A stretch of DNA of 64,000 nucleotides. Origin: Maritimibacter alkaliphilus HTCC2654 (GTDB lineage: Bacteria > Pseudomonadota > Alphaproteobacteria > Rhodobacterales > Rhodobacteraceae). Made by a program: the position numbers and the translations under genes. The notes below the pieces were generated by a model. It was not told the origin of the DNA, made no database searches, and saw only the letters and a program-made list of their open reading frames with translations. Positions 1 through 64,000 of this stretch are shown piece by piece (the first letter of the stretch is position 1; each line of letters opens with the position of its first letter). The stretch spans positions 2,985,029 to 3,049,028 of the forward strand of contig NZ_CH902578.1 in NCBI RefSeq assembly GCF_000152805.1. Reading direction: 5' to 3'.

Positions 1-1773
1 ACCCGCAAAAGAAAGGAGGCCGCCACCACCCCCTGCGGCCACGCCACCGAAAAGACCACCGATTAGAGAGCCGCCAGTGCCGCCGAAGGCGAGACTCATC
101 AAAGCCTGGAAGCCCTTCGAGATGGCGAGCTTAAGAAGGTCGCGCATCGCAGAGCGGACAAAGTCGTTCACCGCAGCCTTCAGGTCGTCCAGGTTGTCGA
201 CGTTCTCCATGACGAGGACACCGAAATCTCCCAGAAAATCCCCGACTTCCTGAGTATAGTTCTTGAGCTCCTCTCCGCTCTTCAGGAACTGGTCCTGAGC
301 CTTCTGCAGATAGGTGTTGAACTCGTCTTGTGTGATTTTTCCGGCGTTCAGGCTCTGAGTCAGGAGGTCAGTAGCTTCACGGTATTGTTGCATTCCCTTG
401 TAAACGGGATCGAGTTGCCCGAGCAGCGTGTCGAGTGAACGAGTGAGCTTGTCGGCCTCGTCCCCAGCGCCACCGCTACTACCGCGGTTGCCGTCGGTAT
501 CGCGAAGAGCTGCGAGCGCAGCTTTCTCGGCGGCCGACATCACGGCCAGCTGGCGCGCGTTGTTAATGTATTGGCTGCGTTGGCCCCGAATACCCATCGC
601 ATTCTGCAAGCCGATGTCGATACCCGAGGGAACGCGCGCATCGAACTGAGCGCCGGCCAGAGCGCCGGCCTGATCAATCGGTTGCCCGACGGTATCAAGC
701 TTGATCTTCTGAACCAGCAGGTCGTTGACCTGCTGGTTTGCGAGCGCTTGAGCAGCCGAAAAAGCTCTGCCGAGTTGGTCGGCAAGCGAAGAGGCGACGG
801 CGACGGACGGCTTTAGGGCGGGCGCGACACCGCTGGCAGCATCGGATAGGGCGTCCATGACAGCCCGAGCTTCCTCCGAATTGCGCATGAGCTTGATCAT
901 CTCGCTGACGACCGAACGCATTTCTGGCGGAAGGTCGCTGGCCGTGATGTTCATTTGCCGCATGTACTGCAGCACATTGGCAAAGGCATCTTCTTGCGCG
1001 CGCGCGCCGTCCGCGTTTCGCCAGTCTGACAAAAGGCCTTCGAACTTCCGGGCTTCTGCACCAGCCAGACCGAACTGATCAGTGATCCGGAGAAGGGTGT
1101 TTCGCAGTTCTCGACCACCCGTGGCAGAGGTCTCAAACATCCGGATAGAGTCGCCGACCGCAAGGGTCAGGGCTTCAATGCCCGCCGTTGCCTCTGCCGT
1201 TGCGATTTCGGCCTGAACCTTCGCATATGCCCGAACCTTGTCAGCCGCTTCGCCGTACTTTTCTGCCAGATCCCCCGCCGACATCGACAAAACGTCCAGC
1301 GGATCATTCAGCCTCGAGACGATCCCTTCGACGGACTTCAGCGCATTCTCAAGATCGTTTGCCTCTCCCTCGCTTCCGGATAAAGCCTCCATGAGGAATG
1401 GAAGTGCGATACCTGCAACAAGACCAATCGCGGTCCCTGCGGCGCCAAAAGCCAGACCCATATCCGGCAATTGAATAGCCAACGCTCTGACAAAGTCGCC
1501 GCCAGCCATTGCCTGCTGTCCGACTTGGCTTAGCTGCTGAGTCAGCATGCGCATAGACCCAGCAGCACCACCGGCGCTCTTGCCGAGCCGGGCGGTCGCA
1601 GAACCAGAATATACCAAGCTGCGTCCGTAGTTGTTGATTGTGGCACTTTTGGCGGCGGCAGTATTGATGCGCGTCAACTGGGTCTCGACACCCTTCAGGT
1701 AGTTCGACACACCCTTCATGGCCGGGCCGGTTTTATTGTCGGCTCGGACTGAGAATTTCAGATCTTGAAGCAC
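1..1773 (-). CDS. phage tail tape measure protein (C-terminus cut by window edge)
   Basis: Tail length-determining protein of a lambda-like siphophage. I translated it from the minus strand; the frame stays open from 1773 to base 1 (about 591 codons), so the C-terminal end is missing. The N-terminal part has conserved tape-measure-like stretches around a hydrophobic Ala/Gly-rich segment (roughly residues 90-130), then long Ala-rich helices with many Gln and Lys, then another Gly-rich hydrophobic stretch near the cut end. The start is taken as GTG at 1773 because an in-frame stop lies just upstream and ATG codons only occur further inside. It follows directly on the tail chaperone genes, the usual place for a tape measure. 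Identity rests mainly on size, composition and position. Confidence 0.85.
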   Translation of the reverse strand, partial: MLQDLKFSVRADNKTGPAMKGVSNYLKGVETQLTRINTAAAKSATINNYGRSLVYSGSATARLGKSAGGAAGSMRMLTQQLSQVGQQAMAGGDFVRALAIQLPDMGLAFGAAGTAIGLVAGIALPFLMEALSGSEGEANDLENALKSVEGIVSRLNDPLDVLSMSAGDLAEKYGEAADKVRAYAKVQAEIATAEATAGIEALTLAVGDSIRMFETSATGGRELRNTLLRITDQFGLAGAEARKFEGLLSDWRNADGARAQEDAFANVLQYMRQMNITASDLPPEMRSVVSEMIKLMRNSEEARAVMDALSDAASGVAPALKPSVAVASSLADQLGRAFSAAQALANQQVNDLLVQKIKLDTVGQPIDQAGALAGAQFDARVPSGIDIGLQNAMGIRGQRSQYINNARQLAVMSAAEKAALAALRDTDGNRGSSGGAGDEADKLTRSLDTLLGQLDPVYKGMQQYREATDLLTQSLNAGKITQDEFNTYLQKAQDQFLKSGEELKNYTQEVGDFLGDFGVLVMENVDNLDDLKAAVNDFVRSAMRDLLKLAISKGFQALMSLAFGGTGGSLIGGLFGGVAAGGGGGLLSFAG

Positions 1774-1780
1774 GGCGAGG

Positions 1781-1915
1781 TCAATTGCCCTTGAGCGTGA
1801 GGTATGTTGCGGTCACGGCGATCTGTTCTTCCGACATTTCCGCTGCGACCTCGTGCGGGTATTTGCCTAGGGCGACCGCGACCGCGAGAATGCTCTGCGC
1901 GGCCGGGTCGCCCAT
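1781..1915 (-). CDS. gpT-like tail chaperone extension, 44 codons
   Basis: A 44-codon reading frame whose ATG overlaps the stop of the upstream chaperone gene as TGATG. It ends eight bases before the tape measure start. It lies in the -1 frame relative to the chaperone, and a slippery heptamer six bases upstream of its ATG would fuse it to that chaperone, giving a product of about 158 residues. In lambda the G and GT proteins are made in exactly this way. The peptide contains EEQIAVTATYLTLKGN at its end. It could also be translated alone by reinitiation at TGATG. I did not find it as a separate named family. Confidence 0.7.
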   Translation of the reverse strand: MGDPAAQSILAVAVALGKYPHEVAAEMSEEQIAVTATYLTLKGN

Positions 1916-2256
1916 CAGACGTTTTTTACGTCGTCGGACGTCATCTTGGCTCGAGCACTGTCGGCCGCCTCGATGATGCGCCGGATCACCGAAAACTCGG
2001 CTTTGCCGGACAGAATTGCGCGCGTCTCTGCGGTGTCCTCGAACACACGCTTGCCATCCTTGTCGCAGGCTTTTCGGATGATGCTTGCGATCATCATTTC
2101 GCCGTCATCCTCGGCATCGATTCCTTTCCGGATCGACGCACGCTCCGCGGCCGTGAGCGGCGTGAAATAGAGCTTCGTGTTCCATTCCGGAACGTCAATC
2201 TCCGTTGCTGTCTGATCGGCATGGCGTTGCGAGATCGTCTGGAGAATGTCACTCAT
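1915..2256 (-). CDS. phage tail assembly chaperone (gpG-like)
   Basis: A 113-residue protein that in siphophages coats the tape measure and recruits tail tube subunits during tail assembly; it is absent from the finished virion. The sequence has the acidic and hydrophobic pattern of phage tail assembly chaperones (N-terminal region with EWNTKLYFTPLTAAER). It lies between the tail tube gene and the tape measure, the conserved position. Its ATG overlaps the end of the tail tube gene by four bases. Its last codons are GTA AAA AAC GTC TGA and contain an in-frame A AAA AAC heptamer, so a fraction of ribosomes should shift into the next frame. Confidence 0.8.
   Translation of the reverse strand: MSDILQTISQRHADQTATEIDVPEWNTKLYFTPLTAAERASIRKGIDAEDDGEMMIASIIRKACDKDGKRVFEDTAETRAILSGKAEFSVIRRIIEAADSARAKMTSDDVKNV
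1921..1927 (-). promoter_or_regulatory. -1 ribosomal frameshift slippery site A AAA AAC
   Basis: Read on the minus strand, the heptamer A AAA AAC is in the zero frame of the tail chaperone (codons GTA AAA AAC). Slipping back one base continues as CGT CTG ATG GGC, which is the frame of the 44-codon extension. This is the X XXY YYZ form known for efficient -1 frameshifting in bacteria. The site is two codons before the zero-frame stop. I have not folded the downstream RNA to look for a stimulatory structure. Confidence 0.75.
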
Positions 2257-2642
2257 GCCGACACCGTCGCGACCGAAAGCGCGCCCTTGCCGGTGATCGA
2301 ATAGGTGCGCTCGACCGGCGATTTATATTCGTGGTTCACGCCATGGCTGGTCACCGTAGCCGTTCCGGAAAGATAGGTTTTCCCGGTTGCGTCCCCCTCG
2401 GTGTAGCCTTGGAAGGCAATCTCGTCGCCAGCGCGCAGGTCCTGGCCGTCGGCCGAATGGTCAAGGCGCATCGTGATCGATCCTGACCACTTCTTGAGGG
2501 TCGTATCGTGATCCTCCCAAGTGTCGCCTGCGGCGGTGATGTCCTCGACGCCGATTTCTTCCGTGATGTCGAACGAAACCAGACCTGCAATGTCGGTGCC
2601 GTCGACTTTCACCGTGCCGTTCTTGCCGGTGTGTCGTGCCAT
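2253..2642 (-). CDS. phage major tail tube protein
   Basis: A 129-residue protein that would polymerise into the tail tube. It starts MARHTGKNGTVKVDG and has the alternating beta-strand pattern with the SFDITEE and LKKWSGSITMRLDH segments seen in phage tail tube proteins of the gpV/TTP type. It precedes the chaperone genes, overlapping the first by four bases (ATGA), and follows the tail terminator gene after a 27-base gap. The ATG at 2642 has an AAGGAGA ribosome site just upstream. Confidence 0.8.
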   Translation of the reverse strand: MARHTGKNGTVKVDGTDIAGLVSFDITEEIGVEDITAAGDTWEDHDTTLKKWSGSITMRLDHSADGQDLRAGDEIAFQGYTEGDATGKTYLSGTATVTSHGVNHEYKSPVERTYSITGKGALSVATVSA

Positions 2643-2669
2643 ATCGGTTCTCCTTGGATGGCGATTATG

Positions 2670-3101
2670 TCAGGATTGGGCGCCTTCGTCCGCGTAGCGG
2701 GTGATGGCAAAATGGATTTCGAGAGTGCCGATCCGCTTCTTGGAGCCGCCTTCGACTTGGGTCAGCACCCGCGTGACCTGGTAGAACGGGAGCTCGGTCG
2801 GCCAGCTGTCAAGGACGTCGATCACGACCGCCTCGATCGCCTCGGAATAGCCGTCGAGCGTGTCCTCGATTTCGTCGCCCCCTGCACATTTCAGAACAAC
2901 GGCGAGCTCGACATTGCGACTCGCGTTGTCCCCTGTGTCCATCTCGGCCCGTTCGTCGCGCGTGACCACGGTGAATGCAGGCAGCTCTTCGTCGTTTTTG
3001 GGTAAGGCCCATGCCCGGCAGGCTGCAACGCCGGACAGGTCGGCATGGGCCGAGAGGGCGGTCCGGACCGCGTCACGGTATGCCTTGCGGGGATGCGTCA
3101 C
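2670..3101 (-). CDS. tail terminator / minor tail protein U-like
   Basis: A 143-residue protein, likely the tail-terminator or completion protein that caps the tail tube end joined to the head. The sequence begins with a helix (HPRKAYRDAVRTALSAH) and continues with an alpha/beta fold containing RDERAEMDTGD and a run of FYQVTRVLTQVEGG, which resembles lambda gpU-type proteins. GTG is used as start; it overlaps the stop of the preceding 56-codon gene as GTGA. The position between the head-tail joiner and the tail tube gene supports the role. The family assignment is by pattern and order only. Confidence 0.6.
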   Translation of the reverse strand: MTHPRKAYRDAVRTALSAHADLSGVAACRAWALPKNDEELPAFTVVTRDERAEMDTGDNASRNVELAVVLKCAGGDEIEDTLDGYSEAIEAVVIDVLDSWPTELPFYQVTRVLTQVEGGSKKRIGTLEIHFAITRYADEGAQS

Positions 3102-3268
3102 GTCTCGGACTTCGCCTTGGCTTTGTCCGGCTGATCTTCAGCGCGGCCGAACTGGATCAGATCGCGGCGCTCCTGTTCGGTCGCCTCGAACGCGGCGCCG
3201 CGCTTAACTTTGCCCCGTGTCGCTGTTGCAGACAGGGTCATGAGCGCAATCATCGGGTATTTCTTCAT
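3098..3268 (-). CDS. small basic phage protein, 56 aa
   Basis: A short gene between the head-tail joiner and the tail terminator, overlapping both by four bases (ATGA at 3265-3268, GTGA at 3098-3101), which argues that it is translated. The product starts MKKYPMIALMTLSA, has a basic middle (RGKVKRG) and an acidic, charged end. The layout (short beta segments, then an EQERRDLIQFGRAED helix) resembles the DUF7210-type small proteins found between head and tail genes in other phages; that resemblance is tentative. No function is known to me. Confidence 0.6.
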   Translation of the reverse strand: MKKYPMIALMTLSATATRGKVKRGAAFEATEQERRDLIQFGRAEDQPDKAKAKSET

Positions 3269-3588
3269 GGGTCGATTTCCTCGAGTTCATAGATGGTGAA
3301 GCCGTCATCGGCAGGCGAGCCGGACGGCAGTCCATTGACCACCTGGTACGTGCGGCCGTTGCCGGGCTCGACGACAGTGCCGCTCGCAAGCGAAGCCTCG
3401 ACGTCGCGTGGTACACTCAAGACGGGCAGGACCGTGACGATCTCCCGGCCGTCGCCATCCGGAACCGTCACAGGGTTTTCCCGGAACACCGCCTGGATCG
3501 CGCGCGCAGCCTCGCCGTCCGGTGTGATCGTGACGGACGCGCCGAACACTCCGTTCAGCACGCCCGACACGCCGGCGAAGATCGACAC
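3265..3588 (-). CDS. head-tail joining protein (FII-like)
   Basis: A 107-residue protein likely to form the head-tail connector, comparable to lambda gpFII (117 residues). It has the N-terminal MSIFAGVSGVLNGVFGASVT segment, followed by beta-strand-rich sequence with TVPDGDGREIVTVLPVLSVPR and an acidic end. It sits immediately after the capsid decoration gene and overlaps the next small gene by four bases. In lambda the order is D, E, FI, FII, Z, U, V, so the position fits. The call rests on this and on the general sequence pattern. Confidence 0.65.
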   Translation of the reverse strand: MSIFAGVSGVLNGVFGASVTITPDGEAARAIQAVFRENPVTVPDGDGREIVTVLPVLSVPRDVEASLASGTVVEPGNGRTYQVVNGLPSGSPADDGFTIYELEEIDP

Positions 3589-3920
3589 TACCGAGCGGCG
3601 CCGTCGAGCAGCACCGTCCCCGTGGCCGACGGGTTCGCCGCCACAGCCATCGCGACACCGACCAACGTGTTGCCCGAGGCCGCGGTGGTGAACACCTTGT
3701 TGGTGTCATCCCAATAGAGCTTGGCGCCGACGGTCCAGGCCTGAGCCGAGGTCTTGGCGTGGGTGAATACACCCGAGCGCACCAGGGCGACGGTTGCGCC
3801 ACTCTCGGCATCGGCCTGCGCGATCCCGAAGATCGAGCCGACGAGGGCACCGCCGCCCGAGCTGACAGCATAGGGCGCGGGCACTTCCACCACGGCGCCG
3901 TTCTGAACGAAGTTCTGCAT
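3588..3920 (-). CDS. DUF2190 family capsid decoration / cement protein
   Basis: A 110-residue protein, MQNFVQNGAVVEVPAPYAVS at its start, with Gly-rich beta segments such as GAKLYWDDTNKVFTTAASGN. These match DUF2190 proteins, which are found after the major capsid gene and are thought to be head fibre, decoration or stabilising proteins. Its stop overlaps the ATG of the joiner gene at 3588. There is an 82-base gap to the upstream capsid gene. Confidence 0.8.
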   Translation of the reverse strand: MQNFVQNGAVVEVPAPYAVSSGGGALVGSIFGIAQADAESGATVALVRSGVFTHAKTSAQAWTVGAKLYWDDTNKVFTTAASGNTLVGVAMAVAANPSATGTVLLDGAAR

Positions 3921-4002
3921 TGTTCTGATCCTTTGATCGAAGTCGAAAACGACTGGGGGCGACCACTTGAGCCGCCCTCAGGTTGGAAAGGTCTCGGACG
4001 CC

Positions 4003-6570
4003 TTAGGAGCCGGCGTTCTTGTAAAGACCCTCCCAGGCCAGGGCCTTGGCGGCCGCGTCGAGGCGCACCTTGAACTCGGTGCCATCGACCGTCCAACCGT
4101 CCTGCTGATCGAGGAAGGGCAGCGCGATGCCGTCCAAGTAGCTGACCTCGATCGTGTCGAACCGGCTCGGATCGGCGGCGAGGAACCATGCGTCGCCAGA
4201 GATCCGGGCATCGAAGATCGGCTTGGCCGCGTCGCGCACCGTGTTGTAGGCGCGCGGCATCTTCGCGGTGCCAACCTTGTCGGTGTCATCCGGCGCATAC
4301 TCGCTGTTGAGCGCCTGCAGCACCGCCGAGCGATTGTTGGGCCCGGCGATCAGGAAGGCCGCCGGGATGTTCAGCGCGGTCGCGTTGCCTCCCCGGTCCT
4401 TCTGGGTGGCCATTGCGGTGATGCCCGCATTGATCGTGGCCTCGCCGGGCAGACCTGCCGACCCAGCAAGGTTCGCATGGTCAGCATGGAAGAGGGCGGT
4501 GCCATCCGACATGTCCGGGTTGCCGGTCAAGATCGCAAAGACCAGATCGCCGACGGTGCGGCGTGCCGCGCGGCCCATCTTCATCGGAATCCGGCTGAAG
4601 GCGTCGAGATCGTCGTTGATGATGGTCTGGCGGGTGAGGGCGAAGAGGCGGCCGTAGGTCGCGAGCACGACGCTCTCACCGTGATCGCCGATCGTGCCAT
4701 GCTTAAACTCGGCACCTTCCGGCACCTCGGTCAGCGACGGGAAGGCATCGAGGCCGACGCGCTTGGTCGGCTTGAAGTCGCCCAGCGTCCCGGTCGAGGT
4801 GAACTGTTCGAAGGTCTCCTCGGTCTCTTCGAACCCCTTCACCATCGACTTGTTGGCGAAATCGGCGAGGATGTTGCCGAAGTCGCTCGTGGAGTGCATG
4901 CCGCCCGACGCACCCGCGGGCGAGAAGGCCGCACCGGCAAGTGCCATTGCACCGCCCTGAACACTGATGCCGCGTGCCGTGAGCGAGGCCCGCGCCATCT
5001 CGCGCAGCTGCATCCCGGTGAACTCGTTGCGCTCGCCACCATCGAGCCCAACACGGGCGTAGAGCGCCTTGGTGATGCCTTCCGTGGTCCGGTCGACGAC
5101 GTCGCCCGTCACCTTGGCCGTCGGCGTGCCACCATTGATGTCGCCGCCATCCTGAGCTTTGGCCGCTTTCTCGTCGAGGATCTTGTCGTAGGCGGCCTCA
5201 AGGCTCACACCGTCCGAGATCAGTTTCTGTCCGAAGCTCGACGGGAGCCCCGCCTGAGCGACCTTCGCGGTGATCTTCGAGGCTCGTTCGCGTTCCGCTT
5301 GTACGGCCTCTTCAGCGGACGGCACGGGCGCCGTCGCGGTCTTTGCCTTCTGCTCTTCAGCGTCCGGCTTGGTGACATCTTTCGTCATGTCAGTCTCCTT
5401 GGATGAAGGGGCCTCCGCCCCGGTTTCGCAGCCGGGGCTGCAATCTTCGGCGAGGACCGTTTCGAGGTCCTGCAGCTGAATGGTTTCGCCCTGAAGCGTC
5501 ACGGGCCCGCCCAGATCGTCGATGTGCTCCTCGATCCAGGTCGTGAGGGCCGCGACGTCGGTGATGGAACTGGCAACGAGAGAGACACCCGTTGCGACAC
5601 GCCCCGCCGCCATCGCGGCCGCGGCGGCAGGTCCCGCGCTCACCGCACCGGATCTGGCCGGCGGGTTGAGCTTTTCGACCAACGCCTCGAATGCAGCGCG
5701 CGCCTCGATCACCTCGTCCGCCAGCCCGTACCTCAAGGCATCCAGCCCGGTGAAGACGCCGGCCTCGAGCTTCATCGCGCCTTGCGCTGTGATCTTGCCG
5801 CGACGGCCTTGCTCGACCGCTTCAGCGAATGCGAGCCACATCGCGTCGTTCTCCTGCTGGATCCGATCGCGCACTTCGCCTTTGAGATGCTGGTACGGGT
5901 TGCCGTCGACTTTGTGCTTGCCCGAATGGATCAGCGTCACGTTCACACCGGCATTTTCGAGCTGCGTCTGATAGTCGGCATGGATCACCACCACGCCAAT
6001 CGACCCAGCCTTCCCGAACGGCGGGATCGTCACGCGATCCGCTTGTGATGCGAGCGCATAGCCGGCCGACAGCGCGTATTCCGCGAGGAAGGCGTAGACC
6101 GGCTTTTTCTCCCGGGCCGCGCGAATGTCGGCCATCAGTTCGAAGATGCCAGCCGCTTCACCTCCGAAACTGTCGACTTCCATGGCGATCGCGCGGACGG
6201 TCTCGTCTTCGGCCGCCGCGCGGATCTGCGCACTCAGCCCTTCGTAGCTGGTCATGCCCGAGCTTTCGCCGACGAAAGACCCACGCCGAACGAGCGTGCC
6301 CGTCACCGGAATGACCGCAACCCCCTGCACGTTGAGATAGGCCGCGTGTTTCTTGACCCCGCGATAGAGGCTTCCCCCGATTATCGAGGCGGCCTCCGGA
6401 CGCGCCTCCCAGCGGTCGGCGGACGGCTGAACACCGTGCAAGTCGAGAGCGACGTCGCCCATCTCGAGGAACCGGGGGCCAAGAGCCTGAATGATCACGG
6501 CAGCTTTCTCTGGGTCGATCATGAGCGGAGTGTTGAACACCTTCGCGGCGATCTGTGCGGTCGGGGCCAT
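4003..6570 (-). CDS. S49/ClpP-like prohead protease fused to scaffold and Mu gpT-like major capsid protein
   Basis: One reading frame of 855 codons. Residues about 1-300 are an SppA/lambda gpC-type S49 protease: a VAIPVTG strand, the nucleophile serine in EYALSAGYALASQADR, and a candidate base lysine in HSGKHKVDGNPY. Residues about 395-560 are charged and helical, like a scaffold. Residues about 580-855 resemble Mu gpT-type head proteins (FKHGTIGDHGESVVLATYG, LTRQTIINDDLDAF). Protease-capsid fusions of this kind are known in phages. A strong internal ribosome site and ATG at 5388 (Met395) suggests that scaffold plus capsid (461 residues) is also made alone, as lambda makes Nu3 from inside gene C. 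The start at 6570 has AAAGGA upstream. Confidence 0.9.
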   Translation of the reverse strand: MAPTAQIAAKVFNTPLMIDPEKAAVIIQALGPRFLEMGDVALDLHGVQPSADRWEARPEAASIIGGSLYRGVKKHAAYLNVQGVAVIPVTGTLVRRGSFVGESSGMTSYEGLSAQIRAAAEDETVRAIAMEVDSFGGEAAGIFELMADIRAAREKKPVYAFLAEYALSAGYALASQADRVTIPPFGKAGSIGVVVIHADYQTQLENAGVNVTLIHSGKHKVDGNPYQHLKGEVRDRIQQENDAMWLAFAEAVEQGRRGKITAQGAMKLEAGVFTGLDALRYGLADEVIEARAAFEALVEKLNPPARSGAVSAGPAAAAAMAAGRVATGVSLVASSITDVAALTTWIEEHIDDLGGPVTLQGETIQLQDLETVLAEDCSPGCETGAEAPSSKETDMTKDVTKPDAEEQKAKTATAPVPSAEEAVQAERERASKITAKVAQAGLPSSFGQKLISDGVSLEAAYDKILDEKAAKAQDGGDINGGTPTAKVTGDVVDRTTEGITKALYARVGLDGGERNEFTGMQLREMARASLTARGISVQGGAMALAGAAFSPAGASGGMHSTSDFGNILADFANKSMVKGFEETEETFEQFTSTGTLGDFKPTKRVGLDAFPSLTEVPEGAEFKHGTIGDHGESVVLATYGRLFALTRQTIINDDLDAFSRIPMKMGRAARRTVGDLVFAILTGNPDMSDGTALFHADHANLAGSAGLPGEATINAGITAMATQKDRGGNATALNIPAAFLIAGPNNRSAVLQALNSEYAPDDTDKVGTAKMPRAYNTVRDAAKPIFDARISGDAWFLAADPSRFDTIEVSYLDGIALPFLDQQDGWTVDGTEFKVRLDAAAKALAWEGLYKNAGS
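5386..5400 (-). promoter_or_regulatory. internal ribosome binding site and ATG inside protease-capsid gene
   Basis: On the minus strand AAGGAGA (5400 to 5394) is followed by CTGAC and ATG (5388 to 5386), in frame with the 855-codon gene. This is as good a ribosome site as any in the operon. It lies at the junction between the protease part and the scaffold part, where a separate scaffold-capsid start would be useful. Confidence 0.7.
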
Positions 6571-6571
6571 G

Positions 6572-8044
6572 TCAGGTTCCTTTCGTGTCAGTGGCAGCGG
6601 GTGCAGGGTCGTGTTTGTCGGTGCTGTAGCCGACGCTCGCAGCCTTGGCGGCAGCGCGTTCTTCGGCGATCTCGGCCTCGACCTTCAGGGGATCCTTGCC
6701 CCGCTCGCGCAGCTTGCTGCGGCGGCTCGCCAGGCCCGCCTCGATCTCTGCCTTGTCGGCATTCGCATCCTTCGAAGGATCCACCACCGGGCGAGCCGGC
6801 GGGGTCCAGCGGATCTCGTAACTGTCCGGATCCAGGTCGGCGACATCTTGCACGGCCTCTTCGATCCAAGCCGCGAACCGGTCACAGACTTGCGCGATCA
6901 TCAGGTTCTGCTGCCAGTCCCGGATGTTCGGGTCCGTCGCCATCCGCCCCGCCCGATGCGAGGTGTAGTTGGACTGGCTCGTGTCCCCGGTGAACTGGTC
7001 ATAGGTGAGCCCCAGCGCCGAGGCGATCGTGCGTTCGGTCACGCGCATGAACGGCTCGTAACCTTCGACGGTCGGCGGATCTGTGAAGTCGATCTCATCC
7101 TCGTCGCCGATGTTCAGAACCGAACCGGGCGCCAGCTCGCCAAGGTCGGTCGGTGTCTCCGAAGTCTTCCAGATGGCGGCGAACATGGCCGCGACTTCCT
7201 GTCGCTTCACCTGTCCGTCCTGGTACTTCTGAAGCTCGTGCAGGAGCGTCACCACCGGAGCGAACCAGCTCACACCGCGCTGCTGCCCCGGCCGCAAGGG
7301 ATCGAACGCATGGATGATGTTCTCTGCGAGGATTCGTTTCGTGGGCGGCATGGCCCCCCAGCGGCTGCCGGGATGCTCCGCGAAGATATGGTATGCCACG
7401 CGGCGACCGATAGCGTCGAACTCAATGCCTTGGATGGCCGTATTCCCGTTCGCGAGCTTTCCGTCGATCTGCGCGTTCAGGAAATCGGCTTCCAGGACCT
7501 GCACCTGAAAGTTCAGCGGAAAGCCGTCCGATGTCCGGCGGAAACGGCGACGAAACAGAACCTCACCATCCGTGACGATCGTACCAAACCCGAGCGCCTG
7601 CTGGCCCAGCATCGTAAGGCGGCCATCGACATCCCAGTTGCGGGTCAGGCAGTGTCTTCGGATGAGCCGGTCGACCTCGTCGCGCGCCGCCGTATCGTCG
7701 TCTTCAGTATGGACAGACGGCAAGATGCCTGCGCCGACTACGTGGTTGATCAGCTGACGCCGGCCCCGCACGGCGCGAGGATTATTGCGGAGCATGTCGC
7801 GGGACATCCAGCTCAGGCGCGAGCGGTCGGCGCGTCCTGCTTCGATGGCGTCGGTCCGGTTGAACCGGAAATCCGAGGCGCGCGTTGTGCGGCCGGCCCC
7901 GTCATAGTGCCCGGACATCGAGGTCAGGGCACGGCGCTGCGATAGGGCCATCTCTCGTTGGAAGGCGAGACGGGGCGCGAAGGCTGCGATGATGTCGTTC
8001 ACGCGGCTCGCGAGGGGCGGTTGTGCCGGGGCTTTCCTGCTCAT
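6572..8044 (-). CDS. phage portal protein, lambda gpB family
   Basis: A 490-residue portal protein, forming the dodecameric ring at one vertex of the capsid through which DNA is packaged. Recognisable lambda-family features include RNNPRAVRGRRQLINHVVG near residue 90, the FQVQVLEADFLN segment, HAFDPLRPGQQRGVSWFAPV and the late RATERT/GLTYDQFTGDTSQSNYTSHR-like stretch. It overlaps the gpW-like gene by four bases and its stop is one base before the ATG of the protease-capsid gene. Size is close to lambda gpB (533). Confidence 0.92.
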   Translation of the reverse strand: MSRKAPAQPPLASRVNDIIAAFAPRLAFQREMALSQRRALTSMSGHYDGAGRTTRASDFRFNRTDAIEAGRADRSRLSWMSRDMLRNNPRAVRGRRQLINHVVGAGILPSVHTEDDDTAARDEVDRLIRRHCLTRNWDVDGRLTMLGQQALGFGTIVTDGEVLFRRRFRRTSDGFPLNFQVQVLEADFLNAQIDGKLANGNTAIQGIEFDAIGRRVAYHIFAEHPGSRWGAMPPTKRILAENIIHAFDPLRPGQQRGVSWFAPVVTLLHELQKYQDGQVKRQEVAAMFAAIWKTSETPTDLGELAPGSVLNIGDEDEIDFTDPPTVEGYEPFMRVTERTIASALGLTYDQFTGDTSQSNYTSHRAGRMATDPNIRDWQQNLMIAQVCDRFAAWIEEAVQDVADLDPDSYEIRWTPPARPVVDPSKDANADKAEIEAGLASRRSKLRERGKDPLKVEAEIAEERAAAKAASVGYSTDKHDPAPAATDTKGT

Positions 8045-8244
8045 CGCCAGCCACTCTTCGTTGTCGGCACCTGAATCCGTGTCGTGGCGGAGAGGCCAAG
8101 GTCCTCCATGATCTTGCGTTCGATGCGCTGCATCTCGGACAGACTGCGGAACTCGACGCGCTCGCCGTTCATCTGGACGCTGCGCGCACCCTTCGAGATC
8201 GCCGACCGAATGGCGGCGAGGTCTGTTTCGGTATAGTCGGCCAT
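8041..8244 (-). CDS. gpW-like head completion protein
   Basis: A 67-residue protein almost the same length as lambda gpW (68), which closes the filled head and provides the site for FII. It has the typical MADYTETDLAAIRSAISKGA helix, a short beta hairpin (SVQMNGERVEFRS) and a second helix (EMQRIERKIMEDL). It lies between the large terminase and the portal, as in lambda. Confidence 0.85.
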   Translation of the reverse strand: MADYTETDLAAIRSAISKGARSVQMNGERVEFRSLSEMQRIERKIMEDLGLSATTRIQVPTTKSGWR

Positions 8245-8256
8245 GAAGGCTCCCTG

Positions 8257-10389
8257 TCAGAATAGTCGGCGCGGCACGCGCCGCGTCGGCAGCGCATGCA
8301 GTTCGGCGGTGCCCGGTTCGGTTGCCTCAGCCGGGACGGCGTGACGGTTCTGCTCGCCACCGATCGCCCAGTCGGGCGGCGTGTCGAAGTTGATCTTCTT
8401 CAGGCCCAGCTGCTCGGCGACGACTCGCGCCATGACCGAGAGGTCGAAACTTTCGTTGCGGACGACGCCCGGTTTCTTTTCCCAGACGTTCTTGGCGTTC
8501 CGGAACTCAGACACGAACTCTTCGATCCTGTCGTCGGTCATCCAGCGAGGGATGATCAGCCCGCCGGCGGCCGAACTCCCGCGGCTCAGCATCGCGAACA
8601 CCGACTCTTTCACCCGGTCGGTCGCGAAGTTCAGGATCTTGATCGAGCGACCCTTGCCTCCGCCAGACTTGCGCTCGGGGGTCGCCAGCCAGAGACGCGA
8701 GGCCTGCTTGCCACCATTGCCCCTCGTCACGAACCAGCGCCGGCCGTAGCCCTCTTTCTTGCGGGCCTTCCAGAAGGCCTCGGCATTGTCGGAGACCCCG
8801 GGCTGCCCCTGAAAGTCCACGTTTAGCCCAGCGGCGCGCAGGCCGTATTGGGCGCCGTCGACCGGCCAGACCCGCGTGCTGAGCGCGTCGAGCACCGCCC
8901 AGTCCTCGATGTATTTGCCGGGGTCGAGCGTCCGGCCGTTTCCATCTTCGTCACGCTCCGCATTCGGCGCATCCGCCGACGGCTGGGTGATGTCGAAGCG
9001 GTCCACCACCTGGGCGCAAGATCCGTCACCCCAGGCCGTGACCTGAACCGCGAAATATGTGCCCTGCACGTCGATCGAGACGGTGATGAACCGTGTCCAC
9101 GCCGGGGCGATCCCGCGTGCAAGGTCGTGACCCTCGTCGCGCAGGAAGGCGACGCCGATCTCTTCGGTTTCGCCCTGCTTCGGGCAGAACGGAACACCGA
9201 TCTCCGTGTAATGGACCGTCGCCAGGTCGGTATGATCGTCCAGCTGCTCGGCCCGCCGCCGAGCTTCCTCGTAGTTGGCGACCAGATCACGCCAGCTGGC
9301 AAAGGTCGCGGCCGCGCCATTGAGCGCGTAGCTCACGACGTCCGTCTTGCGGATCCCGGTGTCGCCAAGCGCGACCACCGTGCCGTCCGGTCCCTCATGG
9401 CGCCAGCCGCCGCGCCCCGCGAGTGCAGCACGGTTCAAGGTCATCTTGTGACGATGCGCGATCAGGCTCCCGCAATGAGGGCATTCCATCTCGGCGTGGT
9501 CGCCGGCGTCGCCGGGATCCAGTGCATCGTCATAGTGCAGTCGATCAAACCGAGGCTCGAACTCGCCAGCGCAATCGGGACATTCCTAGTGCCAACGGGC
9601 CCGCGTGCCCTGATTGTAGAGCGGCACGATCCCGCCACCGACGGGCGGCATCTCGTGCGGCGCCGTTGGCGATGGTCGCCAGCTCGGGTCTATCACCTGA
9701 TAGGCAGGGCTGCTCTCGACCAGGACGAGGCCCCGGCTCAGGTAGGATTTCACCCGCTGCAGCCCCATCCGGTAAGGCGTTCCTTCGGGATTGTCCTTGC
9801 CGCCGAGCACGGCCGGATGGTGATCATAGTCGGTGAAGAGGACCATCTTGTAGGTCCCGCCCGAAAGCATCGTCGGCGTTGGGTATCCGATTGTGAGCCG
9901 CATACCCCGGAAACGCTTCCGGCTGAATGTGTCGTCGTCACGGGCACGCCCCAGCCGGTCCCTGATCACCGGGCTGTTCTGGATCAGCGGGTTCAGCTTC
10001 TCCTCAACCCACTTGTCGCGGTCGCTCTTCGACATGTGCACGATCAGGATCGGGTTGGGATCGCAGATCGGCGCATGCAGAGCCGTGGTCTGCAACATCA
10101 TCGTCTTGCCGGACTGCGACGGACCGACGAACACGACCGTCTTGAACCGGCGCGACTGCGTGATGTCGCTTGGCTCGACCATGTAGGGCGTCACGCTCCT
10201 GTCGTAGCTTTGCCAAGCCCCTTGCGCCTGCACCCGGATGTAGCGCTCGGCCGCATCCGTGACCGTGATCCGGCTCGGTGGATCCATGACCGGCAGCGCG
10301 TCGGACAAGATGTCTTCCGGGGTCCTGAGTGGCGGCAGTGGCGCGAAGGCGCCAAGGCTGCCGATCGCCGCGTCGGTCATTTGCACCAT
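8257..10389 (-). pseudogene. large terminase subunit (GpA family) with in-frame amber codon
   Basis: ATPase-nuclease that packages phage DNA. The frame runs for 711 codons from ATG at 10389 but is interrupted by TAG at 9588-9586 (codon 268). Both parts are in the same frame, so this is one nonsense codon and not a frameshift. Part 1 has Walker A GPSQSGKT (residues 89-96) and a FTDYDHHP acidic strand. The amber directly precedes CPDC and CPHC, a four-cysteine zinc motif. In GpA relatives a tryptophan is common just before the first cysteine, so TGG to TAG is the likely change. Downstream, 410 codons stay open and conserved-looking. Possible explanations: recent inactivation, amber readthrough, or a sequencing error. 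It starts by TGATG overlap with the small terminase gene. Confidence 0.88.
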
Positions 10390-11045
10390 CAGACGCCCAT
10401 CTCTCCCTGGTCGCCGACGATCGCCCCCACGACGCCGGCCCGCCGCCCGTCGATCAGTTCCTGGAACTTGACCCGTGACTGGATCAGGACCTCGTCGGCT
10501 CGGCGCTGGATCTTGTCGACCTCAGCGGGATCGAGACCGAACTCCATCTCGCAGAAATCGGCGAGCGTGGTTGCCGATTTCTTGAACTCGTCGATCATCA
10601 GCTCGAAGAGCTCTTCGACGCGAGAGGCGCGCACCAACTCGCCGCGCAACTCTGCAGCCCGGTTTCGGGCATAGTCGGCATCCGCCTCGTCCTTCACCTG
10701 CCGCGCCGTCAGGAAGGACTCGGGGTCGGTCCCGTCATCGGCATTGCGAAAGAGGAGCGCCAGCTGGGCCGCAGAACGGCTCGCCTCGTCTTTTGCCAAC
10801 TGCTCGGCATCGTTACGCGCCATGCGCCAGGCGTAGCAGTCGGCGAGCCGGAACTTGTATTCGCGACCGTTCCCACCCACCTCGAGCACCGGTAGCGGGT
10901 TCTCGAGATCTTGCAGCCACTTCGTGATCGTCGGTTCGCTCACATCCATCGCCTGGGCGAGCTGGTAGCGATTGACCGGCGTATCCTTGATGTGGTCTGG
11001 CAACGGGAACTTCGCCCGCAGCTCGGCCAGATCCTTCTCGGTCAT
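10389..11045 (-). CDS. small terminase subunit (Nu1-like / DUF1441)
   Basis: A 218-residue DNA-recognition subunit of the terminase. Near the N-terminus it has a winged-helix-like region (NRYQLAQAMDVSEPTITKWLQDL) as in Nu1-type proteins, and then a long, charged, helical C-terminal part (AEQLAKDEASRSAAQLALLF, RVEELFELMIDEFKKSATTL) suited to oligomerisation and binding of the large subunit. It lies directly upstream of the large terminase gene and overlaps it by one base (TGATG). Confidence 0.85.
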   Translation of the reverse strand: MTEKDLAELRAKFPLPDHIKDTPVNRYQLAQAMDVSEPTITKWLQDLENPLPVLEVGGNGREYKFRLADCYAWRMARNDAEQLAKDEASRSAAQLALLFRNADDGTDPESFLTARQVKDEADADYARNRAAELRGELVRASRVEELFELMIDEFKKSATTLADFCEMEFGLDPAEVDKIQRRADEVLIQSRVKFQELIDGRRAGVVGAIVGDQGEMGV

Positions 11046-11191
11046 CCTTGCCTCTTGCCTGTCTCACTGCTGCCGACCTCACCGGGACAACAACAACAAC
11101 CTCAAAACGAACCCCCCGAAACCTAATCTCACCCAATTCCAACGGGGCGCGAATAACCCGCATGCGGGCGCCATGAGGAAGGACCCGTCGC
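11046..11191. other. non-coding gap before terminase genes; candidate cos/pac position
   Basis: No gene is seen here. The stretch contains a repeat-like ACAACAACAACAAC run on the plus strand, a CCCCCCGAAACC stretch and a perfect 12-base palindrome CCCGCATGCGGG at 11157-11168, followed on the minus strand by GTTATTC. In lambda-type phages the packaging site lies just upstream of the small terminase gene, which is where this gap lies. The palindrome could equally be a weak terminator of the upstream gene. Assigning a cos role is inference from position only. Confidence 0.35.
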
Positions 11192-11905
11192 CTATTTCGC
11201 TGTCGCAAGCGCGTGCTGCAGCCAGCGGTAGAAGTTGGCTTCGAACGTCTCGCGCGACCTACGGACCGCGACTTCCTCGAACTTAAATCGCGGCGTGTAC
11301 GTCGGCACCGCGGTGGTGAAGTGCATCACCTTGCGCAACGTCCGCTTGCCGCGCCTTTCCCAGATCCCAGGCGAGAGCTTCGATCCGGGGCGCGGCACGA
11401 AGTACTGCGCCCGAGACGGCGCGCGCATGCGTGATCTCGCGGTCGTGTTCTGTTGCCGGTCCAGCTGAACCTGTACGGCGGCGATTACGCGGCTCACCAT
11501 CGCGGGGGACATGTTGCCAGCCGCTGTCAGTCTCATGCCCGCCGCTGGTGTCACGGCGACGATCTGTCCTGCGTACTTCAGCCGGTATCCCATCGCGCGC
11601 TCAAGCCCCGTCTGCGGTCGCGCGCCACCCTCGGCTTGCACTTCAAGGTAGAAGCGGCGACCGACTGCAGACTTGCGCTCGACCGTAGCGACGAGGTTCG
11701 ACTTCGACGAGCGCTCGACCCGAAAGGCGTTGAGCGTCCACCTGGTCGGTCGGTCGAATACCGAGACCATGTGCAGCCTCTCGGCTTCGATCACATCCCT
11801 GGCCGTGTCGTTCAATGCCCTTGAAAGGGCGTAGGGGATTTGCCGGGCCTGCACGTCGTCCAACTGACGCACTAGCCTTTCGATGTTCCCTGAGATCGAG
11901 ATCAT
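11192..11905 (-). CDS. phage protein, possible tail-associated (gpZ-like)
   Basis: A 237-residue basic protein. It starts MISISGNIERLVRQLDDVQ and contains QIPYALSRALNDTARDVIEA, a helical pattern shared by phage proteins annotated as minor tail or tail completion components. The C-terminal part is rich in Arg, with FVPRPGSKLSPGIWERRG and a TYTPRFKFEEV strand. The ATG at 11905 was chosen over a TTG at 11980 because a terminator-like hairpin lies between them. The role is a guess from composition and from being next to the terminase genes. Confidence 0.6.
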   Translation of the reverse strand: MISISGNIERLVRQLDDVQARQIPYALSRALNDTARDVIEAERLHMVSVFDRPTRWTLNAFRVERSSKSNLVATVERKSAVGRRFYLEVQAEGGARPQTGLERAMGYRLKYAGQIVAVTPAAGMRLTAAGNMSPAMVSRVIAAVQVQLDRQQNTTARSRMRAPSRAQYFVPRPGSKLSPGIWERRGKRTLRKVMHFTTAVPTYTPRFKFEEVAVRRSRETFEANFYRWLQHALATAK

Positions 11906-11914
11906 GGCGTTCCC

Positions 11915-11954
11915 AAACGAGAAGCGCCCGAGGCTGGGTCTCAGCTTCGGGCGC
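11915..11954 (-). terminator. intrinsic terminator between early and late operons
   Basis: GCGCCCGA (11924-11931) pairs perfectly with TCGGGCGC (11947-11954), with further pairing inside. On the minus strand the hairpin is followed by TTCTCGTTT. It lies 43 bases beyond the end of the replication operon and just before the first packaging gene, so it would separate early from late transcription or be the target of an antiterminator. Confidence 0.55.
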
Positions 11955-11996
11955 AGTTCGGTTCGCAGGCAAGATGTCAATAGATTGGGAATGAGG

Positions 11997-12668
11997 TCAA
12001 GCTTTATCTTTCCAAGGCTCGCGCCGCGGCATCGCGTCGGTCAGCCGAAAGGCCGATAGGCTGCGGCCTATCGACAGGCAATGACGCAGCTCTAGCAAGG
12101 CTGACCACCACTGAAGATAGGCGCGCCGTGCCCGACCAACGTCGACGGCTGTGCCCGTGTATGTGACCGGGCAGACATACCCGTACTTGTCCGACAACCA
12201 GGTCGAAGGCCATCGGCCCGGCCCCGTCCAGTATTCCCGCTCGGCATATGTGCCCGTCTTGTGGCGACGCCACCCACGCGGCGCGCACCGTGCCACGGCA
12301 CTAGGCATGCAGTCCGGCATCCGGCCAGTGCGGGCACACTCGGCAATGGTGATCGCCATGCCAGCACCACCGTAAGCTTCAGGCAGCACGGTCAGGGCGG
12401 CCGCAACGATGTCGGCGTCAGGGTGCGGGTCCGACCGGCCGCCGCCGTCGGGGCGGCACCCGAGCCGGGCCTGCTCGATCAGGATCCACTCGATCCCGAC
12501 GTTGTACCGCATCCCGACCTCATCGAAGTTGAGGCTCGCCCCTTCCACCTGGAACGCCCACTGCACCAGATCCCAGATCCCGACATCAACAACCGCACCG
12601 CGCCTCGGTCTGGCCAAGCCGTCCTTCGGTTCAAACGTCTCACTGTCCCAATTCCGCACCGCCATCAT
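11997..12668 (-). CDS. phage protein of unknown function, 223 aa
   Basis: Last gene of the replication operon. The product starts MMAVRNWDSETFEPKDG and has many Trp, Gly and Cys residues, among them GWRRHKTGTYAEREYWTGPGR. I see no membrane segment, signal peptide or catalytic motif that I recognise. The ATG at 12668 has GAGG upstream. In other phages genes in this place encode late regulators or endonucleases, but nothing in this sequence supports either. Confidence 0.65.
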   Translation of the reverse strand: MMAVRNWDSETFEPKDGLARPRRGAVVDVGIWDLVQWAFQVEGASLNFDEVGMRYNVGIEWILIEQARLGCRPDGGGRSDPHPDADIVAAALTVLPEAYGGAGMAITIAECARTGRMPDCMPSAVARCAPRGWRRHKTGTYAEREYWTGPGRWPSTWLSDKYGYVCPVTYTGTAVDVGRARRAYLQWWSALLELRHCLSIGRSLSAFRLTDAMPRREPWKDKA

Positions 12669-13041
12669 GTCGGACCTCTATATTTGGTGGGGTCTGCGCC
12701 CCGTTCTACAACCTGTTGTTTCTCGTCTGGTTCATCAGGGAGGGTAGGGAGGATCAAGGTGGTTTCATGGGAGGATAGGGCGCGAACCAAGAGGAAGCAT
12801 AAGGCCCTGAAAAAGCGAGGAAAACGCAACGCTGTGGGAGGGTAGGGAGGATAGGGAGGCAAAAACCTACCCAAACCATGTGAGGCAACTTTCCCCCAGA
12901 CCCCGGTTCATATCTCGCACGTGCGTAGGTCGGAAACATCCTCCCTAGCCTCCCTACCCTCCCACGCCCGACTGGTAAGCCCATAAGATTGCGAGACATT
13001 CCCCCAGACCCCGGAGCGGGCGTTATCCTCCCACGAGCGGC
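12669..13041. repeat. gene-poor stretch with polypurine repeats; candidate replication origin
   Basis: No convincing gene in 373 bases. The plus strand carries runs built on GGGAGGGTAGGGAGG at 12738-12751 and 12836-12850, with GGGAGGATAGGG at 12769-12780. The complementary form lies at 12940-12963, at 13025-13032 and at the end of the primase gene. The 24-base units at 12836-12859 and 12940-12963 form an inverted repeat with one mismatch and an 80-base loop. TTCCCCCAGACCCCGG also occurs twice (about 12891 and 12999). The plus-strand unit has four GGG tracts with short loops, so it can form a G-quadruplex. P4-type primases work at repeat-bearing origins, and one is encoded next door. Confidence 0.5.
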
Positions 13042-14865
13042 TCAATCCTCCCAACCCTCCCGTACATCCGATGGATCGGGGTCGGGGGTTGCGACTTCAC
13101 CGCGCAGGAAACCGCCCCGATGATCGCGTGGAGCATTGTCGAGGTCGCGTGCAAACACTTCGGTCAGCCGGATCCCGTCATAGAACACGGTCGACGCCTT
13201 GCGCTTGGTGAAGCTCTGGCCGCCGTTGGGATGTCGCCATCGCTCGGCCTTGTCGGACAGGCGGCGTGAGACCGTTGTCGGTTTCCAGGCGCCCTGTCCG
13301 TTCTTCATGAGCCAGAAGGTGAAGGCCTCGACGAGCCGAGAGCTCGTGACCGTGTCCTCGGGGCGACCAGTCACCACGGTGCAGGTCGCAAGGAAGTCAC
13401 CGACGGGATCCTGTTCGGCGCGGAACTCGGCCGTCGCCGCGACCACCGCATCGGGCGGCGACAGACCGATCTCCTGGAACTGGTTCAGACCCACGATCAG
13501 CCACTGGAAGATGCCATCGCGCTCCTCCCAAAGCTTGTCGACGAGGTGCGGATCCCGCTCGGCCACGGGGATCTGTTCCGTGAACGGGACCATGAGGAAG
13601 CGTCGCCAGATCCCATCGTCCGTTCCGCGAATGTCCGGCTTGTGGTTCCCCGACATCGTGAGTTTGAACTTGGGTAACACCACGATGAAGTCGGAGTGCA
13701 AGGCGCGGACGAGGATCGGTTCGCCGCCGGTCCATTCCTTGATTAGCCCCTCCTGAAGCCGCATCCCCTCGTCAGGCTCAGACGTCCGCACATGGCGCGA
13801 GCCAATAAGCGGAATGAGGTCTGGCGTCGCGTCGCCACCGCCGCGTCGGTTCGTCCCGGTCAGGCTTTCGATCCGAGCCGTGGCGCCGTAGTCACCCAGC
13901 ACGCGCGAGATGATATCGACCAGCACCGATTTGCCGTTCGCACCCGAGCCAAAGAGGAACACCATGTTCTGCAGCGGCTCGGCCGTCATGGCGACGCCAA
14001 ACCATCGCTGAAGGAACGCCCGTATGTCAGGGTCAGGCAGCACCCGAGTGAGGAACTTTTCGAATCCGGGGGCAGTCGCGTCAGGGTCGTACTCGACCGG
14101 CATGATTTTGGTCAGTCGTTGCTCGCGGGCGTGGGGCACGAGATCGACCTGCGCATAGCGGATCTTGCGACCGTCGTCGGTCGGCTCTTCGGTCACCCTC
14201 GACTGGACGACGCCCGACAAGCAGTTGACGTCGAAAGGGGCCGCGTCGAGCTGCTCGAGCGGGACCGCGAGCGAGGTCTGACTTTCGGCGACCATGTGAT
14301 CGATCGGACCGGAATTACCTGCCTGCACCGCCTTTCGACGGCGGGCGGCGCGGCGCTCCGACAGTTTCTTCTTCGCCTCAGAAATCCGGTCCAGCTTCAA
14401 TCTCAGCTCGGTTAGTTCGGTGGCCTGGTCTGAGCTTCGATCCTTGGCGGGTATGGCCTCGATCTCGACACGCCGCAGGACCAACACGTCCTCTTCTGCG
14501 ATCAGGTCCATTTGAACCTGCGGCAGTCTCAGGTAATCGAGCTCTTCGAGGATCAGCGGCCCGATCTGTTGCGCACGACGCCGGACCTCGAGCTCGTCGG
14601 GATCCGCCTGCCACACGGCGCCGGTCCAGGTGAACCAGCCAACACGCGGCACGAACATAAGGTCGTCTCCAAAGTGGATGATGAACCGCTGCCCATTGCC
14701 ATAGTCGTTTTCGCTCTGCTGGCTCGCCAGATAGACGGGATCGACCGGATCCTCGGGAGGCGGCGGCGCGCCTGCATCATCCGGGGTGCGGGGCGGTTGG
14801 CCCCCATCCATCGGCTCGACCCGCTCGGGCTTGTCGAACGCTTCGCGCACGTCCTTAGTGCTCAC
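13042..14865 (-). CDS. P4/D5-type phage primase-helicase
   Basis: A 607-residue replication protein. The C-terminal half is a superfamily 3 helicase: Walker A GSGANGKS at about residues 306-313, Walker B/C region around RHVRTSEPDEG and LTMSGNHKPDIRG, and the arginine finger segment GIWRRFLMVPF. The N-terminal part (about 1-250) is acidic and proline-rich, then helical; it has no obvious primase active site, so priming may be supplied by the zinc-finger protein encoded upstream. The start at 14865 overlaps the preceding small gene by four bases. It is the D5_N/DUF5906 family by pattern. Confidence 0.9.
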   Translation of the reverse strand: MSTKDVREAFDKPERVEPMDGGQPPRTPDDAGAPPPPEDPVDPVYLASQQSENDYGNGQRFIIHFGDDLMFVPRVGWFTWTGAVWQADPDELEVRRRAQQIGPLILEELDYLRLPQVQMDLIAEEDVLVLRRVEIEAIPAKDRSSDQATELTELRLKLDRISEAKKKLSERRAARRRKAVQAGNSGPIDHMVAESQTSLAVPLEQLDAAPFDVNCLSGVVQSRVTEEPTDDGRKIRYAQVDLVPHAREQRLTKIMPVEYDPDATAPGFEKFLTRVLPDPDIRAFLQRWFGVAMTAEPLQNMVFLFGSGANGKSVLVDIISRVLGDYGATARIESLTGTNRRGGGDATPDLIPLIGSRHVRTSEPDEGMRLQEGLIKEWTGGEPILVRALHSDFIVVLPKFKLTMSGNHKPDIRGTDDGIWRRFLMVPFTEQIPVAERDPHLVDKLWEERDGIFQWLIVGLNQFQEIGLSPPDAVVAATAEFRAEQDPVGDFLATCTVVTGRPEDTVTSSRLVEAFTFWLMKNGQGAWKPTTVSRRLSDKAERWRHPNGGQSFTKRKASTVFYDGIRLTEVFARDLDNAPRDHRGGFLRGEVATPDPDPSDVREGWED

Positions 14866-15086
14866 TCCCCCACCTCCTCGATCAGGCGCTCAAGACCGGC
14901 AACCGTCTCGGCGTAGTGTCCAGCGTGCTCACCGGCGGTCTTCGTGCGTTCGCACTTGCGGTCACGCAGTTCGCGGTAAAACGCGAGGCGTGAGCCGAGC
15001 TCTTCGACCGGGAACCGGTCGGAATGGATCGGACCCTCGATGACCACGTCGCGACCGTCAGTGGTCAGGGAGACGGTCTTCGTCAT
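14862..15086 (-). CDS. small phage protein of unknown function, 74 aa
   Basis: Lies between the two primase genes and overlaps both (29 bases with the upstream gene, ATGA with the downstream one). The product begins MTKTVSLTTDGRDVVIEG, a beta-rich start, followed by a helix rich in Arg and Glu. The ATG at 15086 is preceded by AGGAGG at somewhat long spacing. No function recognised; the position suggests a replication accessory factor. Confidence 0.6.
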   Translation of the reverse strand: MTKTVSLTTDGRDVVIEGPIHSDRFPVEELGSRLAFYRELRDRKCERTKTAGEHAGHYAETVAGLERLIEEVGE

Positions 15087-16275
15087 CGGCCTGCGCCTCC
15101 TCAATCAGCATGTCGTTCAGATCCTTGCCCGGCTTGGCCGTGACGATCTCGCCCGTCAGGCCCGGCACGAGTGCCATTGCCCGGCGCAGACCGGATTCCA
15201 GCTTGGCGCGGGTCATGGCCGGGTGACTGTCGCCGTCCATCACGAAGATGAAGCGCTTGATCCACGGCGGCGGCACGAATGCCTCGCCGTCGGTCATGTC
15301 GGGGATCCCTGACCAGCGCGGGGCGCCGGGGGTCGGATCCTTGACCATGATGCCGGACAGGTTGCCCAGATCGACGCCCGCCCAATAGGCCGCGCCCTGG
15401 ATCGGTGCGCCGCGCATGGCCGAGAAGGTCGTTTCGATGCCTTCGCCCATGATCAAGGTGTGGCACCCTTGGGCCGAGGTTAGCCGGATCGCGGCGCCCT
15501 TTTTCGATCCGCGCACGAGTTTGGCGGGCTGTTCCTCGCCGTAGTAGAGGATCTTGGCCTTTTTGCCGGGGTTATCCGGGTCGATCCACGTCTGGTGAAC
15601 GGCCGTGATCCGGTTGTCCGGCGACAGGACCGCCGCGATCATCGCAGGGCCAGTGTGCAGGGAACGAACCTGGCCGTCGATCTTCTTGGCGTAGGTGTGC
15701 CGGGCGAGATAGCGGATCGTCGGGGGAAAGCGTTTCAGGGGCAGGCCGCGCCCTGCGAGATAATCGGCGACCGGTGTGCCGGCCGGGTCGACCGCCTGTT
15801 GCCAGATCCGCTTGCCATCCTCGATTGCCTTGCGCCGAAACCGTGCGGCATCGGCCAAGCGTTTGCGCTCGGCGGCCTCGGCCCGCGCCCTACGCCGCGC
15901 CCGTTCGGCGTCCGAGATCTGCACCGCGGTCTCGCCGATCATCCAGTCGATCGCCGCGCCAAAATCACAGGCCAGAACGTGACGGACCAGGTTCACGCCG
16001 CCCCCGTTCGCACCGCAGCTGCGGCAGTTGAAAACGCCCTTGGCCGCGTTGATCGCAAATCGATCCGTGCCGCCACAAGCGGGGCAGGGACCGACCAACT
16101 CGCCAGACTGGCGCTTGAGGTTCGGGATCTGCAGCCGTTCCACCAGCTCGCCAATCGGCAGGGCCTTGGCCTGCGCCTTGCGGTCCTCGATCACGGCATT
16201 GAGCGCAGCCTTGGCCTCCGCCTCGTTCCCACCGTGGGATGCCAGGAGGTCGCGATATGTGGCCCGCATATCCAT
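15058..16275 (-). CDS. zinc-finger/Toprim phage primase (DUF7146 type)
   Basis: A 405-residue DNA primase-like protein. It has a CHC2-type zinc finger (Cys64, Cys67, Cys84, Cys87 in CPACGG and CRSCGANGG) and a C-terminal Toprim domain with IMGEGIETTFSA and FVMDGDSHP carrying the conserved acid residues. The region RFPPTIRYLARHTYA matches the linker seen in DUF7146 proteins. The start was set at 16275 because that ATG overlaps the stop of the upstream gene as TGATG. Together with the SF3 helicase it forms the replication core. Confidence 0.88.
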   Translation of the reverse strand: MDMRATYRDLLASHGGNEAEAKAALNAVIEDRKAQAKALPIGELVERLQIPNLKRQSGELVGPCPACGGTDRFAINAAKGVFNCRSCGANGGGVNLVRHVLACDFGAAIDWMIGETAVQISDAERARRRARAEAAERKRLADAARFRRKAIEDGKRIWQQAVDPAGTPVADYLAGRGLPLKRFPPTIRYLARHTYAKKIDGQVRSLHTGPAMIAAVLSPDNRITAVHQTWIDPDNPGKKAKILYYGEEQPAKLVRGSKKGAAIRLTSAQGCHTLIMGEGIETTFSAMRGAPIQGAAYWAGVDLGNLSGIMVKDPTPGAPRWSGIPDMTDGEAFVPPPWIKRFIFVMDGDSHPAMTRAKLESGLRRAMALVPGLTGEIVTAKPGKDLNDMLIEEAQADDEDRLPDH

Positions 16276-16571
16276 CAGCGCCCGCAATCCGCACGGCGTT
16301 GCCAGTCATACTCGGGAGGATCCTCGACCTGCGCGGGGAACTGGGCCTGCACCCAATCGACAAGCGCAGCACCGGCTCGGGCCTGGTCGCCACATGCGAT
16401 TCCGTCGAGGTAGAACCTGACCGCCTCGGACGCATCGTCATCAAGGCGCAGCGGGTCGCCCAGTAGCAGGATCGACAGCGCGATCCCGTCGCGCGGCGTG
16501 GCACGGCCGTCCTTGGCTTTCATCCCGGCCGCGAGGGCGGCCATCGGGAAAGAGAACGGGCGCGACGACAT
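16275..16571 (-). CDS. phage protein of unknown function, 98 aa
   Basis: Coupled by TGATG overlaps both to the methyltransferase gene upstream and to the primase gene downstream. The product starts MSSRPFSFPMAALAAG and contains GIALSILLLGDPLRLDDDAS and VDWVQAQFPAQVEDPPEYDW. No known domain seen. The tight coupling argues that it is expressed with the primase. Confidence 0.6.
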   Translation of the reverse strand: MSSRPFSFPMAALAAGMKAKDGRATPRDGIALSILLLGDPLRLDDDASEAVRFYLDGIACGDQARAGAALVDWVQAQFPAQVEDPPEYDWQRRADCGR

Positions 16572-17215
16572 CAGGCGGCACCTTCAGCGCCGAATTTGTC
16601 GGTCTGGTTGCCCCATGCACGCCAGCCTGGGCGGGTCTGTCGGGAAAAGAGCTCGATCCGTGGCACGTCGGGCAAGAGCGCCTCGGCGGCCGCAAAAGCC
16701 TCGTCGGGCTTGCGGGAATGCTCGCGGGCGACCGCTTCGATCGTGATCGCGCTCTTGGGCCAGTCGCCCTCAAACAGATCAATGTCGCAGTAGGTCGGGA
16801 TCGTCGAGCGGGTCGACCGGGTCGCCTTCGGCTTGCCGCGCTTTCCGATCAGAAACGGTTCGTTCGACGAGCGCAGGACATATCCGGTTCCGAACGCCAC
16901 CTTGCCGTGCACCGTGCGCTTGACCCAGGTGCCGGCCGTCGCGAACTCGAAATCCCAAGCGTCGAGCACCTCGAACGCCTCGCGCAACATCGGGTTCGTG
17001 GCCCAAAGCCATAGGAGGCAATTGTCGGCCGCGAGCACTTCGACGGGTAGTGACTTGATCCAGTCGAGCGAGGTGCACTCGTAGTGCGCCGTCGCGTTCT
17101 TACCCTCGCCCTTGGCCGAGAAATTCTCGAACCGCCAGGGCGGGTCGGCCATGATCAGGCCGAACCCGCCGCCGGGGCGCAGATTCGCAAACTGTTGGAC
17201 GACGTTCGCGGTCAT
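16571..17215 (-). CDS. MT-A70 family adenine methyltransferase
   Basis: A 214-residue SAM-dependent methyltransferase with the DPPW catalytic motif at residues 24-27 and the family features SLDWIKSLPVEVLAADNCLL, WLWATNPML and GTGYVLRSSNEPFLIGKRG. In phages such enzymes make N6-methyladenine in DNA, which may protect against host restriction or mark the phage DNA. No partner endonuclease is seen next to it, so it is probably a solitary (orphan) methylase. The ATG at 17215 overlaps the stop of the HD gene (ATGA). Confidence 0.88.
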   Translation of the reverse strand: MTANVVQQFANLRPGGGFGLIMADPPWRFENFSAKGEGKNATAHYECTSLDWIKSLPVEVLAADNCLLWLWATNPMLREAFEVLDAWDFEFATAGTWVKRTVHGKVAFGTGYVLRSSNEPFLIGKRGKPKATRSTRSTIPTYCDIDLFEGDWPKSAITIEAVAREHSRKPDEAFAAAEALLPDVPRIELFSRQTRPGWRAWGNQTDKFGAEGAA

Positions 17216-17733
17216 CCGCGCCATCCCATCCGCTCGATCGCGTCGCAGACCTGTTCGGCCTGGTGCGGCAGATCATGCATGAGCTCGGCTGTCGATTTGA
17301 TCAACCAGGCGCGGCATTCCGGCCAGCCATCGCCATAGAGCACGTGCGGCGCATGGTGCGCGGCCCACATATAGGCGTCGAGCCGATCCGCGAACTTGAG
17401 CCAGACGCGGTCGTACTCCGCCAGGTATTCCGGTGCGATCAGGTCGTCCCAAATGTCGCGCGCGGCGTTGGCTTCTATTTCTGCAAGCCGGATCGCAAAC
17501 TCCCGATCGGCATCTTTGGTCGGAGCCTTAACGTCGCCGACGACGCTTTCGCCGTCGTCGTGCGTGAGGGCTTCTCGAATCAGCACGAACGAGGGGTTCG
17601 GATGTAGGGCGATCAAGATCCGCGCGACACGGGCCGAGTGACCATCGATCCGGTCGCAGGTATGTGCGAGGTCTGGGTTCATATGCCAGCGGCGCACGAA
17701 CCCGGCGCGAAAGATGGCGACCAGATCAGGCAT
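17212..17733 (-). CDS. HD-domain phosphohydrolase (YfbR-like)
   Basis: A 173-residue protein with the HD pattern: His17 (FVRRWHMNP), His32 (RIDGHSARVARI) and His58-Asp59 (ALTHDDGESVVGDV). This spacing resembles YfbR-type 5'-deoxynucleotidases, which remove phosphate from deoxynucleoside monophosphates, so a role in nucleotide pools during phage replication is likely. The start was moved to ATG 17733 because the longer frame has an implausible basic leader that overlaps the upstream gene. It overlaps that gene by eight bases. Confidence 0.75.
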   Translation of the reverse strand: MPDLVAIFRAGFVRRWHMNPDLAHTCDRIDGHSARVARILIALHPNPSFVLIREALTHDDGESVVGDVKAPTKDADREFAIRLAEIEANAARDIWDDLIAPEYLAEYDRVWLKFADRLDAYMWAAHHAPHVLYGDGWPECRAWLIKSTAELMHDLPHQAEQVCDAIERMGWRG

Positions 17734-17926
17734 CGTCGTCCCCGATCCCAAGCAGCTGCTCGCCCTCGATTTTCGCCTTGGCAAAGGCCTCGTCATCGCC
17801 CTCGCGTGCCGCCATGATCAGATCAACAAGGATCTCGGTTGCGCGATCTACCATGTGCGCGGTCGCTTTGGCGATCCGCTCGACCTCCTCGTCGTCGAAG
17901 GTCCCGTTCAACGTCAAATCAGTCAT
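17726..17926 (-). CDS. small acidic helical phage protein, 66 aa
   Basis: Product MTDLTLNGTFDDEEVERIAK and onward is strongly acidic and helical, ending GIGDDDA. It overlaps the HD gene downstream and the 58-codon gene upstream (ATGA at 17923-17926). No motif recognised. Small acidic proteins in early phage operons often bind host enzymes, but nothing here shows that. Confidence 0.6.
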   Translation of the reverse strand: MTDLTLNGTFDDEEVERIAKATAHMVDRATEILVDLIMAAREGDDEAFAKAKIEGEQLLGIGDDDA

Positions 17927-18099
17927 GCCGCACCGCCTTTCAAATCGGCCGGGGCGTGACCTTCGCCACCTGGGGAAGTGTTTGCCGCGAGGGGCGCCCC
18001 GGCCTCCAGGCGGGGCTGCAACACCGCCCGGTTCTGATTGAGAAAATGGATCGCGTCGGCCTCACCCATGGAGGGAGAAGGGATCGCCAGGCGCTGCAT
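17923..18099 (-). CDS. putative small phage protein, 58 aa
   Basis: Reading frame starting MQRLAIPSPSMGEADAIHFL and ending just inside the next gene (ATGA overlap). The four-base overlap and the hydrophilic, helical look support it. It is short, and the sequence continues as a longer open frame upstream with no protein-like content, so only this part is proposed. Ribosome site weak. Confidence 0.45.
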   Translation of the reverse strand: MQRLAIPSPSMGEADAIHFLNQNRAVLQPRLEAGAPLAANTSPGGEGHAPADLKGGAA

Positions 18100-18220
18100 C
18101 GGACGGGCACGCGTCCCGACCGGTGGTTCTGAATGAGTAGAGCGGCACGCCGCAGCGCACCCGTCCGCCCCAACGGATGCACCTCGGGGCGGGACAGACG
18201 CAGTTGCCGCGACTTTCCAT
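18062..18220 (-). CDS. putative cysteine-rich phage protein, 52 aa
   Basis: Frame starting MESRGNCVCPAPRCIRWGGR and containing two more cysteines (RCGV, ACPSD). The cysteine spacing could bind a metal ion. It overlaps the next small gene by 38 bases, more than usual in this operon, so one of the two may not be real. The ATG follows a purine-rich stretch GGGGGGCAGG at a distance of 12 bases. Confidence 0.4.
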   Translation of the reverse strand: MESRGNCVCPAPRCIRWGGRVRCGVPLYSFRTTGRDACPSDAAPGDPFSLHG

Positions 18221-18227
18221 TGGGCAC

Positions 18228-18401
18228 TCAAACCTGCCCCCCAGGTTTGAGGACCAGACCCGCGCGCTGGCGAAGCGCAACGACCAGCAGCGCGTTGATG
18301 TCGGATTTGAAATACGCAGTCGCGTTCCCGGAATTGTCGAATCAGGAATGCATAAGTTCCCAATCGGTCCCGCCGGCGGGCCGGCGTCGGATTGTAACCA
18401 T
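18228..18401 (-). pseudogene. possible small phage gene with in-frame TGA
   Basis: From ATG 18401 (preceded by GAAAGG) the frame reads MVTIRRRPAGGTDWELMHS, then TGA at 18344-18342, then continues protein-like as FDNSGNATAYFKSDINALLV to a stop at 18228. A TGG to TGA change would explain it. If so, this is the second Trp-to-stop change in the prophage besides the terminase. The evidence is only the quality of the downstream reading frame, which is short. Confidence 0.3.
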
Positions 18402-18591
18402 GCTTGCGCCTTTCTTGCAGCTGGATCGGCGCACGTCCGCCCCAACATTGAGGCGGTAGGTTGCGGTACGGCGAACGGTAAGCACGTGTTGCCGAGACTG
18501 TTGAAATTCCAAACTTTTCTCTGGACGGGTTAACCAGACCCTCGGTAGGGAAACCCATACCATTCAAAGAAGTACTGGGCGGTAGGACGAA

Positions 18592-18999
18592 ATGAGAAAC
18601 GCAACTCAAGGCCAAGAACTGACCCCGTGGCGGGTCGTATATCTGGACGATTTCCGTCAGTCCTCGCGACTGCGGCCGAGTCGCGAACAGGCCGTGGTTG
18701 CCGACTCTAGAATGCTCCGCGAACTCGCGGACCCGGAGTGGGAGCAGGACATTATCGAGGCGCGTGCTCTGCTGAAGGATCTCAATGTTCGTAAAGCCGG
18801 AACTCCGTTCCACCGCGCATCGATGGGGTTGCTTGACTCGGACGTGGTGATGGTTGCCGCCATGCTCCTCGCTACGGGTGCAGTCGCAGTCTGCGCGGTG
18901 GGTCTCACTGGCCTCCCACTCGTCCCGGTCGTCGTCGCAACAACTGGCGTAATGGCTTTGGCGTTGTCTTGCATTCAACGCCTGCACCGGACCGCCTGA
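18592..18999 (+). CDS. small membrane protein with soluble N-terminal part
   Basis: A 135-residue product. Residues about 1-80 are charged and helical (REQAVVADSRMLRELADPEW); residues about 84-128 form two hydrophobic segments (VVMVAAMLLATGAVAVCAVG and LVPVVVATTGVMALALSC). AGGA lies five bases before ATG. It is encoded on the strand opposite the early operon, between the small early genes and the CII-like gene. Function unknown; small membrane proteins in this type of location are often lysogenic-conversion or exclusion genes, which here is only a suggestion. Confidence 0.65.
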   Translation: MRNATQGQELTPWRVVYLDDFRQSSRLRPSREQAVVADSRMLRELADPEWEQDIIEARALLKDLNVRKAGTPFHRASMGLLDSDVVMVAAMLLATGAVAVCAVGLTGLPLVPVVVATTGVMALALSCIQRLHRTA

Positions 19000-19034
19000 T
19001 GCACTAGTCGCCCCGGGCATTCGCTTGAACGGCG

Positions 19035-19511
19035 TCATTTCGAACACCGCACTTTCATCATCAATGCGGCGCGGTGGCGCAAAGCGGCCGTCACCAGTTC
19101 GTCGATCTCCCGGATCTGTTCCGTCGCTTCGCCAAGCGTGTAGTCGCGTGGATCGGGCGAGCCGTCGGAATGTGCGACTGCATGAAGGGTGACCACGTCC
19201 GCAAACTCTTTGGATATCCCGGCCATATCCGACCAGCTCGGTCCCGATAGATCGACGGGATGAAACACGCCGCCGGCAAGAGCCGAGAAGTGCTGCGCCA
19301 TGGGCAGCGCGGCCCCCGGCTCGATCCGGCCCAGCCGATCCAGATGGTTGACGCCAAGCCCGCCGGGACGATCCTCGCGTTGTTCTGTGCCGTAGCTGAG
19401 CGTCGAGATCGATATCCCTGCCTCGAGCGCGGCCGCTTCGATCCCGCCGTAGGCGGCGATGACCTGTTGTACGGTGGATTGGATCGAGCCAGGGCGAGTT
19501 CTGCGAGTCAT
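19035..19511 (-). CDS. CII-like phage regulatory protein
   Basis: A 158-residue protein with an N-terminal helix-turn-helix-like segment (SIQSTVQQVIAAYGGIEAAALEAGISISTLSYGTEQ), then conserved VNHLDRLGRIEPGAALPMAQHF and a C-terminal helical part. This pattern is shared by regulators annotated as CII-type in alphaproteobacterial phages, thought to act on early or lysogeny promoters. The ATG is preceded by a strong AGGAGG ribosome site. It sits at the head of the early operon on the minus strand, downstream of the Cro-like gene, the expected place for CII. Confidence 0.7.
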   Translation of the reverse strand: MTRRTRPGSIQSTVQQVIAAYGGIEAAALEAGISISTLSYGTEQREDRPGGLGVNHLDRLGRIEPGAALPMAQHFSALAGGVFHPVDLSGPSWSDMAGISKEFADVVTLHAVAHSDGSPDPRDYTLGEATEQIREIDELVTAALRHRAALMMKVRCSK

Positions 19512-19882
19512 CGCGACCCCTCCTGAAGGGCGTGATGATTTGAGTGCGCCCGGCGCTTGAACCGCGCCACCGACGGGCGGGATATCCGTAAGGCGGGAAA
19601 CGTGCCTTGTTCAGGTCCGGGACATCTGAGACTGTCCGAACATCCTTTCGAATAGGCAATCTGCTTTGGCCATTGTCTGGATCGAAGGGTGGCGCGGTGA
19701 TCTACGACTAAGTCGTCGCTCTTAAACCCGTAAATCTGATTCGGGTTTAAACGTTCGAAGCTGAAAACCTCGTCCTTTTTTTCGGCAAGATATGAACGAT
19801 CAAGTGCCCGGCGAGCGCCCCGGGATTTCCCAAAACACCCGCAGATGAACGGCAATGTGTCGAGGTTGCCCCAATCGCGCAT
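19508..19882 (-). CDS. possible small early gene upstream of CII-like gene, 124 aa
   Basis: The frame from ATG 19882 reads MRDWGNLDTLPFICGCFGKS and continues with protein-like segments such as DEVFSFERLNPNQIYGFKSD, with no stop until an ATGA overlap with the CII-like gene. There is no clear ribosome site, and the frame is open much further upstream through non-protein-like sequence, so this is tentative. It contains the 9-base inverted repeat at 19722-19750. Confidence 0.35.
   Translation of the reverse strand: MRDWGNLDTLPFICGCFGKSRGARRALDRSYLAEKKDEVFSFERLNPNQIYGFKSDDLVVDHRATLRSRQWPKQIAYSKGCSDSLRCPGPEQGTFPALRISRPSVARFKRRAHSNHHALQEGSR
19722..19750. repeat. inverted repeat TTAAACCCG / CGGGTTTAA
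   Basis: Nine-base perfect arms with an 11-base spacer (TAAATCTGATT). There is no T-run on either side, so it is not a standard terminator. The arms and spacing would suit a dimeric regulator, perhaps the CII-like protein encoded next to it. It lies inside a doubtful reading frame. Confidence 0.5.
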
Positions 19883-19969
19883 TTTGGGTGGGTAGGGTTT
19901 CACGACTACCGAAAAACCTGATCCTCGGGTCTCATTTAGGTCAGCTGAGAAGTAAGAAGGTACAAAACA

Positions 19970-20230
19970 ATGACCATGTCGTCTGAGACAAAAATCGACA
20001 TCGGCACTCGGGTTAGCCTTATCGACTCGATGACCGAAAGGGCTGTTTCTACATTTGCAAAACCCTGCCTGATCATGGGCCTGGTCTCGGCCTTGGCAAT
20101 CTCGGTCATGGCGCCGTCCATACCGATCGCATGCATCGCGCTTGGCTTGTTTGCAGCGCAGCTCGGTGCGTTCGCTGTTGCGACGTGGATCCAGGGAAAG
20201 TCCTACAGCCGAGATCAACGGCACTATTAA
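19970..20230 (+). CDS. small two-segment membrane protein, 86 aa
   Basis: Starts MTMSSETKIDIGTRVSLIDS, a polar N-terminus, followed by two hydrophobic segments (CLIMGLVSALAISVMAP and IACIALGLFAAQLGAFAVAT) and a short basic tail. AGAAGG lies nine bases before ATG. The base composition just upstream is lower in GC than the rest of the prophage. It lies on the strand opposite the early operon, and nothing is known to me of its function. Confidence 0.65.
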   Translation: MTMSSETKIDIGTRVSLIDSMTERAVSTFAKPCLIMGLVSALAISVMAPSIPIACIALGLFAAQLGAFAVATWIQGKSYSRDQRHY

Positions 20231-20512
20231 CAAGAACGCGAGGCTAACGCTCGGACAAATACGCCGTTGGAAAGACGGCGCATGGCTCCTGCATTCGTGC
20301 AACCCACCGAAGGACGAGGCGCACGTGAACGAAACAGGGAAAATTTCGCAAGACGTTGCGTTCTGCAACAGGCGATATTTGCGATATGCAAACGGAGCCG
20401 ATCTCAGACACTGAATCTCAAAAGTATAGGATGGTGATATCCTTACTTGCCATCGCGCCGATGGTTTCGCAGCCTTCGGGCTTCGACTGGCGACATCAAA
20501 AGGAGATGCTGA

Positions 20513-20746
20513 ATGGATGGTCGGATCTACGGGCCTGCTTACGACGACCCGCGTCACCGCCCCCATACAAGCAGCCGCCCAACCTTTGGGTGTCTGATGC
20601 ACCGGTCGCTGACCTTCGGCCTTGTGGTCGCTCTTGGTGCCTGTCTCTGGTGGGGGCACGGGTTTTGGTCGACTGCCAGCATCGCGATAATCGCGTGGGG
20701 CGTCGGTCTGGGTGCGCAGGCCCTTTACGTGCGAAGGGTTTCTTAG
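20513..20746 (+). CDS. small two-segment membrane protein, 77 aa
   Basis: Product with a Pro/His/Arg-rich start (MDGRIYGPAYDDPRHRPHTS) and two hydrophobic segments (LTFGLVVALGACLWWGHGF and ASIAIIAWGVGLGAQALYV). A strong AAGGAG ribosome site lies seven bases upstream. It is the third plus-strand small membrane gene in a row. The 280 bases before it hold no gene that I can support, apart from a half-site (TATTTGCGA) resembling the repressor operators at 20377-20385. Confidence 0.65.
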   Translation: MDGRIYGPAYDDPRHRPHTSSRPTFGCLMHRSLTFGLVVALGACLWWGHGFWSTASIAIIAWGVGLGAQALYVRRVS

Positions 20747-20978
20747 ATCACAGACAGCCGAGGGGAGGGGGCGCGCTCTCGACGTCCGCCCGGTTGGCCC
20801 ATCGCCCTTCTGGCGATCCGCGACGTAGCCCGTGCCGAGGCATCGATGAAGTCGACGCCCGACTTTCCTCTGAAGTTCTCGCTCCACAGTACCGCTGGCG
20901 AAGCCTCGATATATGCCGAACTCTCGGTCGGTTGGCGTCACGCTCCGCCCTCCGTCTCAAAAGGACAGGCCATCCACC

Positions 20979-21224
20979 ATGGACTGGAAAAACCACTTTC
21001 TCGCGCAGGACACGCCGCAGGGTACATTGGCGATCCATCGCCTTCCCGACGGATATCATCTGTTCTTCGACAACGAGGATCTTGGCTGCTACGCATCGCT
21101 TGCCTCAGCGTTGGAAGATCTCAGTTCTGGGAAAAGCTTCCGTCCGTCGAACGGTGAACCCATTTCATACAGGTGTCCCGAAGGCGCTGACGACTGGCAG
21201 CTTCGATCATATTCGTTCCGGTAG
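20979..21224 (+). CDS. small soluble protein of unknown function, 81 aa
   Basis: Starts MDWKNHFLAQDTPQGTLAIH and continues as a compact alpha/beta sequence (RLPDGYHLFFDNEDLGCYAS, LASALEDLSSGKSF, DDWQLRSYSFR). AAAGGACAGG lies upstream. No membrane segment and no motif known to me. It is on the opposite strand to the Cro-like gene. The longer upstream frame is not protein-like, so ATG 20979 is chosen. Confidence 0.6.
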   Translation: MDWKNHFLAQDTPQGTLAIHRLPDGYHLFFDNEDLGCYASLASALEDLSSGKSFRPSNGEPISYRCPEGADDWQLRSYSFR

Positions 21225-21390
21225 ACCGCAAACTTTGCCCTCTGAGAGGGGGCGCTCGCAGGAACGAGCGGAGGTCGAAGGGCGGTCTCTTGGGACGTGT
21301 CGGACGACCCACCATACGCGCCCGTTTCAAAGCCAAATGTCAGGGCGTCAAACATGCCAACACGCACGGACATTGAATGCGATTGCCAGG

Positions 21391-21639
21391 TCATGCCGCG
21401 TTCTTCACCCAAGAAGAAGCTGGAACGGCGCCTTTCGTCTCTCGTTCAATTGCGAAAGCGAGCGTTAGGCTTGGGATTTTTCGGCCCGAAAGAATTTCCG
21501 AAAGATAACTGGAAGAACATCCTATTTGCTCGGCGAAGACACGCTGTCGAATGCTTCCTTCACGAAGATATCTTGCAAGGGAATCCATACCGAACTGCTC
21601 GCAAATAGCGAAGTGTTCGTCAATCAAAAAGTTCGCCAT
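21391..21639 (-). CDS. Cro-like helix-turn-helix protein
   Basis: An 82-residue DNA-binding protein. The helix-turn-helix is at residues about 32-55 (RQRVFAEQIGCSSSYLSEILSGRKIPS), as in XRE/Cro-type regulators. It is divergent from the repressor gene; two copies of the operator motif overlap its first codons and its start codon, so it is probably both regulator and target of the lysis-lysogeny switch. By lambda analogy it would head the early minus-strand operon. Confidence 0.75.
   Translation of the reverse strand: MANFLIDEHFAICEQFGMDSLARYLREGSIRQRVFAEQIGCSSSYLSEILSGRKIPSLTLAFAIERETKGAVPASSWVKNAA
21598..21612. promoter_or_regulatory. repressor operator site 1
   Basis: CTCGCAAATAGCGAA on the plus strand; the other strand reads TTCGCTATTTGCGAG. 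It is one of four sites with an invariant TCGC-N5-GCGA core. It lies inside the 5' end of the Cro-like gene. Confidence 0.65.
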
Positions 21640-21646
21640 TTGCGAT
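21632..21646. promoter_or_regulatory. repressor operator site 2
   Basis: TTCGCCATTTGCGAT, centred 34 bases from site 1. It covers the start codon of the Cro-like gene and the -35 element proposed for the repressor promoter, so binding here could affect both genes. A weaker half-site TTCGCAGAAAGC lies at 21652. Confidence 0.65.
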
Positions 21647-21669
21647 GTGCATTCGCAGAAAGCTACACT
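21641..21669 (+). promoter_or_regulatory. promoter of the repressor gene
   Basis: TTGCGA (21641-21646), 18 bases, then TACACT (21664-21669). Transcription would begin near 21676, only a few bases before ATG 21683, so the repressor mRNA may be leaderless or nearly so, as is the lambda cI message from PRM. Confidence 0.5.
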
Positions 21670-21682
21670 TATGAATGTTCAC

Positions 21683-21976
21683 ATGAAGCTAAAGCTCAGA
21701 AGCCTAAGGGAAAAAAGAGGTTGGACCCAAGAAGAGGTCGCGTCCCGCGCTGGGATGAGCAAAAGCTTCTACAGCGAGATCGAAAGCGGCAAAAAAGCGG
21801 CCAATAGTCAGCGAATCCGGAAATTTGCGGAGGTATTCGAGGTTCCGGCATTTGAACTTATCGATGATTCCTCCATAGACGACGAACTTTTGGAGCATCT
21901 CAGGACGATGCAGGCCCTTGGCGTGGAGGATCGCAAGGCAGTGATCCGTCACGCTCTTGGTCTTTCAGCCGACTAA
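21683..21976 (+). CDS. CI-like XRE-family phage repressor
   Basis: A 97-residue helix-turn-helix protein that probably maintains lysogeny. The HTH (LREKRGWTQEEVASRAGMSKSFYSEIESG) is of the XRE/Cro/C1 type. The C-terminal part is short and acidic (IDDELLEHLRTMQALGVEDR), with no LexA-like peptidase, so RecA-type self-cleavage is not expected. ATG 21683 was preferred over ATG 21671 because the likely promoter's -10 element ends one base before 21671. It is divergent from the Cro-like gene across an operator region. Confidence 0.8.
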   Translation: MKLKLRSLREKRGWTQEEVASRAGMSKSFYSEIESGKKAANSQRIRKFAEVFEVPAFELIDDSSIDDELLEHLRTMQALGVEDRKAVIRHALGLSAD

Positions 21977-22076
21977 GACCCTCACGTAATGCTCGCGCAA
22001 TGCGCGTTCGACCTTCGGCGTCTTCCTTAAGGAGCGTCGCTACGATTTCCGCGTCATAGTCAAATTTGATTCTCAT
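21900..22076 (-). CDS. possible small phage protein, 58 aa
   Basis: Frame MRIKFDYDAEIVATLLKEDA and onward has a helical, charged pattern typical of small proteins. Its 3' end overlaps the end of the repressor gene by 77 bases on the opposite strand. It has no obvious ribosome site. Similar to small proteins next to phage repressors, but not recognised. Confidence 0.4.
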   Translation of the reverse strand: MRIKFDYDAEIVATLLKEDAEGRTRIARALREGLSRLKDQERDGSLPCDPPRQGPASS

Positions 22077-22155
22077 GCCCGCTCCAATGTTCGAGCTATG
22101 TTCTAACACCTGCGGCAGTCATCGTTCCAGTTTTTGGGTGCTGAAGGCGAAATAA

Positions 22156-22170
22156 TTCGCATATAGCGAC
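22156..22170. promoter_or_regulatory. repressor operator site 3
   Basis: TTCGCATATAGCGAC, with the invariant TCGC-N5-GCGA core. It lies just upstream of the -35 element of the promoter at 22179, centred 34 bases from site 4, the same distance as between sites 1 and 2. Confidence 0.6.
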
Positions 22171-22178
22171 CTTATTTC

Positions 22179-22208
22179 TTGACAGAAATTTCGCTATTTG
22201 CGAACAAT
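22179..22208 (+). promoter_or_regulatory. operator-controlled promoter of small-gene operon
   Basis: TTGACA (22179-22184), 18 bases, then AACAAT (22203-22208). The spacer holds operator site 4, so the repressor would block RNA polymerase here. Confidence 0.6.
22190..22204. promoter_or_regulatory. repressor operator site 4
   Basis: Perfect palindromic arms TTCGC and GCGAA around TATTT. It is identical in core to site 1 read on the other strand. It lies between the -35 and -10 elements of the promoter at 22179. Confidence 0.7.
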
Positions 22209-22237
22209 CATCTCCATCAACCGATGGAGGCATCCCT

Positions 22238-22453
22238 ATGTCCACGCCCACCACCGCGCTTCCACTGCGTCTCTCTGAAGCTTGGCAGATTGTCGCGAAC
22301 CCTTCGGCATATGCTGATCGTCCGCACCTCGTGTCCTATGCTCGTTTGCACCTTGCCAGCGCCGACGGCCGCACGGTGCCGCAGCGCCATCGCGCCCCAG
22401 CGCACCTGAAATCGGCGCCCTGCCTGGTCCTCATCGAAGGTAGCCGGGCATGA
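22238..22453 (+). CDS. first gene of repressed small-gene operon, 71 aa, unknown
   Basis: Product MSTPTTALPLRLSEAWQIVA and onward, mildly basic, ending CLVLIEGSRA. A TGGAGG ribosome site lies upstream. It is the first gene behind the operator-controlled promoter and overlaps the next gene by four bases (ATGA). Not recognised. By position it corresponds to the start of a leftward lambda-type operon, where anti-host and recombination functions lie. Confidence 0.55.
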   Translation: MSTPTTALPLRLSEAWQIVANPSAYADRPHLVSYARLHLASADGRTVPQRHRAPAHLKSAPCLVLIEGSRA

Positions 22454-22644
22454 TCGTCGCGCTGCTCGAGATCGTCGCGATGTCCGTTCTGGCCCTCGGC
22501 ACCGGCCTCCTCGCCGCGACACTCAGCAACGATGAAAACCACGCCTCGGCCATTGTCATAGCTTTCATCGCGGTGATGGCCGCATGGGTCATCCCCAGCC
22601 CCATCGAATATGCCGTCATCGGCGGCGGCGCGGTTCGGCCATGA
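22450..22644 (+). CDS. small two-segment membrane protein, 64 aa
   Basis: Two hydrophobic segments (IVALLEIVAMSVLALGTGLL and SAIVIAFIAVMAAWVIP) joined by a short loop with NDENH. ATGA overlaps on both sides couple it to its neighbours. The size and topology would fit a holin, a toxin or an exclusion protein, but there is no sequence evidence for one over another. Confidence 0.6.
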   Translation: MIVALLEIVAMSVLALGTGLLAATLSNDENHASAIVIAFIAVMAAWVIPSPIEYAVIGGGAVRP

Positions 22645-22961
22645 ACCTCCCAGTTCACAAAGCCCCTACGGACAAGTATGCTTTACTTGGCGTGACCGGG
22701 GGGTGTGGCGCAAGCGCAATGCTTTTCCGGCCCTCCATCCAGCTAACCCCATGGCTCGTCACGCACCGCACCCCTCAGTCGTTTGCCGCCAAGCAGGTCC
22801 CTCCGGGGGGTGCGGACTTGGAACAACATACGTTAGTAGACGTTGTGGTCCGAGCCGCTCGCGGCTACCGTCTTCCGGGCGTGACCCTGGACGGGAGCGC
22901 GGCAGCGGGACGGAGAACGCCCTCCTTCTCCCCGCTGCCGCGTGACACGAAACCGTCATGA
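22641..22961 (+). CDS. phage protein of unknown function, 106 aa
   Basis: Frame starting MNLPVHKAPTDKYALLGVTG, joined by ATGA overlaps to both neighbours. It contains a middle segment DLEQHTLVDVVVRAARGYRL and a Pro/Arg-rich end. No known motif. The last 30 residues look less protein-like than the rest. Confidence 0.45.
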   Translation: MNLPVHKAPTDKYALLGVTGGCGASAMLFRPSIQLTPWLVTHRTPQSFAAKQVPPGGADLEQHTLVDVVVRAARGYRLPGVTLDGSAAAGRRTPSFSPLPRDTKPS

Positions 22962-23329
22962 CCGCGCGAGCCGACTTCCTCACCCGCCTCGCGCGCCTTC
23001 CATCGACAGATTATTTCGATGCGTTCTTCGCCGAGTCGGTCGAGCATGGAGGGCGCTTCGAATTAGGCGCCAGCAAGACGATCGAGTTGCACGACGTGTC
23101 GGTGAACCACGCGACGACCGAGGGCGCGATGATCGCCTGGGTCCGCGCGGCACGAGCGAAAGAGATGGAACCGGATTTGATCTGGGCCGAAGTGATCCTG
23201 AAAGATCCGCAGGCGTTTGGCTGCGAAAGACGCAAGGCCGCACGCCTGATCCTAATCCACTGCCGCGATGCCGCGCTCCGGATCATGGCTCAAGCAGAAT
23301 TGGGCCGTCTGAGCGGGGAGGCGTCATGA
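22958..23329 (+). CDS. phage protein of unknown function, 123 aa
   Basis: The best-looking gene of the chain: starts MTARADFLTRLARLPSTDYF and has well-formed helices (GAMIAWVRAARAKEMEPDLI, CERRKAARLILIHCRDAALR). The pattern is soluble and helical; I do not recognise the family. Overlaps both neighbours by four bases. Confidence 0.65.
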   Translation: MTARADFLTRLARLPSTDYFDAFFAESVEHGGRFELGASKTIELHDVSVNHATTEGAMIAWVRAARAKEMEPDLIWAEVILKDPQAFGCERRKAARLILIHCRDAALRIMAQAELGRLSGEAS

Positions 23330-23541
23330 GTCTCCGTGAATTCGTCCGCTTCTGGACGGCCAACCCTTTTCTGCTCCCCGTCGAAAAGCCACGGCTCAAA
23401 ACGCTCGAGGGACCTCGCCGACCGCTGCGTGACCGCGCGATCCGCGTTGACGTGCCCGACGAGACCCGCCCTCACGTCCGGCTGCAACGGATAAATATCC
23501 TCACTGATGTTCGGCGTGCCGTGAGAAGGGGGCCGGCATGA
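23326..23541 (+). CDS. small basic phage protein, 71 aa
   Basis: Starts MSLREFVRFWTANPFLLPVE and is rich in Arg and Pro. Coupled by ATGA overlaps at both ends. A basic protein of this size may bind nucleic acid, but no motif shows it. Confidence 0.5.
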   Translation: MSLREFVRFWTANPFLLPVEKPRLKTLEGPRRPLRDRAIRVDVPDETRPHVRLQRINILTDVRRAVRRGPA

Positions 23542-23759
23542 ACGTAGTCTTTGACCCCGCGACCCTTAAAGACCATCCTGCCGGTCTCCCTGCCGAGTCG
23601 CGCACAGTCATGGCGTGCGACGGGCTGACTTCCGGGGGTCGATCCTCTTCGACCCCCGGACTTTCCTCGACACTTCGCTCTAGCTGCTGTGCGCGACATG
23701 CAACACTTACTAACGGTTGTGGCGCCGCCCTGTGCGTAAGACCGAGGCTAAGACCGTGA
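23538..23759 (+). CDS. doubtful last gene of small-gene operon, 73 codons
   Basis: Starts MNVVFDPATLKDHPAGLPAE by ATGA overlap with the gene before. The second half coincides with a perfect 12-base hairpin and reads as Ser/Thr/Cys-rich sequence, so the frame may be only partly or not at all coding. Confidence 0.3.
   Translation: MNVVFDPATLKDHPAGLPAESRTVMACDGLTSGGRSSSTPGLSSTLRSSCCARHATLTNGCGAALCVRPRLRP
23631..23660 (+). terminator. strong hairpin, possible terminator of the small-gene operon
   Basis: TCCGGGGGTCGA (23631-23642) pairs perfectly with TCGACCCCCGGA (23649-23660) over a six-base loop, followed by CTTTCC. The T-run is weak, so termination may be partial. Confidence 0.5.
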
Positions 23760-23777
23760 AGAGTATTGGCGTCGAAG

Positions 23778-24005
23778 CTAGGTCAAAGACGGCTTGTAGA
23801 ATTGGAGTTGTTCGAAGTCTTGCTGGTATCTTTCGAGGTCAACCCGCAAACGCTGTTCCGTCTCCAGATCATTCTGAAGTCTTGCCCGTTCGAGCCGAAG
23901 CTCCAACACTTGGATCAGACTCTCCAGGACCCGAGCATGACGTTCGTAGAGTTCCGGCACTGTCTTTTCTCCACTTTCGACTTCCGAGATGTTGGAAAGT
24001 TGCAT
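23778..24005 (-). CDS. small coiled-coil protein, 75 aa
   Basis: A single gene on the minus strand between two plus-strand groups. The product MQLSNISEVESGEKTVPELY continues as an almost unbroken amphipathic helix (ARVLESLIQVLELRLERARL, LETEQRLRVDLERYQQDFEQ) and would form a coiled coil. No recognised family. Divergent from the plus-strand genes leading to the recombinase, so it could be a regulator or a directionality partner; this is a guess from position. Confidence 0.6.
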   Translation of the reverse strand: MQLSNISEVESGEKTVPELYERHARVLESLIQVLELRLERARLQNDLETEQRLRVDLERYQQDFEQLQFYKPSLT

Positions 24006-24127
24006 TTAAGCCATTTGTTTTCAACAAGGTTGTCGCGAACTGGAAATGCTTGCAGGGCCGCACGTTGCCGGAACACACTGCCCTGAACAACGCTCGCAGC
24101 CAACGCGCCTGCGAACACGCCGCAGTC

Positions 24128-24286
24128 ATGATGGCAACCGAAGCCCTGTCGGACCTCACTGCCGACCAGGCCGTCGCGATCATCCGCACGCACCTGCGCA
24201 CCCGTCTCGACATCGAGGCAACGGCCCTGCACACCCTCGCCAACCAGCTGGGCCGCCATGCAGACGACATCGAACGGCAAGGTTGA
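24128..24286 (+). CDS. small helical protein upstream of recombinase, 52 aa
   Basis: Product MMATEALSDLTADQAVAIIR and onward is one long helix ending HADDIERQG. The stop overlaps the ATG of the next gene (TGATG). The position two genes before the integrase is typical for accessory recombination genes; function unknown. Confidence 0.55.
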   Translation: MMATEALSDLTADQAVAIIRTHLRTRLDIEATALHTLANQLGRHADDIERQG

Positions 24287-24540
24287 TGCCCGGACTGCGA
24301 CCCTCCCAGCCAAGCGAGGCACCGGCTCCGGACCAACGGCTGCTGGATCTTGCGCGTGCACTTGCCAGGGCGCATGCGCGGGCCGATCTTGAACGGGCCA
24401 CCCGGGGAGAGAAGAAATGCAGCGAATCGACGGCCGACGCGCCGCCCTCTACGCCCGATTCTCGACGGACCTGCAAAACGACCGCTCGATCGAGGATCAG
24501 CTTGCGCTTTGCAACGGATACGCCGTCCGCGAAGGGTTGA
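24286..24540 (+). CDS. small protein overlapping recombinase start, 84 aa
   Basis: Starts MPGLRPSQPSEAPAPDQRLL, with a helix LLDLARALARAHARADLERA that resembles short proteins found before serine recombinases in other alphaproteobacterial phages. The frame runs 124 bases into the recombinase gene; the part after codon 44 is Ser/Thr/Arg-rich and may be overprinted. It is a candidate recombination directionality factor only by position. Confidence 0.45.
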   Translation: MPGLRPSQPSEAPAPDQRLLDLARALARAHARADLERATRGEKKCSESTADAPPSTPDSRRTCKTTARSRISLRFATDTPSAKG

Positions 24541-26027
24541 CGGTTACCCATCGCTACGAAGACCGCGCCAAATCCTCTGCGACGCTATTCGGTCGGGACG
24601 GCCTCTTGGCCCTGATTGCAGACGCCAAGGAACGGGTTTTCGACGTGATCGTGGTGGAGGCGCTGGACCGTATTAGCCGAAACCCGGCCGACCTTCACCC
24701 GCTGTTCCAGACGCTCGACTTCGTGGGGATCCGAGTGCTCGAAGTGCACCGGGGGCAAGCCGACGCGCTGACCGTCGGCATCCAGGGCCTGTTCGGCCAA
24801 ATGTTTCTCGACCAGCTGAAAGAAAAGACCAGGCGCGGGCTTGCCGGCGTGGTGCGTGACGGGCGCAGCGCCGGGGGCAGGGCCTATGGTTACGTAACCG
24901 TGCCCGGCCAGCCAGGCCAGCTGACGGTCGTCGAAGGCGAGGCCAAAATCATCCGCCGGATTTTCGACGAATACATCGGTGGCGCCACGACGCGCGAGAT
25001 TGTCGCTCGACTGAACGCAGAGGGTATTCCGGCACCGCGGGGCAGTGTCTGGCGCTCGACGGTGCTGACCGGGAATGCCGCGCGCGGCTATGGCATACTT
25101 TGGAACGACCTCTACGACGGCAAGCGTATTTGGAACCGCGTGCGAATGGTGCGCGATCCGGAAACTGGTAAGCGCGTGAGCCGCACGAACCCGGAATCGG
25201 AATGGCAGATCGAGGCGGCCGAGCATCTGCGCATCGTACCGCCCGCAACCTTCGCCGCCGTCCGAAAGTTGCGTCTCGCGCGCATGGAGCTGAGGGGAGA
25301 GAAGCGCAAACGCCCGGCGCGGCCTCTGTCCGGACTGATGGCCTGCGACTGCTGCGGCGGCTCCATCGTGATTCGCGCACGCCGACCGAATGGCGCGGTC
25401 CAGGCGGCCTGTTCGAACGCGGTGGAAGCTGGCACCTGCACAGAGCGGAAGTCCGTCCGGCTAGACCAGATCGAAACTGCGGTATTCGCCGAACTAGCCC
25501 AACTCTTGCGCGAGCCTGACGTAATGGGTGAATACCTGAAGGCTTATCACGAAGAACGTCAGCGCCTCGCCCGCGAAAAGGGGCGGACCCGTGCCACACT
25601 TGAACGTTCGGCGGCCAAGGCACGCGGTGCCTTCGACCGGGCCCACCAGCTCTACATTGACGGGGTGACTGACGGTCCTAAGGCTAAGGCCAGCATCCTC
25701 GAATTGCGGCTCGCGGCCGAGCGAGCCGAAGCTGCGTTGGCGGAAGCTGACCCGCCCGAGGTCCTTACACTGCATCCTGACGCGACGAACCGATACTTGG
25801 CTGCGCTAACCGATCTCGCACCATCATTGTCGGACCTAGACACGCCCGAAGCGCGCAAGGCAATGGATACGATCAGAGAGTGGATTTCGGAGATTCGTGT
25901 GCGACGAGAGGGCGACGAAGTCCACGTAACGGTCTACGGATACCTCGCCGCCCTCGTCGAGCCATCCACCCGGCGGGGCGAGATGGTAGCGTGGGGCGGA
26001 CTTGAACCGCCGACCCCAGCATTATGA
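24417..26027 (+). CDS. large serine recombinase (phage integrase)
   Basis: A 536-residue site-specific recombinase for integration and excision. Resolvase domain residues 1-150 with catalytic Ser16 in YARFSTDLQ and the SIEDQ motif; recombinase domain about 155-270 (YGYVTVPG, STVLTGNAARGYGILWN); zinc ribbon about 308-342 (MACDCCGG and CSNAVEAGTC); then a coiled-coil region and a C-terminal tail. The last eleven residues, WGGLEPPTPAL, and the stop codon are the antisense of the tRNA-Met gene. GGAGAG precedes the ATG. Lying at the end of the element, it marks the prophage boundary. Confidence 0.93.
   Translation: MQRIDGRRAALYARFSTDLQNDRSIEDQLALCNGYAVREGLTVTHRYEDRAKSSATLFGRDGLLALIADAKERVFDVIVVEALDRISRNPADLHPLFQTLDFVGIRVLEVHRGQADALTVGIQGLFGQMFLDQLKEKTRRGLAGVVRDGRSAGGRAYGYVTVPGQPGQLTVVEGEAKIIRRIFDEYIGGATTREIVARLNAEGIPAPRGSVWRSTVLTGNAARGYGILWNDLYDGKRIWNRVRMVRDPETGKRVSRTNPESEWQIEAAEHLRIVPPATFAAVRKLRLARMELRGEKRKRPARPLSGLMACDCCGGSIVIRARRPNGAVQAACSNAVEAGTCTERKSVRLDQIETAVFAELAQLLREPDVMGEYLKAYHEERQRLAREKGRTRATLERSAAKARGAFDRAHQLYIDGVTDGPKAKASILELRLAAERAEAALAEADPPEVLTLHPDATNRYLAALTDLAPSLSDLDTPEARKAMDTIREWISEIRVRREGDEVHVTVYGYLAALVEPSTRRGEMVAWGGLEPPTPAL
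25984..26027. other. prophage attachment site (right end), within the tRNA 3' half
   Basis: The recombinase frame runs into the tRNA 3' half and the tRNA is intact, so the phage attachment core must carry this tRNA segment. The exact crossover cannot be seen here because the other junction lies left of base 1. The limits given are those shared by the recombinase coding end and the tRNA. Confidence 0.6.
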
Positions 26028-26060
26028 GTGCTGTGCTCTAACCGGCTGAGCTACCACGCC
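25984..26060 (-). tRNA. tRNA-Met (CAT), elongator
   Basis: On the minus strand a full cloverleaf can be drawn: acceptor GGCGTGG with CCACGCT (G1-U72 wobble), D arm GCTC/GAGC, anticodon stem CAGCA/TGCTG with loop CTCATAA, variable loop, T arm GGCGG/CCGCC with TTCAAGT, discriminator A and an encoded CCA. The sequence around the anticodon is very close to E. coli elongator tRNA-Met, which favours Met over the Ile(CAU) alternative. The prophage occupies the sequence beyond its 3' end. Confidence 0.95.
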
Positions 26061-26075
26061 ATTCACACGAAGGGG

Positions 26076-26104
26076 CAGATAGCCGCCGGGGCGGGGCGTG
26101 TCAA
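26076..26104 (-). promoter_or_regulatory. promoter of tRNA-Met
   Basis: TTGACA (26104-26099), 17 bases, TATCTG (26081-26076) on the minus strand; transcription would begin about eight bases before the tRNA. Confidence 0.7.
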
Positions 26105-26123
26105 CGCACAAATGGCGGGTTTT

Positions 26124-26588
26124 TCAGCGGTGGAGGTATTTCTCGAACGCCCAGCCGATCGCGCCGCTTTGATGCTTCACCCGCACCCATCCGCCGGATC
26201 GCTCAAGGAGGGTGACGGCTTCGCCATTATACATCGGGCGGATGATCTGGTAGCGCGTGCCCGGTCCGGTCCGGAGGTTCAGGTATCCGTCGTTCGGCGA
26301 ATACACATACCGCACGTTGGTCGCAGCGGGACGGACGAGGTACTTGGCGAAGGCCCAGCCGACGGCACCGCTTTCATGCCGGACCCGGACCCAGCCGTTC
26401 GCGTATTCCAGCGTCTCGACCGCGCTGCCGTGATACATCTTGCGGATGATATTGTATTGCGAGCCGGGGCCGGTGCGCAGGTTCAGGAACCCGTCGCCGG
26501 GGGAATTCACCAGCAGGCGTTCGGCACGGGCGGCCGTCGCGGTGACCAGCGCGGCAGCGGCGGACGTCAGGAACAGACGGCGTTTCAT
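26124..26588 (-). CDS. secreted protein with two SH3b domains
   Basis: A 154-residue exported protein. Residues 1-22 are a signal peptide (MKRRLFLTSAAAALVTATAA, with twin Arg). Two bacterial SH3 repeats follow, each with LNLRTGPG, a YNGEAV/YHGSAV-type strand and GWVRV(R/K)HxSGAxGWAF, so it is an internal duplication. Such proteins bind cell-wall material. GGGGAGGG precedes the ATG. First host gene after the tRNA. Confidence 0.85.
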   Translation of the reverse strand: MKRRLFLTSAAAALVTATAARAERLLVNSPGDGFLNLRTGPGSQYNIIRKMYHGSAVETLEYANGWVRVRHESGAVGWAFAKYLVRPAATNVRYVYSPNDGYLNLRTGPGTRYQIIRPMYNGEAVTLLERSGGWVRVKHQSGAIGWAFEKYLHR

Positions 26589-26641
26589 GGAACCCTCCCC
26601 TCGGTGTGATGAGGGAAGGATACCACGGTTTCGGGATCGCG

Positions 26642-27499
26642 CTATGCGTCAGACGCGCGCGCGACGTTGACCACGTCGCCTTCGTCCGATTTGACGTAGA
26701 GCGTGCGATGCGGGAACGGGATCGAAAGCCCGGCCTCGTCGAAGGCGGCTTTCAGGCCCTTGGTGAATTCGAACTTCAGATCCCAGTAGTCGGCGGCATC
26801 GGCCCACATGCGCATGGTGATGTCCACCGAACTGTCGCCAAGATTCGTGACCTTCGCCCAGGGCTCCGGATCGTCATGCACCCGTGCGTCGGCGCGGGCC
26901 ATGTCGAGCATGACCTCGATCGCCTTGTCCATGTCGTCGGAATAATCGATGCCCATCACGATATCGACACGACGGGTCGCATGGTGGGACCAGTTGGTGA
27001 TGATCGCCCCCCATGCCTTTCCGTTCGGCACCACGATCTGCACGTTGTCGGGCGTCGCGAGCTCGGTGAAGAACAGGTTGATCTCTTTCACCGTGCCGGC
27101 GGTGCCGTCGATGGCGATGTATTGCCCGTTCCGGTAGGGCCGGAAGAGGATAATCATGAAGCCCGCCGCAAGGTCCGAAAGCGTGCCCTGCAACGCAAGC
27201 CCGATGGCCAGCGTGGCCGCGCCCAGCATGGCGACGAGCGATGTCGCCTCGATCCCGAAGATGTTGAGCACGGTGATGAGGACGACCGCGATCAGAACCC
27301 AGCGCACGATGGACGAGATGAAGCTGCCCACCGTCGGGTCGATCCGTTTGGCACCCTCGATCCGCTTGCGCACCATACGCGCGACGGCGGCGGCAAGTAT
27401 CCAGCCGACGATCAGGATGACGAGAGCTTTCACCCCGTTGACGATGTAGGGCAGGAACTCCCCGAACTGGTCGAGCCAGATGGCGATTTGGTCTTCCAT
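26642..27499 (-). CDS. mscS: small-conductance mechanosensitive channel, MscS family
   Basis: A 285-residue inner-membrane channel that releases solutes on hypo-osmotic shock. Three membrane segments in the first 100 residues, then the pore helix (SLVAMLGAATLAIGLALQGTLS, with the Gly/Ala packing pattern) and the beta domain (PYRNGQYIAIDGTAGTVKEI, VVPNGKAWGAIITNWS). It lies 80 bases downstream of mscL, after the mscL terminator, so the two osmotic-shock channels are neighbours. Confidence 0.92.
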   Translation of the reverse strand: MEDQIAIWLDQFGEFLPYIVNGVKALVILIVGWILAAAVARMVRKRIEGAKRIDPTVGSFISSIVRWVLIAVVLITVLNIFGIEATSLVAMLGAATLAIGLALQGTLSDLAAGFMIILFRPYRNGQYIAIDGTAGTVKEINLFFTELATPDNVQIVVPNGKAWGAIITNWSHHATRRVDIVMGIDYSDDMDKAIEVMLDMARADARVHDDPEPWAKVTNLGDSSVDITMRMWADAADYWDLKFEFTKGLKAAFDEAGLSIPFPHRTLYVKSDEGDVVNVARASDA

Positions 27500-27533
27500 G
27501 ATGTGTCCTTATCTCCTGTGCTGCTCGGTCATA

Positions 27534-27559
27534 GAAAAAGGGCCCGGAGACCGGGCCCT
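27534..27559 (-). terminator. terminator downstream of mscL
   Basis: AGGGCCCGG and CCGGGCCCT around a three-base loop, followed on the minus strand by a TTTTTC run. Confidence 0.85.
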
Positions 27560-27579
27560 GTGTCGTGTCTCAGGCGCGG

Positions 27580-28014
27580 TCAGCCTTTGGCGAGGGCGTC
27601 GCGGATTTCCGTCAGAAGCTGGATTTCCGGCGGCGTCGGCGGCGCTTCGGGCGGGCTGACCTCTTCCGGTTTCTCGGCAAGATCCTTGATCCGATTCACG
27701 GAGCGGACCAGCAGAAAGACCACGAAGGCGATGATGAGAAAGTTGATGACCGCCATGATGAACGATCCGTAGGCGAAGATCGACGCGCCGGTTTCCCGCG
27801 CTGCTTCGAGCGATGCGCCCGCCGGCACCTCGCCGCTCAGGACCGCGTAGTTGTTGGTGAAATCGATTCCGCCCGTGAACAGGCCGATGATCGGGTTGAT
27901 CAGGTCTGCGACCAGTGACGACACGATGGCCGTGAAGGCCGCGCCGATGATGATCCCGACGGCCATGTCCATGACATTGCCACGGGCGATGAAGTTTCTG
28001 AATTCCGTCAACAT
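27580..28014 (-). CDS. mscL: large-conductance mechanosensitive channel MscL
   Basis: A 144-residue channel, close to the usual 136-140. [20 protein letters not shown] is the conserved N-terminus; TM1 ([20 protein letters not shown]) and TM2 ([20 protein letters not shown]) are clear, with a Pro/Glu-rich linker and a C-terminal helix. The longer frame upstream of ATG 28014 is not part of the family. Followed by its own terminator. Confidence 0.95.
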
Positions 28015-28111
28015 TTTCCAGCGATGCTCCCATGCTGCCCGGACCACGCACTCGGCCCTGCGTAAACCTTAACACGGGGTGCAAAAAAACTGGAAGGGCC
28101 GGAACGCGAAA

Positions 28112-28138
28112 CCCCGCCGCAGATCGGCTGCGGCGGGG
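28112..28138 (-). terminator. terminator-like hairpin after PLDc_N gene
   Basis: CCCCGCCGCAG pairs with CTGCGGCGGGG over a five-base loop; TTTCG follows on the minus strand. Confidence 0.6.
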
Positions 28139-28175
28139 GCGTGAAACACGTGGGGCGCGCGAAGCACGCCTCCGG

Positions 28176-28367
28176 TCAGACCGCTGCGCGGTTCGACTTC
28201 GGGCCGGCGACGAGCCAGATGATGAAGCCGAGAAGCGGCAGGATGATGACGAGCAGCGCCCAGAGCACCTTGGAACCCGTCGATGCGCCGGACGAGAAGA
28301 TCGAGATCAGCGCCCAGATGTCGAGGGCAAGAAGAATGATGCCGAAAAGGCCAGAAAGTTCGAACAT
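28176..28367 (-). CDS. PLDc_N domain membrane protein, 63 aa
   Basis: Two membrane segments (LFGIILLALDIWALISIF and VLWALLVIILPLLGFIIWLV) with GPKSNR at the end, the pattern of PLDc_N (the N-terminal segment of cardiolipin synthases) found alone in short proteins. GGAG precedes ATG 28367; an ATG four codons upstream has no such site. Confidence 0.75.
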   Translation of the reverse strand: MFELSGLFGIILLALDIWALISIFSSGASTGSKVLWALLVIILPLLGFIIWLVAGPKSNRAAV

Positions 28368-28786
28368 GTGTATCTCCATTCAGGATCGGTCGTAGAGCGA
28401 CCTTTGGATTTGGAGAATGAACGCAGGCACACCCGCGCATGTTCCCTGCGGGCGCGTAAGTGCCTGCTGGCGCATCGCTTTCAGCCAACAAAACGCCCGG
28501 CTCGCAGGTCTTCGGGATGACAGCCTGAAAGTCGCGCAGGACATACCAACGGCCAAAAAGTTCCATCCCGCAGCGCGAAAACGACTGCCCGGCCCAGTGT
28601 CGGCAATGCGCTGCCGAACCCCGCCGCCTTTTCCGCTCACGGCGGGCAAGGTTCTGCTGCCCCTTGGCGAACGGTCGCTGAATTGCCGGGCCGCTGCCGC
28701 CCGGGTCTTCAAACCGCCGCGCATCGTTGTTTGGTCAGGGGCGAGGGGCATCGGACCCCCGAACGTAACCATGAAAGGAAACGATC
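28368..28786. other. intergenic stretch without a recognised gene
   Basis: Lies between the divergent PLDc_N and EF-hand genes. Open frames exist here but have no protein-like pattern or ribosome site. It should hold promoters of both genes; I see no clear hexamers or palindromes. Confidence 0.5.
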
Positions 28787-29221
28787 ATGAAACCGACCAA
28801 GACCCTGACCATCCTCCCGCTCGCATTCGGCGCCGCCCTGGTCGCCACAACGGCCTCGGCTCAGACAATGAGCTTCGATGGCATTGATCAGAACGGCGAC
28901 CGCGTGCTCGAAATGGCGGAACTCGAAGCGGCCTTCGGTGCCAATGCGCAGGCCGCGCTGACCATGTACGACACCAACGGCGACGGCATGGTGGAGCGCA
29001 ACGAAGCCGCCAGCGCGCAGGCCAGCGCCAGCGCGAATGTGGGTGGCGCCGTGCAGGGCATGGAAGACGAGACGATGCAGTCCGCCGAGACCGCGCTCGA
29101 CGATGTGACGGGCACGGTGCAGGACGCGGGCGACGATCTCGCCGACGCGACCTCGGACCTGCTGGATGACACTTCGGTCAGCGGTGGCGCGACTGTCGAC
29201 GGAACGGTCATGTCCAACTGA
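28787..29221 (+). CDS. exported EF-hand protein
   Basis: A 144-residue protein with a signal peptide ending near TTASAQ (residue 26). Two calcium-binding loops are visible: DQNGDRVLEMAE (34-45) and DTNGDGMVERNE (62-73), both with Asp at 1, 5 and Glu at 12. The C-terminal half is acidic with Ala, Thr and Asp repeats. Probably periplasmic calcium binding. AAAGGAA precedes the start and a terminator follows. Confidence 0.85.
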   Translation: MKPTKTLTILPLAFGAALVATTASAQTMSFDGIDQNGDRVLEMAELEAAFGANAQAALTMYDTNGDGMVERNEAASAQASASANVGGAVQGMEDETMQSAETALDDVTGTVQDAGDDLADATSDLLDDTSVSGGATVDGTVMSN

Positions 29222-29252
29222 TACCGGGCCGTGGAAGCGTGAGTGCTTCCGC

Positions 29253-29282
29253 AAAGGGGCGTCCATCCGGGCGCCCCTTTTT
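29253..29282 (+). terminator. terminator after EF-hand gene
   Basis: AAAGGGGCG and CGCCCCTTT arms with TTTTT following on the plus strand. Confidence 0.8.
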
Positions 29283-29287
29283 ATATG

Positions 29288-29734
29288 TCAGGTCGGCAGT
29301 TTGCCGGTCAGCACGTACCGCAGAATATCGACGACCTCGTCGGGTGTGCGCGTCACGGCAAGTGCAGCGGCATCGACTTCCTTCAGCGCGTGGTCATGTT
29401 CGGGCGGTTGCAGGATCACCAGGGACTTGCCCATTGCGGCCGCCATGCCCGCATCGAAAGCCGCGTTCCACTGCTTGTATTTCTCGCCGAAACGCACGAC
29501 CACGACATCGGCGTCCTCGATCCCCTTGCGGGTGCGGATCGCGTTCAGTTTGGCGCCCTTGTGGTCGTGCCAGAACTTGTCCGGCTCCTCCCCCATGATC
29601 GCCACGCCGCAATCGTCGGACGCCGCATGATCGGTGACCGGCGACGAGAACGTCACGTCCAGCCCTTGCGAGCCGTCGATGATCCGCTCGCGCCAGTCCG
29701 TATGGATTTCGCCGGACAGATAAACCTTCAGCAT
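29288..29734 (-). CDS. YtoQ family protein
   Basis: A 148-residue protein starting MLKVYLSGEIHTDWRERIID, the YtoQ signature, followed by VTFSSPVTDH, GEEPDKFWHDHKGAKLNAIR and DADVVVVRFGEKYKQWNAAF. The fold is related to nucleoside deoxyribosyltransferases; the substrate is not known. The start at 29734 is chosen because the longer frame passes through a GC-rich intergenic repeat. Confidence 0.85.
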   Translation of the reverse strand: MLKVYLSGEIHTDWRERIIDGSQGLDVTFSSPVTDHAASDDCGVAIMGEEPDKFWHDHKGAKLNAIRTRKGIEDADVVVVRFGEKYKQWNAAFDAGMAAAMGKSLVILQPPEHDHALKEVDAAALAVTRTPDEVVDILRYVLTGKLPT

Positions 29735-29781
29735 GATGAACCTCTCTGTCTGTGTCGTTCGGGCTTCAGGCACCGGGCCCT

Positions 29782-29871
29782 GCTTCTCTGGTCCCCAAAT
29801 ACCTCGGGGGGTCCGGGGGGCTGGCCCCCCGGCGGGTCGGACGGGCTCTGCCCGTTCGACCCCACTCAAGA
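29782..29871. repeat. GC-rich palindromic intergenic repeat, copy 1
   Basis: Begins TTCTCTGGTCCCCAAATACC and contains the palindromic GGGGGGCTGGCCCCCC block and a second hairpin (GTCGGACGGGCTCTGCCCGT). Two further copies are at 43203 and 56411. The repeat lies between gene ends, so it may act in mRNA 3' ends. Confidence 0.7.
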
Positions 29872-29884
29872 TGCAGTATTGCGG

Positions 29885-32290
29885 TCAGCCGCGCAGCGTG
29901 CCGCCGGTGGCTTTGCCCACCTTTTCCACGATCTTGGCGGCCACCGCCTCGATCTCCTTCTCGGTCAACGTGGCGTCGGTCGGTTGCATCCGCACGGTGA
30001 TCGCGATGGATTTCTGCCCGGCCTCACCCAGCTTGCCGCCGGTGAACTGATCGAACACGCGCACGTCCTCGATCAACGCTTTGTCTGCACCCGCAGCGGC
30101 GTTGACCAGCGTCAGCGCTTCGACATCCGCATCGACCACGAAGGCGAAGTCACGTTCGACCGGCTGAAGATCCGAGATCGTCAGCGCGGGCCGGGTCGCG
30201 TTCGATTTGCGCGGCAGCGGGATTTCCTCGGGATAAAGGGTGAAGGCGACCGCCGGCCCTTTCACGTCCATCTCGGCCAGCACCTTGGGGTGCAACTCGC
30301 CGAAGACGCCGAGCACCTTTTTCGGGCCCAGACAGATCTTGCCGTGCCGACCCGGATGCCACCAGCCTTCGGCGCCGCGCAGGATCTGCACCTTCGCGGG
30401 CGCGCCCATCGCGGCGAGGATCGCCTCGGCGTCGGCTTTGGCGTCATAGATATCGAACCCGCGCGCCGCACCATGCACGTCCTTCGGCCCCGTCGCCCCG
30501 ACGAGAATGCCGGAGATCGCCAGACGCTGCTCCTCCGGTTCGCCGCCATGCCAGATCGCACCGACCTCGAACAGGGCGAGGTCCATGAACCCGCGGGCCT
30601 GATTGCGGGCGGCGGCCTGAAGCAGGCCCGGCAGCAGGTCGGGGCGCATGTGGCTCATCTCGGACGAGATCGGGTTGTCAAGCTTGGTCGCATCCTCGCC
30701 ACCCGCGAACAGCGCGGCGCTGGCCGCGTCGATGAAGCTGTAGGTCACGCATTCGTTGTAGCCGAGCGCCGCCGCGGTGCGCCGCCCGGTGTTCTCGCGC
30801 ACTTGCATCGGGGTCAGAACGGGTTTCGGCACGCCGGTCGAGGCGCGCGACATCGGTTTGCCGACCAGTTTCGTGAGCGAGGCGATGCGGGCGACCTCTT
30901 CGACCAGATCGGCCTCGCCCAGCACGTCGGGCCGCCACGACGGCACGTGGGCCATGTCGCCCTCCATGACGAAGCCCAAAGCCTCGAGCGAGGCGCGCTG
31001 CGTTTCCGCCGGGATGTCCATGCCGACGAGCGACGAACAGCGGTCGGTGTCGAGCTTGTAGGCGCGGTCGGTGTTCGGCACTTCGCCTGCCGTCACGACC
31101 TCGGACGCCTCGCCGCCGCAGAGATCGAGGATCATCTGCGTCGCCAGTTCGATCGCCAACGGGTTGAACGCCGGGTCGATGCCGCGTTCGTTGCGGTAGC
31201 GGGCGTCGGAATTGATCTTGAGCGCGCGGCCCGTGCGCGCGATCTGGATCGGCTCCCACACGGCGGCTTCGAGGAAGACGTTCACGGTGTCTTCGGTGCA
31301 GCCCGATTCCTCGCCGCCCATGATGCCGGCCACGCTTTCGACGCCCCGGTCATCGGAAATGACCACCATCCCCGGCTCGAACGTGTAGGTCTTTTCGTCG
31401 AGCGCCAGTAGTTGCTCGCCGCCGGTGGTCTTGTGGATGCGTAGGTCGCCCTGAACCTTGTCCGCGTCGAAAACGTGGAGCGGGCGGTTCTGGTCGTAGG
31501 TGAAGAAGTTCGTCACATCGACCAGCGCCGAAATTGGACGCAGACCGATGGCCTTTAGCCGCTTTTGCAGCCACGCGGGCGAGGGGCCGTTCTTCACGCC
31601 TTTAATCAGGCGGCCTTGGAAGATGTAGCAGCCATCGTCGCCTTGGGTATCGCCGTCGATGGTGACGTTGATCGGGCTCTTGAAGGTGCCTTTCACGTTC
31701 GCTTCCGGCGCGGGTTTCAGTGTGCCAAGACCACGTGCCGCCAGATCGCGCGCCACGCCGCGCACACCAAGCGCATCGGGGCGATTGGGCGTGATCGCGA
31801 TGTCGAACACCGGGTCGACCTTGGAAGGATCGTTCTCGGCCAGCCAGTCGACGAACTTCTGCCCGACCTCACCGGACGGCAGTTCGATGATCCCGTCGTG
31901 TTCGTCCGACAGCTCCAGTTCACGCTCCGATGCCATCATCCCGTGGCTCTCGACACCGCGGATCTTGCCGACGGACAGCGTCACGTCGATCCCCGGCACG
32001 TAATCGCCGGGTTTGGCGAGCACGACCGTGATCCCCGCCCGCGCGTTCGGCGCACCGCAGACGATCTGCTTGTCGCCCTCGTCGGTCTCCACGGTGCAGA
32101 CCCGCAACCGGTCGGCATCCGGGTGCTGCTCGGCGTGCTTGACCTTGGCGAGCGTGAAGACGCCCAGCCGGTCGGCGGGGTTGATGACCTCTTCGATCTC
32201 GAGCCCGAGGTCGGTCAGGGTTTCCGCGATTTCGTCCACCGAGGCGGTGGTGTCGAGGTGGTCTTTCAGCCAGGAGAGTGTGAATTTCAT
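29885..32290 (-). CDS. pheT: phenylalanine--tRNA ligase beta subunit
   Basis: Beta subunit of the alpha2-beta2 enzyme that charges tRNA-Phe, 801 residues. MKFTLSWLKDHLDT start, tRNA-binding domain with GVFTLAKVKHAEQHPDADRL, B3/B4 editing and B5 domains (ALDEKTYTFEPGMVVISDD), and the C-terminal anticodon-binding FDX domain (LTISDLQPVERDFAFVVDAD). ATG 32290 is chosen; the preceding seven codons lack family support. pheS is 1.1 kb upstream, separated by three small genes. Confidence 0.97.
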   Translation of the reverse strand: MKFTLSWLKDHLDTTASVDEIAETLTDLGLEIEEVINPADRLGVFTLAKVKHAEQHPDADRLRVCTVETDEGDKQIVCGAPNARAGITVVLAKPGDYVPGIDVTLSVGKIRGVESHGMMASERELELSDEHDGIIELPSGEVGQKFVDWLAENDPSKVDPVFDIAITPNRPDALGVRGVARDLAARGLGTLKPAPEANVKGTFKSPINVTIDGDTQGDDGCYIFQGRLIKGVKNGPSPAWLQKRLKAIGLRPISALVDVTNFFTYDQNRPLHVFDADKVQGDLRIHKTTGGEQLLALDEKTYTFEPGMVVISDDRGVESVAGIMGGEESGCTEDTVNVFLEAAVWEPIQIARTGRALKINSDARYRNERGIDPAFNPLAIELATQMILDLCGGEASEVVTAGEVPNTDRAYKLDTDRCSSLVGMDIPAETQRASLEALGFVMEGDMAHVPSWRPDVLGEADLVEEVARIASLTKLVGKPMSRASTGVPKPVLTPMQVRENTGRRTAAALGYNECVTYSFIDAASAALFAGGEDATKLDNPISSEMSHMRPDLLPGLLQAAARNQARGFMDLALFEVGAIWHGGEPEEQRLAISGILVGATGPKDVHGAARGFDIYDAKADAEAILAAMGAPAKVQILRGAEGWWHPGRHGKICLGPKKVLGVFGELHPKVLAEMDVKGPAVAFTLYPEEIPLPRKSNATRPALTISDLQPVERDFAFVVDADVEALTLVNAAAGADKALIEDVRVFDQFTGGKLGEAGQKSIAITVRMQPTDATLTEKEIEAVAAKIVEKVGKATGGTLRG

Positions 32291-32314
32291 CGTCTTGTCC
32301 TCGTTCGGCACCGC

Positions 32315-32737
32315 TCAGCGGTCTGCCAAGTCCTCTACCAGTTCGAAGTGCTCGAAGAGCAGCATCATGTTCTCGTCGAACCCGCCGTTGCGGGTGAAAT
32401 AGGCCTCGTGGTCCCGCCGCCAGCCTGCGAGGTCGTCGTTCTCGCCCTCGGCCAGCGCCATCTCCTCGGTCACGTCCTTGAACGCCACCTCGTCCACCCG
32501 CACCGTGCGGATGACGAGGGCGGGGGTGCCGTCCCAGTTCATCGCGATGTCGCAGCGGCCCACCTTGGGGCGCGCGGCTGGGTCGGCTTCGAACTCCGAC
32601 AGCCGCTCGCAGGTCGCGGTCTTTTCGCCCGCCCGCACGAGAGCGAGCAGGTCGTTACACAGCGCCTCGCTATCCCCGAAGGTGAAGTTGCCCGCACCGG
32701 GATAGGTCTGGTTCAGGTCTTCCATGTCGTCGGTCAT
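32315..32737 (-). CDS. ASCH domain protein
   Basis: A 140-residue protein with the ASCH pattern: SEALCNDLLALVRAGEKTAT, then CDIAMNWDGTPALVIRTVRV and the acidic AEGENDDLAGWRRDHEAYFT. ASCH domains are RNA-binding, PUA-like; some have acetylcytidine amidohydrolase activity. GAGGGG lies five bases before ATG 32737. It lies between pheS and pheT. Confidence 0.8.
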   Translation of the reverse strand: MTDDMEDLNQTYPGAGNFTFGDSEALCNDLLALVRAGEKTATCERLSEFEADPAARPKVGRCDIAMNWDGTPALVIRTVRVDEVAFKDVTEEMALAEGENDDLAGWRRDHEAYFTRNGGFDENMMLLFEHFELVEDLADR

Positions 32738-32739
32738 GG

Positions 32740-33021
32740 TCACCCCTCGGCCCGTTCGGCCAGCGTTTCATATTTGCCCATACGGTAGAGCTTGATTTCG
32801 CGGACAAGGCGGATGGTCGGTTTGGCCGCGAAGCAGAACGAGCCGATCACGAAAAGCCACGTTGCGGCGTATTGCGTTGCGTCCGAGAAGAACAGGAACG
32901 AACCCACCACGAAACAGGCGGCGGCGATGAAGTCGACGACCGTGTAGGCGATCTCATACTTCGCATAGAGGTCGCGGGCGGCCTCGGACTGCTGTCGGTT
33001 TTCGTGTCGGAAGAGGGGCAT
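32740..33021 (-). CDS. YrhK-like membrane protein
   Basis: A 93-residue protein with MPLFRHENRQQSEAARDLYA followed by two hydrophobic segments (IAYTVVDFIAAACFVVGSFLF and YAATWLFVIGSFCFAAKP) and RLVREIKLYRMGK, as in YrhK-type proteins. AGGAGA precedes ATG 33021. Unknown function. Confidence 0.75.
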   Translation of the reverse strand: MPLFRHENRQQSEAARDLYAKYEIAYTVVDFIAAACFVVGSFLFFSDATQYAATWLFVIGSFCFAAKPTIRLVREIKLYRMGKYETLAERAEG

Positions 33022-33074
33022 GTGCCGTCTCCTGTTCAAATCGCTTGGAAATGTTTTCTAGAAGGGAACATTAG

Positions 33075-33425
33075 TCACAGGTTGATCCCGAGCTTTTCCG
33101 CAGCTTCTTGTTTGATGTAAGCCTTTGCCAAATCAAACATCATACCGAGGGTCGCACCGCCAAGTTTCGAGGCACCCTCCTTCGTTTTGTTCCAAACGGT
33201 GTCTGAGCGAACCGCTTCGAGATAGTCGTAGCCACTATTGGTCAGTCGGAAAGTGCCGTTTCCAACTTGCGTCATGAAACCTGCATCGCACAGGAGATTG
33301 ATATGGCCGATGCGGGTCCGATCTGCTCTCGACGCCCCAAGAAACGAAGGTTCAACCAACAACCAGTCTTCAGCGGCTTCAAATTCGAAGAGCAGGCTTC
33401 GAATGAGTTCGTCGTCCCGTTTCAC
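33075..33425 (-). CDS. DUF2513 family protein
   Basis: A 116-residue protein starting at GTG 33425, overlapping the pheS stop as GTGA. The sequence [20 protein letters not shown] and [38 protein letters not shown] match DUF2513, which looks like a winged-helix protein. Base usage is lower in GC than in the neighbouring genes, so it may be a later insertion between pheS and pheT. Confidence 0.75.
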
Positions 33426-34495
33426 CGCGACAAGCCCCCCCGCATCGTCGGCATGTCCAGTGCTGCGAAGCCGTAGTGGCGCAGCCAGCGCAGGTCGCTG
33501 TCGAAGAAGGCGCGCAGGTCGGGGATGCCGTATTTCAGCATGGCGATCCGGTCGATGCCCATGCCGAAGGCGAAGCCCTGCCATTGGGTCGGGTCGACGC
33601 CTGCGGCCTCGAGCACCTTGGGGTGGACCATGCCGCTCCCGAGGATTTCCATCCAGTCGTCGCCCTGACCGACCTTGAGCTGGCCGCCCTCCCACGAGCA
33701 GCGCAGATCGACTTCCGCCGACGGCTCGGTGAACGGGAAGTGCGAGGCGCGGAAGCGCAGTTCCACCTCGTCCACCTCGAAATAGGCGCGGCAGAATTCC
33801 TCCAGCGTCCACTTGAGGTTGGCCATCGAGATGTCGCGGTCGATGGCGAGGCCTTCGACCTGATGGAACATCGGCGTGTGGGTCTGGTCGTAGTCCGAAC
33901 GATAGACGCGGCCCGGCGCGATCACGCGGATCGGCGCGCCCTGCTTCTGCATCGCGCGGATCTGGACGGGGCTGGTGTGGGTGCGCAGTACGTGCGGCGG
34001 GCGATTGTCGCCCTCGGCACGGTGCATGAAGAAGGTGTCATGCTCCTGCCGCGCCGGGTGGTGCGGCGGGATGTTGAGCGCGTCGAAGTTGTGGAAATCG
34101 TCCTCGATCTGCGGACCCTCGGCCACGGCGAAGCCCATGTCAGCGAAGATCGTCGTCACTTCCTCGGTCACCTGACTGACCGGGTGGATCGTGCCGACGC
34201 GCCGGTCACGGGCGGGCAGGGTCACGTCGAGCCATTCGCCGCGCAGACGCTCGTCCAGCGCCGCATCTGCGAGGGCCGATTTCTTGGCGGCGAGGGCCGA
34301 GTTGATCTCGTCCTTCAGGGCGTTCAGCTTCGGCCCCTGCACCTGACGCTCTTCGGGCGTCATCTTGCCAAGCTCACGCATGGCCAGCGCCACTTCGCCC
34401 TTCTTACCTACGGCCTGAAGCCGGATGTCTTCGAGCGTGGCCTCGTCGGCGGCCCCGGCCACCAGTTCCAGATATTTCTGCCTCAGATCGTCCAT
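33422..34495 (-). CDS. pheS: phenylalanine--tRNA ligase alpha subunit
   Basis: Alpha subunit, 357 residues, starting [20 protein letters not shown]. The N-terminal coiled coil is followed by the class II catalytic core: [11 protein letters not shown], the [12 protein letters not shown] motif 2, [10 protein letters not shown], and motif 3 [23 protein letters not shown] 34495 is the family start; the longer frame runs into the rplT terminator. Confidence 0.97.
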
Positions 34496-34590
34496 CCCGG
34501 ACCCCCTTGGTTTCGGTCGCCCTTCTGCTAGCACAGGAGGGAGTGTTTGCAAGCCGCTCCTCCGCCCGGCGGGCGACGTCGCATGCCATG

Positions 34591-34631
34591 AAACGAAAGA
34601 AGCCGCAGACCCCTGCGAGGTCCGCGGCTTC
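34591..34631 (-). terminator. terminator downstream of rplT
   Basis: GAAGCCGC and GCGGCTTC arms (34599-34606, 34624-34631) with additional inner pairing, followed on the minus strand by TTTCGTTTC. Confidence 0.8.
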
Positions 34632-34656
34632 CTGAATTTCAACCCGGTGAGGGGTC

Positions 34657-35019
34657 TTACGCGAGCGCGGCCTTCGCCTTATCGACGATGGCACCGAACG
34701 CGTCGGGTTCGTTCACGGCGAGATCGGCCAGAACCTTGCGGTCCACTTCGATCCCGGCGGTGGCGAGGCCGTTGATGAATTTCGAGTAGGTCAGCGCCTC
34801 GTCATGCGCGCGCACGGCGGCGTTGATGCGCTGGATCCACAGCGAACGGAAGTTCCGCTTGCGGTTCTTGCGGTCGCGCGTGGCGTACTGGTTCGCCTTG
34901 TCGACGGCCTGCGTGGCGGTCTTGAAGTTGGTCGAGCGGCGGCCGTAGTAGCCTTTCGCGGCGTCGAGCACCTTCTTGTGGCGGGCGTGGGTCGTGGTTC
35001 CACCTTTGACTCGGGACAT
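34657..35019 (-). CDS. rplT: 50S ribosomal protein L20
   Basis: A 120-residue ribosomal protein with [20 protein letters not shown] and [40 protein letters not shown], all characteristic of L20. Preceded by rpmI with a 14-base gap and followed by a terminator. Confidence 0.98.
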
Positions 35020-35033
35020 GGTCGTGCCTCCTC

Positions 35034-35234
35034 TTAGCGGTCGTAGGGCATCATCGACTTGACGATTTTCGCGTCAGGAGCCGACATGACAGTTGTCCCG
35101 CGTGCGTCGCGGATGAATTTCTTGTGGCGTTTGATCATGCCGTGGCGTTTGCCGGCCTGACCGCTGATCACCTTGCCGGTGGCAGACACCTTGAACCGCT
35201 TTTTGCAGCTCGATTTGGTCTTCATCTTGGGCAT
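35034..35234 (-). CDS. rpmI: 50S ribosomal protein L35
   Basis: A 66-residue ribosomal protein: [20 protein letters not shown], then [23 protein letters not shown] 35234 is the family start. First gene of the rpmI-rplT pair; infC is not in the window. Confidence 0.98.
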
Positions 35235-35343
35235 TTGCGTCTCCGTATATCTTTGACGTGACACGCGACTCGGCATGCCTCTCGAGCCGGCCGCGCTTGG
35301 AAATGCGGCGTATACGGGGGTTGGCCCCATCTGGCAAGGGGGA

Positions 35344-35568
35344 TCAGAAGAAATAGTGGCCGATCACGTTGACGAAGGCCTCGGGCACGTCGGCAAGGCT
35401 GTAGCCGCCCGGTTTCTGCGTGATCGCATATCCGATCAGGCCCCCGCCCGCAACGATCAGCAGGGCCGAGACGCGCGGCGGGCGGCGGTCGATCCACGCG
35501 CCCATGGCGGACGGAATGGCGAGGGCGAGGATGATGACGCCGATCACCATGTATAGGTCAAAGGGCAT
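35344..35568 (-). CDS. small membrane protein, 74 aa
   Basis: Two hydrophobic segments ([20 protein letters not shown] and [19 protein letters not shown]) around WIDRRPPR, then a polar end. Looks like a small conserved membrane protein that lies between pyk and rpmI in related bacteria. Function unknown. Confidence 0.7.
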
Positions 35569-35583
35569 GGCGCGCAGGGCCGT

Positions 35584-35609
35584 GAAAAACTGGGGTCATG
35601 GTCCCAGTT
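35584..35609 (-). terminator. terminator overlapping the end of pyk
   Basis: AACTGGG and CCCAGTT arms around a loop on the minus strand, then TTTC. The upstream arm overlaps the pyk stop codon. Confidence 0.7.
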
Positions 35610-37053
35610 ATTCAGGGTCGGTGGCGAAAATCAATCTTTCGGCGCAGGGGGCGACGCGCAGGATGTTGGTGGTGCCGGGCACGTTGAACGGCACGCCGGC
35701 GGTCACGACGATCTGGTCGTCCTCGGTCGCGATGCCCGAGGTGCGCGCCGCGCGGGCCGCCGCGACGACCGCCATCTTGAACCGGTCGATCCGCCCGGTC
35801 ATGAAGCTTTGAACGCCCCACGACAGGCACAGGCGACGCGCCGTTCCGGTCAGCGGGGTGAGCGCGATGATCGGCACATGCGGCCGCTCGCGCGCGACCA
35901 GCAGCGCCGTGGTCCCGGATTGCGTGAAACAGGCGATGACCTTGATCTCGGTCGCTTCGGCGATCTCGCGGGCCGCCGAAACGATCCCGTCGGCGATGGT
36001 CGTGCGTTCCACGGTGCGCGAGCGGTCGATCACGTCGCGATAGGTCGGGTCGCTCTCCACCTCGACGGCCACGTTGTTCATCGTCGCCACCGCTTCGCGG
36101 GGGTAATTCCCGGCGGCGGATTCCGCCGAAAGCATGATCGCATCGGCCCCTTCGTAGATGGCGTTGGCGACATCCGACACCTCGGCGCGGGTCGGCACCG
36201 GGCTTTCGATCATCGATTCCATCATCTGCGTCGCGACGATCACAGGCTTCGCGGCGCGGCGGCAGGCATGGACGAGGCGCTTCTGAATCGGCGGCACGTT
36301 CTGGACGGGCAGTTCCACACCCAGATCGCCACGGGCGACCATGATTCCGTCCGAGGCGTCGAGGATGGCGTCGAAATCACGCACGGCGGAGGGTTTTTCG
36401 ATCTTCGACAGAACCGCGGCGCGACCCTGCGCTAGGGCGCGGGCCTCTTCCACGTCGGCGGCGCGCTGCACGAAGGACAGGGCAAGCCAGTCGACGCCCA
36501 ACTGGCAGGCGAATTCGAGGTCTTCCTTGTCCTTGGGCGACAGCGCGGCGAGGGGGAGCACGACGTCCGGCACGTTCACGCCCTTGCGGTCCGAAATCGT
36601 GCCGCCCACGATGACCTCGCAATTGGCGAAGTCGTCGCCGCATTCCTTGACCTTCAGGCGCATTTTGCCGTCGTTGACCAGCAGGGTCGATCCGACTTCC
36701 AACGCCTGAAAAATCTCCTTGTGGGGCAGGCAGACGCGATGGTTGTTGCCCGGCGCGGGATCGAGGTCGAAGCGGAACATGTCGCCCTCTTCGATATCCG
36801 CGGCTTCCGCGATGAATGTGCCGCAGCGCAGTTTCGGCCCTTGGAGGTCGGCGAGAATCGCGATCGGCCGTCCGGTTTCCTTCTCGACCTCGCGGATCGC
36901 GGCATGGCGGGCGCGGTGCTCGTCATGCGAGCCGTGGGACATATTGAGGCGGAAGACGTCCGCCCCCGCGTCGGACAGGGCGCGGATCATCTCGCGGGTG
37001 GAGGATGCGGGTCCGAGCGTCGCGACGATCTTGGTATTGCGGGAGCGTGTCAT
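35608..37053 (-). CDS. pyk: pyruvate kinase
   Basis: Converts phosphoenolpyruvate and ADP to pyruvate and ATP. 481 residues: MTRSRNTKIVATLGPASSTR, FRLNMSHGSHDEH, ADLQGPKLRCG, the catalytic segment AVLSKIEKPSAVRDFDAI, GIMVARGDLGVELP and VIVATQMMESMIESPVPTRA. Normal length. Own terminator downstream; divergent from the amidohydrolase gene. Confidence 0.98.
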   Translation of the reverse strand: MTRSRNTKIVATLGPASSTREMIRALSDAGADVFRLNMSHGSHDEHRARHAAIREVEKETGRPIAILADLQGPKLRCGTFIAEAADIEEGDMFRFDLDPAPGNNHRVCLPHKEIFQALEVGSTLLVNDGKMRLKVKECGDDFANCEVIVGGTISDRKGVNVPDVVLPLAALSPKDKEDLEFACQLGVDWLALSFVQRAADVEEARALAQGRAAVLSKIEKPSAVRDFDAILDASDGIMVARGDLGVELPVQNVPPIQKRLVHACRRAAKPVIVATQMMESMIESPVPTRAEVSDVANAIYEGADAIMLSAESAAGNYPREAVATMNNVAVEVESDPTYRDVIDRSRTVERTTIADGIVSAAREIAEATEIKVIACFTQSGTTALLVARERPHVPIIALTPLTGTARRLCLSWGVQSFMTGRIDRFKMAVVAAARAARTSGIATEDDQIVVTAGVPFNVPGTTNILRVAPCAERLIFATDPE

Positions 37054-37206
37054 TGTGCCTCGTCTGTTTGCGGTAACAGTCGCATCGTCTGTATCCGGTG
37101 CCTTTGCCTATCGCAACGGCAACTGCTGAAATCGCGGGCAAAAAGCGGGCCTTTTGCTTTGCCTGCGTCTCCGCTACGCAGGTTTGGCGAAAATCACGAC
37201 AGGCGC

Positions 37207-37947
37207 ATGACGTATCACCCGTTTCACACCTTCGGCGAGGACCGGCCCGGCCGCTGGCTCGTCACCTGCGACCACGCGACGAACACCGTGCCCGCGGAGG
37301 TGGCGGGCGGCGACCTTGGCCTGCCGCCCGAAGACATGGCACGCCATATCGCGTATGATCCCGGCGCGGCGGGGGTGAGCCTTGCGCTGGCGGAACTTCT
37401 GGACAGCCCCTGCATCTGCTCGAATTTTTCCCGCCTTGTGATCGACCCGAACCGGGGCGAGGACGACCCGACGCTTCTGATGAAGCTTTATGACGGCTCG
37501 ATCATCCCGGCCAATCGTCACGCGGGGCAGGCCGAGAAAGAGCGTCGGCTCAACTTGTGCTACCGCCCGTATCATCAGGAGGTCGCGCGGCTGGCCGCGC
37601 GGCAGGACGATACGATCTATGTCGCGATCCATTCCTTCACGCGCCAGCTTCGCGGCCGCGATCCGCGCCCGTGGCACATCGGCGTGCTCTATGCCGCGGA
37701 CGAACGCTTTTCGGCCCCTCTGATCGAGCGATTGCACCGGGAAACCGATCTCGTCGTCGGCGCGAACGAGCCCTATGGCGGCCATCTGGACGGTGACAGC
37801 GTGGACCGGCACGCGACCCTTCATGGCCGTGCGAATGTGCTGATCGAAGTGCGCAACGACCTGATCGGGACCGACCAGCAGCAATACGACTGGGCCGCGC
37901 GCCTTGCCCCGATCCTTGAAGAGGTGCGGGCGAAGGCCGATCTTTGA
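37207..37947 (+). CDS. N-formylglutamate amidohydrolase family protein
   Basis: A 246-residue hydrolase. Motifs: RWLVTCDHATNTVPAEV, HIAYDPGAAGVSLALAELL, SRLVIDPNRGEDDPTL, IHSFTRQLRGRDPRPWHIGV and VLIEVRNDLIGTD. The family cleaves N-formylglutamate (histidine breakdown) or related acyl-amino acids. No hut genes are seen here. ATG 37207 chosen; the longer frame runs antisense through pyk. Confidence 0.88.
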   Translation: MTYHPFHTFGEDRPGRWLVTCDHATNTVPAEVAGGDLGLPPEDMARHIAYDPGAAGVSLALAELLDSPCICSNFSRLVIDPNRGEDDPTLLMKLYDGSIIPANRHAGQAEKERRLNLCYRPYHQEVARLAARQDDTIYVAIHSFTRQLRGRDPRPWHIGVLYAADERFSAPLIERLHRETDLVVGANEPYGGHLDGDSVDRHATLHGRANVLIEVRNDLIGTDQQQYDWAARLAPILEEVRAKADL

Positions 37948-37965
37948 GACATGATGGAGGACCGA

Positions 37966-38280
37966 ATGGACGACCAGACCCGTATCGAACTTGAAGCCGC
38001 CGCGTTCCGCCGCCTGCGCCAGCACCTGATGGAGGATCGGCCGGATGTGCAGAACATCGACCTGATGAACCTTGCCGGGTTCTGCCGCAACTGCCTGTCG
38101 CGCTGGTATCAGGAAGCCGCGAACGAACGCGGGATCGACATGTCGAAAGACGAGGGGCGCGAGATTTTCTACGGAATGCCCTATGACGACTGGAAGGCCG
38201 GGAACCAGACCGAGGCGGGGCCGGACAAGCAGGCCGCCTTCGAGAAGGCTTTCAAAGAGAACGTCACCGACAAGTCCTGA
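37966..38280 (+). CDS. DUF1244 family protein
   Basis: A 104-residue protein with the DUF1244 pattern: RLRQHLMEDRPDVQNIDLMN, LAGFCRNCLSRWYQEAANER, EIFYGMPYDDWKA. The conserved Cys pair (CRNC) might bind a metal. GGAGGA precedes ATG 37966. It follows the amidohydrolase gene after 18 bases and is likely cotranscribed. Function unknown. Confidence 0.9.
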   Translation: MDDQTRIELEAAAFRRLRQHLMEDRPDVQNIDLMNLAGFCRNCLSRWYQEAANERGIDMSKDEGREIFYGMPYDDWKAGNQTEAGPDKQAAFEKAFKENVTDKS

Positions 38281-38369
38281 TCCTTTTTGCACAGAAACTG
38301 TGAGAACATCACGGGTTCTGTGCGCAATCGGGTGGGCTTATCTAGGTCGAAACGATCGGAGTTATCGCC

Positions 38370-39164
38370 ATGGCACGTATGCCCACCTATTTCATCTCAC
38401 ACGGCGGCGGCCCCTGGCCGTGGATCGAAGACATGCGCCGCAACTTCGCGGTGCTTGAGAAAAGCCTCGCCGCCATGCCGGACGAGCTGCCGGAAACGCC
38501 GAAAGCGGTTCTGATGATCTCGGGCCACTGGGAAGCGGGCGAAGTGCGCGTCATGCACTCTGACAAACCCGGCATGGAATACGACTATTTCGGGTTTCCG
38601 CCGCACACATATGACGTGGTCTACCCCGCGCCCGGTGCGCCGGAGATCGCAGAGAAGGTCAAGTCTCTGCTGGATGAGGCGGGGATCGACGCCGTGCTCG
38701 ACGACACGCAAGGGTTCGACCACGGCACATTCGTTCCGGCCTATATCATGTATCCCGAAGCCAAGGTGCCGGTGTTTCAGGTCTCGATGCTGAAGGGATA
38801 CGACCCCGAAGCGCATTTCAGGATCGGCCGGGCGCTCGCCCCGTTGCGTGACGAGGGGGTGCTGATCGTCGGATCGGGCCTGAGCTATCACAACCTGCGC
38901 CGGTTCGGCCCGCAGGCCGAGGTGCCGTCCAAGGCCTTCGACGATTGGCTGGCGGACGCGTTGGGGCAAGCGCCCGAAAAGCGGACCGAGGCGTTGATCC
39001 ACTGGGAAGATGCGCCCTACGCCCGGATCTGTCATGCGCAGGAAGATCACCTTGTGCCGCTCTTCTCCGCGCTGGGTGCGGCCGAGGACGGGACGGCCAC
39101 GCGCGTCTACCACGAAGACGGGATCTTTGGCGGTGTCACGGCGTCGAGTTGGCGTTTCGACTGA
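38370..39164 (+). CDS. DODA-type extradiol aromatic ring-opening dioxygenase
   Basis: A 264-residue class III dioxygenase-like protein (LigB fold, as in 4,5-DOPA dioxygenase YgiD). Metal ligands are visible: His in YFISHGGGPWPWIED, His in MISGHWEAGE and His in GFDHGTFVP, plus a late SGLSYHNLR segment. The natural substrate is unknown, and many family members have weak or no catechol activity. Followed by a strong terminator. Confidence 0.88.
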   Translation: MARMPTYFISHGGGPWPWIEDMRRNFAVLEKSLAAMPDELPETPKAVLMISGHWEAGEVRVMHSDKPGMEYDYFGFPPHTYDVVYPAPGAPEIAEKVKSLLDEAGIDAVLDDTQGFDHGTFVPAYIMYPEAKVPVFQVSMLKGYDPEAHFRIGRALAPLRDEGVLIVGSGLSYHNLRRFGPQAEVPSKAFDDWLADALGQAPEKRTEALIHWEDAPYARICHAQEDHLVPLFSALGAAEDGTATRVYHEDGIFGGVTASSWRFD

Positions 39165-39184
39165 CCGATCCTTTGATTAAGACG

Positions 39185-39216
39185 AAAACGCCCGGCCGAT
39201 GACCGGGCGTTTTTCT
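39185..39216. terminator. bidirectional terminator
   Basis: AAAACGCCCGG pairs with CCGGGCGTTTT across a seven-base loop, with T-runs on both strands. It serves the dioxygenase gene (plus) and the gene ending at 39231 (minus). Confidence 0.85.
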
Positions 39217-39230
39217 TGAAGCAGGTGGGT

Positions 39231-39821
39231 TCAGTAGACGTCGCCGTCTTTCACCTTTTTGGAAAAAGCCGTGGCGCCACCGTCGGCCAGAACGCGAGCC
39301 TGTTCGACCCAGCCGTCGCGGGTCACGCGGCCCTTGAACCCTTCGAGGTTGTCGTCGACCCATGACACTTCCGCCGGTGTCCACGCGGCGATCTGGTCGA
39401 AATGATAAAAGCCGAGCTTGTTCACCAGCGTTTCGAGCTTCGGCCCGATGCCCTTGATCTGCTTCAGGTCGTCCGCCCCGCCTTCGCGCGGCCCGTCGAT
39501 GGTCGCTGGCTTGACGGCGGCAATCGGTGCCTGCGGCTGGTCCGGTTCGCGGGTGGGCACGACGGTCGGACCGCTGGTGCCGGACTCACTCCGCTCGAGC
39601 GACGCGACCTTGTCTTGCAAGCGCGCGATCTCGGCGGCCTGATCGGTGCCCGCCTCGCGGCAGGTGGCGAGTTCGGCACGCAAAACCTCGACCTCGCCGA
39701 CCGCCGCAGTCGGCGCCTTGCGGCGACCCCACACGATCCATCCGACGATCAGGCCCAGAATGGCGGCGAGCACCAAGAGCACGACCATTTCGGTGATGAG
39801 AAAACCCCAGTTCTCGAACAT
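39231..39821 (-). CDS. membrane-anchored protein with C-terminal helix-hairpin-helix domain
   Basis: A 196-residue protein with one N-terminal membrane segment (FLITEMVVLLVLAAILGLIV), a coiled-coil part (LRAELATCREAGTDQAAEIA), a Pro-rich linker and a C-terminal DLKQIKGIGPKLETLVNKLG domain, an HhH/SAP-like fold often labelled NADH:quinone oxidoreductase-like in Rhodobacterales. Nine bases downstream of the OmpA-family gene, so probably one operon. Confidence 0.75.
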   Translation of the reverse strand: MFENWGFLITEMVVLLVLAAILGLIVGWIVWGRRKAPTAAVGEVEVLRAELATCREAGTDQAAEIARLQDKVASLERSESGTSGPTVVPTREPDQPQAPIAAVKPATIDGPREGGADDLKQIKGIGPKLETLVNKLGFYHFDQIAAWTPAEVSWVDDNLEGFKGRVTRDGWVEQARVLADGGATAFSKKVKDGDVY

Positions 39822-39830
39822 TCGCCCCTC

Positions 39831-41276
39831 CTACTTGGGCCATTCGAAGGTCGTGCGCCGATTGGCCGCGCGCCCTTCTTCCGTATCGTTGTCGGCGATC
39901 GGCTCGGTCTCGCCGAACCCCAGCGCCTGCATTCGTCCAGCGGGCACGCCACGCGCGACAAGGGCATCGCGCACGGCATTCGCCCGCGCGACCGACAGCC
40001 GGTAATTTTCGTTGTCGTCGCCCTGGCTGTCGGTGTGCCCGCCAATCGTGACCCGCATTCCGATCTTGTCGGTGCAATGCAGGAGCAGCCCCGCCATGTC
40101 GTTGATGATGCTCATGGACGCGGTGTCGAGCTCGGCCGATCCCGTGACGAACTGGATCTGACGCCCCGCCTGCACCTGCGCCGCGGCATCGTTGCAGGCC
40201 TGCTTGGAAATCTCGAAGTCGTAGACCGGAAGCCAGTATCCTGCCGAGGCCACCTGATCCGCCCCGGTCGCACGGTTGGTGCGCGTCACCCAGTCGTCCG
40301 GCGCGTCGCCGGCGGTGATCTCTATTCTGGCGTCGTCCCCAAGGGTGGCGCGAAGCTCCGACGTGACATAGCCGGGGTCAAGACCCGGCGAGGCGACGCC
40401 GGTCGCGATGATCTGGCCCCCTTCGTCGCGCAACGACAGACGTTCAAGGTCGGGCAGAAGGCCGGGAAGGTCGGACAGCCTTTCGGGAAGCGCGGCATCC
40501 ATGCCGAAGGTGGTGGTGGTGTCGCCCGCGATATCGGTGAAACCGAGCGCCTCGGCCATTGCGGGCGCATCGAAGTTTTCGGGCACGGTTCCAAAGGCCG
40601 AAAGACCTTCGCCTGCGTCGTAGATCAGTTCGAACGACACGACGCCGGTGTCGAGCACGTCGACCGAGACGACCCGGTCGATCCCTTCGGGCAGGGCGTT
40701 CAACGCGGTGGTGGCGGCCTTCGCCTCGCGCGGGGTGGCGGCGGTGCCCGACAGGATCGCGGTCATGCCGGTCAGCGCGAAACTGCCCTCGTCCAGCGGC
40801 CCCAGCGCGTCGACGCCCGCGCCCACGATCTCGGTCCAGCCTTCGGGCGCTCCTGAGGCGAGGGGCAGGTCCATCGCACCTGTCGCGCCATGTCCAGCCG
40901 CGACTTCGGCCTGCGCCGCGCTGGGCGCCGAGCCGGTCAGGGAGAGCGACCCGTCGATCCCCTTGGCCAGGGCGGTTTCATAGGGGTCGGCCACGGGTAG
41001 GACATCGACATCGTCCGAGCGCACCACACGCCGCCCTTCGACCGCGTCGAGCGAGGCGACGATGTCGATCAACTCGTCCTCGGTGTCGGCCGTTCCGGTC
41101 AGCGTGATGTCGCGGCCCGACACCTCGACCCGCATCGGGTGTATCGCACCCGTGACGACACCTTTCGCGGCGACTTCGACCTCGTCTTCGATGGTCCGTG
41201 CCTGATGGCTGCTGCCCCACCATGCCAACCCGGCGATACCGGCCACGAACAGGACCAGACCCAGCAATATCCGCAT
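39831..41276 (-). CDS. OmpA family protein with BON domains
   Basis: A 481-residue cell-envelope protein. One N-terminal membrane segment (MRILLGLVLFVAGIAGLAWW), BON-like repeats (GVVTGAIHPMRVEVSGRDIT, LTGTADTEDELIDIVASLDA) and a C-terminal OmpA peptidoglycan-binding domain (IGGHTDSQGDDNENYRLSVA, RANAVRDALVARGVP, GFGETEPIADNDTEEGRAAN). ATG 41276 gives a proper signal anchor; the longer frame does not. Confidence 0.88.
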   Translation of the reverse strand: MRILLGLVLFVAGIAGLAWWGSSHQARTIEDEVEVAAKGVVTGAIHPMRVEVSGRDITLTGTADTEDELIDIVASLDAVEGRRVVRSDDVDVLPVADPYETALAKGIDGSLSLTGSAPSAAQAEVAAGHGATGAMDLPLASGAPEGWTEIVGAGVDALGPLDEGSFALTGMTAILSGTAATPREAKAATTALNALPEGIDRVVSVDVLDTGVVSFELIYDAGEGLSAFGTVPENFDAPAMAEALGFTDIAGDTTTTFGMDAALPERLSDLPGLLPDLERLSLRDEGGQIIATGVASPGLDPGYVTSELRATLGDDARIEITAGDAPDDWVTRTNRATGADQVASAGYWLPVYDFEISKQACNDAAAQVQAGRQIQFVTGSAELDTASMSIINDMAGLLLHCTDKIGMRVTIGGHTDSQGDDNENYRLSVARANAVRDALVARGVPAGRMQALGFGETEPIADNDTEEGRAANRRTTFEWPK

Positions 41277-41357
41277 TTCATTCCCCCGTTCGGGTGTTTT
41301 CCCCCGGTGTGGCACCACAAGGCCGCATGCGGCCCAATGGTTCAAGGAAAAACAGGG

Positions 41358-42218
41358 TCAGATCGCGGCGTTGCGGCTTTCTTCAAGGTAGATTTCGCGC
41401 AGGCGGGCGGCCACGGGGCCGGGTCTGCCGGTGCCCACGGTCGCGCCGTCCACTTCCACCACGGGCATGACGAAGGTCGAAGCCGAGGTGATGAACGCCT
41501 CGTCCGCGTTCTGCGCTTCTTCGATGGTGAAGGGCCGTTCTTCGACCTTCATCTGCGCTTCGGCGGCAAAGCGCAGCACGGCGGCGCGGGTGATCCCGTG
41601 CAGGATGTCCGTGGACAACTGCCGCGTGATGATCGTGCCGTTCTTGACGATATAGGCGTTGTTCGACGTGCCTTCGGTCACCGCGCCGTCTTCGACCATC
41701 CAGGCATCATCCACGCCCGCCTTCTTCGCCATCATCTTGCCCATCGACGGGTACAAAAGCTGCACCGTCTTGATGTCGCGGCGGCCCCAGCGGATGTCTT
41801 CGATCGAGATCACCTTGATGCCCTGTTTGGCCACCGGGCTGTCCGCCAGCCCCGGCTTGTTATGAGTGAACAGCACGACGGTCAGCGGCGTGTCTTCGGG
41901 CGGAAAGGCGAAGTCGCGGTCGCCCGGCGCGCCGCGCGTGACCTGCAAGTAGATCATCCCTTCGTCGATACCGTTCTTGGCGACCAGTTCGCGGTGAATG
42001 GCGAGCAGATCGTCGGCACTCATCGGCATGGCCATATCGAGTTCGGTCAACGACCGCTCCAGCCGCTTGGCGTGGCCGTCGAAGTCGATCAGCTTGCCGC
42101 CCAGAACGCTCGTCACCTCGTAGACGCCATCGGCCATCAGGAACCCACGGTCGAAGATCGAAACCTTGGCCTCATCTTCCGGCACGTAGTCCCCGTTCAC
42201 GTAAACGATGCGGCTCAT
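41358..42218 (-). CDS. dat: D-amino-acid aminotransferase (class IV)
   Basis: PLP enzyme, 286 residues, that moves amino groups between D-amino acids and 2-oxo acids. MSRIVYVNGDYVPEDEAKVS and FDRGFLMADGVYEV start, the PLP lysine in DIKTVQLLYPSMGKMMAKKA (IKT), EDGAVTEGTSNNAYIV and ILHGITRAAVL. It lies nine bases downstream of dgcA, which fits a D-amino-acid role: it would make D-glutamate from other D-amino acids. A branched-chain aminotransferase is less likely. Confidence 0.85.
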   Translation of the reverse strand: MSRIVYVNGDYVPEDEAKVSIFDRGFLMADGVYEVTSVLGGKLIDFDGHAKRLERSLTELDMAMPMSADDLLAIHRELVAKNGIDEGMIYLQVTRGAPGDRDFAFPPEDTPLTVVLFTHNKPGLADSPVAKQGIKVISIEDIRWGRRDIKTVQLLYPSMGKMMAKKAGVDDAWMVEDGAVTEGTSNNAYIVKNGTIITRQLSTDILHGITRAAVLRFAAEAQMKVEERPFTIEEAQNADEAFITSASTFVMPVVEVDGATVGTGRPGPVAARLREIYLEESRNAAI

Positions 42219-42227
42219 GGCTGTCTC

Positions 42228-43193
42228 CTAACCCCAGAGGCCGGGGGTGGGCGGGTGCACACCGGCCTCGTCGAATTTCAACGGTTCGTCGCGGTCTTGG
42301 GCGAGAAGCAGCGGGCCGTCAAGGTCCGTCACCATCGCGCCCTGCGCCACGACCGTCGCGGGGGCCATGGCGAGCGAGGTGCCGACCATGCATCCGACCA
42401 TGATCCGGTAGCCATCGGCGAGAGCGGCCTCGCGCAGGCGCAGCGCCTCGGTCAGCCCGCCGGTCTTGTCGAGCTTGATGTTGATGACGTCGTATTTTCC
42501 CTTGAGCGCGGCCAGCGTCGAACTGTCGTGGCAGGACTCGTCGGCGCAGACGGGCAGGGGGCGCGCGATCTCGGCCAGCATGTCGTCCTCGCCCGCGGGG
42601 AGGGGCTGTTCCACCAGCGCGACGCCAAGGCGCACCATGTGGGGCGCAAGATCGGAATAGACCTCGGTGCTCCAGCCCTCGTTCGCATCCACGATGATCC
42701 GCGACTTGGGTGCGCCGCGCCGCACGGCTTCGAGTCGCGCCATGTCGTCGGCAGTGCCGAGCTTGATTTTCAGGAGCGGCCGATGCGCGTGCTTGCGCGC
42801 TGCCGCTTCCATCGCGTCCGGCTCGCCCAGCGACAAGGTATAGGCGGTGATCTCCGGTCCCGGCCTGGGCAGGCCCGCCAAGTCCCACACCCGCTTGCCA
42901 GCGCGCTTGGCCTCCAGATCCCACAACGCGCAGTCCACGGCGTTGCGGGCGGCCCCGGCAGGCAGAAGCGACTGCAACACTCTGCGGTCGAAATCCTCCG
43001 GCAACCCCTCGACCTCGGCGCTGACGCTCGCGATGGTCTCATTGTAGCGCGCATAGGGCACGCATTCGCCCCAGCCCTCGGCGCGGCCATCCGACACGCG
43101 CACCGTCACGACCTCGGCCGCCGTCTTGGAGCCGCGCGAGATGGTGAACACCTCGGCCAGTGGGAAACTTTCGGACGTCACCGACAGGCGCAT
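42228..43193 (-). CDS. dgcA: N-acetyl-D-glutamate racemase DgcA
   Basis: Enolase-superfamily enzyme, 321 residues, that epimerises N-acetyl-D-glutamate to the L-form. Catalytic pattern: Lys142/Lys144 in LLKIKLGT, Asp169 (VDANEGW), Glu195 (VEQPL), Asp218 (CADESC), Lys240 (NIKLDKTGG). Neighbouring dgcN separates this from ordinary dipeptide epimerases, which have the same motifs. Stands between dgcN and dat on the minus strand. Confidence 0.85.
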   Translation of the reverse strand: MRLSVTSESFPLAEVFTISRGSKTAAEVVTVRVSDGRAEGWGECVPYARYNETIASVSAEVEGLPEDFDRRVLQSLLPAGAARNAVDCALWDLEAKRAGKRVWDLAGLPRPGPEITAYTLSLGEPDAMEAAARKHAHRPLLKIKLGTADDMARLEAVRRGAPKSRIIVDANEGWSTEVYSDLAPHMVRLGVALVEQPLPAGEDDMLAEIARPLPVCADESCHDSSTLAALKGKYDVINIKLDKTGGLTEALRLREAALADGYRIMVGCMVGTSLAMAPATVVAQGAMVTDLDGPLLLAQDRDEPLKFDEAGVHPPTPGLWG

Positions 43194-43202
43194 CGCGTCC
43201 TC

Positions 43203-43274
43203 CTTCTCTGTTTCCGGAAACCTCGGGGGTGCGGGGGCAGCGCCCCCGCCTTGGTCCGGGGCTTCAGCCCCGGA
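43203..43274. repeat. GC-rich palindromic intergenic repeat, copy 2
   Basis: Begins CTTCTCTGTTTCCGGAAACC, then GCGGGGGCAGCGCCCCCGC and CCGGGGCTTCAGCCCCGG hairpins. It lies between dgcN and dgcA. Related to the copies at 29782 and 56411. Confidence 0.7.
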
Positions 43275-43276
43275 AA

Positions 43277-44281
43277 CTACCCCATCGCCGCCAGCGCATC
43301 CACCAGCTTGGCCGATCCGAAGCGGTAGGGGTCGGTCGCAGGCAGGCCCAGACGCTCTTCTACCTCGGCAAGGTATGCCTTGGCCTCGTCCTCGCCCATG
43401 TGCTGCGTGTTGACCGAGATGCCGACGACCTCGCAGGCCGGGTTGCCCACGCGGGCCAGCGGCAGGGCGGTGTCGCGCAGGGTTTCCAGCGACGGGGGCT
43501 GATAGCCGGGCAGGCCGCGCATGTGATCGCGCGTCGGCTCATGGCACAGGATCAGCGCATCGGGTTGTCCCCCGTGAATCAGCGCCATGGTCACGCCGGA
43601 GTAACTGACGTGGAACAACGACCCCTGACCTTCGATCAGGTCCCAGTGGTCGTCATCGTTGTCGGGCGTCAGCCATTCGATCGACCCGGCCATGAAATCC
43701 GCGATCACGGCGTCGAGCGGCACGCCGTCGCCGGTGATGAGGATGCCCGTCTGGCCCGTGGCGCGGAAGGTCGATTTCATGCCGCGCTCGCGCATCTCGG
43801 CGTCCATCGCCATGGCGGTGTACATCTTGCCGACCGAGCAATCCGTTCCGACGGCGAGGCAGCGTTTGCCACTGCGCTTCTCGCCGTTCGCGATGGGGTA
43901 TTTGACCGACGGAACGCGCACGTCGTGCAGGGTCTGCCCGGTCGCCTTCGCCACGGCCACGAGGTCTTCCTCATCGCGCAGCAGGTTGTGAAGCCCGCTC
44001 GCCAGATCGAAGCCTTCTTCGAGCGCGGCGATCAGGACCTTTTTCCAAGCCTGACTGATGACGCCACCCCGGTTCGCGACGCCGATGACGAGTGTCTTGG
44101 CGCCAGCTTCCTTGGCTTCGGCAAGTGTCATGTCGGGCAGTTTCATGTCGGCCTTGCATCCGTCCATGCGGAATTGACCGACGGCGTTCTCGGGGCGCCA
44201 GTCCTTGATGCCCTGCGCCACTTTCGCGGCAAGGGGGTCGGGCGCATCGCCGAGGAATAGAAGATATGGTGTCTGGATCAT
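43277..44281 (-). CDS. dgcN: D-glutamate N-acetyltransferase DgcN
   Basis: A 334-residue protein of the former DUF1611 family, which N-acetylates D-glutamate in the DgcN-DgcA pathway. Features: MIQTPYLLFLGDAPDPLAAK, KTLVIGVANRGGVIS, a P-loop-like GTDCSVGKMYTAMAMD, FRATGQTGILITGDGVPLDA and VSYSGVTMALIHGGQPDALI. First gene of the dgcN-dgcA-dat group. A regulator (DgcR) is not seen next to it. Confidence 0.85.
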   Translation of the reverse strand: MIQTPYLLFLGDAPDPLAAKVAQGIKDWRPENAVGQFRMDGCKADMKLPDMTLAEAKEAGAKTLVIGVANRGGVISQAWKKVLIAALEEGFDLASGLHNLLRDEEDLVAVAKATGQTLHDVRVPSVKYPIANGEKRSGKRCLAVGTDCSVGKMYTAMAMDAEMRERGMKSTFRATGQTGILITGDGVPLDAVIADFMAGSIEWLTPDNDDDHWDLIEGQGSLFHVSYSGVTMALIHGGQPDALILCHEPTRDHMRGLPGYQPPSLETLRDTALPLARVGNPACEVVGISVNTQHMGEDEAKAYLAEVEERLGLPATDPYRFGSAKLVDALAAMG

Positions 44282-44665
44282 GTGTCACTAACTCACGAGT
44301 GTCGCGTTTGATCCCAGATTTGCATGCTGCGTCTGCGAAATGCTCCCGATTCTTGCGTCAGTCGTCTCGTGATTGGGAGAAAACATGGATATGGCGCAAA
44401 TCTTGCGCAGAATATCCCGCGGATCGCCCGATCAATCGTCAAAGGGACGCACAATGGCAATGAAACGCCCAAGTTCGATTCTGTGGTCTTTGGCACTCAA
44501 TTGGTTCCCAGTTCCCGCCTGCCTCTGCCTGACCGAGCGAAAACTGCCCAAGACCGAACTTCGGATGGTTCGAAAATGCTGCGGGTGCGAAAAACATGGT
44601 TGAAGGCCGCCGCGCAATAATCTAACCGGAAAGGCGACAAAAACGAAACGACGTTGCGAGGCCTC
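44282..44665. other. intergenic stretch between dgcN and L-malyl-CoA lyase
   Basis: Divergent promoter region of 384 bases. Short open frames exist (for example from ATG 44454, 49 codons, Cys-rich end) but there is no convincing ribosome site or family. Base composition is lower in GC than in the flanking genes. No clear palindrome or terminator found. Confidence 0.5.
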
Positions 44666-45625
44666 ATGTCCTTCCGTATCCAACCCGCCGCTCCCGCCCG
44701 CCCGAACCGCTGTCAGCTCTTCGGCCCCGGCTCGAACACCAAGCTGTTTGCGAAAATGGCCGCGTCGGACGCGGATGTCATCAACCTCGACCTCGAGGAT
44801 TCGGTGTCGCCGTCCGACAAGGACACCGCGCGCGCCAATGTGATCGAGGCGATCAACACGGTGGACTGGGGCAAGAAAACCCTGTCGGTGCGGATCAACG
44901 GGCTCGACACCCCGTATTGGTACCGCGACGTGGTCGATGTGCTGGAACAGGCGGGCGACCGTCTTGACCAGATCATGATCCCCAAGGTGGGCTGCGCGGG
45001 CGACATCTACGCGGTCGATGCGCTCGTCACGGCAATCGAACGTGCGAAGGGTCGCGAAAAGCCCATCGACTTCGAGGTCATCATCGAAAGCGCCGCCGGC
45101 ATCGCCCATGTGGAAGAAATCGCTGCGGCCTCCCCCCGCCTCGTCGCGATGTCGCTGGGGGCAGCGGATTTCGCCGCCTCGATGGGTATGGCCACGACCG
45201 GGATCGGCGGCACGCAAGAGAACTACTACATGCTGCATGAGGGCCAGAAGCACTGGTCCGATCCGTGGCATTGGGCACAGGCGGCCATTGTCGCGGCCTG
45301 CCGGACGCACGGGCTTTTGCCGGTCGATGGACCGTTCGGCGACTTCTCGGATGACGACGGTTACATCGCGCAGGCCCTGCGGTCCGCGACCCTCGGCATG
45401 GTCGGCAAATGGGCGATCCACCCCAAGCAGATCGCGTTGGCGAACAAGGTTTTCACCCCGTCCGAGGCGGCGGTGGCGGAAGCGCGCGAAATCCTCGCCG
45501 CGATGGAAGAGGCCAAGCGCACCGGCGCCGGGGCGACCGTCTACAAAGGGCGCCTTGTCGATATCGCTTCGATCAAGCAGGCCGAAGTGATCGTCAAACA
45601 GTCGGAGCTGATTGCCGGGTCGTAA
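44666..45625 (+). CDS. mcl1: L-malyl-CoA/beta-methylmalyl-CoA lyase
   Basis: HpcH/HpaI-type aldolase, 319 residues, of the ethylmalonyl-CoA pathway: cleaves malyl-CoA to acetyl-CoA and glyoxylate. Start MSFRIQPAAPARPNRCQLFG is nearly the same as in Rhodobacter Mcl1; DVINLDLEDSVSPSDKDTAR holds metal ligands, and QIMIPKVG, VIIESAAGIAHVEEI and GKWAIHPKQIALANKVFTPS complete the pattern. ATG 44666 has GAGG upstream. Confidence 0.93.
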   Translation: MSFRIQPAAPARPNRCQLFGPGSNTKLFAKMAASDADVINLDLEDSVSPSDKDTARANVIEAINTVDWGKKTLSVRINGLDTPYWYRDVVDVLEQAGDRLDQIMIPKVGCAGDIYAVDALVTAIERAKGREKPIDFEVIIESAAGIAHVEEIAAASPRLVAMSLGAADFAASMGMATTGIGGTQENYYMLHEGQKHWSDPWHWAQAAIVAACRTHGLLPVDGPFGDFSDDDGYIAQALRSATLGMVGKWAIHPKQIALANKVFTPSEAAVAEAREILAAMEEAKRTGAGATVYKGRLVDIASIKQAEVIVKQSELIAGS

Positions 45626-45654
45626 CATGCAGGCACCCGCGATAGGGTGCTCAC

Positions 45655-46914
45655 ATGCGGATCCTGATCCTCACTTACGGCTCGCGCGGTGACGTCCAGC
45701 CCTTTGTGGCGCTCGGGCGGGCACTCGTCGCACGCGGGCACGAGGTCACGCTTGGCACCGCGCGTAGGTTCGAGACGTTCGTGCGCGAGGCCGGACTGGG
45801 ATTCGCCCCGATGTCCGACGCCATGCTGAACCTTCTGGATACCGAAGCCGGGCGCGACATGATGGAATCGACCCAAGGCGTGCTCCAGTCGCTGAAATGG
45901 ACGGTGATGCTGACCCGCACGGTCGGACCGGCCCAAGCCGAACTGATCGGCGACAGCTGGGCGGCGGCCGAGGCGGTGGACCCGGACCTGATCGTTTTCC
46001 ATCCCAAGACCTACGCCGGGCCTCACATCGCGGAAAAGCGCGGCATCCCAGCGGTCCTTGCGATGCTGGTGCCGATGATGGTGCCGACGGGCGAGCGGCC
46101 GAACGTCGGCTTTCCCGATACCGGCTGGCAGTGGTGGAACCGGTTCTCCTATCGCTTCGTCAACCGGACCATGGCGTTTTCCGCCGGGCGGCACGTGCGC
46201 GAGATGCGGGCCGAGCGCGGATTGCCGAAGCAGCGGCGTTTCGATCTGTTGCGCGACAGTCGGGGGCGGATGCTGCCGGTGTTGAACGCGGTCAGCCCGT
46301 CGGTTCTGCCAGCCCCGCGCGACTGGCCGGACGAGGCGGTGATGACGGGCTACTGGTTCACGGACCACGGCGACTGGACACCGCCCGACGAACTCGCCGC
46401 ATTTCTGGAGGCCGGGCCGCCGCCGGTCTACGTCGGGTTCGGGTCGATGGCGGGCCGCTCGCCCGGGCGGCTGGCAAAGGCGGTGATCGAGGCGCTGACC
46501 CGGACCGGAATGCGTGGGATCATCGCGACTGGCTGGGGCGGGCTGAAACCGGCGGACCTGCCGGACACCATTCACAAGATCGAAGGTGCGCCGCACGACT
46601 GGCTGTTTCCCCGCATGGCGGCGATCGTGCACCACGGCGGCGCGGGCACGACGGCGGCAGCGATCCGGGCGGGCAAACCTCAGGTTGTCGTCCCGTTCTT
46701 CGGGGATCAGCCGTTCTGGGGCAAGATCATGGCCCAACACGGCGTCGCACCCGACCCCATCGCGCAAAAATCACTGACGGCGGACAATCTGGCCGAGGCC
46801 CTGCGCCGCGTGACAGGCGACCCTGCCATGGCGCAGGCCGCCGAGGCGCTTGGCGCGGCGGTGCGGCAGGAGGACGGTCTGAAACGTGCGGTCGAGGTGA
46901 TCGAGGCCGCCTAG
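45655..46914 (+). CDS. glycosyltransferase, GT1/MGT-like
   Basis: A 419-residue GT-B fold enzyme. N-terminal MRILILTYGSRGDVQPFVAL (the acceptor domain as in sterol and macrolide glucosyltransferases); C-terminal donor-binding signature IVHHGGAGTTAAAIRAGKPQ and VVVPFFGDQPFWG. Acceptor unknown; may act on a lipid. Convergent with the GyrI-like gene, with a four-base overlap at the ends. Confidence 0.85.
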   Translation: MRILILTYGSRGDVQPFVALGRALVARGHEVTLGTARRFETFVREAGLGFAPMSDAMLNLLDTEAGRDMMESTQGVLQSLKWTVMLTRTVGPAQAELIGDSWAAAEAVDPDLIVFHPKTYAGPHIAEKRGIPAVLAMLVPMMVPTGERPNVGFPDTGWQWWNRFSYRFVNRTMAFSAGRHVREMRAERGLPKQRRFDLLRDSRGRMLPVLNAVSPSVLPAPRDWPDEAVMTGYWFTDHGDWTPPDELAAFLEAGPPPVYVGFGSMAGRSPGRLAKAVIEALTRTGMRGIIATGWGGLKPADLPDTIHKIEGAPHDWLFPRMAAIVHHGGAGTTAAAIRAGKPQVVVPFFGDQPFWGKIMAQHGVAPDPIAQKSLTADNLAEALRRVTGDPAMAQAAEALGAAVRQEDGLKRAVEVIEAA

Positions 46915-47516
46915 GCCGGTTTCACCGGCTGGCGCAGGATGGTCTTGAGCTTCTCCGGCGCGGTGCGCCCCGGGTTCGACAGGTAGACCTCGTGATGCGG
47001 CCCGGCGAAGGTGACGCCAGCTTCCGGCATCAGTTCGTCGTGCAGTTCCGCAAGCTTCGGGGCCTCGTCGGCGTAGGGGCCGATGTGGAGCATCTGAAAG
47101 CAATCGCCCTCATCGATGATCTCGAGCCGGACCTCGTTACGGCGCGGGCCGGGTTTCGCAGACTTGCGGGCGGCGTCGAGAAAGGTCGCGTCGATGAAGT
47201 CCGGCATCCGTATCATGGCCTGCCATTCCCATTCATCCCGCCGACCTTGCACGAAAGCGGTCGGGTCCGCGGCCCACCACTGGGTCGACAGCGGTGGAAT
47301 GGTGAAATCGCGCCCTTCGGCCTTGGCGGCGAATTTCATGGCATAGGCCAGCGGATAGAGCGCGGACATGGCTTCGGCATAGGCCGGGCCTTCGGGCGCG
47401 CCCTTGCCGGTGATCGCGAGGTAGGGAATGGGCGGCAGGGTCAGCCTTTGCCAAACACCGGGCTTGCCGCCGTAATAGGCTTTGTCCGACTTGCGGATTT
47501 CGAGTTTCGCGGTCAT
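46911..47516 (-). CDS. GyrI-like domain protein
   Basis: A 201-residue protein of the GyrI-like small-molecule-binding family: PPIPYLAITGKGAPEGPAYA, SALYPLAYAMKFAAKAEGRD, then MLHIGPYADEAPKLAELHDE. AGGAGGG precedes ATG 47516. It overlaps DUF1801 by four bases; the AraC gene upstream also has a GyrI domain, so the three probably form one operon. Confidence 0.85.
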   Translation of the reverse strand: MTAKLEIRKSDKAYYGGKPGVWQRLTLPPIPYLAITGKGAPEGPAYAEAMSALYPLAYAMKFAAKAEGRDFTIPPLSTQWWAADPTAFVQGRRDEWEWQAMIRMPDFIDATFLDAARKSAKPGPRRNEVRLEIIDEGDCFQMLHIGPYADEAPKLAELHDELMPEAGVTFAGPHHEVYLSNPGRTAPEKLKTILRQPVKPA

Positions 47517-47902
47517 GCCGCCCTCCTGTGCCATGTGAGTGCCCGCGCGATGAGCGGGGCGAGCGCGTCGTTGTCGATGTCGGCGTCCTGCGCGAACAGG
47601 ACGGCCCGGTTACCCTCGGTTTCGAACCGCCCGCCGGTCATGGCGCGAAAATCCGAAATCAGCGAGGTGCGGCAATGCGCATAAAGCGCGAAGCCGCCGG
47701 TCGCGGGGGTGCCGAGCCGCAGGGTCGAGCCATGCGGGGCGAGATAGGCGGGCTGACCCCACCGCAGCGCCTCGGTCACGGGGCCGGCGCTGGTGGTTTC
47801 GGCCACCGCGAAGATCAGACCGCGCAGATGCAGAATGCCCCGCCTCGCGCCCGCCGGGGCCGCATCGAACGCGGCCCGCACGTCGTCGGGCATCGGTGTC
47901 AT
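47513..47902 (-). CDS. DUF1801 family protein
   Basis: A 129-residue protein with the DUF1801 pattern: VRAAFDAAPAGARRGILHLR, VTEALRWGQPAYLAPHGSTL, GFALYAHCRTSLISDFRA. Overlaps both neighbours by four bases. Function unknown. Confidence 0.85.
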   Translation of the reverse strand: MTPMPDDVRAAFDAAPAGARRGILHLRGLIFAVAETTSAGPVTEALRWGQPAYLAPHGSTLRLGTPATGGFALYAHCRTSLISDFRAMTGGRFETEGNRAVLFAQDADIDNDALAPLIARALTWHRRAA

Positions 47903-48735
47903 AGGAGCGGCACGCCGATGAGCGTCACCAGATCGTCCGGGGCCGTGTTCATGGGGGTGTTGACGTATAGCTCGAACGGAGGCGCCTCGCGCGGCATTTC
48001 ACCCGCAGTCGCGAGCCACTCGCCGAACAGGTATTTATAGGCCTGCGCGAGACCCGTGTAGGGCCCGGTATGGGTCAGGATGGCGTGCTTGCCGCCCTCC
48101 AGCCGGACTTCCCTGAGCGGCGGTGTGATCTCGGCGGCCTCGTCCATCTCGAACCCGGCGGCGGATCTCAGATCTTCGGCGGCCCCGTTTTCCGGGTCGT
48201 CGAAATAGATGCCGAGCATTGCGCCAAGATGCGGGCCAAGGCCGCGCGCCATGACCGTCGATCCGGCCTTTTCGAAGGCTTCGCCGATCTGGATATAGGG
48301 GCCACGGTGGTCGATCACGCCAAGCCTGCGAGCCGGCTGATCTTCGATCTTTACGTCATACATCTGCGTCTCTCCCGATGTGCCAAGTCGCAGGGGAGGG
48401 ACCGGCTGGGCATGCGCGCGAAACTCGGACGGGGTGCGCCCGAATGCGTCGCGGAAACTGCGCGAAAAGCTGCGCGCGTTGTCGTAACCCATCTTCGCCG
48501 CCACTTCCGCCACCGGGGCATCCGACGACAACAGTTCCAGCCCGGCGCGGTGCAGGCGTACACGGCGGATGAAATGGGCCACGGGTTCCCCGGTGACGGC
48601 GGTGAAGACCCGGTGGAAATGGAAACGCGACAGCGCGGCCACATCCGCGAGCGTATCGAGCGACAGGTCGCCGTCGAGATTGTCGTAGACGTAATCCAGA
48701 ACCCGGAGCAGTCGTTTCTCGTAATCGTTCGCCAT
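47899..48735 (-). CDS. AraC-family regulator with GyrI-like ligand domain
   Basis: A 278-residue transcription factor. N-terminal AraC DNA-binding domain: LSLDTLADVAALSRFHFHRV and VAEVAAKMGYDNARSFSRSF, with RDAFGRTPSEFR. C-terminal GyrI-like domain (residues about 125-278) would bind a small hydrophobic compound. ATG 48735 is the family start. Probably autoregulates the three-gene operon; divergent from accA. Confidence 0.88.
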   Translation of the reverse strand: MANDYEKRLLRVLDYVYDNLDGDLSLDTLADVAALSRFHFHRVFTAVTGEPVAHFIRRVRLHRAGLELLSSDAPVAEVAAKMGYDNARSFSRSFRDAFGRTPSEFRAHAQPVPPLRLGTSGETQMYDVKIEDQPARRLGVIDHRGPYIQIGEAFEKAGSTVMARGLGPHLGAMLGIYFDDPENGAAEDLRSAAGFEMDEAAEITPPLREVRLEGGKHAILTHTGPYTGLAQAYKYLFGEWLATAGEMPREAPPFELYVNTPMNTAPDDLVTLIGVPLL

Positions 48736-48854
48736 TCCGGTCGATCTCCCTTGCCCCGTCTTTCTGCCATCGGGCGAGGTCACAAATCTTGCCGAGTTGC
48801 AATTCGCCCCCGTGAAACCTTATATCGGCCCAAACTGTCCGGCGAGGCGCGCGT

Positions 48855-49820
48855 ATGACCAAGAACTATCTCGACTTCGAAAAACCGCTCGCGGAAATCG
48901 AGGGGAAAGCCGAAGAGTTGCGCGCGATGGCGCGGGCCAACGAAGAGATGGATGTGAAGGGCGAGGCCGAGGCGCTCGACAAGAAGGCCGAGCAGATGCT
49001 CGTGGACCTCTACAAGAACCTCTCGCCCTGGCGGAAATGTCAGGTCGCGCGCCACCCGGAGCGGCCCCACTGCAAGGACTACATCGACGCGCTGTTCACC
49101 GAATACACGCCGCTGGCCGGCGACCGGAACTTTGCCGACGACCACGCCGTCATGGGCGGTCTGGCGCGGATGGGCGACATTCCGGTGATGGTGATCGGGC
49201 ACGAAAAGGGCCACGACACCAAGTCGCGGATCGAGCGTAACTTCGGGATGGCCCGGCCCGAAGGGTACCGCAAGGCGATCCGGCTCATGGATCTTGCCGA
49301 CCGTTTCGGCCTGCCGGTGGTGTCGCTCGTCGACACGCCCGGTGCCTATCCGGGCAAGGGCGCCGAAGAACGCGGGCAGTCCGAGGCGATTGCACGCTCG
49401 ACCGAAAAATGCCTGTCGCTGAACGTGCCGCTGGTGTCGGTCATCATCGGCGAGGGCGGTTCCGGCGGGGCCGTGGCCTTTGCCACAGGCAACACGGTGA
49501 TGATGCTGGAACACTCGGTCTATTCGGTCATTTCGCCCGAGGGCTGCGCGTCGATCCTGTGGAAAGACGCCGAGAAGATGCGCGAGGCCGCCGAGGCGCT
49601 GCGCCTGACCGCCCAGGACCTCAAGAACCTCGGTGTGATCGACCGGATCATTTCCGAGCCGGTGGGCGGTGCGCATCGCGGTGTGGGTCAGACCATCGCC
49701 GCTGTGGGCCATGCCATCGAGGCGGAGCTGAAGGCGCTGGGCAAGAAAAAGCCGGGCGAGCTCAAGACCTCGCGGCGTGAGAAGTACCTCAAGATGGGGT
49801 CGCAGGGTCTGGCGGCCTGA
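48855..49820 (+). CDS. accA: acetyl-CoA carboxylase carboxyltransferase subunit alpha
   Basis: Carboxyltransferase alpha subunit for malonyl-CoA synthesis, 321 residues. [80 protein letters not shown] and [20 protein letters not shown] are the family motifs. Normal length. Confidence 0.97.
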
Positions 49821-49901
49821 CGCCAGGCTCATCCGAGCCGCTGGCCCGTCTTCGCCCATGCCTGCCCGCGATGAGCCGCTGTCAGGCGCGCGAAGAGCGT
49901 G

Positions 49902-50507
49902 TCACCACAGCGTGTCCTTCGCGCGCTCACCCCATTCAAGGTCATAGGTCGCCCCGTCGAACGCGCCGCCGGTCACGTCGCGCAGCATGTCGCCCACGCT
50001 CGGCAGGCCCTCGGCATCGTTCCGGTCCCACAGCCCCGCCCGCAGAACGGCGCGTGCGCATTGGGAATAGACCTCGCGAATCGTCACCACGATCACCGAC
50101 TTGGGATTGCGCCCGTTGTGCTCGAACCGCCCGGTCAGTGCCGGGTCGTCCGTCAGCACCGCCGTGCCGTTCACGCGCATCACGTTCATCGACCCCGGCA
50201 CCATGAACATGAGCGACACCCGCCCGTCGCGCACGATGTTGCGGAGCGTGTCGAGCCGGTTGTTACCCTTCCAGTCGGGGATGGCGAGCGTGCGCGCATC
50301 CAGTTCCAGCGCCACCGGCCCATCCTCGCCGCGCGGGCTGGCATCGGTGCCTTCCGGCCCGACCGTCGAGACGATGCAGAACCGCGACGCGGCAATCCAT
50401 GCGCGGTAGCTGGGCGTGAGCCGGTCGGTGACCTTGATCGTCGCGGGTTCGGAGGGCTTCGCGGGATAGAGCGCCTCGAGCGCCGCGATGGTTTCAATCA
50501 CCTTCAT
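49902..50507 (-). CDS. pyridoxamine 5'-phosphate oxidase family flavoprotein
   Basis: A 201-residue PNPOx-like FMN-binding protein: TPSYRAWIAASRFCIVSTVG, DASPRGEDGPVALELDART, PDWKGNNRLDTLRNIVRDGR and MFMVPGSMNVMRVNGTAVLT. Such proteins in this subfamily (MSMEG_1061-like) have no established substrate. It overlaps plsC by 14 bases. Confidence 0.85.
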   Translation of the reverse strand: MKVIETIAALEALYPAKPSEPATIKVTDRLTPSYRAWIAASRFCIVSTVGPEGTDASPRGEDGPVALELDARTLAIPDWKGNNRLDTLRNIVRDGRVSLMFMVPGSMNVMRVNGTAVLTDDPALTGRFEHNGRNPKSVIVVTIREVYSQCARAVLRAGLWDRNDAEGLPSVGDMLRDVTGGAFDGATYDLEWGERAKDTLW

Positions 50508-51237
50508 AGCTGTCCGGGTCGAACCCCGCCTCGCGCATCAGCCGGTCGGAGTTCTTTTCGACCGTCTCCTCCAGCACCGCCTGAAACGTCTCGATCGGCA
50601 GCCCCGGTTCGATCGCGGGCAGAAATTCGAGCACTGCCGTGCCCGGGTATTTGGTGATCCCGTTCTTTTTCCAGAACACGCCCACGTTCGTCGCCGCCGG
50701 AATGCAGCGTTGTCCGCTTTCGGTGTAGATAACGCCGGAGCCGATCTTGTAGGGCTTCTTCGCCCCCGCCGCGACGCGGGTGCCTTGCGGAAAGATGATG
50801 AGCTGACCGGGGCGGGACGCGCCGCTGGCGACATCGGCCATCATCTGCTTCACCGCTGCACCACGTTTGCCGCGATCCACGGGGATGCAGCCGATGGCCT
50901 TGGCGAAGTAGCCGAGCACGGGGGCGTAGACCAACTGCTTCTTCATGATGAACTTCGGGCGCGGCACGGCCGACACGATCAGGATGATGTCGAAAAAGCT
51001 TTGGTGTTTCGAGCAGATCAGAACCTCGTCCGTCGGCACCTCGCCGCGGATTTCGGATTTCAGCCCGATGACCCATCGCGCGAGGAACCGGACCACAGCG
51101 GTGTAGTGGCTTACGGCCGTATAGGCGTAGTCGCGGTCGATGAGCGTGAGGAAAAAGTAGATGACCCCCATCACCCCCATCGCGCCATACATCAGCCCGG
51201 CGAAGAGGATCGAGCGGATGAACTGGATGGCCTGCAT
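50494..51237 (-). CDS. plsC: 1-acyl-sn-glycerol-3-phosphate acyltransferase
   Basis: Makes phosphatidic acid by acylating lysophosphatidate. 247 residues with a membrane segment (FAGLMYGAMGVMGVIYFFLT), the HX4D motif in CSKHQSFFDIILI, the IFPQGTR motif and AATNVGVFWKKNG. ATG 51237 overlaps the ftsX stop (TGATG); the longer frame is antisense noise. Confidence 0.92.
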   Translation of the reverse strand: MQAIQFIRSILFAGLMYGAMGVMGVIYFFLTLIDRDYAYTAVSHYTAVVRFLARWVIGLKSEIRGEVPTDEVLICSKHQSFFDIILIVSAVPRPKFIMKKQLVYAPVLGYFAKAIGCIPVDRGKRGAAVKQMMADVASGASRPGQLIIFPQGTRVAAGAKKPYKIGSGVIYTESGQRCIPAATNVGVFWKKNGITKYPGTAVLEFLPAIEPGLPIETFQAVLEETVEKNSDRLMREAGFDPDSYEGD

Positions 51238-52142
51238 CAGGTCAACTCCCGCAGCGTGCTGTTGGCGGCGGCGCGCGTGGCGGCAAAGGCCACGATGGCC
51301 GCGAGCAGCGGAATAGCGAAGGGCAGGGCCCAATGCCAGCCCTGGAAGCCGAGACCGGTCAGGAACTGGCCCCCGATGTCGGCGGACGGCAAGAGCAGGA
51401 TGGCGATCATGCCGACGATCATGCCGACGCTCGCCCCGATCAGCGCACGCAGGGTGAACCGGCGCACGAAGGCCCCCGCGATGTAGCTGTCGCGCGCCCC
51501 GACGAGCCGAAGGACGTGGATCACCTGTGCGTTGGCCGCCAGTGCCGCGTTGGCGGCAAGCGTAATCATTGCCGCCGTCGTCAGCGTGATGAGCAGGATC
51601 GAGATCGCGCCCAGCCCGCGCAGGCGTTTGGCCGCGCGCACCAGCGGGTCGCGCCAGCGGGTGTGATCGTCGAGCACGGCCCCCGGCGCTTCACCGGCAA
51701 GGCGTTGGCGCAGCCCCTCGGCGTCGTAGCCGTCGCCTTCTTCGATCACTTCGATCAGCCGGGGGATCGGCAGCGTGTCGAGCGGAAGGTCCGGGCCGAA
51801 CCACGGTTCGAGCAGCGCGCGCTGTTCCTCGTCGGTGAGAACACGCGCATCCGCGATGCCCGGTGTCGTGCGAAGCACGTCCATGACGGCGATCACCTGC
51901 TGGTCCACCTGACCCTCGGGCGCCGACACGCGGATGGTCGACGATTGGGCCAGCGCATCGCCCCATTGCTCGGCCAGACGCCCGGTGGCGAGCGACAGGG
52001 CCAGCGCGAATACGGCGAGAAAGGCCATGGCACCGGACGCGAACAGGGTCAGGCGCGCCGTGAAGCCGGTCGGCGGCACCACCCGGTCGGCCTGCGCATC
52101 GCCCGTGAGAAGCGTCAGGAAGCTGGCGAAACGCGAGATCAC
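51237..52142 (-). CDS. ftsX: cell division protein FtsX
   Basis: Membrane subunit of the FtsEX ABC transporter-like complex that activates cell-wall hydrolases at the septum. 301 residues: N-terminal cytoplasmic and first membrane segment (TLFASGAMAFLAVFALALSL), a periplasmic domain (about 60-165), then three membrane segments (ISILLITLTTAAMITLAANA and following). Overlaps ftsE by four bases. Confidence 0.93.
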   Translation of the reverse strand: MISRFASFLTLLTGDAQADRVVPPTGFTARLTLFASGAMAFLAVFALALSLATGRLAEQWGDALAQSSTIRVSAPEGQVDQQVIAVMDVLRTTPGIADARVLTDEEQRALLEPWFGPDLPLDTLPIPRLIEVIEEGDGYDAEGLRQRLAGEAPGAVLDDHTRWRDPLVRAAKRLRGLGAISILLITLTTAAMITLAANAALAANAQVIHVLRLVGARDSYIAGAFVRRFTLRALIGASVGMIVGMIAILLLPSADIGGQFLTGLGFQGWHWALPFAIPLLAAIVAFAATRAAANSTLRELT

Positions 52143-52813
52143 AGGTCCGCCCCCGCCAATTGCAGCCGCCGGTCGGAAATCCGCAGCACCCGCGCCTGAA
52201 CCTGTGCTTTCGCTTGCCGGATGAGGTTCATGTCATGGGTCGCGATCATCACGGTCTTGCCCATCCGGTTCAGTTCAATGAGCAGGCGCAACAGGCGCAG
52301 CGACATCTCCCAGTCCACGTTGCCCGTGGGTTCGTCCGCCAGAATGACCTCGGGCGACATGATGACGGCGCGGGCGAGGGCCGCGCGCTGGCGTTCGCCC
52401 CCCGACAACTCGGGCGGCAGCGCCTCCATCTGATCCTGAAGCCCGACCCAGCCCATCAGGTCCGACAGGTCCTGAAGCTCGGTATCGCGACCCGACACCA
52501 TCAGGGGCAGGGCCACGTTCTCGATCACCGTCATGTGGTCGAGGAACTGAACGTCCTGATGCACGACGCCGATCCTCCGCCGGGCCTCGGCCACGTCGTC
52601 GCGTGTCATCGTGCGCACGTCATGGCCGAAGAGCGCCGCGCGGCCCTGCGTCGGCACAAGCGCCCCGTAGCACAGCTTCATCAGCGTGGTTTTGCCCGCG
52701 CCCGATGGTCCGGTCAGGAAGTGGAACGACCCCGGCGCCAGCTTGAGCGACACGTCGGACAGAAGCGGCCCGCCCCCGCTGTAGCCGTAGGAGACTTCCT
52801 CGAATTCGATCAC
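52139..52813 (-). CDS. ftsE: cell division ATP-binding protein FtsE
   Basis: ABC ATPase, 224 residues. Walker A GPSGAGKTTLMKL, signature ELSGGERQRAALARA, Walker B VILADEPTGNVD and the H-loop ATHDMNL. Starts MIEFEEVSYGYSGGGPLL. First gene of ftsE-ftsX-plsC; divergent from the zinc-ribbon protein. Confidence 0.96.
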   Translation of the reverse strand: MIEFEEVSYGYSGGGPLLSDVSLKLAPGSFHFLTGPSGAGKTTLMKLCYGALVPTQGRAALFGHDVRTMTRDDVAEARRRIGVVHQDVQFLDHMTVIENVALPLMVSGRDTELQDLSDLMGWVGLQDQMEALPPELSGGERQRAALARAVIMSPEVILADEPTGNVDWEMSLRLLRLLIELNRMGKTVMIATHDMNLIRQAKAQVQARVLRISDRRLQLAGADL

Positions 52814-52977
52814 CGCCCCGCCTCTCTTTCTTCGGAACCGTTTTGCCCCACGGTGTGAATTGTTTCAATCTCGGGATTGCAAAGGTTTGATTTTCCGGGC
52901 TTTGCTTCGCATAGTGGCGCAAACGGGTGGACCGGGCGACCGGGGAATACGAAGGACAGGGCGAGGTTACAGGTCAT

Positions 52978-53817
52978 ATGCGGCTGGTATGCCCGAATTG
53001 CGGTGCGCAGTACGAGGTCGACGATCGCGTGATCCCCGAGGGTGGACGCGACGTTCAATGCTCGAATTGCGGTCACGCATGGTTCCAGCGCAGCGCGAAC
53101 TGGCAGGAGCGTGCGCCGGATCACGACCCCGACGCCGCACTGGCCGCGCCCGAAAACACCCACGACAGCCAGACCGCCCCGGACGAAGACGACTGGGGTG
53201 ACGAGCCGGAAACACCCGCTCCGGCCCGGCCTCGGCGCGAGCTCGACGACGGGGTCCGGGACATTCTCGCCGAAGAGGCGCAGCGCGAAATGGCCGCGCG
53301 CGCCCATGAGGGCGGGACGGTCGAGACGCAGGGCGAACTGGGTATCGAGGATTACGGCGACCCGGAAGAGGAACGTCGCCGCATCGCCCGTGAACGGATG
53401 GCCCGGATGCGCGGCATCGAAGAGGGCGAGACGCTTGAGCCCGAGGTCGCGCCACCGCCTCCCCCCGGCCCGCAGGCGCGTCGGGACATGTTCCCCGATA
53501 TCGACGAGATCAACTCGACCCTCGATACACCGGACAGTGCCAAGCCGAAACCGAAGCGAACGCCGCGACCGGCTGCCGACAAGGACAAGGGCCGCGAACC
53601 GCGCGGGGGGTTCAGCCGTGGATTTTCGATTGTGGTCCTGCTGGTCGCCATCGCTTTTGGGCTTTACGTCTTCGCGCCCAGGATCGTGGAGCTTTTCCCC
53701 GGACTCACGGACACCATGGTCGCCTATGTCGATCTCGTGAACCGCCTGTTCGGCTGGATCGAAGGGCTGATGCAGGGTGTCGTCGACAAGCTCGAGGATG
53801 CGGCGGGCGAGGGCTGA
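52978..53817 (+). CDS. zinc-ribbon (MJ0042) membrane protein
   Basis: A 279-residue protein. N-terminal zinc ribbon MRLVCPNCGAQYEVDDRVIP with QCSNCGHAWFQ; long acidic and Pro-rich middle; one membrane segment near the end (IVVLLVAIAFGLYVFAPRIV). MJ0042-type proteins occur next to ftsEX in Rhodobacterales. Function unknown; a link with division is suggested only by position. ATG 52978 chosen as the start of the family domain. Confidence 0.8.
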   Translation: MRLVCPNCGAQYEVDDRVIPEGGRDVQCSNCGHAWFQRSANWQERAPDHDPDAALAAPENTHDSQTAPDEDDWGDEPETPAPARPRRELDDGVRDILAEEAQREMAARAHEGGTVETQGELGIEDYGDPEEERRRIARERMARMRGIEEGETLEPEVAPPPPPGPQARRDMFPDIDEINSTLDTPDSAKPKPKRTPRPAADKDKGREPRGGFSRGFSIVVLLVAIAFGLYVFAPRIVELFPGLTDTMVAYVDLVNRLFGWIEGLMQGVVDKLEDAAGEG

Positions 53818-53839
53818 TCGTCACCACCTGAACAAGAAA

Positions 53840-53862
53840 AAGGGTGCCTTTTGGGCACCCTT
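53840..53862. terminator. bidirectional terminator
   Basis: AAGGGTGCC and GGCACCCTT arms, with an A-run before on the plus strand that gives TTTTTC for the minus strand. Serves both converging genes. Confidence 0.8.
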
Positions 53863-53885
53863 CGTCGTTTCTCGGTTCGCTCATG

Positions 53886-55805
53886 TCAAACGGGGAGCAG
53901 GATGTCCGCGAAAAATGCCGACAATTCGTCGTAGCCATCCAGCGGCAGCACATGGGCGACATACTGGTCCGGGCGGACGACAATCATGCAGCCCTTGTCG
54001 CGGTCGATGCCACGCATCTCGTAGATGTCGCCCAACCCCTTGTGGTCGAGGCAGAAGACCTTTTCGTAATCCTGCAAGCCAAGCGGGCCCTTGATCGGTT
54101 TCAACAGCGACGGCATCTTCTCATACGCCATCTTGTCGAACGTGGTCTGAAAGATCGCGCGCAGGTCGATGACGGCGTCGATACCCTCGTCCTTGCGGGT
54201 GTGGCGCACAATTGGCGAGGCCGGGTCGCTCTCCAGCCAGTCGGCCAGCTTGTGCAGCGCCGAACCCGGCTCCGACGTGTCCTCCTTGCCGCCGAAGGCA
54301 TAGATGCGCCAGCGCCCGTCCGCCTCGGCGGCATGGCCCAACTGCATCTGCATCGCATCCGACACCCGCACGACAAGGGCCGAGTGGAACCTGCGCCCGA
54401 TCTCCTCCCCCGTGGCCAGCGCCTGATGGGTCGCCGCGCCCGTCACCCGCGACGGGTCGTACTTGACGGCGAGCCCCCCGGTGAACTCGAGGTTCTCGAT
54501 GAAATGCTTCTGGATGCGCGGCATGTCGGTGCCGTCCAATTCGCTCTCCCCTGGAGGCGCCGACATGATGCGCGCCCATTTGTGGTCGGTCTCGACCAGC
54601 CGCTTGGCCTCGGTCAGCCGCTCGGCGCGGTAGGTGTGCAACAGGCTCGGATCGGACCGCCCCGTCAGCACATGCGCCAGCTTCCAGCCCAGATTGAACG
54701 TATCCTGCATCGACACGTTCATGCCCTGACCCGCCTTCGGGCTGTGGGTATGGCAGGCATCGCCCGCCGTGAAGACGCGCGGATTGCGCGTGGCACGGTC
54801 CTCGGGCGGCACGTCGTCGAAGGTCTCGGAAATCCGGTGCCCGATCTCGTAAACCGACCACCACACCACCTCTTTCACGTCGAGCGTGTAGGGGGTGAGG
54901 ATGCGCTGGGCCGCCGCGATCATATGATCCTGCGTCAGGTTGCGCGCCGACACCCTTTCGTCGGGGTTCAGCTTGTCGAGTTCGACATACATGCGGAACA
55001 GGTAGCCGCCTTCGCGCGGCAGGATCAGGACGTTGCCTTCGGATTTCGACGCGATCAGGCACTTCTGGCGCACGTCCGGGAAATCGGTATTGGCGAGAAT
55101 ATCCATCACGCCCCAGGCCTGATGCGCCGCGTCCCCTTCCAGTTTGCCGCCGATGGCGGTGCGCACCGACGACCGCGCCCCGTCGCAGCCGACGACGTAG
55201 TTCGCCCGCACCACATGGGTTTCGCCCGCGTTGATCCCGGTGTTCTCAAGGATCACGGTCACCGGATGATCCTCGGTCGTGGTGTCGATGGTCAGGTCCT
55301 TCACCTGCCAGGAATAATCAGGCACGTTTCGGGCCGCCGACTTGCGCGCGACGTCGAGGAACAACTCGTGCACCCGCGCCTGATTGATGAGCGTGTGCGG
55401 CATTTCGGAGGAATCGTCGGCCACGTCCTGCACCCGCCCGATCCGCTTGATATGGCCGGGGTTCGCGGTGTCAGGCACCCAGAAATTCGTCTGGTTCACC
55501 CAATAGCTCTCGCGCTTGACCTTCTCGCCGAAGCCGAAGGCCTGAAACATCTCCATTGTCCGGGTGTTGATGCCGTCCGCCTGACCCTTCTCGATCGGGC
55601 CGGGTTTGCGCTCGACCAGCATGGTGTCGATCTCGGGAAACTGCGAAAGCTGCGCGAACAGGCAGGTGCCCGCGGGGCCGGAGCCTGCGATCAGCACGTC
55701 GACCTTGTCGGGCAGGGGGGCGAAGGGCGCGCGGTCGCGCCGTCCGGGCGCCGCCTTTTTCAGGTCCGGGTCACCGCCGCGAAAGCCGTCTTCGTAATAC
55801 TGCAT
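53886..55805 (-). CDS. FAD-dependent aromatic hydroxylase (MobA / phenol 2-monooxygenase type)
   Basis: A 639-residue flavoprotein hydroxylase. FAD motif VDVLIAGSGPAGTCLFAQLS near residue 35, YVVGCDGARSSVRTAIGG (DG motif), and RVFTAGDACHTHSPKAGQGM (GD motif), followed by the C-terminal thioredoxin-like domain of the phenol hydroxylase group. Closest known pattern is 3-hydroxybenzoate 4-monooxygenase. The divergent MarR gene and operator support induction by an aromatic acid. The substrate is not proven by sequence. Confidence 0.85.
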   Translation of the reverse strand: MQYYEDGFRGGDPDLKKAAPGRRDRAPFAPLPDKVDVLIAGSGPAGTCLFAQLSQFPEIDTMLVERKPGPIEKGQADGINTRTMEMFQAFGFGEKVKRESYWVNQTNFWVPDTANPGHIKRIGRVQDVADDSSEMPHTLINQARVHELFLDVARKSAARNVPDYSWQVKDLTIDTTTEDHPVTVILENTGINAGETHVVRANYVVGCDGARSSVRTAIGGKLEGDAAHQAWGVMDILANTDFPDVRQKCLIASKSEGNVLILPREGGYLFRMYVELDKLNPDERVSARNLTQDHMIAAAQRILTPYTLDVKEVVWWSVYEIGHRISETFDDVPPEDRATRNPRVFTAGDACHTHSPKAGQGMNVSMQDTFNLGWKLAHVLTGRSDPSLLHTYRAERLTEAKRLVETDHKWARIMSAPPGESELDGTDMPRIQKHFIENLEFTGGLAVKYDPSRVTGAATHQALATGEEIGRRFHSALVVRVSDAMQMQLGHAAEADGRWRIYAFGGKEDTSEPGSALHKLADWLESDPASPIVRHTRKDEGIDAVIDLRAIFQTTFDKMAYEKMPSLLKPIKGPLGLQDYEKVFCLDHKGLGDIYEMRGIDRDKGCMIVVRPDQYVAHVLPLDGYDELSAFFADILLPV

Positions 55806-55853
55806 GGTCCATCCTCCTCTCGCGGCGCGGGTCGCACCGACCGTCTGGCAAAT

Positions 55854-55882
55854 TAATATCTATACTTATCATTTTCCGTCAA
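55854..55882 (-). promoter_or_regulatory. promoter of the aromatic hydroxylase gene
   Basis: TTGACG (55882-55877), 17 bases, ATATTA (55859-55854) on the minus strand, overlapped by the MarR-type palindrome. Confidence 0.7.
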
Positions 55883-55902
55883 GGAAAAATAAGTATACAT
55901 AT
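55856..55902. promoter_or_regulatory. MarR-type operator palindrome
   Basis: TATACTTAT (55861-55869) and ATAAGTATA (55889-55897) form perfect nine-base arms. Inside, TTTTCC and GGAAAA pair as well around GTCAA; ATATC/CATAT flank it outside. It covers the spacer and -35 of the hydroxylase promoter. Confidence 0.75.
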
Positions 55903-55955
55903 CATATCGGCCAAGCTACTGTCTTTGCGATGGTTTCGGGCGAGGAGGGCCGGGG

Positions 55956-56402
55956 ATGGAAGCACAAGGCATGGCCGGGCACCTGATTCGACGCCTCAAT
56001 CAGGTCTCGACGCAGGTCTTCACCAAGGGGATGCAAGCGGCGGGGTACGACCTCACCTCGGTGCAGTTCGCCGCGATGGACGCGATCCGCGAGGAACCGG
56101 GGATCGATCAGGCCACGGTCGCCGCGAAAATCGCCTATGACCGCGCCACCATCGGCGGCGTCATCGACCGCCTCGTCCAGAAAGGGCTGGTCGAACGCAC
56201 GATCTCCAAACGCGACCGCCGCGCCCGCGAAGTGCGCCTGACGCTTGCGGGCGAAACGCTCTTCGCCGACATCCTGCCGCTCGTGCGCGCGCTTCAGGCC
56301 GACATTCTGCCGGGCCTAACCGAGGATCAGCGCGCCACCTTTCTGGCCCTGGCGCATCAGGCGGTCGCTACTGCCGAAAACGCCGCGCAATCCGGCGACT
56401 GA
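55956..56402 (+). CDS. MarR-family regulator (MobR-like)
   Basis: A 148-residue winged-helix repressor. The wing and recognition region are visible as GIDQATVAAKIAYDRATIGG, VIDRLVQKGLVERTISKRDR and REVRLTLAGE. It is divergent from the aromatic hydroxylase, as MobR is from MobA in Comamonas, and the AT-rich palindrome between them is its likely operator. GGAGG precedes the start. Confidence 0.88.
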   Translation: MEAQGMAGHLIRRLNQVSTQVFTKGMQAAGYDLTSVQFAAMDAIREEPGIDQATVAAKIAYDRATIGGVIDRLVQKGLVERTISKRDRRAREVRLTLAGETLFADILPLVRALQADILPGLTEDQRATFLALAHQAVATAENAAQSGD

Positions 56403-56410
56403 CGCGTCCC

Positions 56411-56492
56411 TCTTCTCTGGTCCGAAAATACCTCGGGGGGTGCGGGGGGCTGGCCCCTCGCCTTGGTCGGGTCGCGCCAGGGCGCGATCCGA
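56411..56492. repeat. GC-rich palindromic intergenic repeat, copy 3
   Basis: Begins CTTCTCTGGTCCGAAAATACC, with GGGGGGTGCGGGGGGCTGGC and a second hairpin TCGCGCCAGGGCGCGA. It lies between the converging marR and DUF4175 gene ends. Related to the copies at 29782 and 43203. Confidence 0.7.
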
Positions 56493-56495
56493 AAC

Positions 56496-59063
56496 TCAGA
56501 ACAGGTCCAGCAGTCGTTCGATGTAGTCGCGTTCGACCTGCGGGCGCTCTGTTTCACCCGACCGGCGACGCAACTCTTCCATCAGTTCCTCGGCCCGGCG
56601 ATAGACGTCTTCGCCATCGGCGAGCGGGCTGTCCGACGACAGCGCCCCGCGCTCGCCCGCCTCGCGACCCAGCGGGTCACGCTCGTTGCCCTGCGGCCCA
56701 CCGCGGTTCGCGCTTTGCTCGCCGCCCTGCTGGCCTTCCTGCTGTTGCTCGGCCTCGCGCCGCATCGCGTCTTCGAGGTTGCGCATCCCTTCGCGCATTT
56801 CCTCCATCGCATCCGCCTGACGGTCGAGCGCACCCGAGGTGTCGCCCCGTTCCAGCGCCTCGGCGGCTTCGTCCATCGCGCGGCCCGCGCGGTCCAGCGC
56901 GTCGCGTGCCGCTTCGCCCTCTTCCGTGCCGGCACCGGGCAGGTTGTTGCGCTGGCGTTCCAGTTCGCGCTCCAACTGCCGCTGGCGCTGCGACAGGCTG
57001 CCCTGAAGGTCGCTCTGACCTTCCTGCGTGCCCTGCTGGCCCTGTCCCGGCTGCCCCTCACCGGGCTGGTTCTGCCCCATCTGGTCGCCGTTCTGACCTT
57101 CCTGGCCCTGCTGTCCTTGCTGTTGCCCCTGCTGCTGGCCCTGTTGGCCCTGCTGTCCTTCCTGCTCCTGAAACGTCTCGTCGGACAGGTCGCGCTGGTT
57201 GCGCAGGGTCTCCTGCAAGCCGCGCATCGCCTGTTGTCCCGGCGACTGCTGGCCCTGACCCTGCTGTTGGGTCATCTGCATGTTTTCCATCATCTGCTGG
57301 AGCATCTGGAGCATCTGCGCCGCTTCCTCGGTCCGGCCCTCACGCATCAGTTCCTCGATGCGGTCCATCATCTCCTGCAAATCCTGCTGGGTCGTCTCCA
57401 TCGTGTTGTCGCCCTGATCGGGCTGATCCAGCTGGTTCTCGGGCGGCTGCGCGTTCTGCGCCAACTGCTCCATGTAGTCGCGCATCGCCTCGCGCAACTC
57501 GTCCATCAGTTCCGACAACTCGTCCGGGGTCGCGCCCTGCCGCATGGCTTCCTGCAACCGTTCCTGCGCCCGGCGCAGCCGTTCGAGCGCGTCGTTCAGA
57601 GCGCCTTCCTCCAGTTCGATGGCGAGATCCCAAAGTGCCTGAGCCACCTCGTCCCGCACCGACGGGTTCAGGTCTTCTTCTTCCAACGGACCCAGCGAGG
57701 CGCGCAGCATCTCGGCCTGCTCGGCCTTGGGGAAGAAATCCTCCGGGCGGTTCGAAATCGCGCGCAGGATGCGGGCCGACGCCGCAGCGTTGTCCGTGGT
57801 CCAAAGGATGTCACGGCGCATCTCGATCACGGCCTGAGCGATGGGGTTCAGAAACCGGCGGCCCGGCAACACGATGTCGAACGGGGTGCTGGTCCCGGTC
57901 TGGCCCGCCGCGTCGGTCGCGGTGAACGTCACCGAAACCGGCAGTTCCGCCCAGGGGTGCTGCGCGAAGTTTTCGACCAGAAGCTCCTCGACTTCCGAGC
58001 GGTCGCCGCGGAAGGGCATCGGCAGATCGACCAGGATCGGCTCGCGCGGTTCGGGTTCTGCGGCTAGGCCGAAGGTGCGGTCGACGCTCGGCATGTCGAT
58101 GGTGACCTGCGCCGTGCCGGTGGCCACACCGTAATCGTCGGTCGCGCGGAAGCCCTGACGCATCTCGCCCGCGAGGGTGCGGGACAACTCGCCCGACACC
58201 TCGATGGCCGGGTCCGCGTCGTCGATCGCGCTCACCTGCCATTCGTCATCGCCAATGGTGAGTGTGCCGTCGGTGTCGATGGTGAACAGGCGCGTCGGCA
58301 CCGGCTCGGTCGGCGGTTCCTCCGACCATGTCTCGGTGATCTCGATTTCGTCGACCTTGCCGTAAAGGCGCAGGGTGACGCGCGAGCCTTCGGGCACTTG
58401 AAGCGTGCCGGGGGCCTGATCGCCAAGGTAAAGCGTGGGTTTCCCGGTGTAGGACGGCGGTTCGACCCAGCCCTCCCAGCTTGCCTGTGCGACCTGATCG
58501 CCACCCGCGCCGGGGATCATGGCGGTCAGCCCCGGACCCGCGGCGCGCACGCCGAAGAGCAGCGCGACCGCGAGGGCGGTGAGCGCGATGAGGCGGATGG
58601 CATAGGGATCGCGCGGGGCGAGGTCGGCCCGGGGTGCCTGACCCTTGGCGGCGTCCAGCTTGGTCGCCATGCGCGCAAGATGCGCCTCCCACACGGCGCG
58701 CGAGCCGAGGTCGGTTGCCCCGACGGCCTGTGCATCGGCCAGCGCCGCGATGGGCGCGCCGGGGAGAGAGGCGTCGAGACGCGCCATCGCGTCGATCTTG
58801 GTGGGGGCCCGGTATCGGGCGAAGCCCAGAACCAGCGTTGCGATCCCCGCGATCACCACAAGCCCCGCGACGACCTGCGTGACCAGCAGCGGCGCGATAG
58901 CGGCAAGGCCGGACAACGCCCATGCGAGGGCGAGGAACAAGACTGTGGCAAGGGGCCAGAACGCGCGTGTCAGCCGTTCGACGAACAGCCCCGCCCATGT
59001 CAGGCGGAGCGGGCGTTTCACGCGCGCGGCGGCGGCTTCGGGGAGATTGTCGTAACGCTCCAT
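56496..59063 (-). CDS. TIGR02302 / DUF4175 family membrane protein
   Basis: An 855-residue protein typical of alphaproteobacteria. Three membrane segments in the first 190 residues (PLATVLFLALAWALSGLAAI; LVVIAGIATLVLGF; LIALTALAVALLFGV), then a periplasmic-like beta-rich part (SWEGWVEPPSYTGKP) and a long helical, very Gln-rich region (about residues 560-700, QQGQQGQQQGQQQGQQGQ) and acidic end. Function unknown; it stands next to lysA, suggesting an envelope role. Confidence 0.88.
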   Translation of the reverse strand: MERYDNLPEAAAARVKRPLRLTWAGLFVERLTRAFWPLATVLFLALAWALSGLAAIAPLLVTQVVAGLVVIAGIATLVLGFARYRAPTKIDAMARLDASLPGAPIAALADAQAVGATDLGSRAVWEAHLARMATKLDAAKGQAPRADLAPRDPYAIRLIALTALAVALLFGVRAAGPGLTAMIPGAGGDQVAQASWEGWVEPPSYTGKPTLYLGDQAPGTLQVPEGSRVTLRLYGKVDEIEITETWSEEPPTEPVPTRLFTIDTDGTLTIGDDEWQVSAIDDADPAIEVSGELSRTLAGEMRQGFRATDDYGVATGTAQVTIDMPSVDRTFGLAAEPEPREPILVDLPMPFRGDRSEVEELLVENFAQHPWAELPVSVTFTATDAAGQTGTSTPFDIVLPGRRFLNPIAQAVIEMRRDILWTTDNAAASARILRAISNRPEDFFPKAEQAEMLRASLGPLEEEDLNPSVRDEVAQALWDLAIELEEGALNDALERLRRAQERLQEAMRQGATPDELSELMDELREAMRDYMEQLAQNAQPPENQLDQPDQGDNTMETTQQDLQEMMDRIEELMREGRTEEAAQMLQMLQQMMENMQMTQQQGQGQQSPGQQAMRGLQETLRNQRDLSDETFQEQEGQQGQQGQQQGQQQGQQGQEGQNGDQMGQNQPGEGQPGQGQQGTQEGQSDLQGSLSQRQRQLERELERQRNNLPGAGTEEGEAARDALDRAGRAMDEAAEALERGDTSGALDRQADAMEEMREGMRNLEDAMRREAEQQQEGQQGGEQSANRGGPQGNERDPLGREAGERGALSSDSPLADGEDVYRRAEELMEELRRRSGETERPQVERDYIERLLDLF

Positions 59064-59099
59064 CGGGGCCTTTCGCTGTCTCGCGGCCCCGAATTTAGG

Positions 59100-60365
59100 T
59101 CAGAGCCACTCAGGTATCGTATCGCGGGCCAGCATCTCTTCATAGGTGGGACGCGCGCGTATGACCGCAAAGTGATCCCCGTCCACCAGCACCTCGGGGA
59201 TGAGGGGGCGCGAGTTATACTCCGACGCCATCACCGCGCCGTACGCGCCCGCCGAACGGAAGGCGACCAGATCGCCCGCGCCCAAGGGCGGCAGATTGCG
59301 CTGCTTGGCGAAGGTGTCGCCCGTTTCGCAGACCGGGCCGACGATGTCGTGCGGAGCCTGTTCGACACCCGGCGCGGCCTCGATCACCGGCACGATGTCG
59401 TGGTGCGCGTCATACATCGACGGGCGCACGAGGTCGTTCATCGCACTGTCGAGAATAAGGAAATCACGGCCTTCGCCATGCTTCAGATAGATCACCGAAC
59501 TGACCATGAGGCCCGCGTTGCCCGCGATCAGCCGCCCCGGTTCGATCTCGATCTCGCAGCCCAGATCGCCCACCGTCTCGCGGATCACCTGCCCGTATTC
59601 AAGCGGCAGGGGCGGGGCCTGATTGGAGGTCTCGTAGGGAATGCCGAGCCCGCCGCCGAGGTCCAGCCGAATGATCTCGTGCCCGTCCTCACGCAATCCG
59701 TGAGTGAGGTCCGCGACCTTCTCGTAGGCTGCGCGGAAAGGCGCCAGATCGGTCAGCTGTGATCCGATGTGGACGTCGATCCCCACGGCTTTCACACCGG
59801 GGAGGCCGCGAATCTCGGCATAGACCTCGCGCGCCCGCGCTATGGGAATGCCGAACTTGTTCTCGGACTTGCCGGTCGCGATCTTGGCGTGGGTCTTGGC
59901 GTCGACATCCGGGTTCACACGGATGGTCACCGGGGCCACCGTGTCCATCGACATGGCGACCTCGTTCAGCGCCAGAAGCTCCGGCTCGCTTTCCACGTTG
60001 AACTGGCGGATGCCGTTTTCCAGAGCGAGGCGCATCTCGTCGCGCGTCTTGCCGACGCCGGAAAACACGATCCGGTCGCCCGGAATGCCGGCGGCCAGCG
60101 CGCGGCGATACTCACCGCCCGACACCACGTCGGCACCGGCCCCCAGATCGCCCATCAGCTTGACGACGGCGAGGTTGGAGTTGGCCTTCATCGCATAGCA
60201 GATCAGGTGATCCATGCCCGCTAGCGCCTCGTCGAACACCTGATAATGGCGGCGCAGGGTCGCGGCGGAATAGACGTAGAAGGGCGTGCCGACACTGCGG
60301 GCGATATCGGTGATCGACACGTCCTCGGCGTGCAGAACGCCGTCCTTGTAGATGAAGTGGTCCAT
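59100..60365 (-). CDS. lysA: diaminopimelate decarboxylase
   Basis: PLP enzyme for the last step of lysine synthesis, 421 residues. Lys60 in LICYAMKANSN binds PLP; VGIDVHIGSQLTDLAPF, LDLGGGLGIPYE, EPGRLIAGNAG and GPVCETGDTFA follow. Normal length. It lies 36 bases upstream of the DUF4175 gene; the small lipoprotein gene often found next to lysA is not seen. Confidence 0.97.
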   Translation of the reverse strand: MDHFIYKDGVLHAEDVSITDIARSVGTPFYVYSAATLRRHYQVFDEALAGMDHLICYAMKANSNLAVVKLMGDLGAGADVVSGGEYRRALAAGIPGDRIVFSGVGKTRDEMRLALENGIRQFNVESEPELLALNEVAMSMDTVAPVTIRVNPDVDAKTHAKIATGKSENKFGIPIARAREVYAEIRGLPGVKAVGIDVHIGSQLTDLAPFRAAYEKVADLTHGLREDGHEIIRLDLGGGLGIPYETSNQAPPLPLEYGQVIRETVGDLGCEIEIEPGRLIAGNAGLMVSSVIYLKHGEGRDFLILDSAMNDLVRPSMYDAHHDIVPVIEAAPGVEQAPHDIVGPVCETGDTFAKQRNLPPLGAGDLVAFRSAGAYGAVMASEYNSRPLIPEVLVDGDHFAVIRARPTYEEMLARDTIPEWL

Positions 60366-60508
60366 TCCGGCCCCCTGAGAAATGCCCGAACGCCCTACAC
60401 CGCGCGAAACCCGCGATCAATGAGGATCGAAGGCGGTTTCCTTTGGAGAATCGACCGGGCCGGTGCTTTCATGGGCTTGGCAGCCGGACACATCGGAAGG
60501 GCCAAGCC

Positions 60509-61330
60509 ATGGACACGCGCGAATTCGCAGACCTCGAGCGCCGGGAATGGGCCGATGCAGATGTCGCGCAGTCTTATGCCAATGCCTTTGCCAAAGCCTC
60601 GGACATGGTGGTGCCGCATCTGGTGGCGGCGGTGGACACTGGACCGGGGCGGACCGTGCTCGACCTTTGCTGCGGCCACGGCAACGTCGCGGCGGGGCTT
60701 GTCGCAACGGGCGCGGATGTGACCGGGCTGGATTTCTCGGCCGCCATGCTGGACCTCGCGCGGGCCAATGTCCCGGATGCACGCTTCGTCGAGGGCGACG
60801 CCATGACCCTCCCATTCGCAGGCGCGGACTTCGATGCGGTGACCATCGGTTTCGGAATGCCGCATCTGCCCGACCCACCCGCCGCCCTGCACGAGGCGCG
60901 GCGCGTTCTCAAACCCGGCGGCAGGATCGCCTTTTCCGTCTGGTGCGGGCCCGAGGTCGACACGGCGCTGGGCTATGTCTTCGACGCCATCGCCACGCAT
61001 GGCGACCCGTCCATCGTTCTGCCACCGGGGCCGGGGGCGAACGATTACGCCGACCCCGACACGGCCTATCCCGCATTGGACGCCGCCGGTTTCACGGCGT
61101 TCAGCTGCGAAACGGTCCCGGCACGCTGGGACGTCACCGATCCCGGCGCGCCCTATGACTTTTTCCTCGAAGGCACGGCGCGGGGCGGGGCGCTTCTGCG
61201 CCCGCAGCCCGACGCACAGGCCCGCGCCATTCGCGCAGCGGTCGTCGCCCGCGTCCGCGCCAATCATGGCGATGGCCCCCGTTGGAACGTTCCCATACCG
61301 GCTGTCGTCACCTCGGCGCGCGCGATTTAG
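60509..61330 (+). CDS. class I SAM-dependent methyltransferase
   Basis: A 273-residue enzyme with motif I VLDLCCGHGNVAAGLVATGA, VTGLDFSAAMLDLARANVPD, and the UbiE-like PDPPAALHEARRVLKPGGRI. Substrate unknown. ATG 60509 gives the family start. Confidence 0.85.
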   Translation: MDTREFADLERREWADADVAQSYANAFAKASDMVVPHLVAAVDTGPGRTVLDLCCGHGNVAAGLVATGADVTGLDFSAAMLDLARANVPDARFVEGDAMTLPFAGADFDAVTIGFGMPHLPDPPAALHEARRVLKPGGRIAFSVWCGPEVDTALGYVFDAIATHGDPSIVLPPGPGANDYADPDTAYPALDAAGFTAFSCETVPARWDVTDPGAPYDFFLEGTARGGALLRPQPDAQARAIRAAVVARVRANHGDGPRWNVPIPAVVTSARAI

Positions 61331-61510
61331 GGCAATCCCGCCTGTGGATAAGTGATTATCCGCGGTGAGCGAACGGAAAACCCGGTCTCGTTTCCACGCC
61401 AAACCCAATTCCCGAGAAAACCAACCTTTTGTCCGGAACGCATCACAGTCTTGCCCGATTTGGCGGCGATACAATTTCTTGTTGGGGCGATGACTGTAGA
61501 AAGATCAATT

Positions 61511-62416
61511 ATGGACCGACTGACCGAAATGGAGGCCTTCGCCACTGTCGTGGACCAAGGCGGCTTCACGGACGCGGCGAAGAAAATGGGGATTTCCAAG
61601 TCTGCCGTCTCCAAGCACGTATCCTCGCTGGAGGCGCGCCTCGGTGCCCGCCTTCTCAATCGCACCACGCGCCGCGTCTCGCCGACCGAAATCGGTCTGG
61701 CCTACTATGATCGCGCCCGCCGCGTTCTGAACGACGCGGGGGAGGCCGACGCACTGGTGACCTCGATGCAAAGCGCGCCCTCGGGCCTTCTGCGCATCTC
61801 GGTGAACACCGACTTCGGCGTGAACCACCTGTCGCCGGTTCTGGGCCAGTTCCTTCAGGACTTCCCGGACGTAAACGTGAACATGGTTCTGAACAACCGC
61901 TACGTCGAGCTGATCTCGGAGGGCTTCGACATGGCCATCCGCGTGGGCGAGATGGAAGACAGCAGCCTGCGCGCCCGCAAGATCGCGGACACGACCCGGC
62001 GCATGGTCGGCAGCCCGAACTACTTCCAGAAATACGGTCGCCCGATGCGCATCGACGACCTGAACGAACACAAGCTTCTGCACTACAGCTCGCAATCCTC
62101 GGGCAACGTGTGGAAAGTGCCGGCCCCCTCGGGCGAAGTGCGTCAGGTGCGCACCGCCGGGTGGCTTTCGGTCAACGACGGTCAATCGCTTCTCAACGCC
62201 GCAATCGCCGGTCTCGGCATCGCTTACCTGCCCTCCTTCCTCTACGCCGACGCGCTGGAGCAGGGGCTGGTCGAGGACGCGATCCCCGAGCTTCCGATGG
62301 ATGTGCAGGGCATTTACGCGGTCTACCCGCCGGGCCGTTTCACCCAGCCCAAGGTCCGTGCCTTCATCGACTTCCTTGTCGCGGCATTCAACGACAAGGG
62401 CCCCGACAACTGGTAA
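61511..62416 (+). CDS. LysR-family transcriptional regulator
   Basis: A 301-residue regulator: HTH MDRLTEMEAFATVVDQGGFT, DAAKKMGISKSAVSKHVSSL, EARLGARLLNRTTRRVSPTE, followed by the ligand domain (LLRISVNTDFGVNHLSPVLG, FDMAIRVGEMEDSSL). ATG 61511 is the family start. Upstream, GGATAA-GTGA-TTATCC at 61346-61361 forms a small inverted repeat. The target is unknown, since no metabolic gene is divergent. Confidence 0.92.
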   Translation: MDRLTEMEAFATVVDQGGFTDAAKKMGISKSAVSKHVSSLEARLGARLLNRTTRRVSPTEIGLAYYDRARRVLNDAGEADALVTSMQSAPSGLLRISVNTDFGVNHLSPVLGQFLQDFPDVNVNMVLNNRYVELISEGFDMAIRVGEMEDSSLRARKIADTTRRMVGSPNYFQKYGRPMRIDDLNEHKLLHYSSQSSGNVWKVPAPSGEVRQVRTAGWLSVNDGQSLLNAAIAGLGIAYLPSFLYADALEQGLVEDAIPELPMDVQGIYAVYPPGRFTQPKVRAFIDFLVAAFNDKGPDNW

Positions 62417-62463
62417 TACGGACGGTCGGTCCAGACTTTCCCAGCCTGACATAAGGGCAACCT

Positions 62464-62506
62464 GAGCACCAGAAGGATGGCAGTCCTCTGGTGCTCGTTC
62501 TTTTTT
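62464..62506 (+). terminator. terminator of the LysR gene
   Basis: GAGCACCAGA (62464-62473) pairs with TCTGGTGCTC (62487-62496), then a TTCTTTTTT run. Confidence 0.88.
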
Positions 62507-62574
62507 GAAGGCGACGACCCTTCGGGTGCGAATGTCTTTTGCGCGACGTCTCGGGTAAGGTTAAACTGTTAAGT

Positions 62575-63186
62575 ATGAGCGAATTACCCTGGATCGACAT
62601 CGCGTCTTATGTCGCCTCGTCCCTGGTGTTCGTTGCCTTTTTCATGAAGGCGATCCTGCCGCTCAGATTGATGGCCATCGCATCGAATGTCGCCTTCATC
62701 GTCTATGCCTTGGGCGCGGGGCTTGTTCCGATCCTCGTCCTTCACCTTTGCCTCTTGCCCCTCAATGCCTGGCGTATTCTGCAACATATGGCGGTCGTGC
62801 GGCGTGTGCGCGATGCCGCCACCGGAGCGCCTGACATTCGCAAGATCCTGCCGCTGATGCAGATGCAGACCTATGGCGCGGGCGACGTGATCTTCCGCAA
62901 GGGCGATCCGGGCCGGTCGCTCAGGTATCTGGCGGAAGGTCGCGTTCGGTTCGACGAAGTGGGGGTCGAGATCGGCGAGGGAACCGTTTTCGGCGAGATC
63001 GCTCTGTTCCTCGATACCCAAAGCCGCACCGCGACCGCGACCTGCCTGACCGACTGCACGGTTTATCGGTTGTCGAAGGAAAAGGTGATCGAACTCACCG
63101 TGCTCGATCCGGGTTTCGGGCTGTTCCTGACGCGCATGGTGGCCGAGCGTCTTCAACAGAATGTCGAGGCGACGCGGTCTGCCTAG
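62575..63186 (+). CDS. membrane protein with cyclic-nucleotide-binding domain
   Basis: A 203-residue protein. Hydrophobic segments at the start (IASYVASSLVFVAFFMKAIL; AIASNVAFIVYALGAGLVPI; VLHLCLLPLN) make up three membrane spans, followed by a cNMP/CAP-ED domain (about 95-200) with YGAGDVIFRKGDPGRSLRYL and EIGEGTVFGEIALFLDTQSR. No output DNA-binding domain. The gene ends within four bases of the converging GNAT-type gene. Confidence 0.85.
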   Translation: MSELPWIDIASYVASSLVFVAFFMKAILPLRLMAIASNVAFIVYALGAGLVPILVLHLCLLPLNAWRILQHMAVVRRVRDAATGAPDIRKILPLMQMQTYGAGDVIFRKGDPGRSLRYLAEGRVRFDEVGVEIGEGTVFGEIALFLDTQSRTATATCLTDCTVYRLSKEKVIELTVLDPGFGLFLTRMVAERLQQNVEATRSA

Positions 63187-64000
63187 GTCGGGCGTCGCGC
63201 GGTCCACATGCTACCGGCCTGTCGCCCCGCATCGCAAGCGAGAGCGAGCGCCCCGCGCGGGGTGAAGGAGTAGATCCGAACCTTGGTCGCTTCGACCCCC
63301 TGATCCGTCCAAGTGCGTTTGAAGTCGTCGAGCCGCCCCTGAAAGTCGATCCTCGACACACCCTTCCCGGCCAACTCCCGCAACAGATAGAACTGTTTCA
63401 GGATACCGGGCGCATACTTGCGGTAGTCTTCGTCATAGGCGGTCTTGTGTGCCCAGTAGGTGCCGCCATAGAGCTCGCCGATGCTCATGGCGATGGATTT
63501 GCCGTCGAGATCGAGAAAGGTCAGATGCAGCCGCCCATGTTCGGCCAGCGTGCGGCAGTAGAAGCGGAAGAAGCTTTCCTGCTGCGGGTCGGTCGCAAGC
63601 GCGACCCCGGCGCGGGATTTCCACCCGCTTGCCTCGATCGCGAGTGCGGTGTCGAGCAGGGCGTCGACGTCCGACACGGACGGTGTCAGAAACGCCGTTT
63701 CTAGCTTTCCAAGCTCCGTCAGCCGTCGTTCGCGCCGGCGGATGGATTGCGCGGTCTTTTTCTTCAGGTGCTGCGACGGGTCCGTCCACGTCGTGTCGAG
63801 GTTCAGCCACGGCTTTGCCAGCCCCGGCAGCGGGCGTGTCAGCACCAGTGCGCGGCCACGGGCCTCGTCCCGAAGGGCGGGGATGAGGGGCGAATGCGCC
63901 GGATAGTCGCCAAGCGTGATCGGGGCCCCGAAACCGATGAGGGCACGGGCAATCGCGGGAATAGCCGCTTCCGAACGGCGCGGAATTTCGACCCCGCCGC
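63183..64000 (-). CDS. GNAT/BioF2-like acetyltransferase (N-terminus cut by window edge)
   Basis: Open to the window edge, about 272 codons visible. The last 200 residues are FemAB/BioF2-type: HLKKKTAQSIRRRERRLTEL, DALLDTALAIEASGWKSRAG, GRLHLTFLDLDGKSIAMSIG, YDEDYRKYAPGILKQFYLLR. A role in cell-surface or cellulose-related acetylation is possible, but the substrate cannot be told. The start lies beyond base 64,000. Confidence 0.8.
   Translation of the reverse strand, partial: GGVEIPRRSEAAIPAIARALIGFGAPITLGDYPAHSPLIPALRDEARGRALVLTRPLPGLAKPWLNLDTTWTDPSQHLKKKTAQSIRRRERRLTELGKLETAFLTPSVSDVDALLDTALAIEASGWKSRAGVALATDPQQESFFRFYCRTLAEHGRLHLTFLDLDGKSIAMSIGELYGGTYWAHKTAYDEDYRKYAPGILKQFYLLRELAGKGVSRIDFQGRLDDFKRTWTDQGVEATKVRIYSFTPRGALALACDAGRQAGSMWTARRPT

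Follow-up and report, generated by a model that had tools for sequence, protein, structure and literature searches.

Tail genes and overlapping frames in the window

The window (the whole stretch of DNA that was analysed, 64,000 nucleotides) carries on its minus strand a group of phage tail genes in which the gene here called G is placed between the tail tube protein gene and the tape measure gene (Table 1). The product of G was identified by a profile match to PHROG_344, "tail assembly chaperone" (E 8.4e-12 over residues 15-99). For the tail tube ORF, Pfam tail tube families matched only below their cut-offs. The tape measure ORF starts with the GTG at position 1773 and is complete in locus L106, where it is followed by more large ORFs on the same strand.

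Table 1. Tail genes, proposed frameshift elements and their positions in the window
Feature	Position	Strand	Evidence
Tail terminator	2670..3101	-	PHROG_4204 tail terminator, 8.4e-7
Tail tube (major tail) protein	2253..2642	-	PHROG_1407 major tail protein, 1.3e-6
G, tail assembly chaperone, zero-frame product of 113 aa	1915..2256	-	ORF; PHROG_344
Slippery heptamer A AAA AAC, in phase, one codon ahead of the G stop	1921..1927	-	Sequence; place conserved in homologues
Spacer of 7 nt between heptamer and hairpin, containing the G stop TGA (1917..1915)	1914..1920	-	
Predicted stimulatory hairpin, 44 nt, dG -35.7 kcal/mol	1870..1913	-	Folding prediction
T extension, -1 frame, 46 residues after the slip (RLMGDP...LKGN) plus stop	1781..1921	-	ORF; lambda gpT likeness
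Tail tape measure protein, extending past the window edge	1..1773	-	PHROG_24, 1.4e-4, and PHROG_167, 6.7e-3, both weak

Slippery site and reading frames

The 3' end of G reads GAC GTA AAA AAC GTC TGA TGG. The initial annotation had proposed a programmed -1 frameshift at this place, and most of its elements were recovered: the A AAA AAC heptamer lies in the zero frame of G near its stop, the -1 frame extension runs to a stop at 1783..1781, just short of the tape measure gene, the ORF of T has 44 codons when counted from the ATG in TGATG, and the fusion amounts to 158 residues (112 + 46). This ATG, at 1915..1913, might also serve to initiate a free T of 44 aa. After the slip, the -1 frame begins CGT CTG ATG GGC GAC. 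Tandem slippage yields the junction VKN-RLMGD, and a slip that takes place before AAC is decoded yields VKK-RLMGD; the fusion junction VKK-RLMGD of the initial annotation has thus to be corrected, as tandem slippage predicts VKN-RLMGD as the main one.

The sequence AAAAAAC occurs twice on both strands of the window against a chance mean of 2.72, so the evidence lies in the phase and place of the heptamer and not in its bare occurrence. In the 2,544 codons of eight late ORFs only two in-phase heptamers of the form X XXY YYZ were found, the other one being located 68 codons from its stop. Under local codon use, V-K-N is spelled GTA AAA AAC with a probability of 0.7%, and a strong heptamer (one of four) appeared within the last 15 codons in 0.8% of 20,000 synonymous versions of G.

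In Escherichia coli, A AAA AAC is far less slippery than A AAA AAG (excerpt of PMC5009743). Among 39 host tRNA matches the sole tRNA-Lys is UUU; this list must be incomplete, as it contains neither tRNA-Ile nor tRNA-Tyr. A search pattern designed for a lysine tRNA with the CUU anticodon hit a single sequence that is not a tRNA, and an equivalent pattern for tRNA-Ile, which served as a positive control, also failed. With an incomplete list and a failed control, the idea that tRNA-Lys(CUU) explains the use of AAC over AAG is neither supported nor excluded.

Homologues and conservation of the site

Relatives of G were found in seven of 390 genomes of the order and four of 394 of the family (the genome of the window counted each time), and a PHROG_344 search of the class gave five of 385 genomes, including the window's own. 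Relatives were also present in four viral contigs, of which one has the same sequence as the window across G, and in eight phage records, six of which were examined (H4 and H5 were left out). Forty more viral contig loci were gathered through their capsid and portal proteins, irrespective of G. The plasmid search gave no match, and a single-protein search of genome contigs returned no relative. A profile (A1) was built from 12 G proteins, which match it by construction; the other 11 are only 22-36% identical to G of the window. This profile detected 49 G ORFs in 48 of 62 loci and left 14 loci without a match. Removal of 11 duplicates (identical in the 120 nt around the G stop) resulted in 38 distinct G genes, that of the window included.

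Within the last 20 codons of G, an in-phase A AAA AAC (8) or G GGA AAC (28) followed by T in the -1 frame was present in 36 of the 38 distinct genes. The heptamer is separated from the stop by 0 codons in nine of these 36 sites, 1 in four, 10 in 22 and 12 in one. Inspection of L064, L066 and 13 of the 14 matchless loci added four sites (L064, L066, L018, and L019), bringing the total to 40; the conservation in relatives which the initial annotation had set as a check is therefore evident. No heptamer site was seen in the remaining eight of these loci, whose contigs may not reach G. Left uncounted were candidates in other genes of L024 and L062 (A AAA AAG in both, and G GGA AAA in L024) and one extra heptamer each in L066 and L033. 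Hereafter, sites whose heptamer precedes the stop by 0-1 codons are called near-stop (n = 17) and those whose heptamer precedes it by 10-12 codons far-stop (n = 23); sites inside one lineage are not independent.

The site is absent from two of the 38 genes, that of L013 and the second G copy of L010. In L013 (marine virus AG-345-A17, 1896-2450) the T-like sequence lies in the +1 (or -2) frame relative to G, which ends with AAA AGC, indicating either a different shift or a sequence error. Locus L010 contains a tandem pair of G genes (1176-2411), and G GGA AAC with a T extension is found in the first copy only.

GT is unannotated in the five annotated phage records (L012 and L014-L017; L013 carries no annotation), where the T frame falls into the gap, 138-166 nt long, that separates G from the tape measure gene.

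The T domain and its relation to lambda proteins

The T extension is conserved, and an alignment of T sequences (A3, 13 rows) shows its distant relation to the N-terminal part of lambda gpT, with a match to residues 3-43 over 40 columns (hhalign probability 66, E 5.7e-5). Family searches point in the same direction for some relatives: the longer T of L018 matched Pfam Phage_tail_T PF06223 (3.3e-17) and PHROG_337 (6.5e-25), and the latter family was also matched by lambda T (4.7e-7), T of L009 (1.9e-6) and, more weakly, T of L037, which belongs to the 10-codon lineage (4.3e-4). The window's T taken alone matched no Pfam family and no PHROG better than 0.2.

For G, no match to PF06894, the family of lambda gpG, was obtained at E up to 1 (the lambda G control gave 9e-62), and the comparison of A1 with lambda G by hhalign (probability 0.2) detected no relation. 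The correspondence with lambda G/GT advanced in the initial annotation consequently applies to the arrangement and, through hhalign, to T, and does not extend to G, for which no relation to gpG was detected.

A predicted hairpin downstream of the heptamer

Downstream of the heptamer a stable hairpin is predicted (Table 1), an element that had escaped the initial annotation. The 60 nt past the heptamer fold with -41.2 kcal/mol (z -6.9 vs dinucleotide shuffles) and the 80 nt past it with -43.3 kcal/mol (z -4.0). The 60-nt stretch was the most stable of 439 scanned along the minus strand in 1..8900, and none of 400 synonymous recodings that kept the T protein and local codon use was as stable (z -4.6). 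Stimulatory hairpins are spaced 5-9 nt from the heptamer, and by prediction the window, with its spacer of 7 nt, conforms to the dnaX-like class with a stable hairpin at that distance. The prediction is confined to folds free of pseudoknots. An upstream Shine-Dalgarno-like stimulator is absent in the window, where the best anti-SD pairing reaches -0.6 kcal/mol.

When the whole window was scanned on both strands (25,576 stretches), only two other places were as stable or more, at 29801-29870 and 43226-43285. Within the tape measure gene, 738..712 (-) forms a perfect 12-base inverted repeat with a 3-base loop (z -5.6, the second lowest value in the 1..8900 scan).

Folding across relatives

Against dinucleotide shuffles, z was below -2 over the 60 nt past the heptamer at 16 of 36 sites. 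With synonymous recoding as the test (z <= -1.65), 14 of the 17 near-stop sites passed (13 of 16 if the window is left aside), with L019 passing by a narrow margin (z -1.66); when sites at least 80% identical over 60 nt were merged, 11 of 14 groups passed. The three near-stop sites that failed are those of L012, L014, and L017; L012 and L017 are Pelagibacter phages, with a G+C content of 22-27% there. Among the far-stop sites 22 of 23 failed, the sole pass being L041 (z -1.72).

The excess of structure at near-stop sites is confined in position. In 48-nt windows, their mean z was -2.2 to -2.75 at offsets of +1 to +8 nt, with the minimum at +6, vs -0.76 to +0.60 at offsets below -12 and above +18. 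Far-stop sites displayed mean values of -0.5 to -1.0 at +1 to +9 and a minimum of -1.44 at -60, thus no such peak. The best single hairpins of near-stop sites have spacers of 2 to 11 nt: 7 nt in the window, L003, and L018; 5 or 6 nt in L004, L064, L016, L009, L010, and, as a weak hairpin, L017; 4 nt in L014; 2 nt in L066; and 10 or 11 nt in L002, L019, and L005-L007. No hairpin was found at the near-stop site of L012. The hairpins of L001, L002, and L003 occupy a similar place with different pairing registers.

Pairing with the anti-SD sequence was also compared with control stretches. The mean best pairing was -4.5 at near-stop and -5.2 at far-stop sites vs -2.6 and -2.5 in the respective controls, and values of -6 or better were reached at 3 of 17 near-stop and 9 of 23 far-stop sites vs 6 and 8% of controls. 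Because G ends in an acidic stretch, and hence in GA-rich codons, this pairing may be a by-product, and no conclusion was drawn from it.

A general rule that the hairpin occurs only with a heptamer at the stop was considered and rejected, as the division into near- and far-stop sites was made post hoc, the far-stop group is mostly one lineage, and the Rhodobacter phage RcKemmy, with its heptamer 30 codons before the stop, has a hairpin. The hairpin does not simply follow the host either, since the far-stop site of L021 comes from a genome of the same class (10% contamination). Judging by the phage relatives of the window, the host is probably a member of the Rhodobacterales.

Comparison with known frameshift systems

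The window site is a probable added case of a frameshift long known from lambda and numerous other phages, to which the predicted downstream hairpin contributes a new element. Lambda G/GT (L107) shares with it the order tube, G, T, tape measure, a heptamer near the end of G and the -1 shift; it differs in that the heptamer is G GGA AAG, 5 codons before the stop, that no excess structure follows it (z +0.83), and that its extension comprises 144 codons vs 46 in the window. In lambda, G and GT are produced at a ratio of about 30:1, GT links the tape measure and tail tube proteins, and the shift is widely conserved (excerpt of PMC5009743). The HK97-type chaperone, annotated in L111, is alike in gene position and in being a -1 frameshift fusion; HK97 G has no in-phase X XXY YYZ heptamer in its last 50 codons. 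Two chaperone genes of an HK97-like cluster show 6 and 7% frameshifting (excerpt of PMC3711429).

Escherichia coli dnaX also combines an A-rich heptamer with a downstream hairpin, but its heptamer is A AAA AAG, and it relies in addition on an upstream Shine-Dalgarno-like stimulator that the window lacks (excerpts of PMC3711429, PMC5009743). In corynephage phi16 a -1 site for tail assembly was likewise proposed together with an RNA structure; there an internal SD, GGGGGAA and an H-type pseudoknot are proposed, in contrast to the simple hairpin predicted in the window (excerpt of PMC5506516).

RcKemmy (L108) has an annotated joined chaperone CDS, and its G GGA AAC precedes a stable hairpin (z -3.35, or -2.61 against synonymous recodings). 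It is set apart by the distance of the heptamer from the stop and by an extension of 118 codons, and the heptamer is a candidate for the annotated joint. The heptamer and hairpin lie at about 3588-3650 of L108, with the main stem about 6 nt past the heptamer. In F10 the only heptamer is T TTT TTC, 13 codons from the stop (z -1.1), and the single heptamer of mEp043 has a one-codon extension and is not a site. The frameshift is usual in the described phages of Rhodobacter capsulatus but not evident in RcZahn (excerpt of PMC8601537). In the SEA-PHAGES genomes 2,397 joined tail chaperones have been annotated (excerpt of PMC10885494). Among the papers listed by the literature searches, none was seen to describe a hairpin conserved in position within this group; earlier work (Xu 2004) may treat stimulators.

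Proposed mechanism and alternative explanations

From the site, its phase, the conserved extension, the predicted hairpin and the gene order, we infer that GT is very probably made by a -1 frameshift on A AAA AAC, with the hairpin probably aiding the slip. Ribosomes translating G would reach GTA AAA AAC, where the tRNAs on AAA and AAC would slip together one base back onto AAA AAA; the strong hairpin located 7 nt downstream probably holds the ribosome at the site and so favours the slip. The majority of ribosomes would stay in frame, add Val and stop, giving G, and a minority would enter the -1 frame, giving GT. By analogy with lambda, the probable partner of G is the tape measure protein, and T, as part of GT, is likely to bring in tail tube subunits. 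With such roles the G:GT ratio would matter for tail assembly, and the production of both proteins in a fixed ratio can be predicted for the window. Four observations speak against this interpretation, namely the T ATG at the G stop of the window, the low slipperiness of A AAA AAC relative to A AAA AAG in E. coli, the two of 38 G genes without the site and the fact that the hairpin is not universal.

The first of these observations allows a different reading, in which a free T of 44 aa arises by reinitiation at TGATG and the heptamer is incidental. The overlap does exist in the window, and a T-frame ATG at the G stop is found in six of the 17 near-stop sites (L001, L003, L005-L007, and L066) and in some far-stop ones. 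Nevertheless, the first 12 codons of T have no ATG in 27 of the 40 sites, and no ATG, GTG or TTG in 26. In addition, the conserved T residues of the 10-codon lineage start at the heptamer, upstream of any such start, and L011 presents the same picture, with the heptamer 12 codons before the stop, T-like sequence from the heptamer onwards and none of these three start codons among the first 12 codons of its T. As G continues for 10-12 codons past the point where these T residues begin, no ordinary start codon could make such a T. In the window itself the G of the ATG is the first base of the predicted hairpin, so this codon may be partly masked. Reinitiation as the sole origin of T is therefore very unlikely. 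The initial annotation had put forward TGATG as a second route beside the frameshift; as an extra source of T this route may operate in the window, and among the relatives the overlap is not conserved.

Slippage could also be placed at transcription, with RNA polymerase rather than the ribosome slipping on the A6 run. Such a run is present, and L012 and L017 have nine A before the C; however, transcriptional slippage requires longer runs than the three bases found inside G GGA AAC, the heptamer at 28 of the 36 sites, which makes this explanation scarcely credible. A less improbable, though still unlikely, view accepts the frameshift and gives the hairpin a different role, for example to restrict reinitiation at the start of T or to act on transcription or mRNA stability. 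The predicted hairpin is indeed very stable and touches the T ATG, but the excess structure peaks 5-7 nt past the heptamer over 17 sites, 11 of them lacking an ATG for T where G stops, and in the window the hairpin is not followed by a T run. A ribosomal -1 frameshift assisted by the hairpin thus stays the preferred explanation.

With some confidence, this proposal can be extended to a broad set of tail-chaperone sites, mostly from the same bacterial family and class as the window, in which the G:GT ratio would be set by a dedicated hairpin placed some 5-7 nt beyond the heptamer, its place being kept as its sequence and pairing register turn over, unlike in lambda and the hairpinless 10-codon lineage. 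If this is true, the two layouts would represent alternative ways to reach one stoichiometry, and the group would provide a natural experiment on slippage of the bacterial ribosome at A AAA AAC and G GGA AAC. In the 40 natural sites the job of the protein is constant and the heptamer, the distance to the stop and the hairpin vary, so the determinants of the frameshift rate become comparable.

Possible prophage boundary

No exact repeat of at least 17 bases that could serve as an attachment repeat was found between 25801-26200 of the window and L106. The only tRNA of the window is tRNA-Met(CAT), 25984..26060 (-). Assuming collinearity, the start of the viral contig IMGVR_UViG_2693429867_000002 (40.7 kb) would map at about 26026, inside this tRNA, suggesting that the prophage may sit in the tRNA-Met(CAT) gene.
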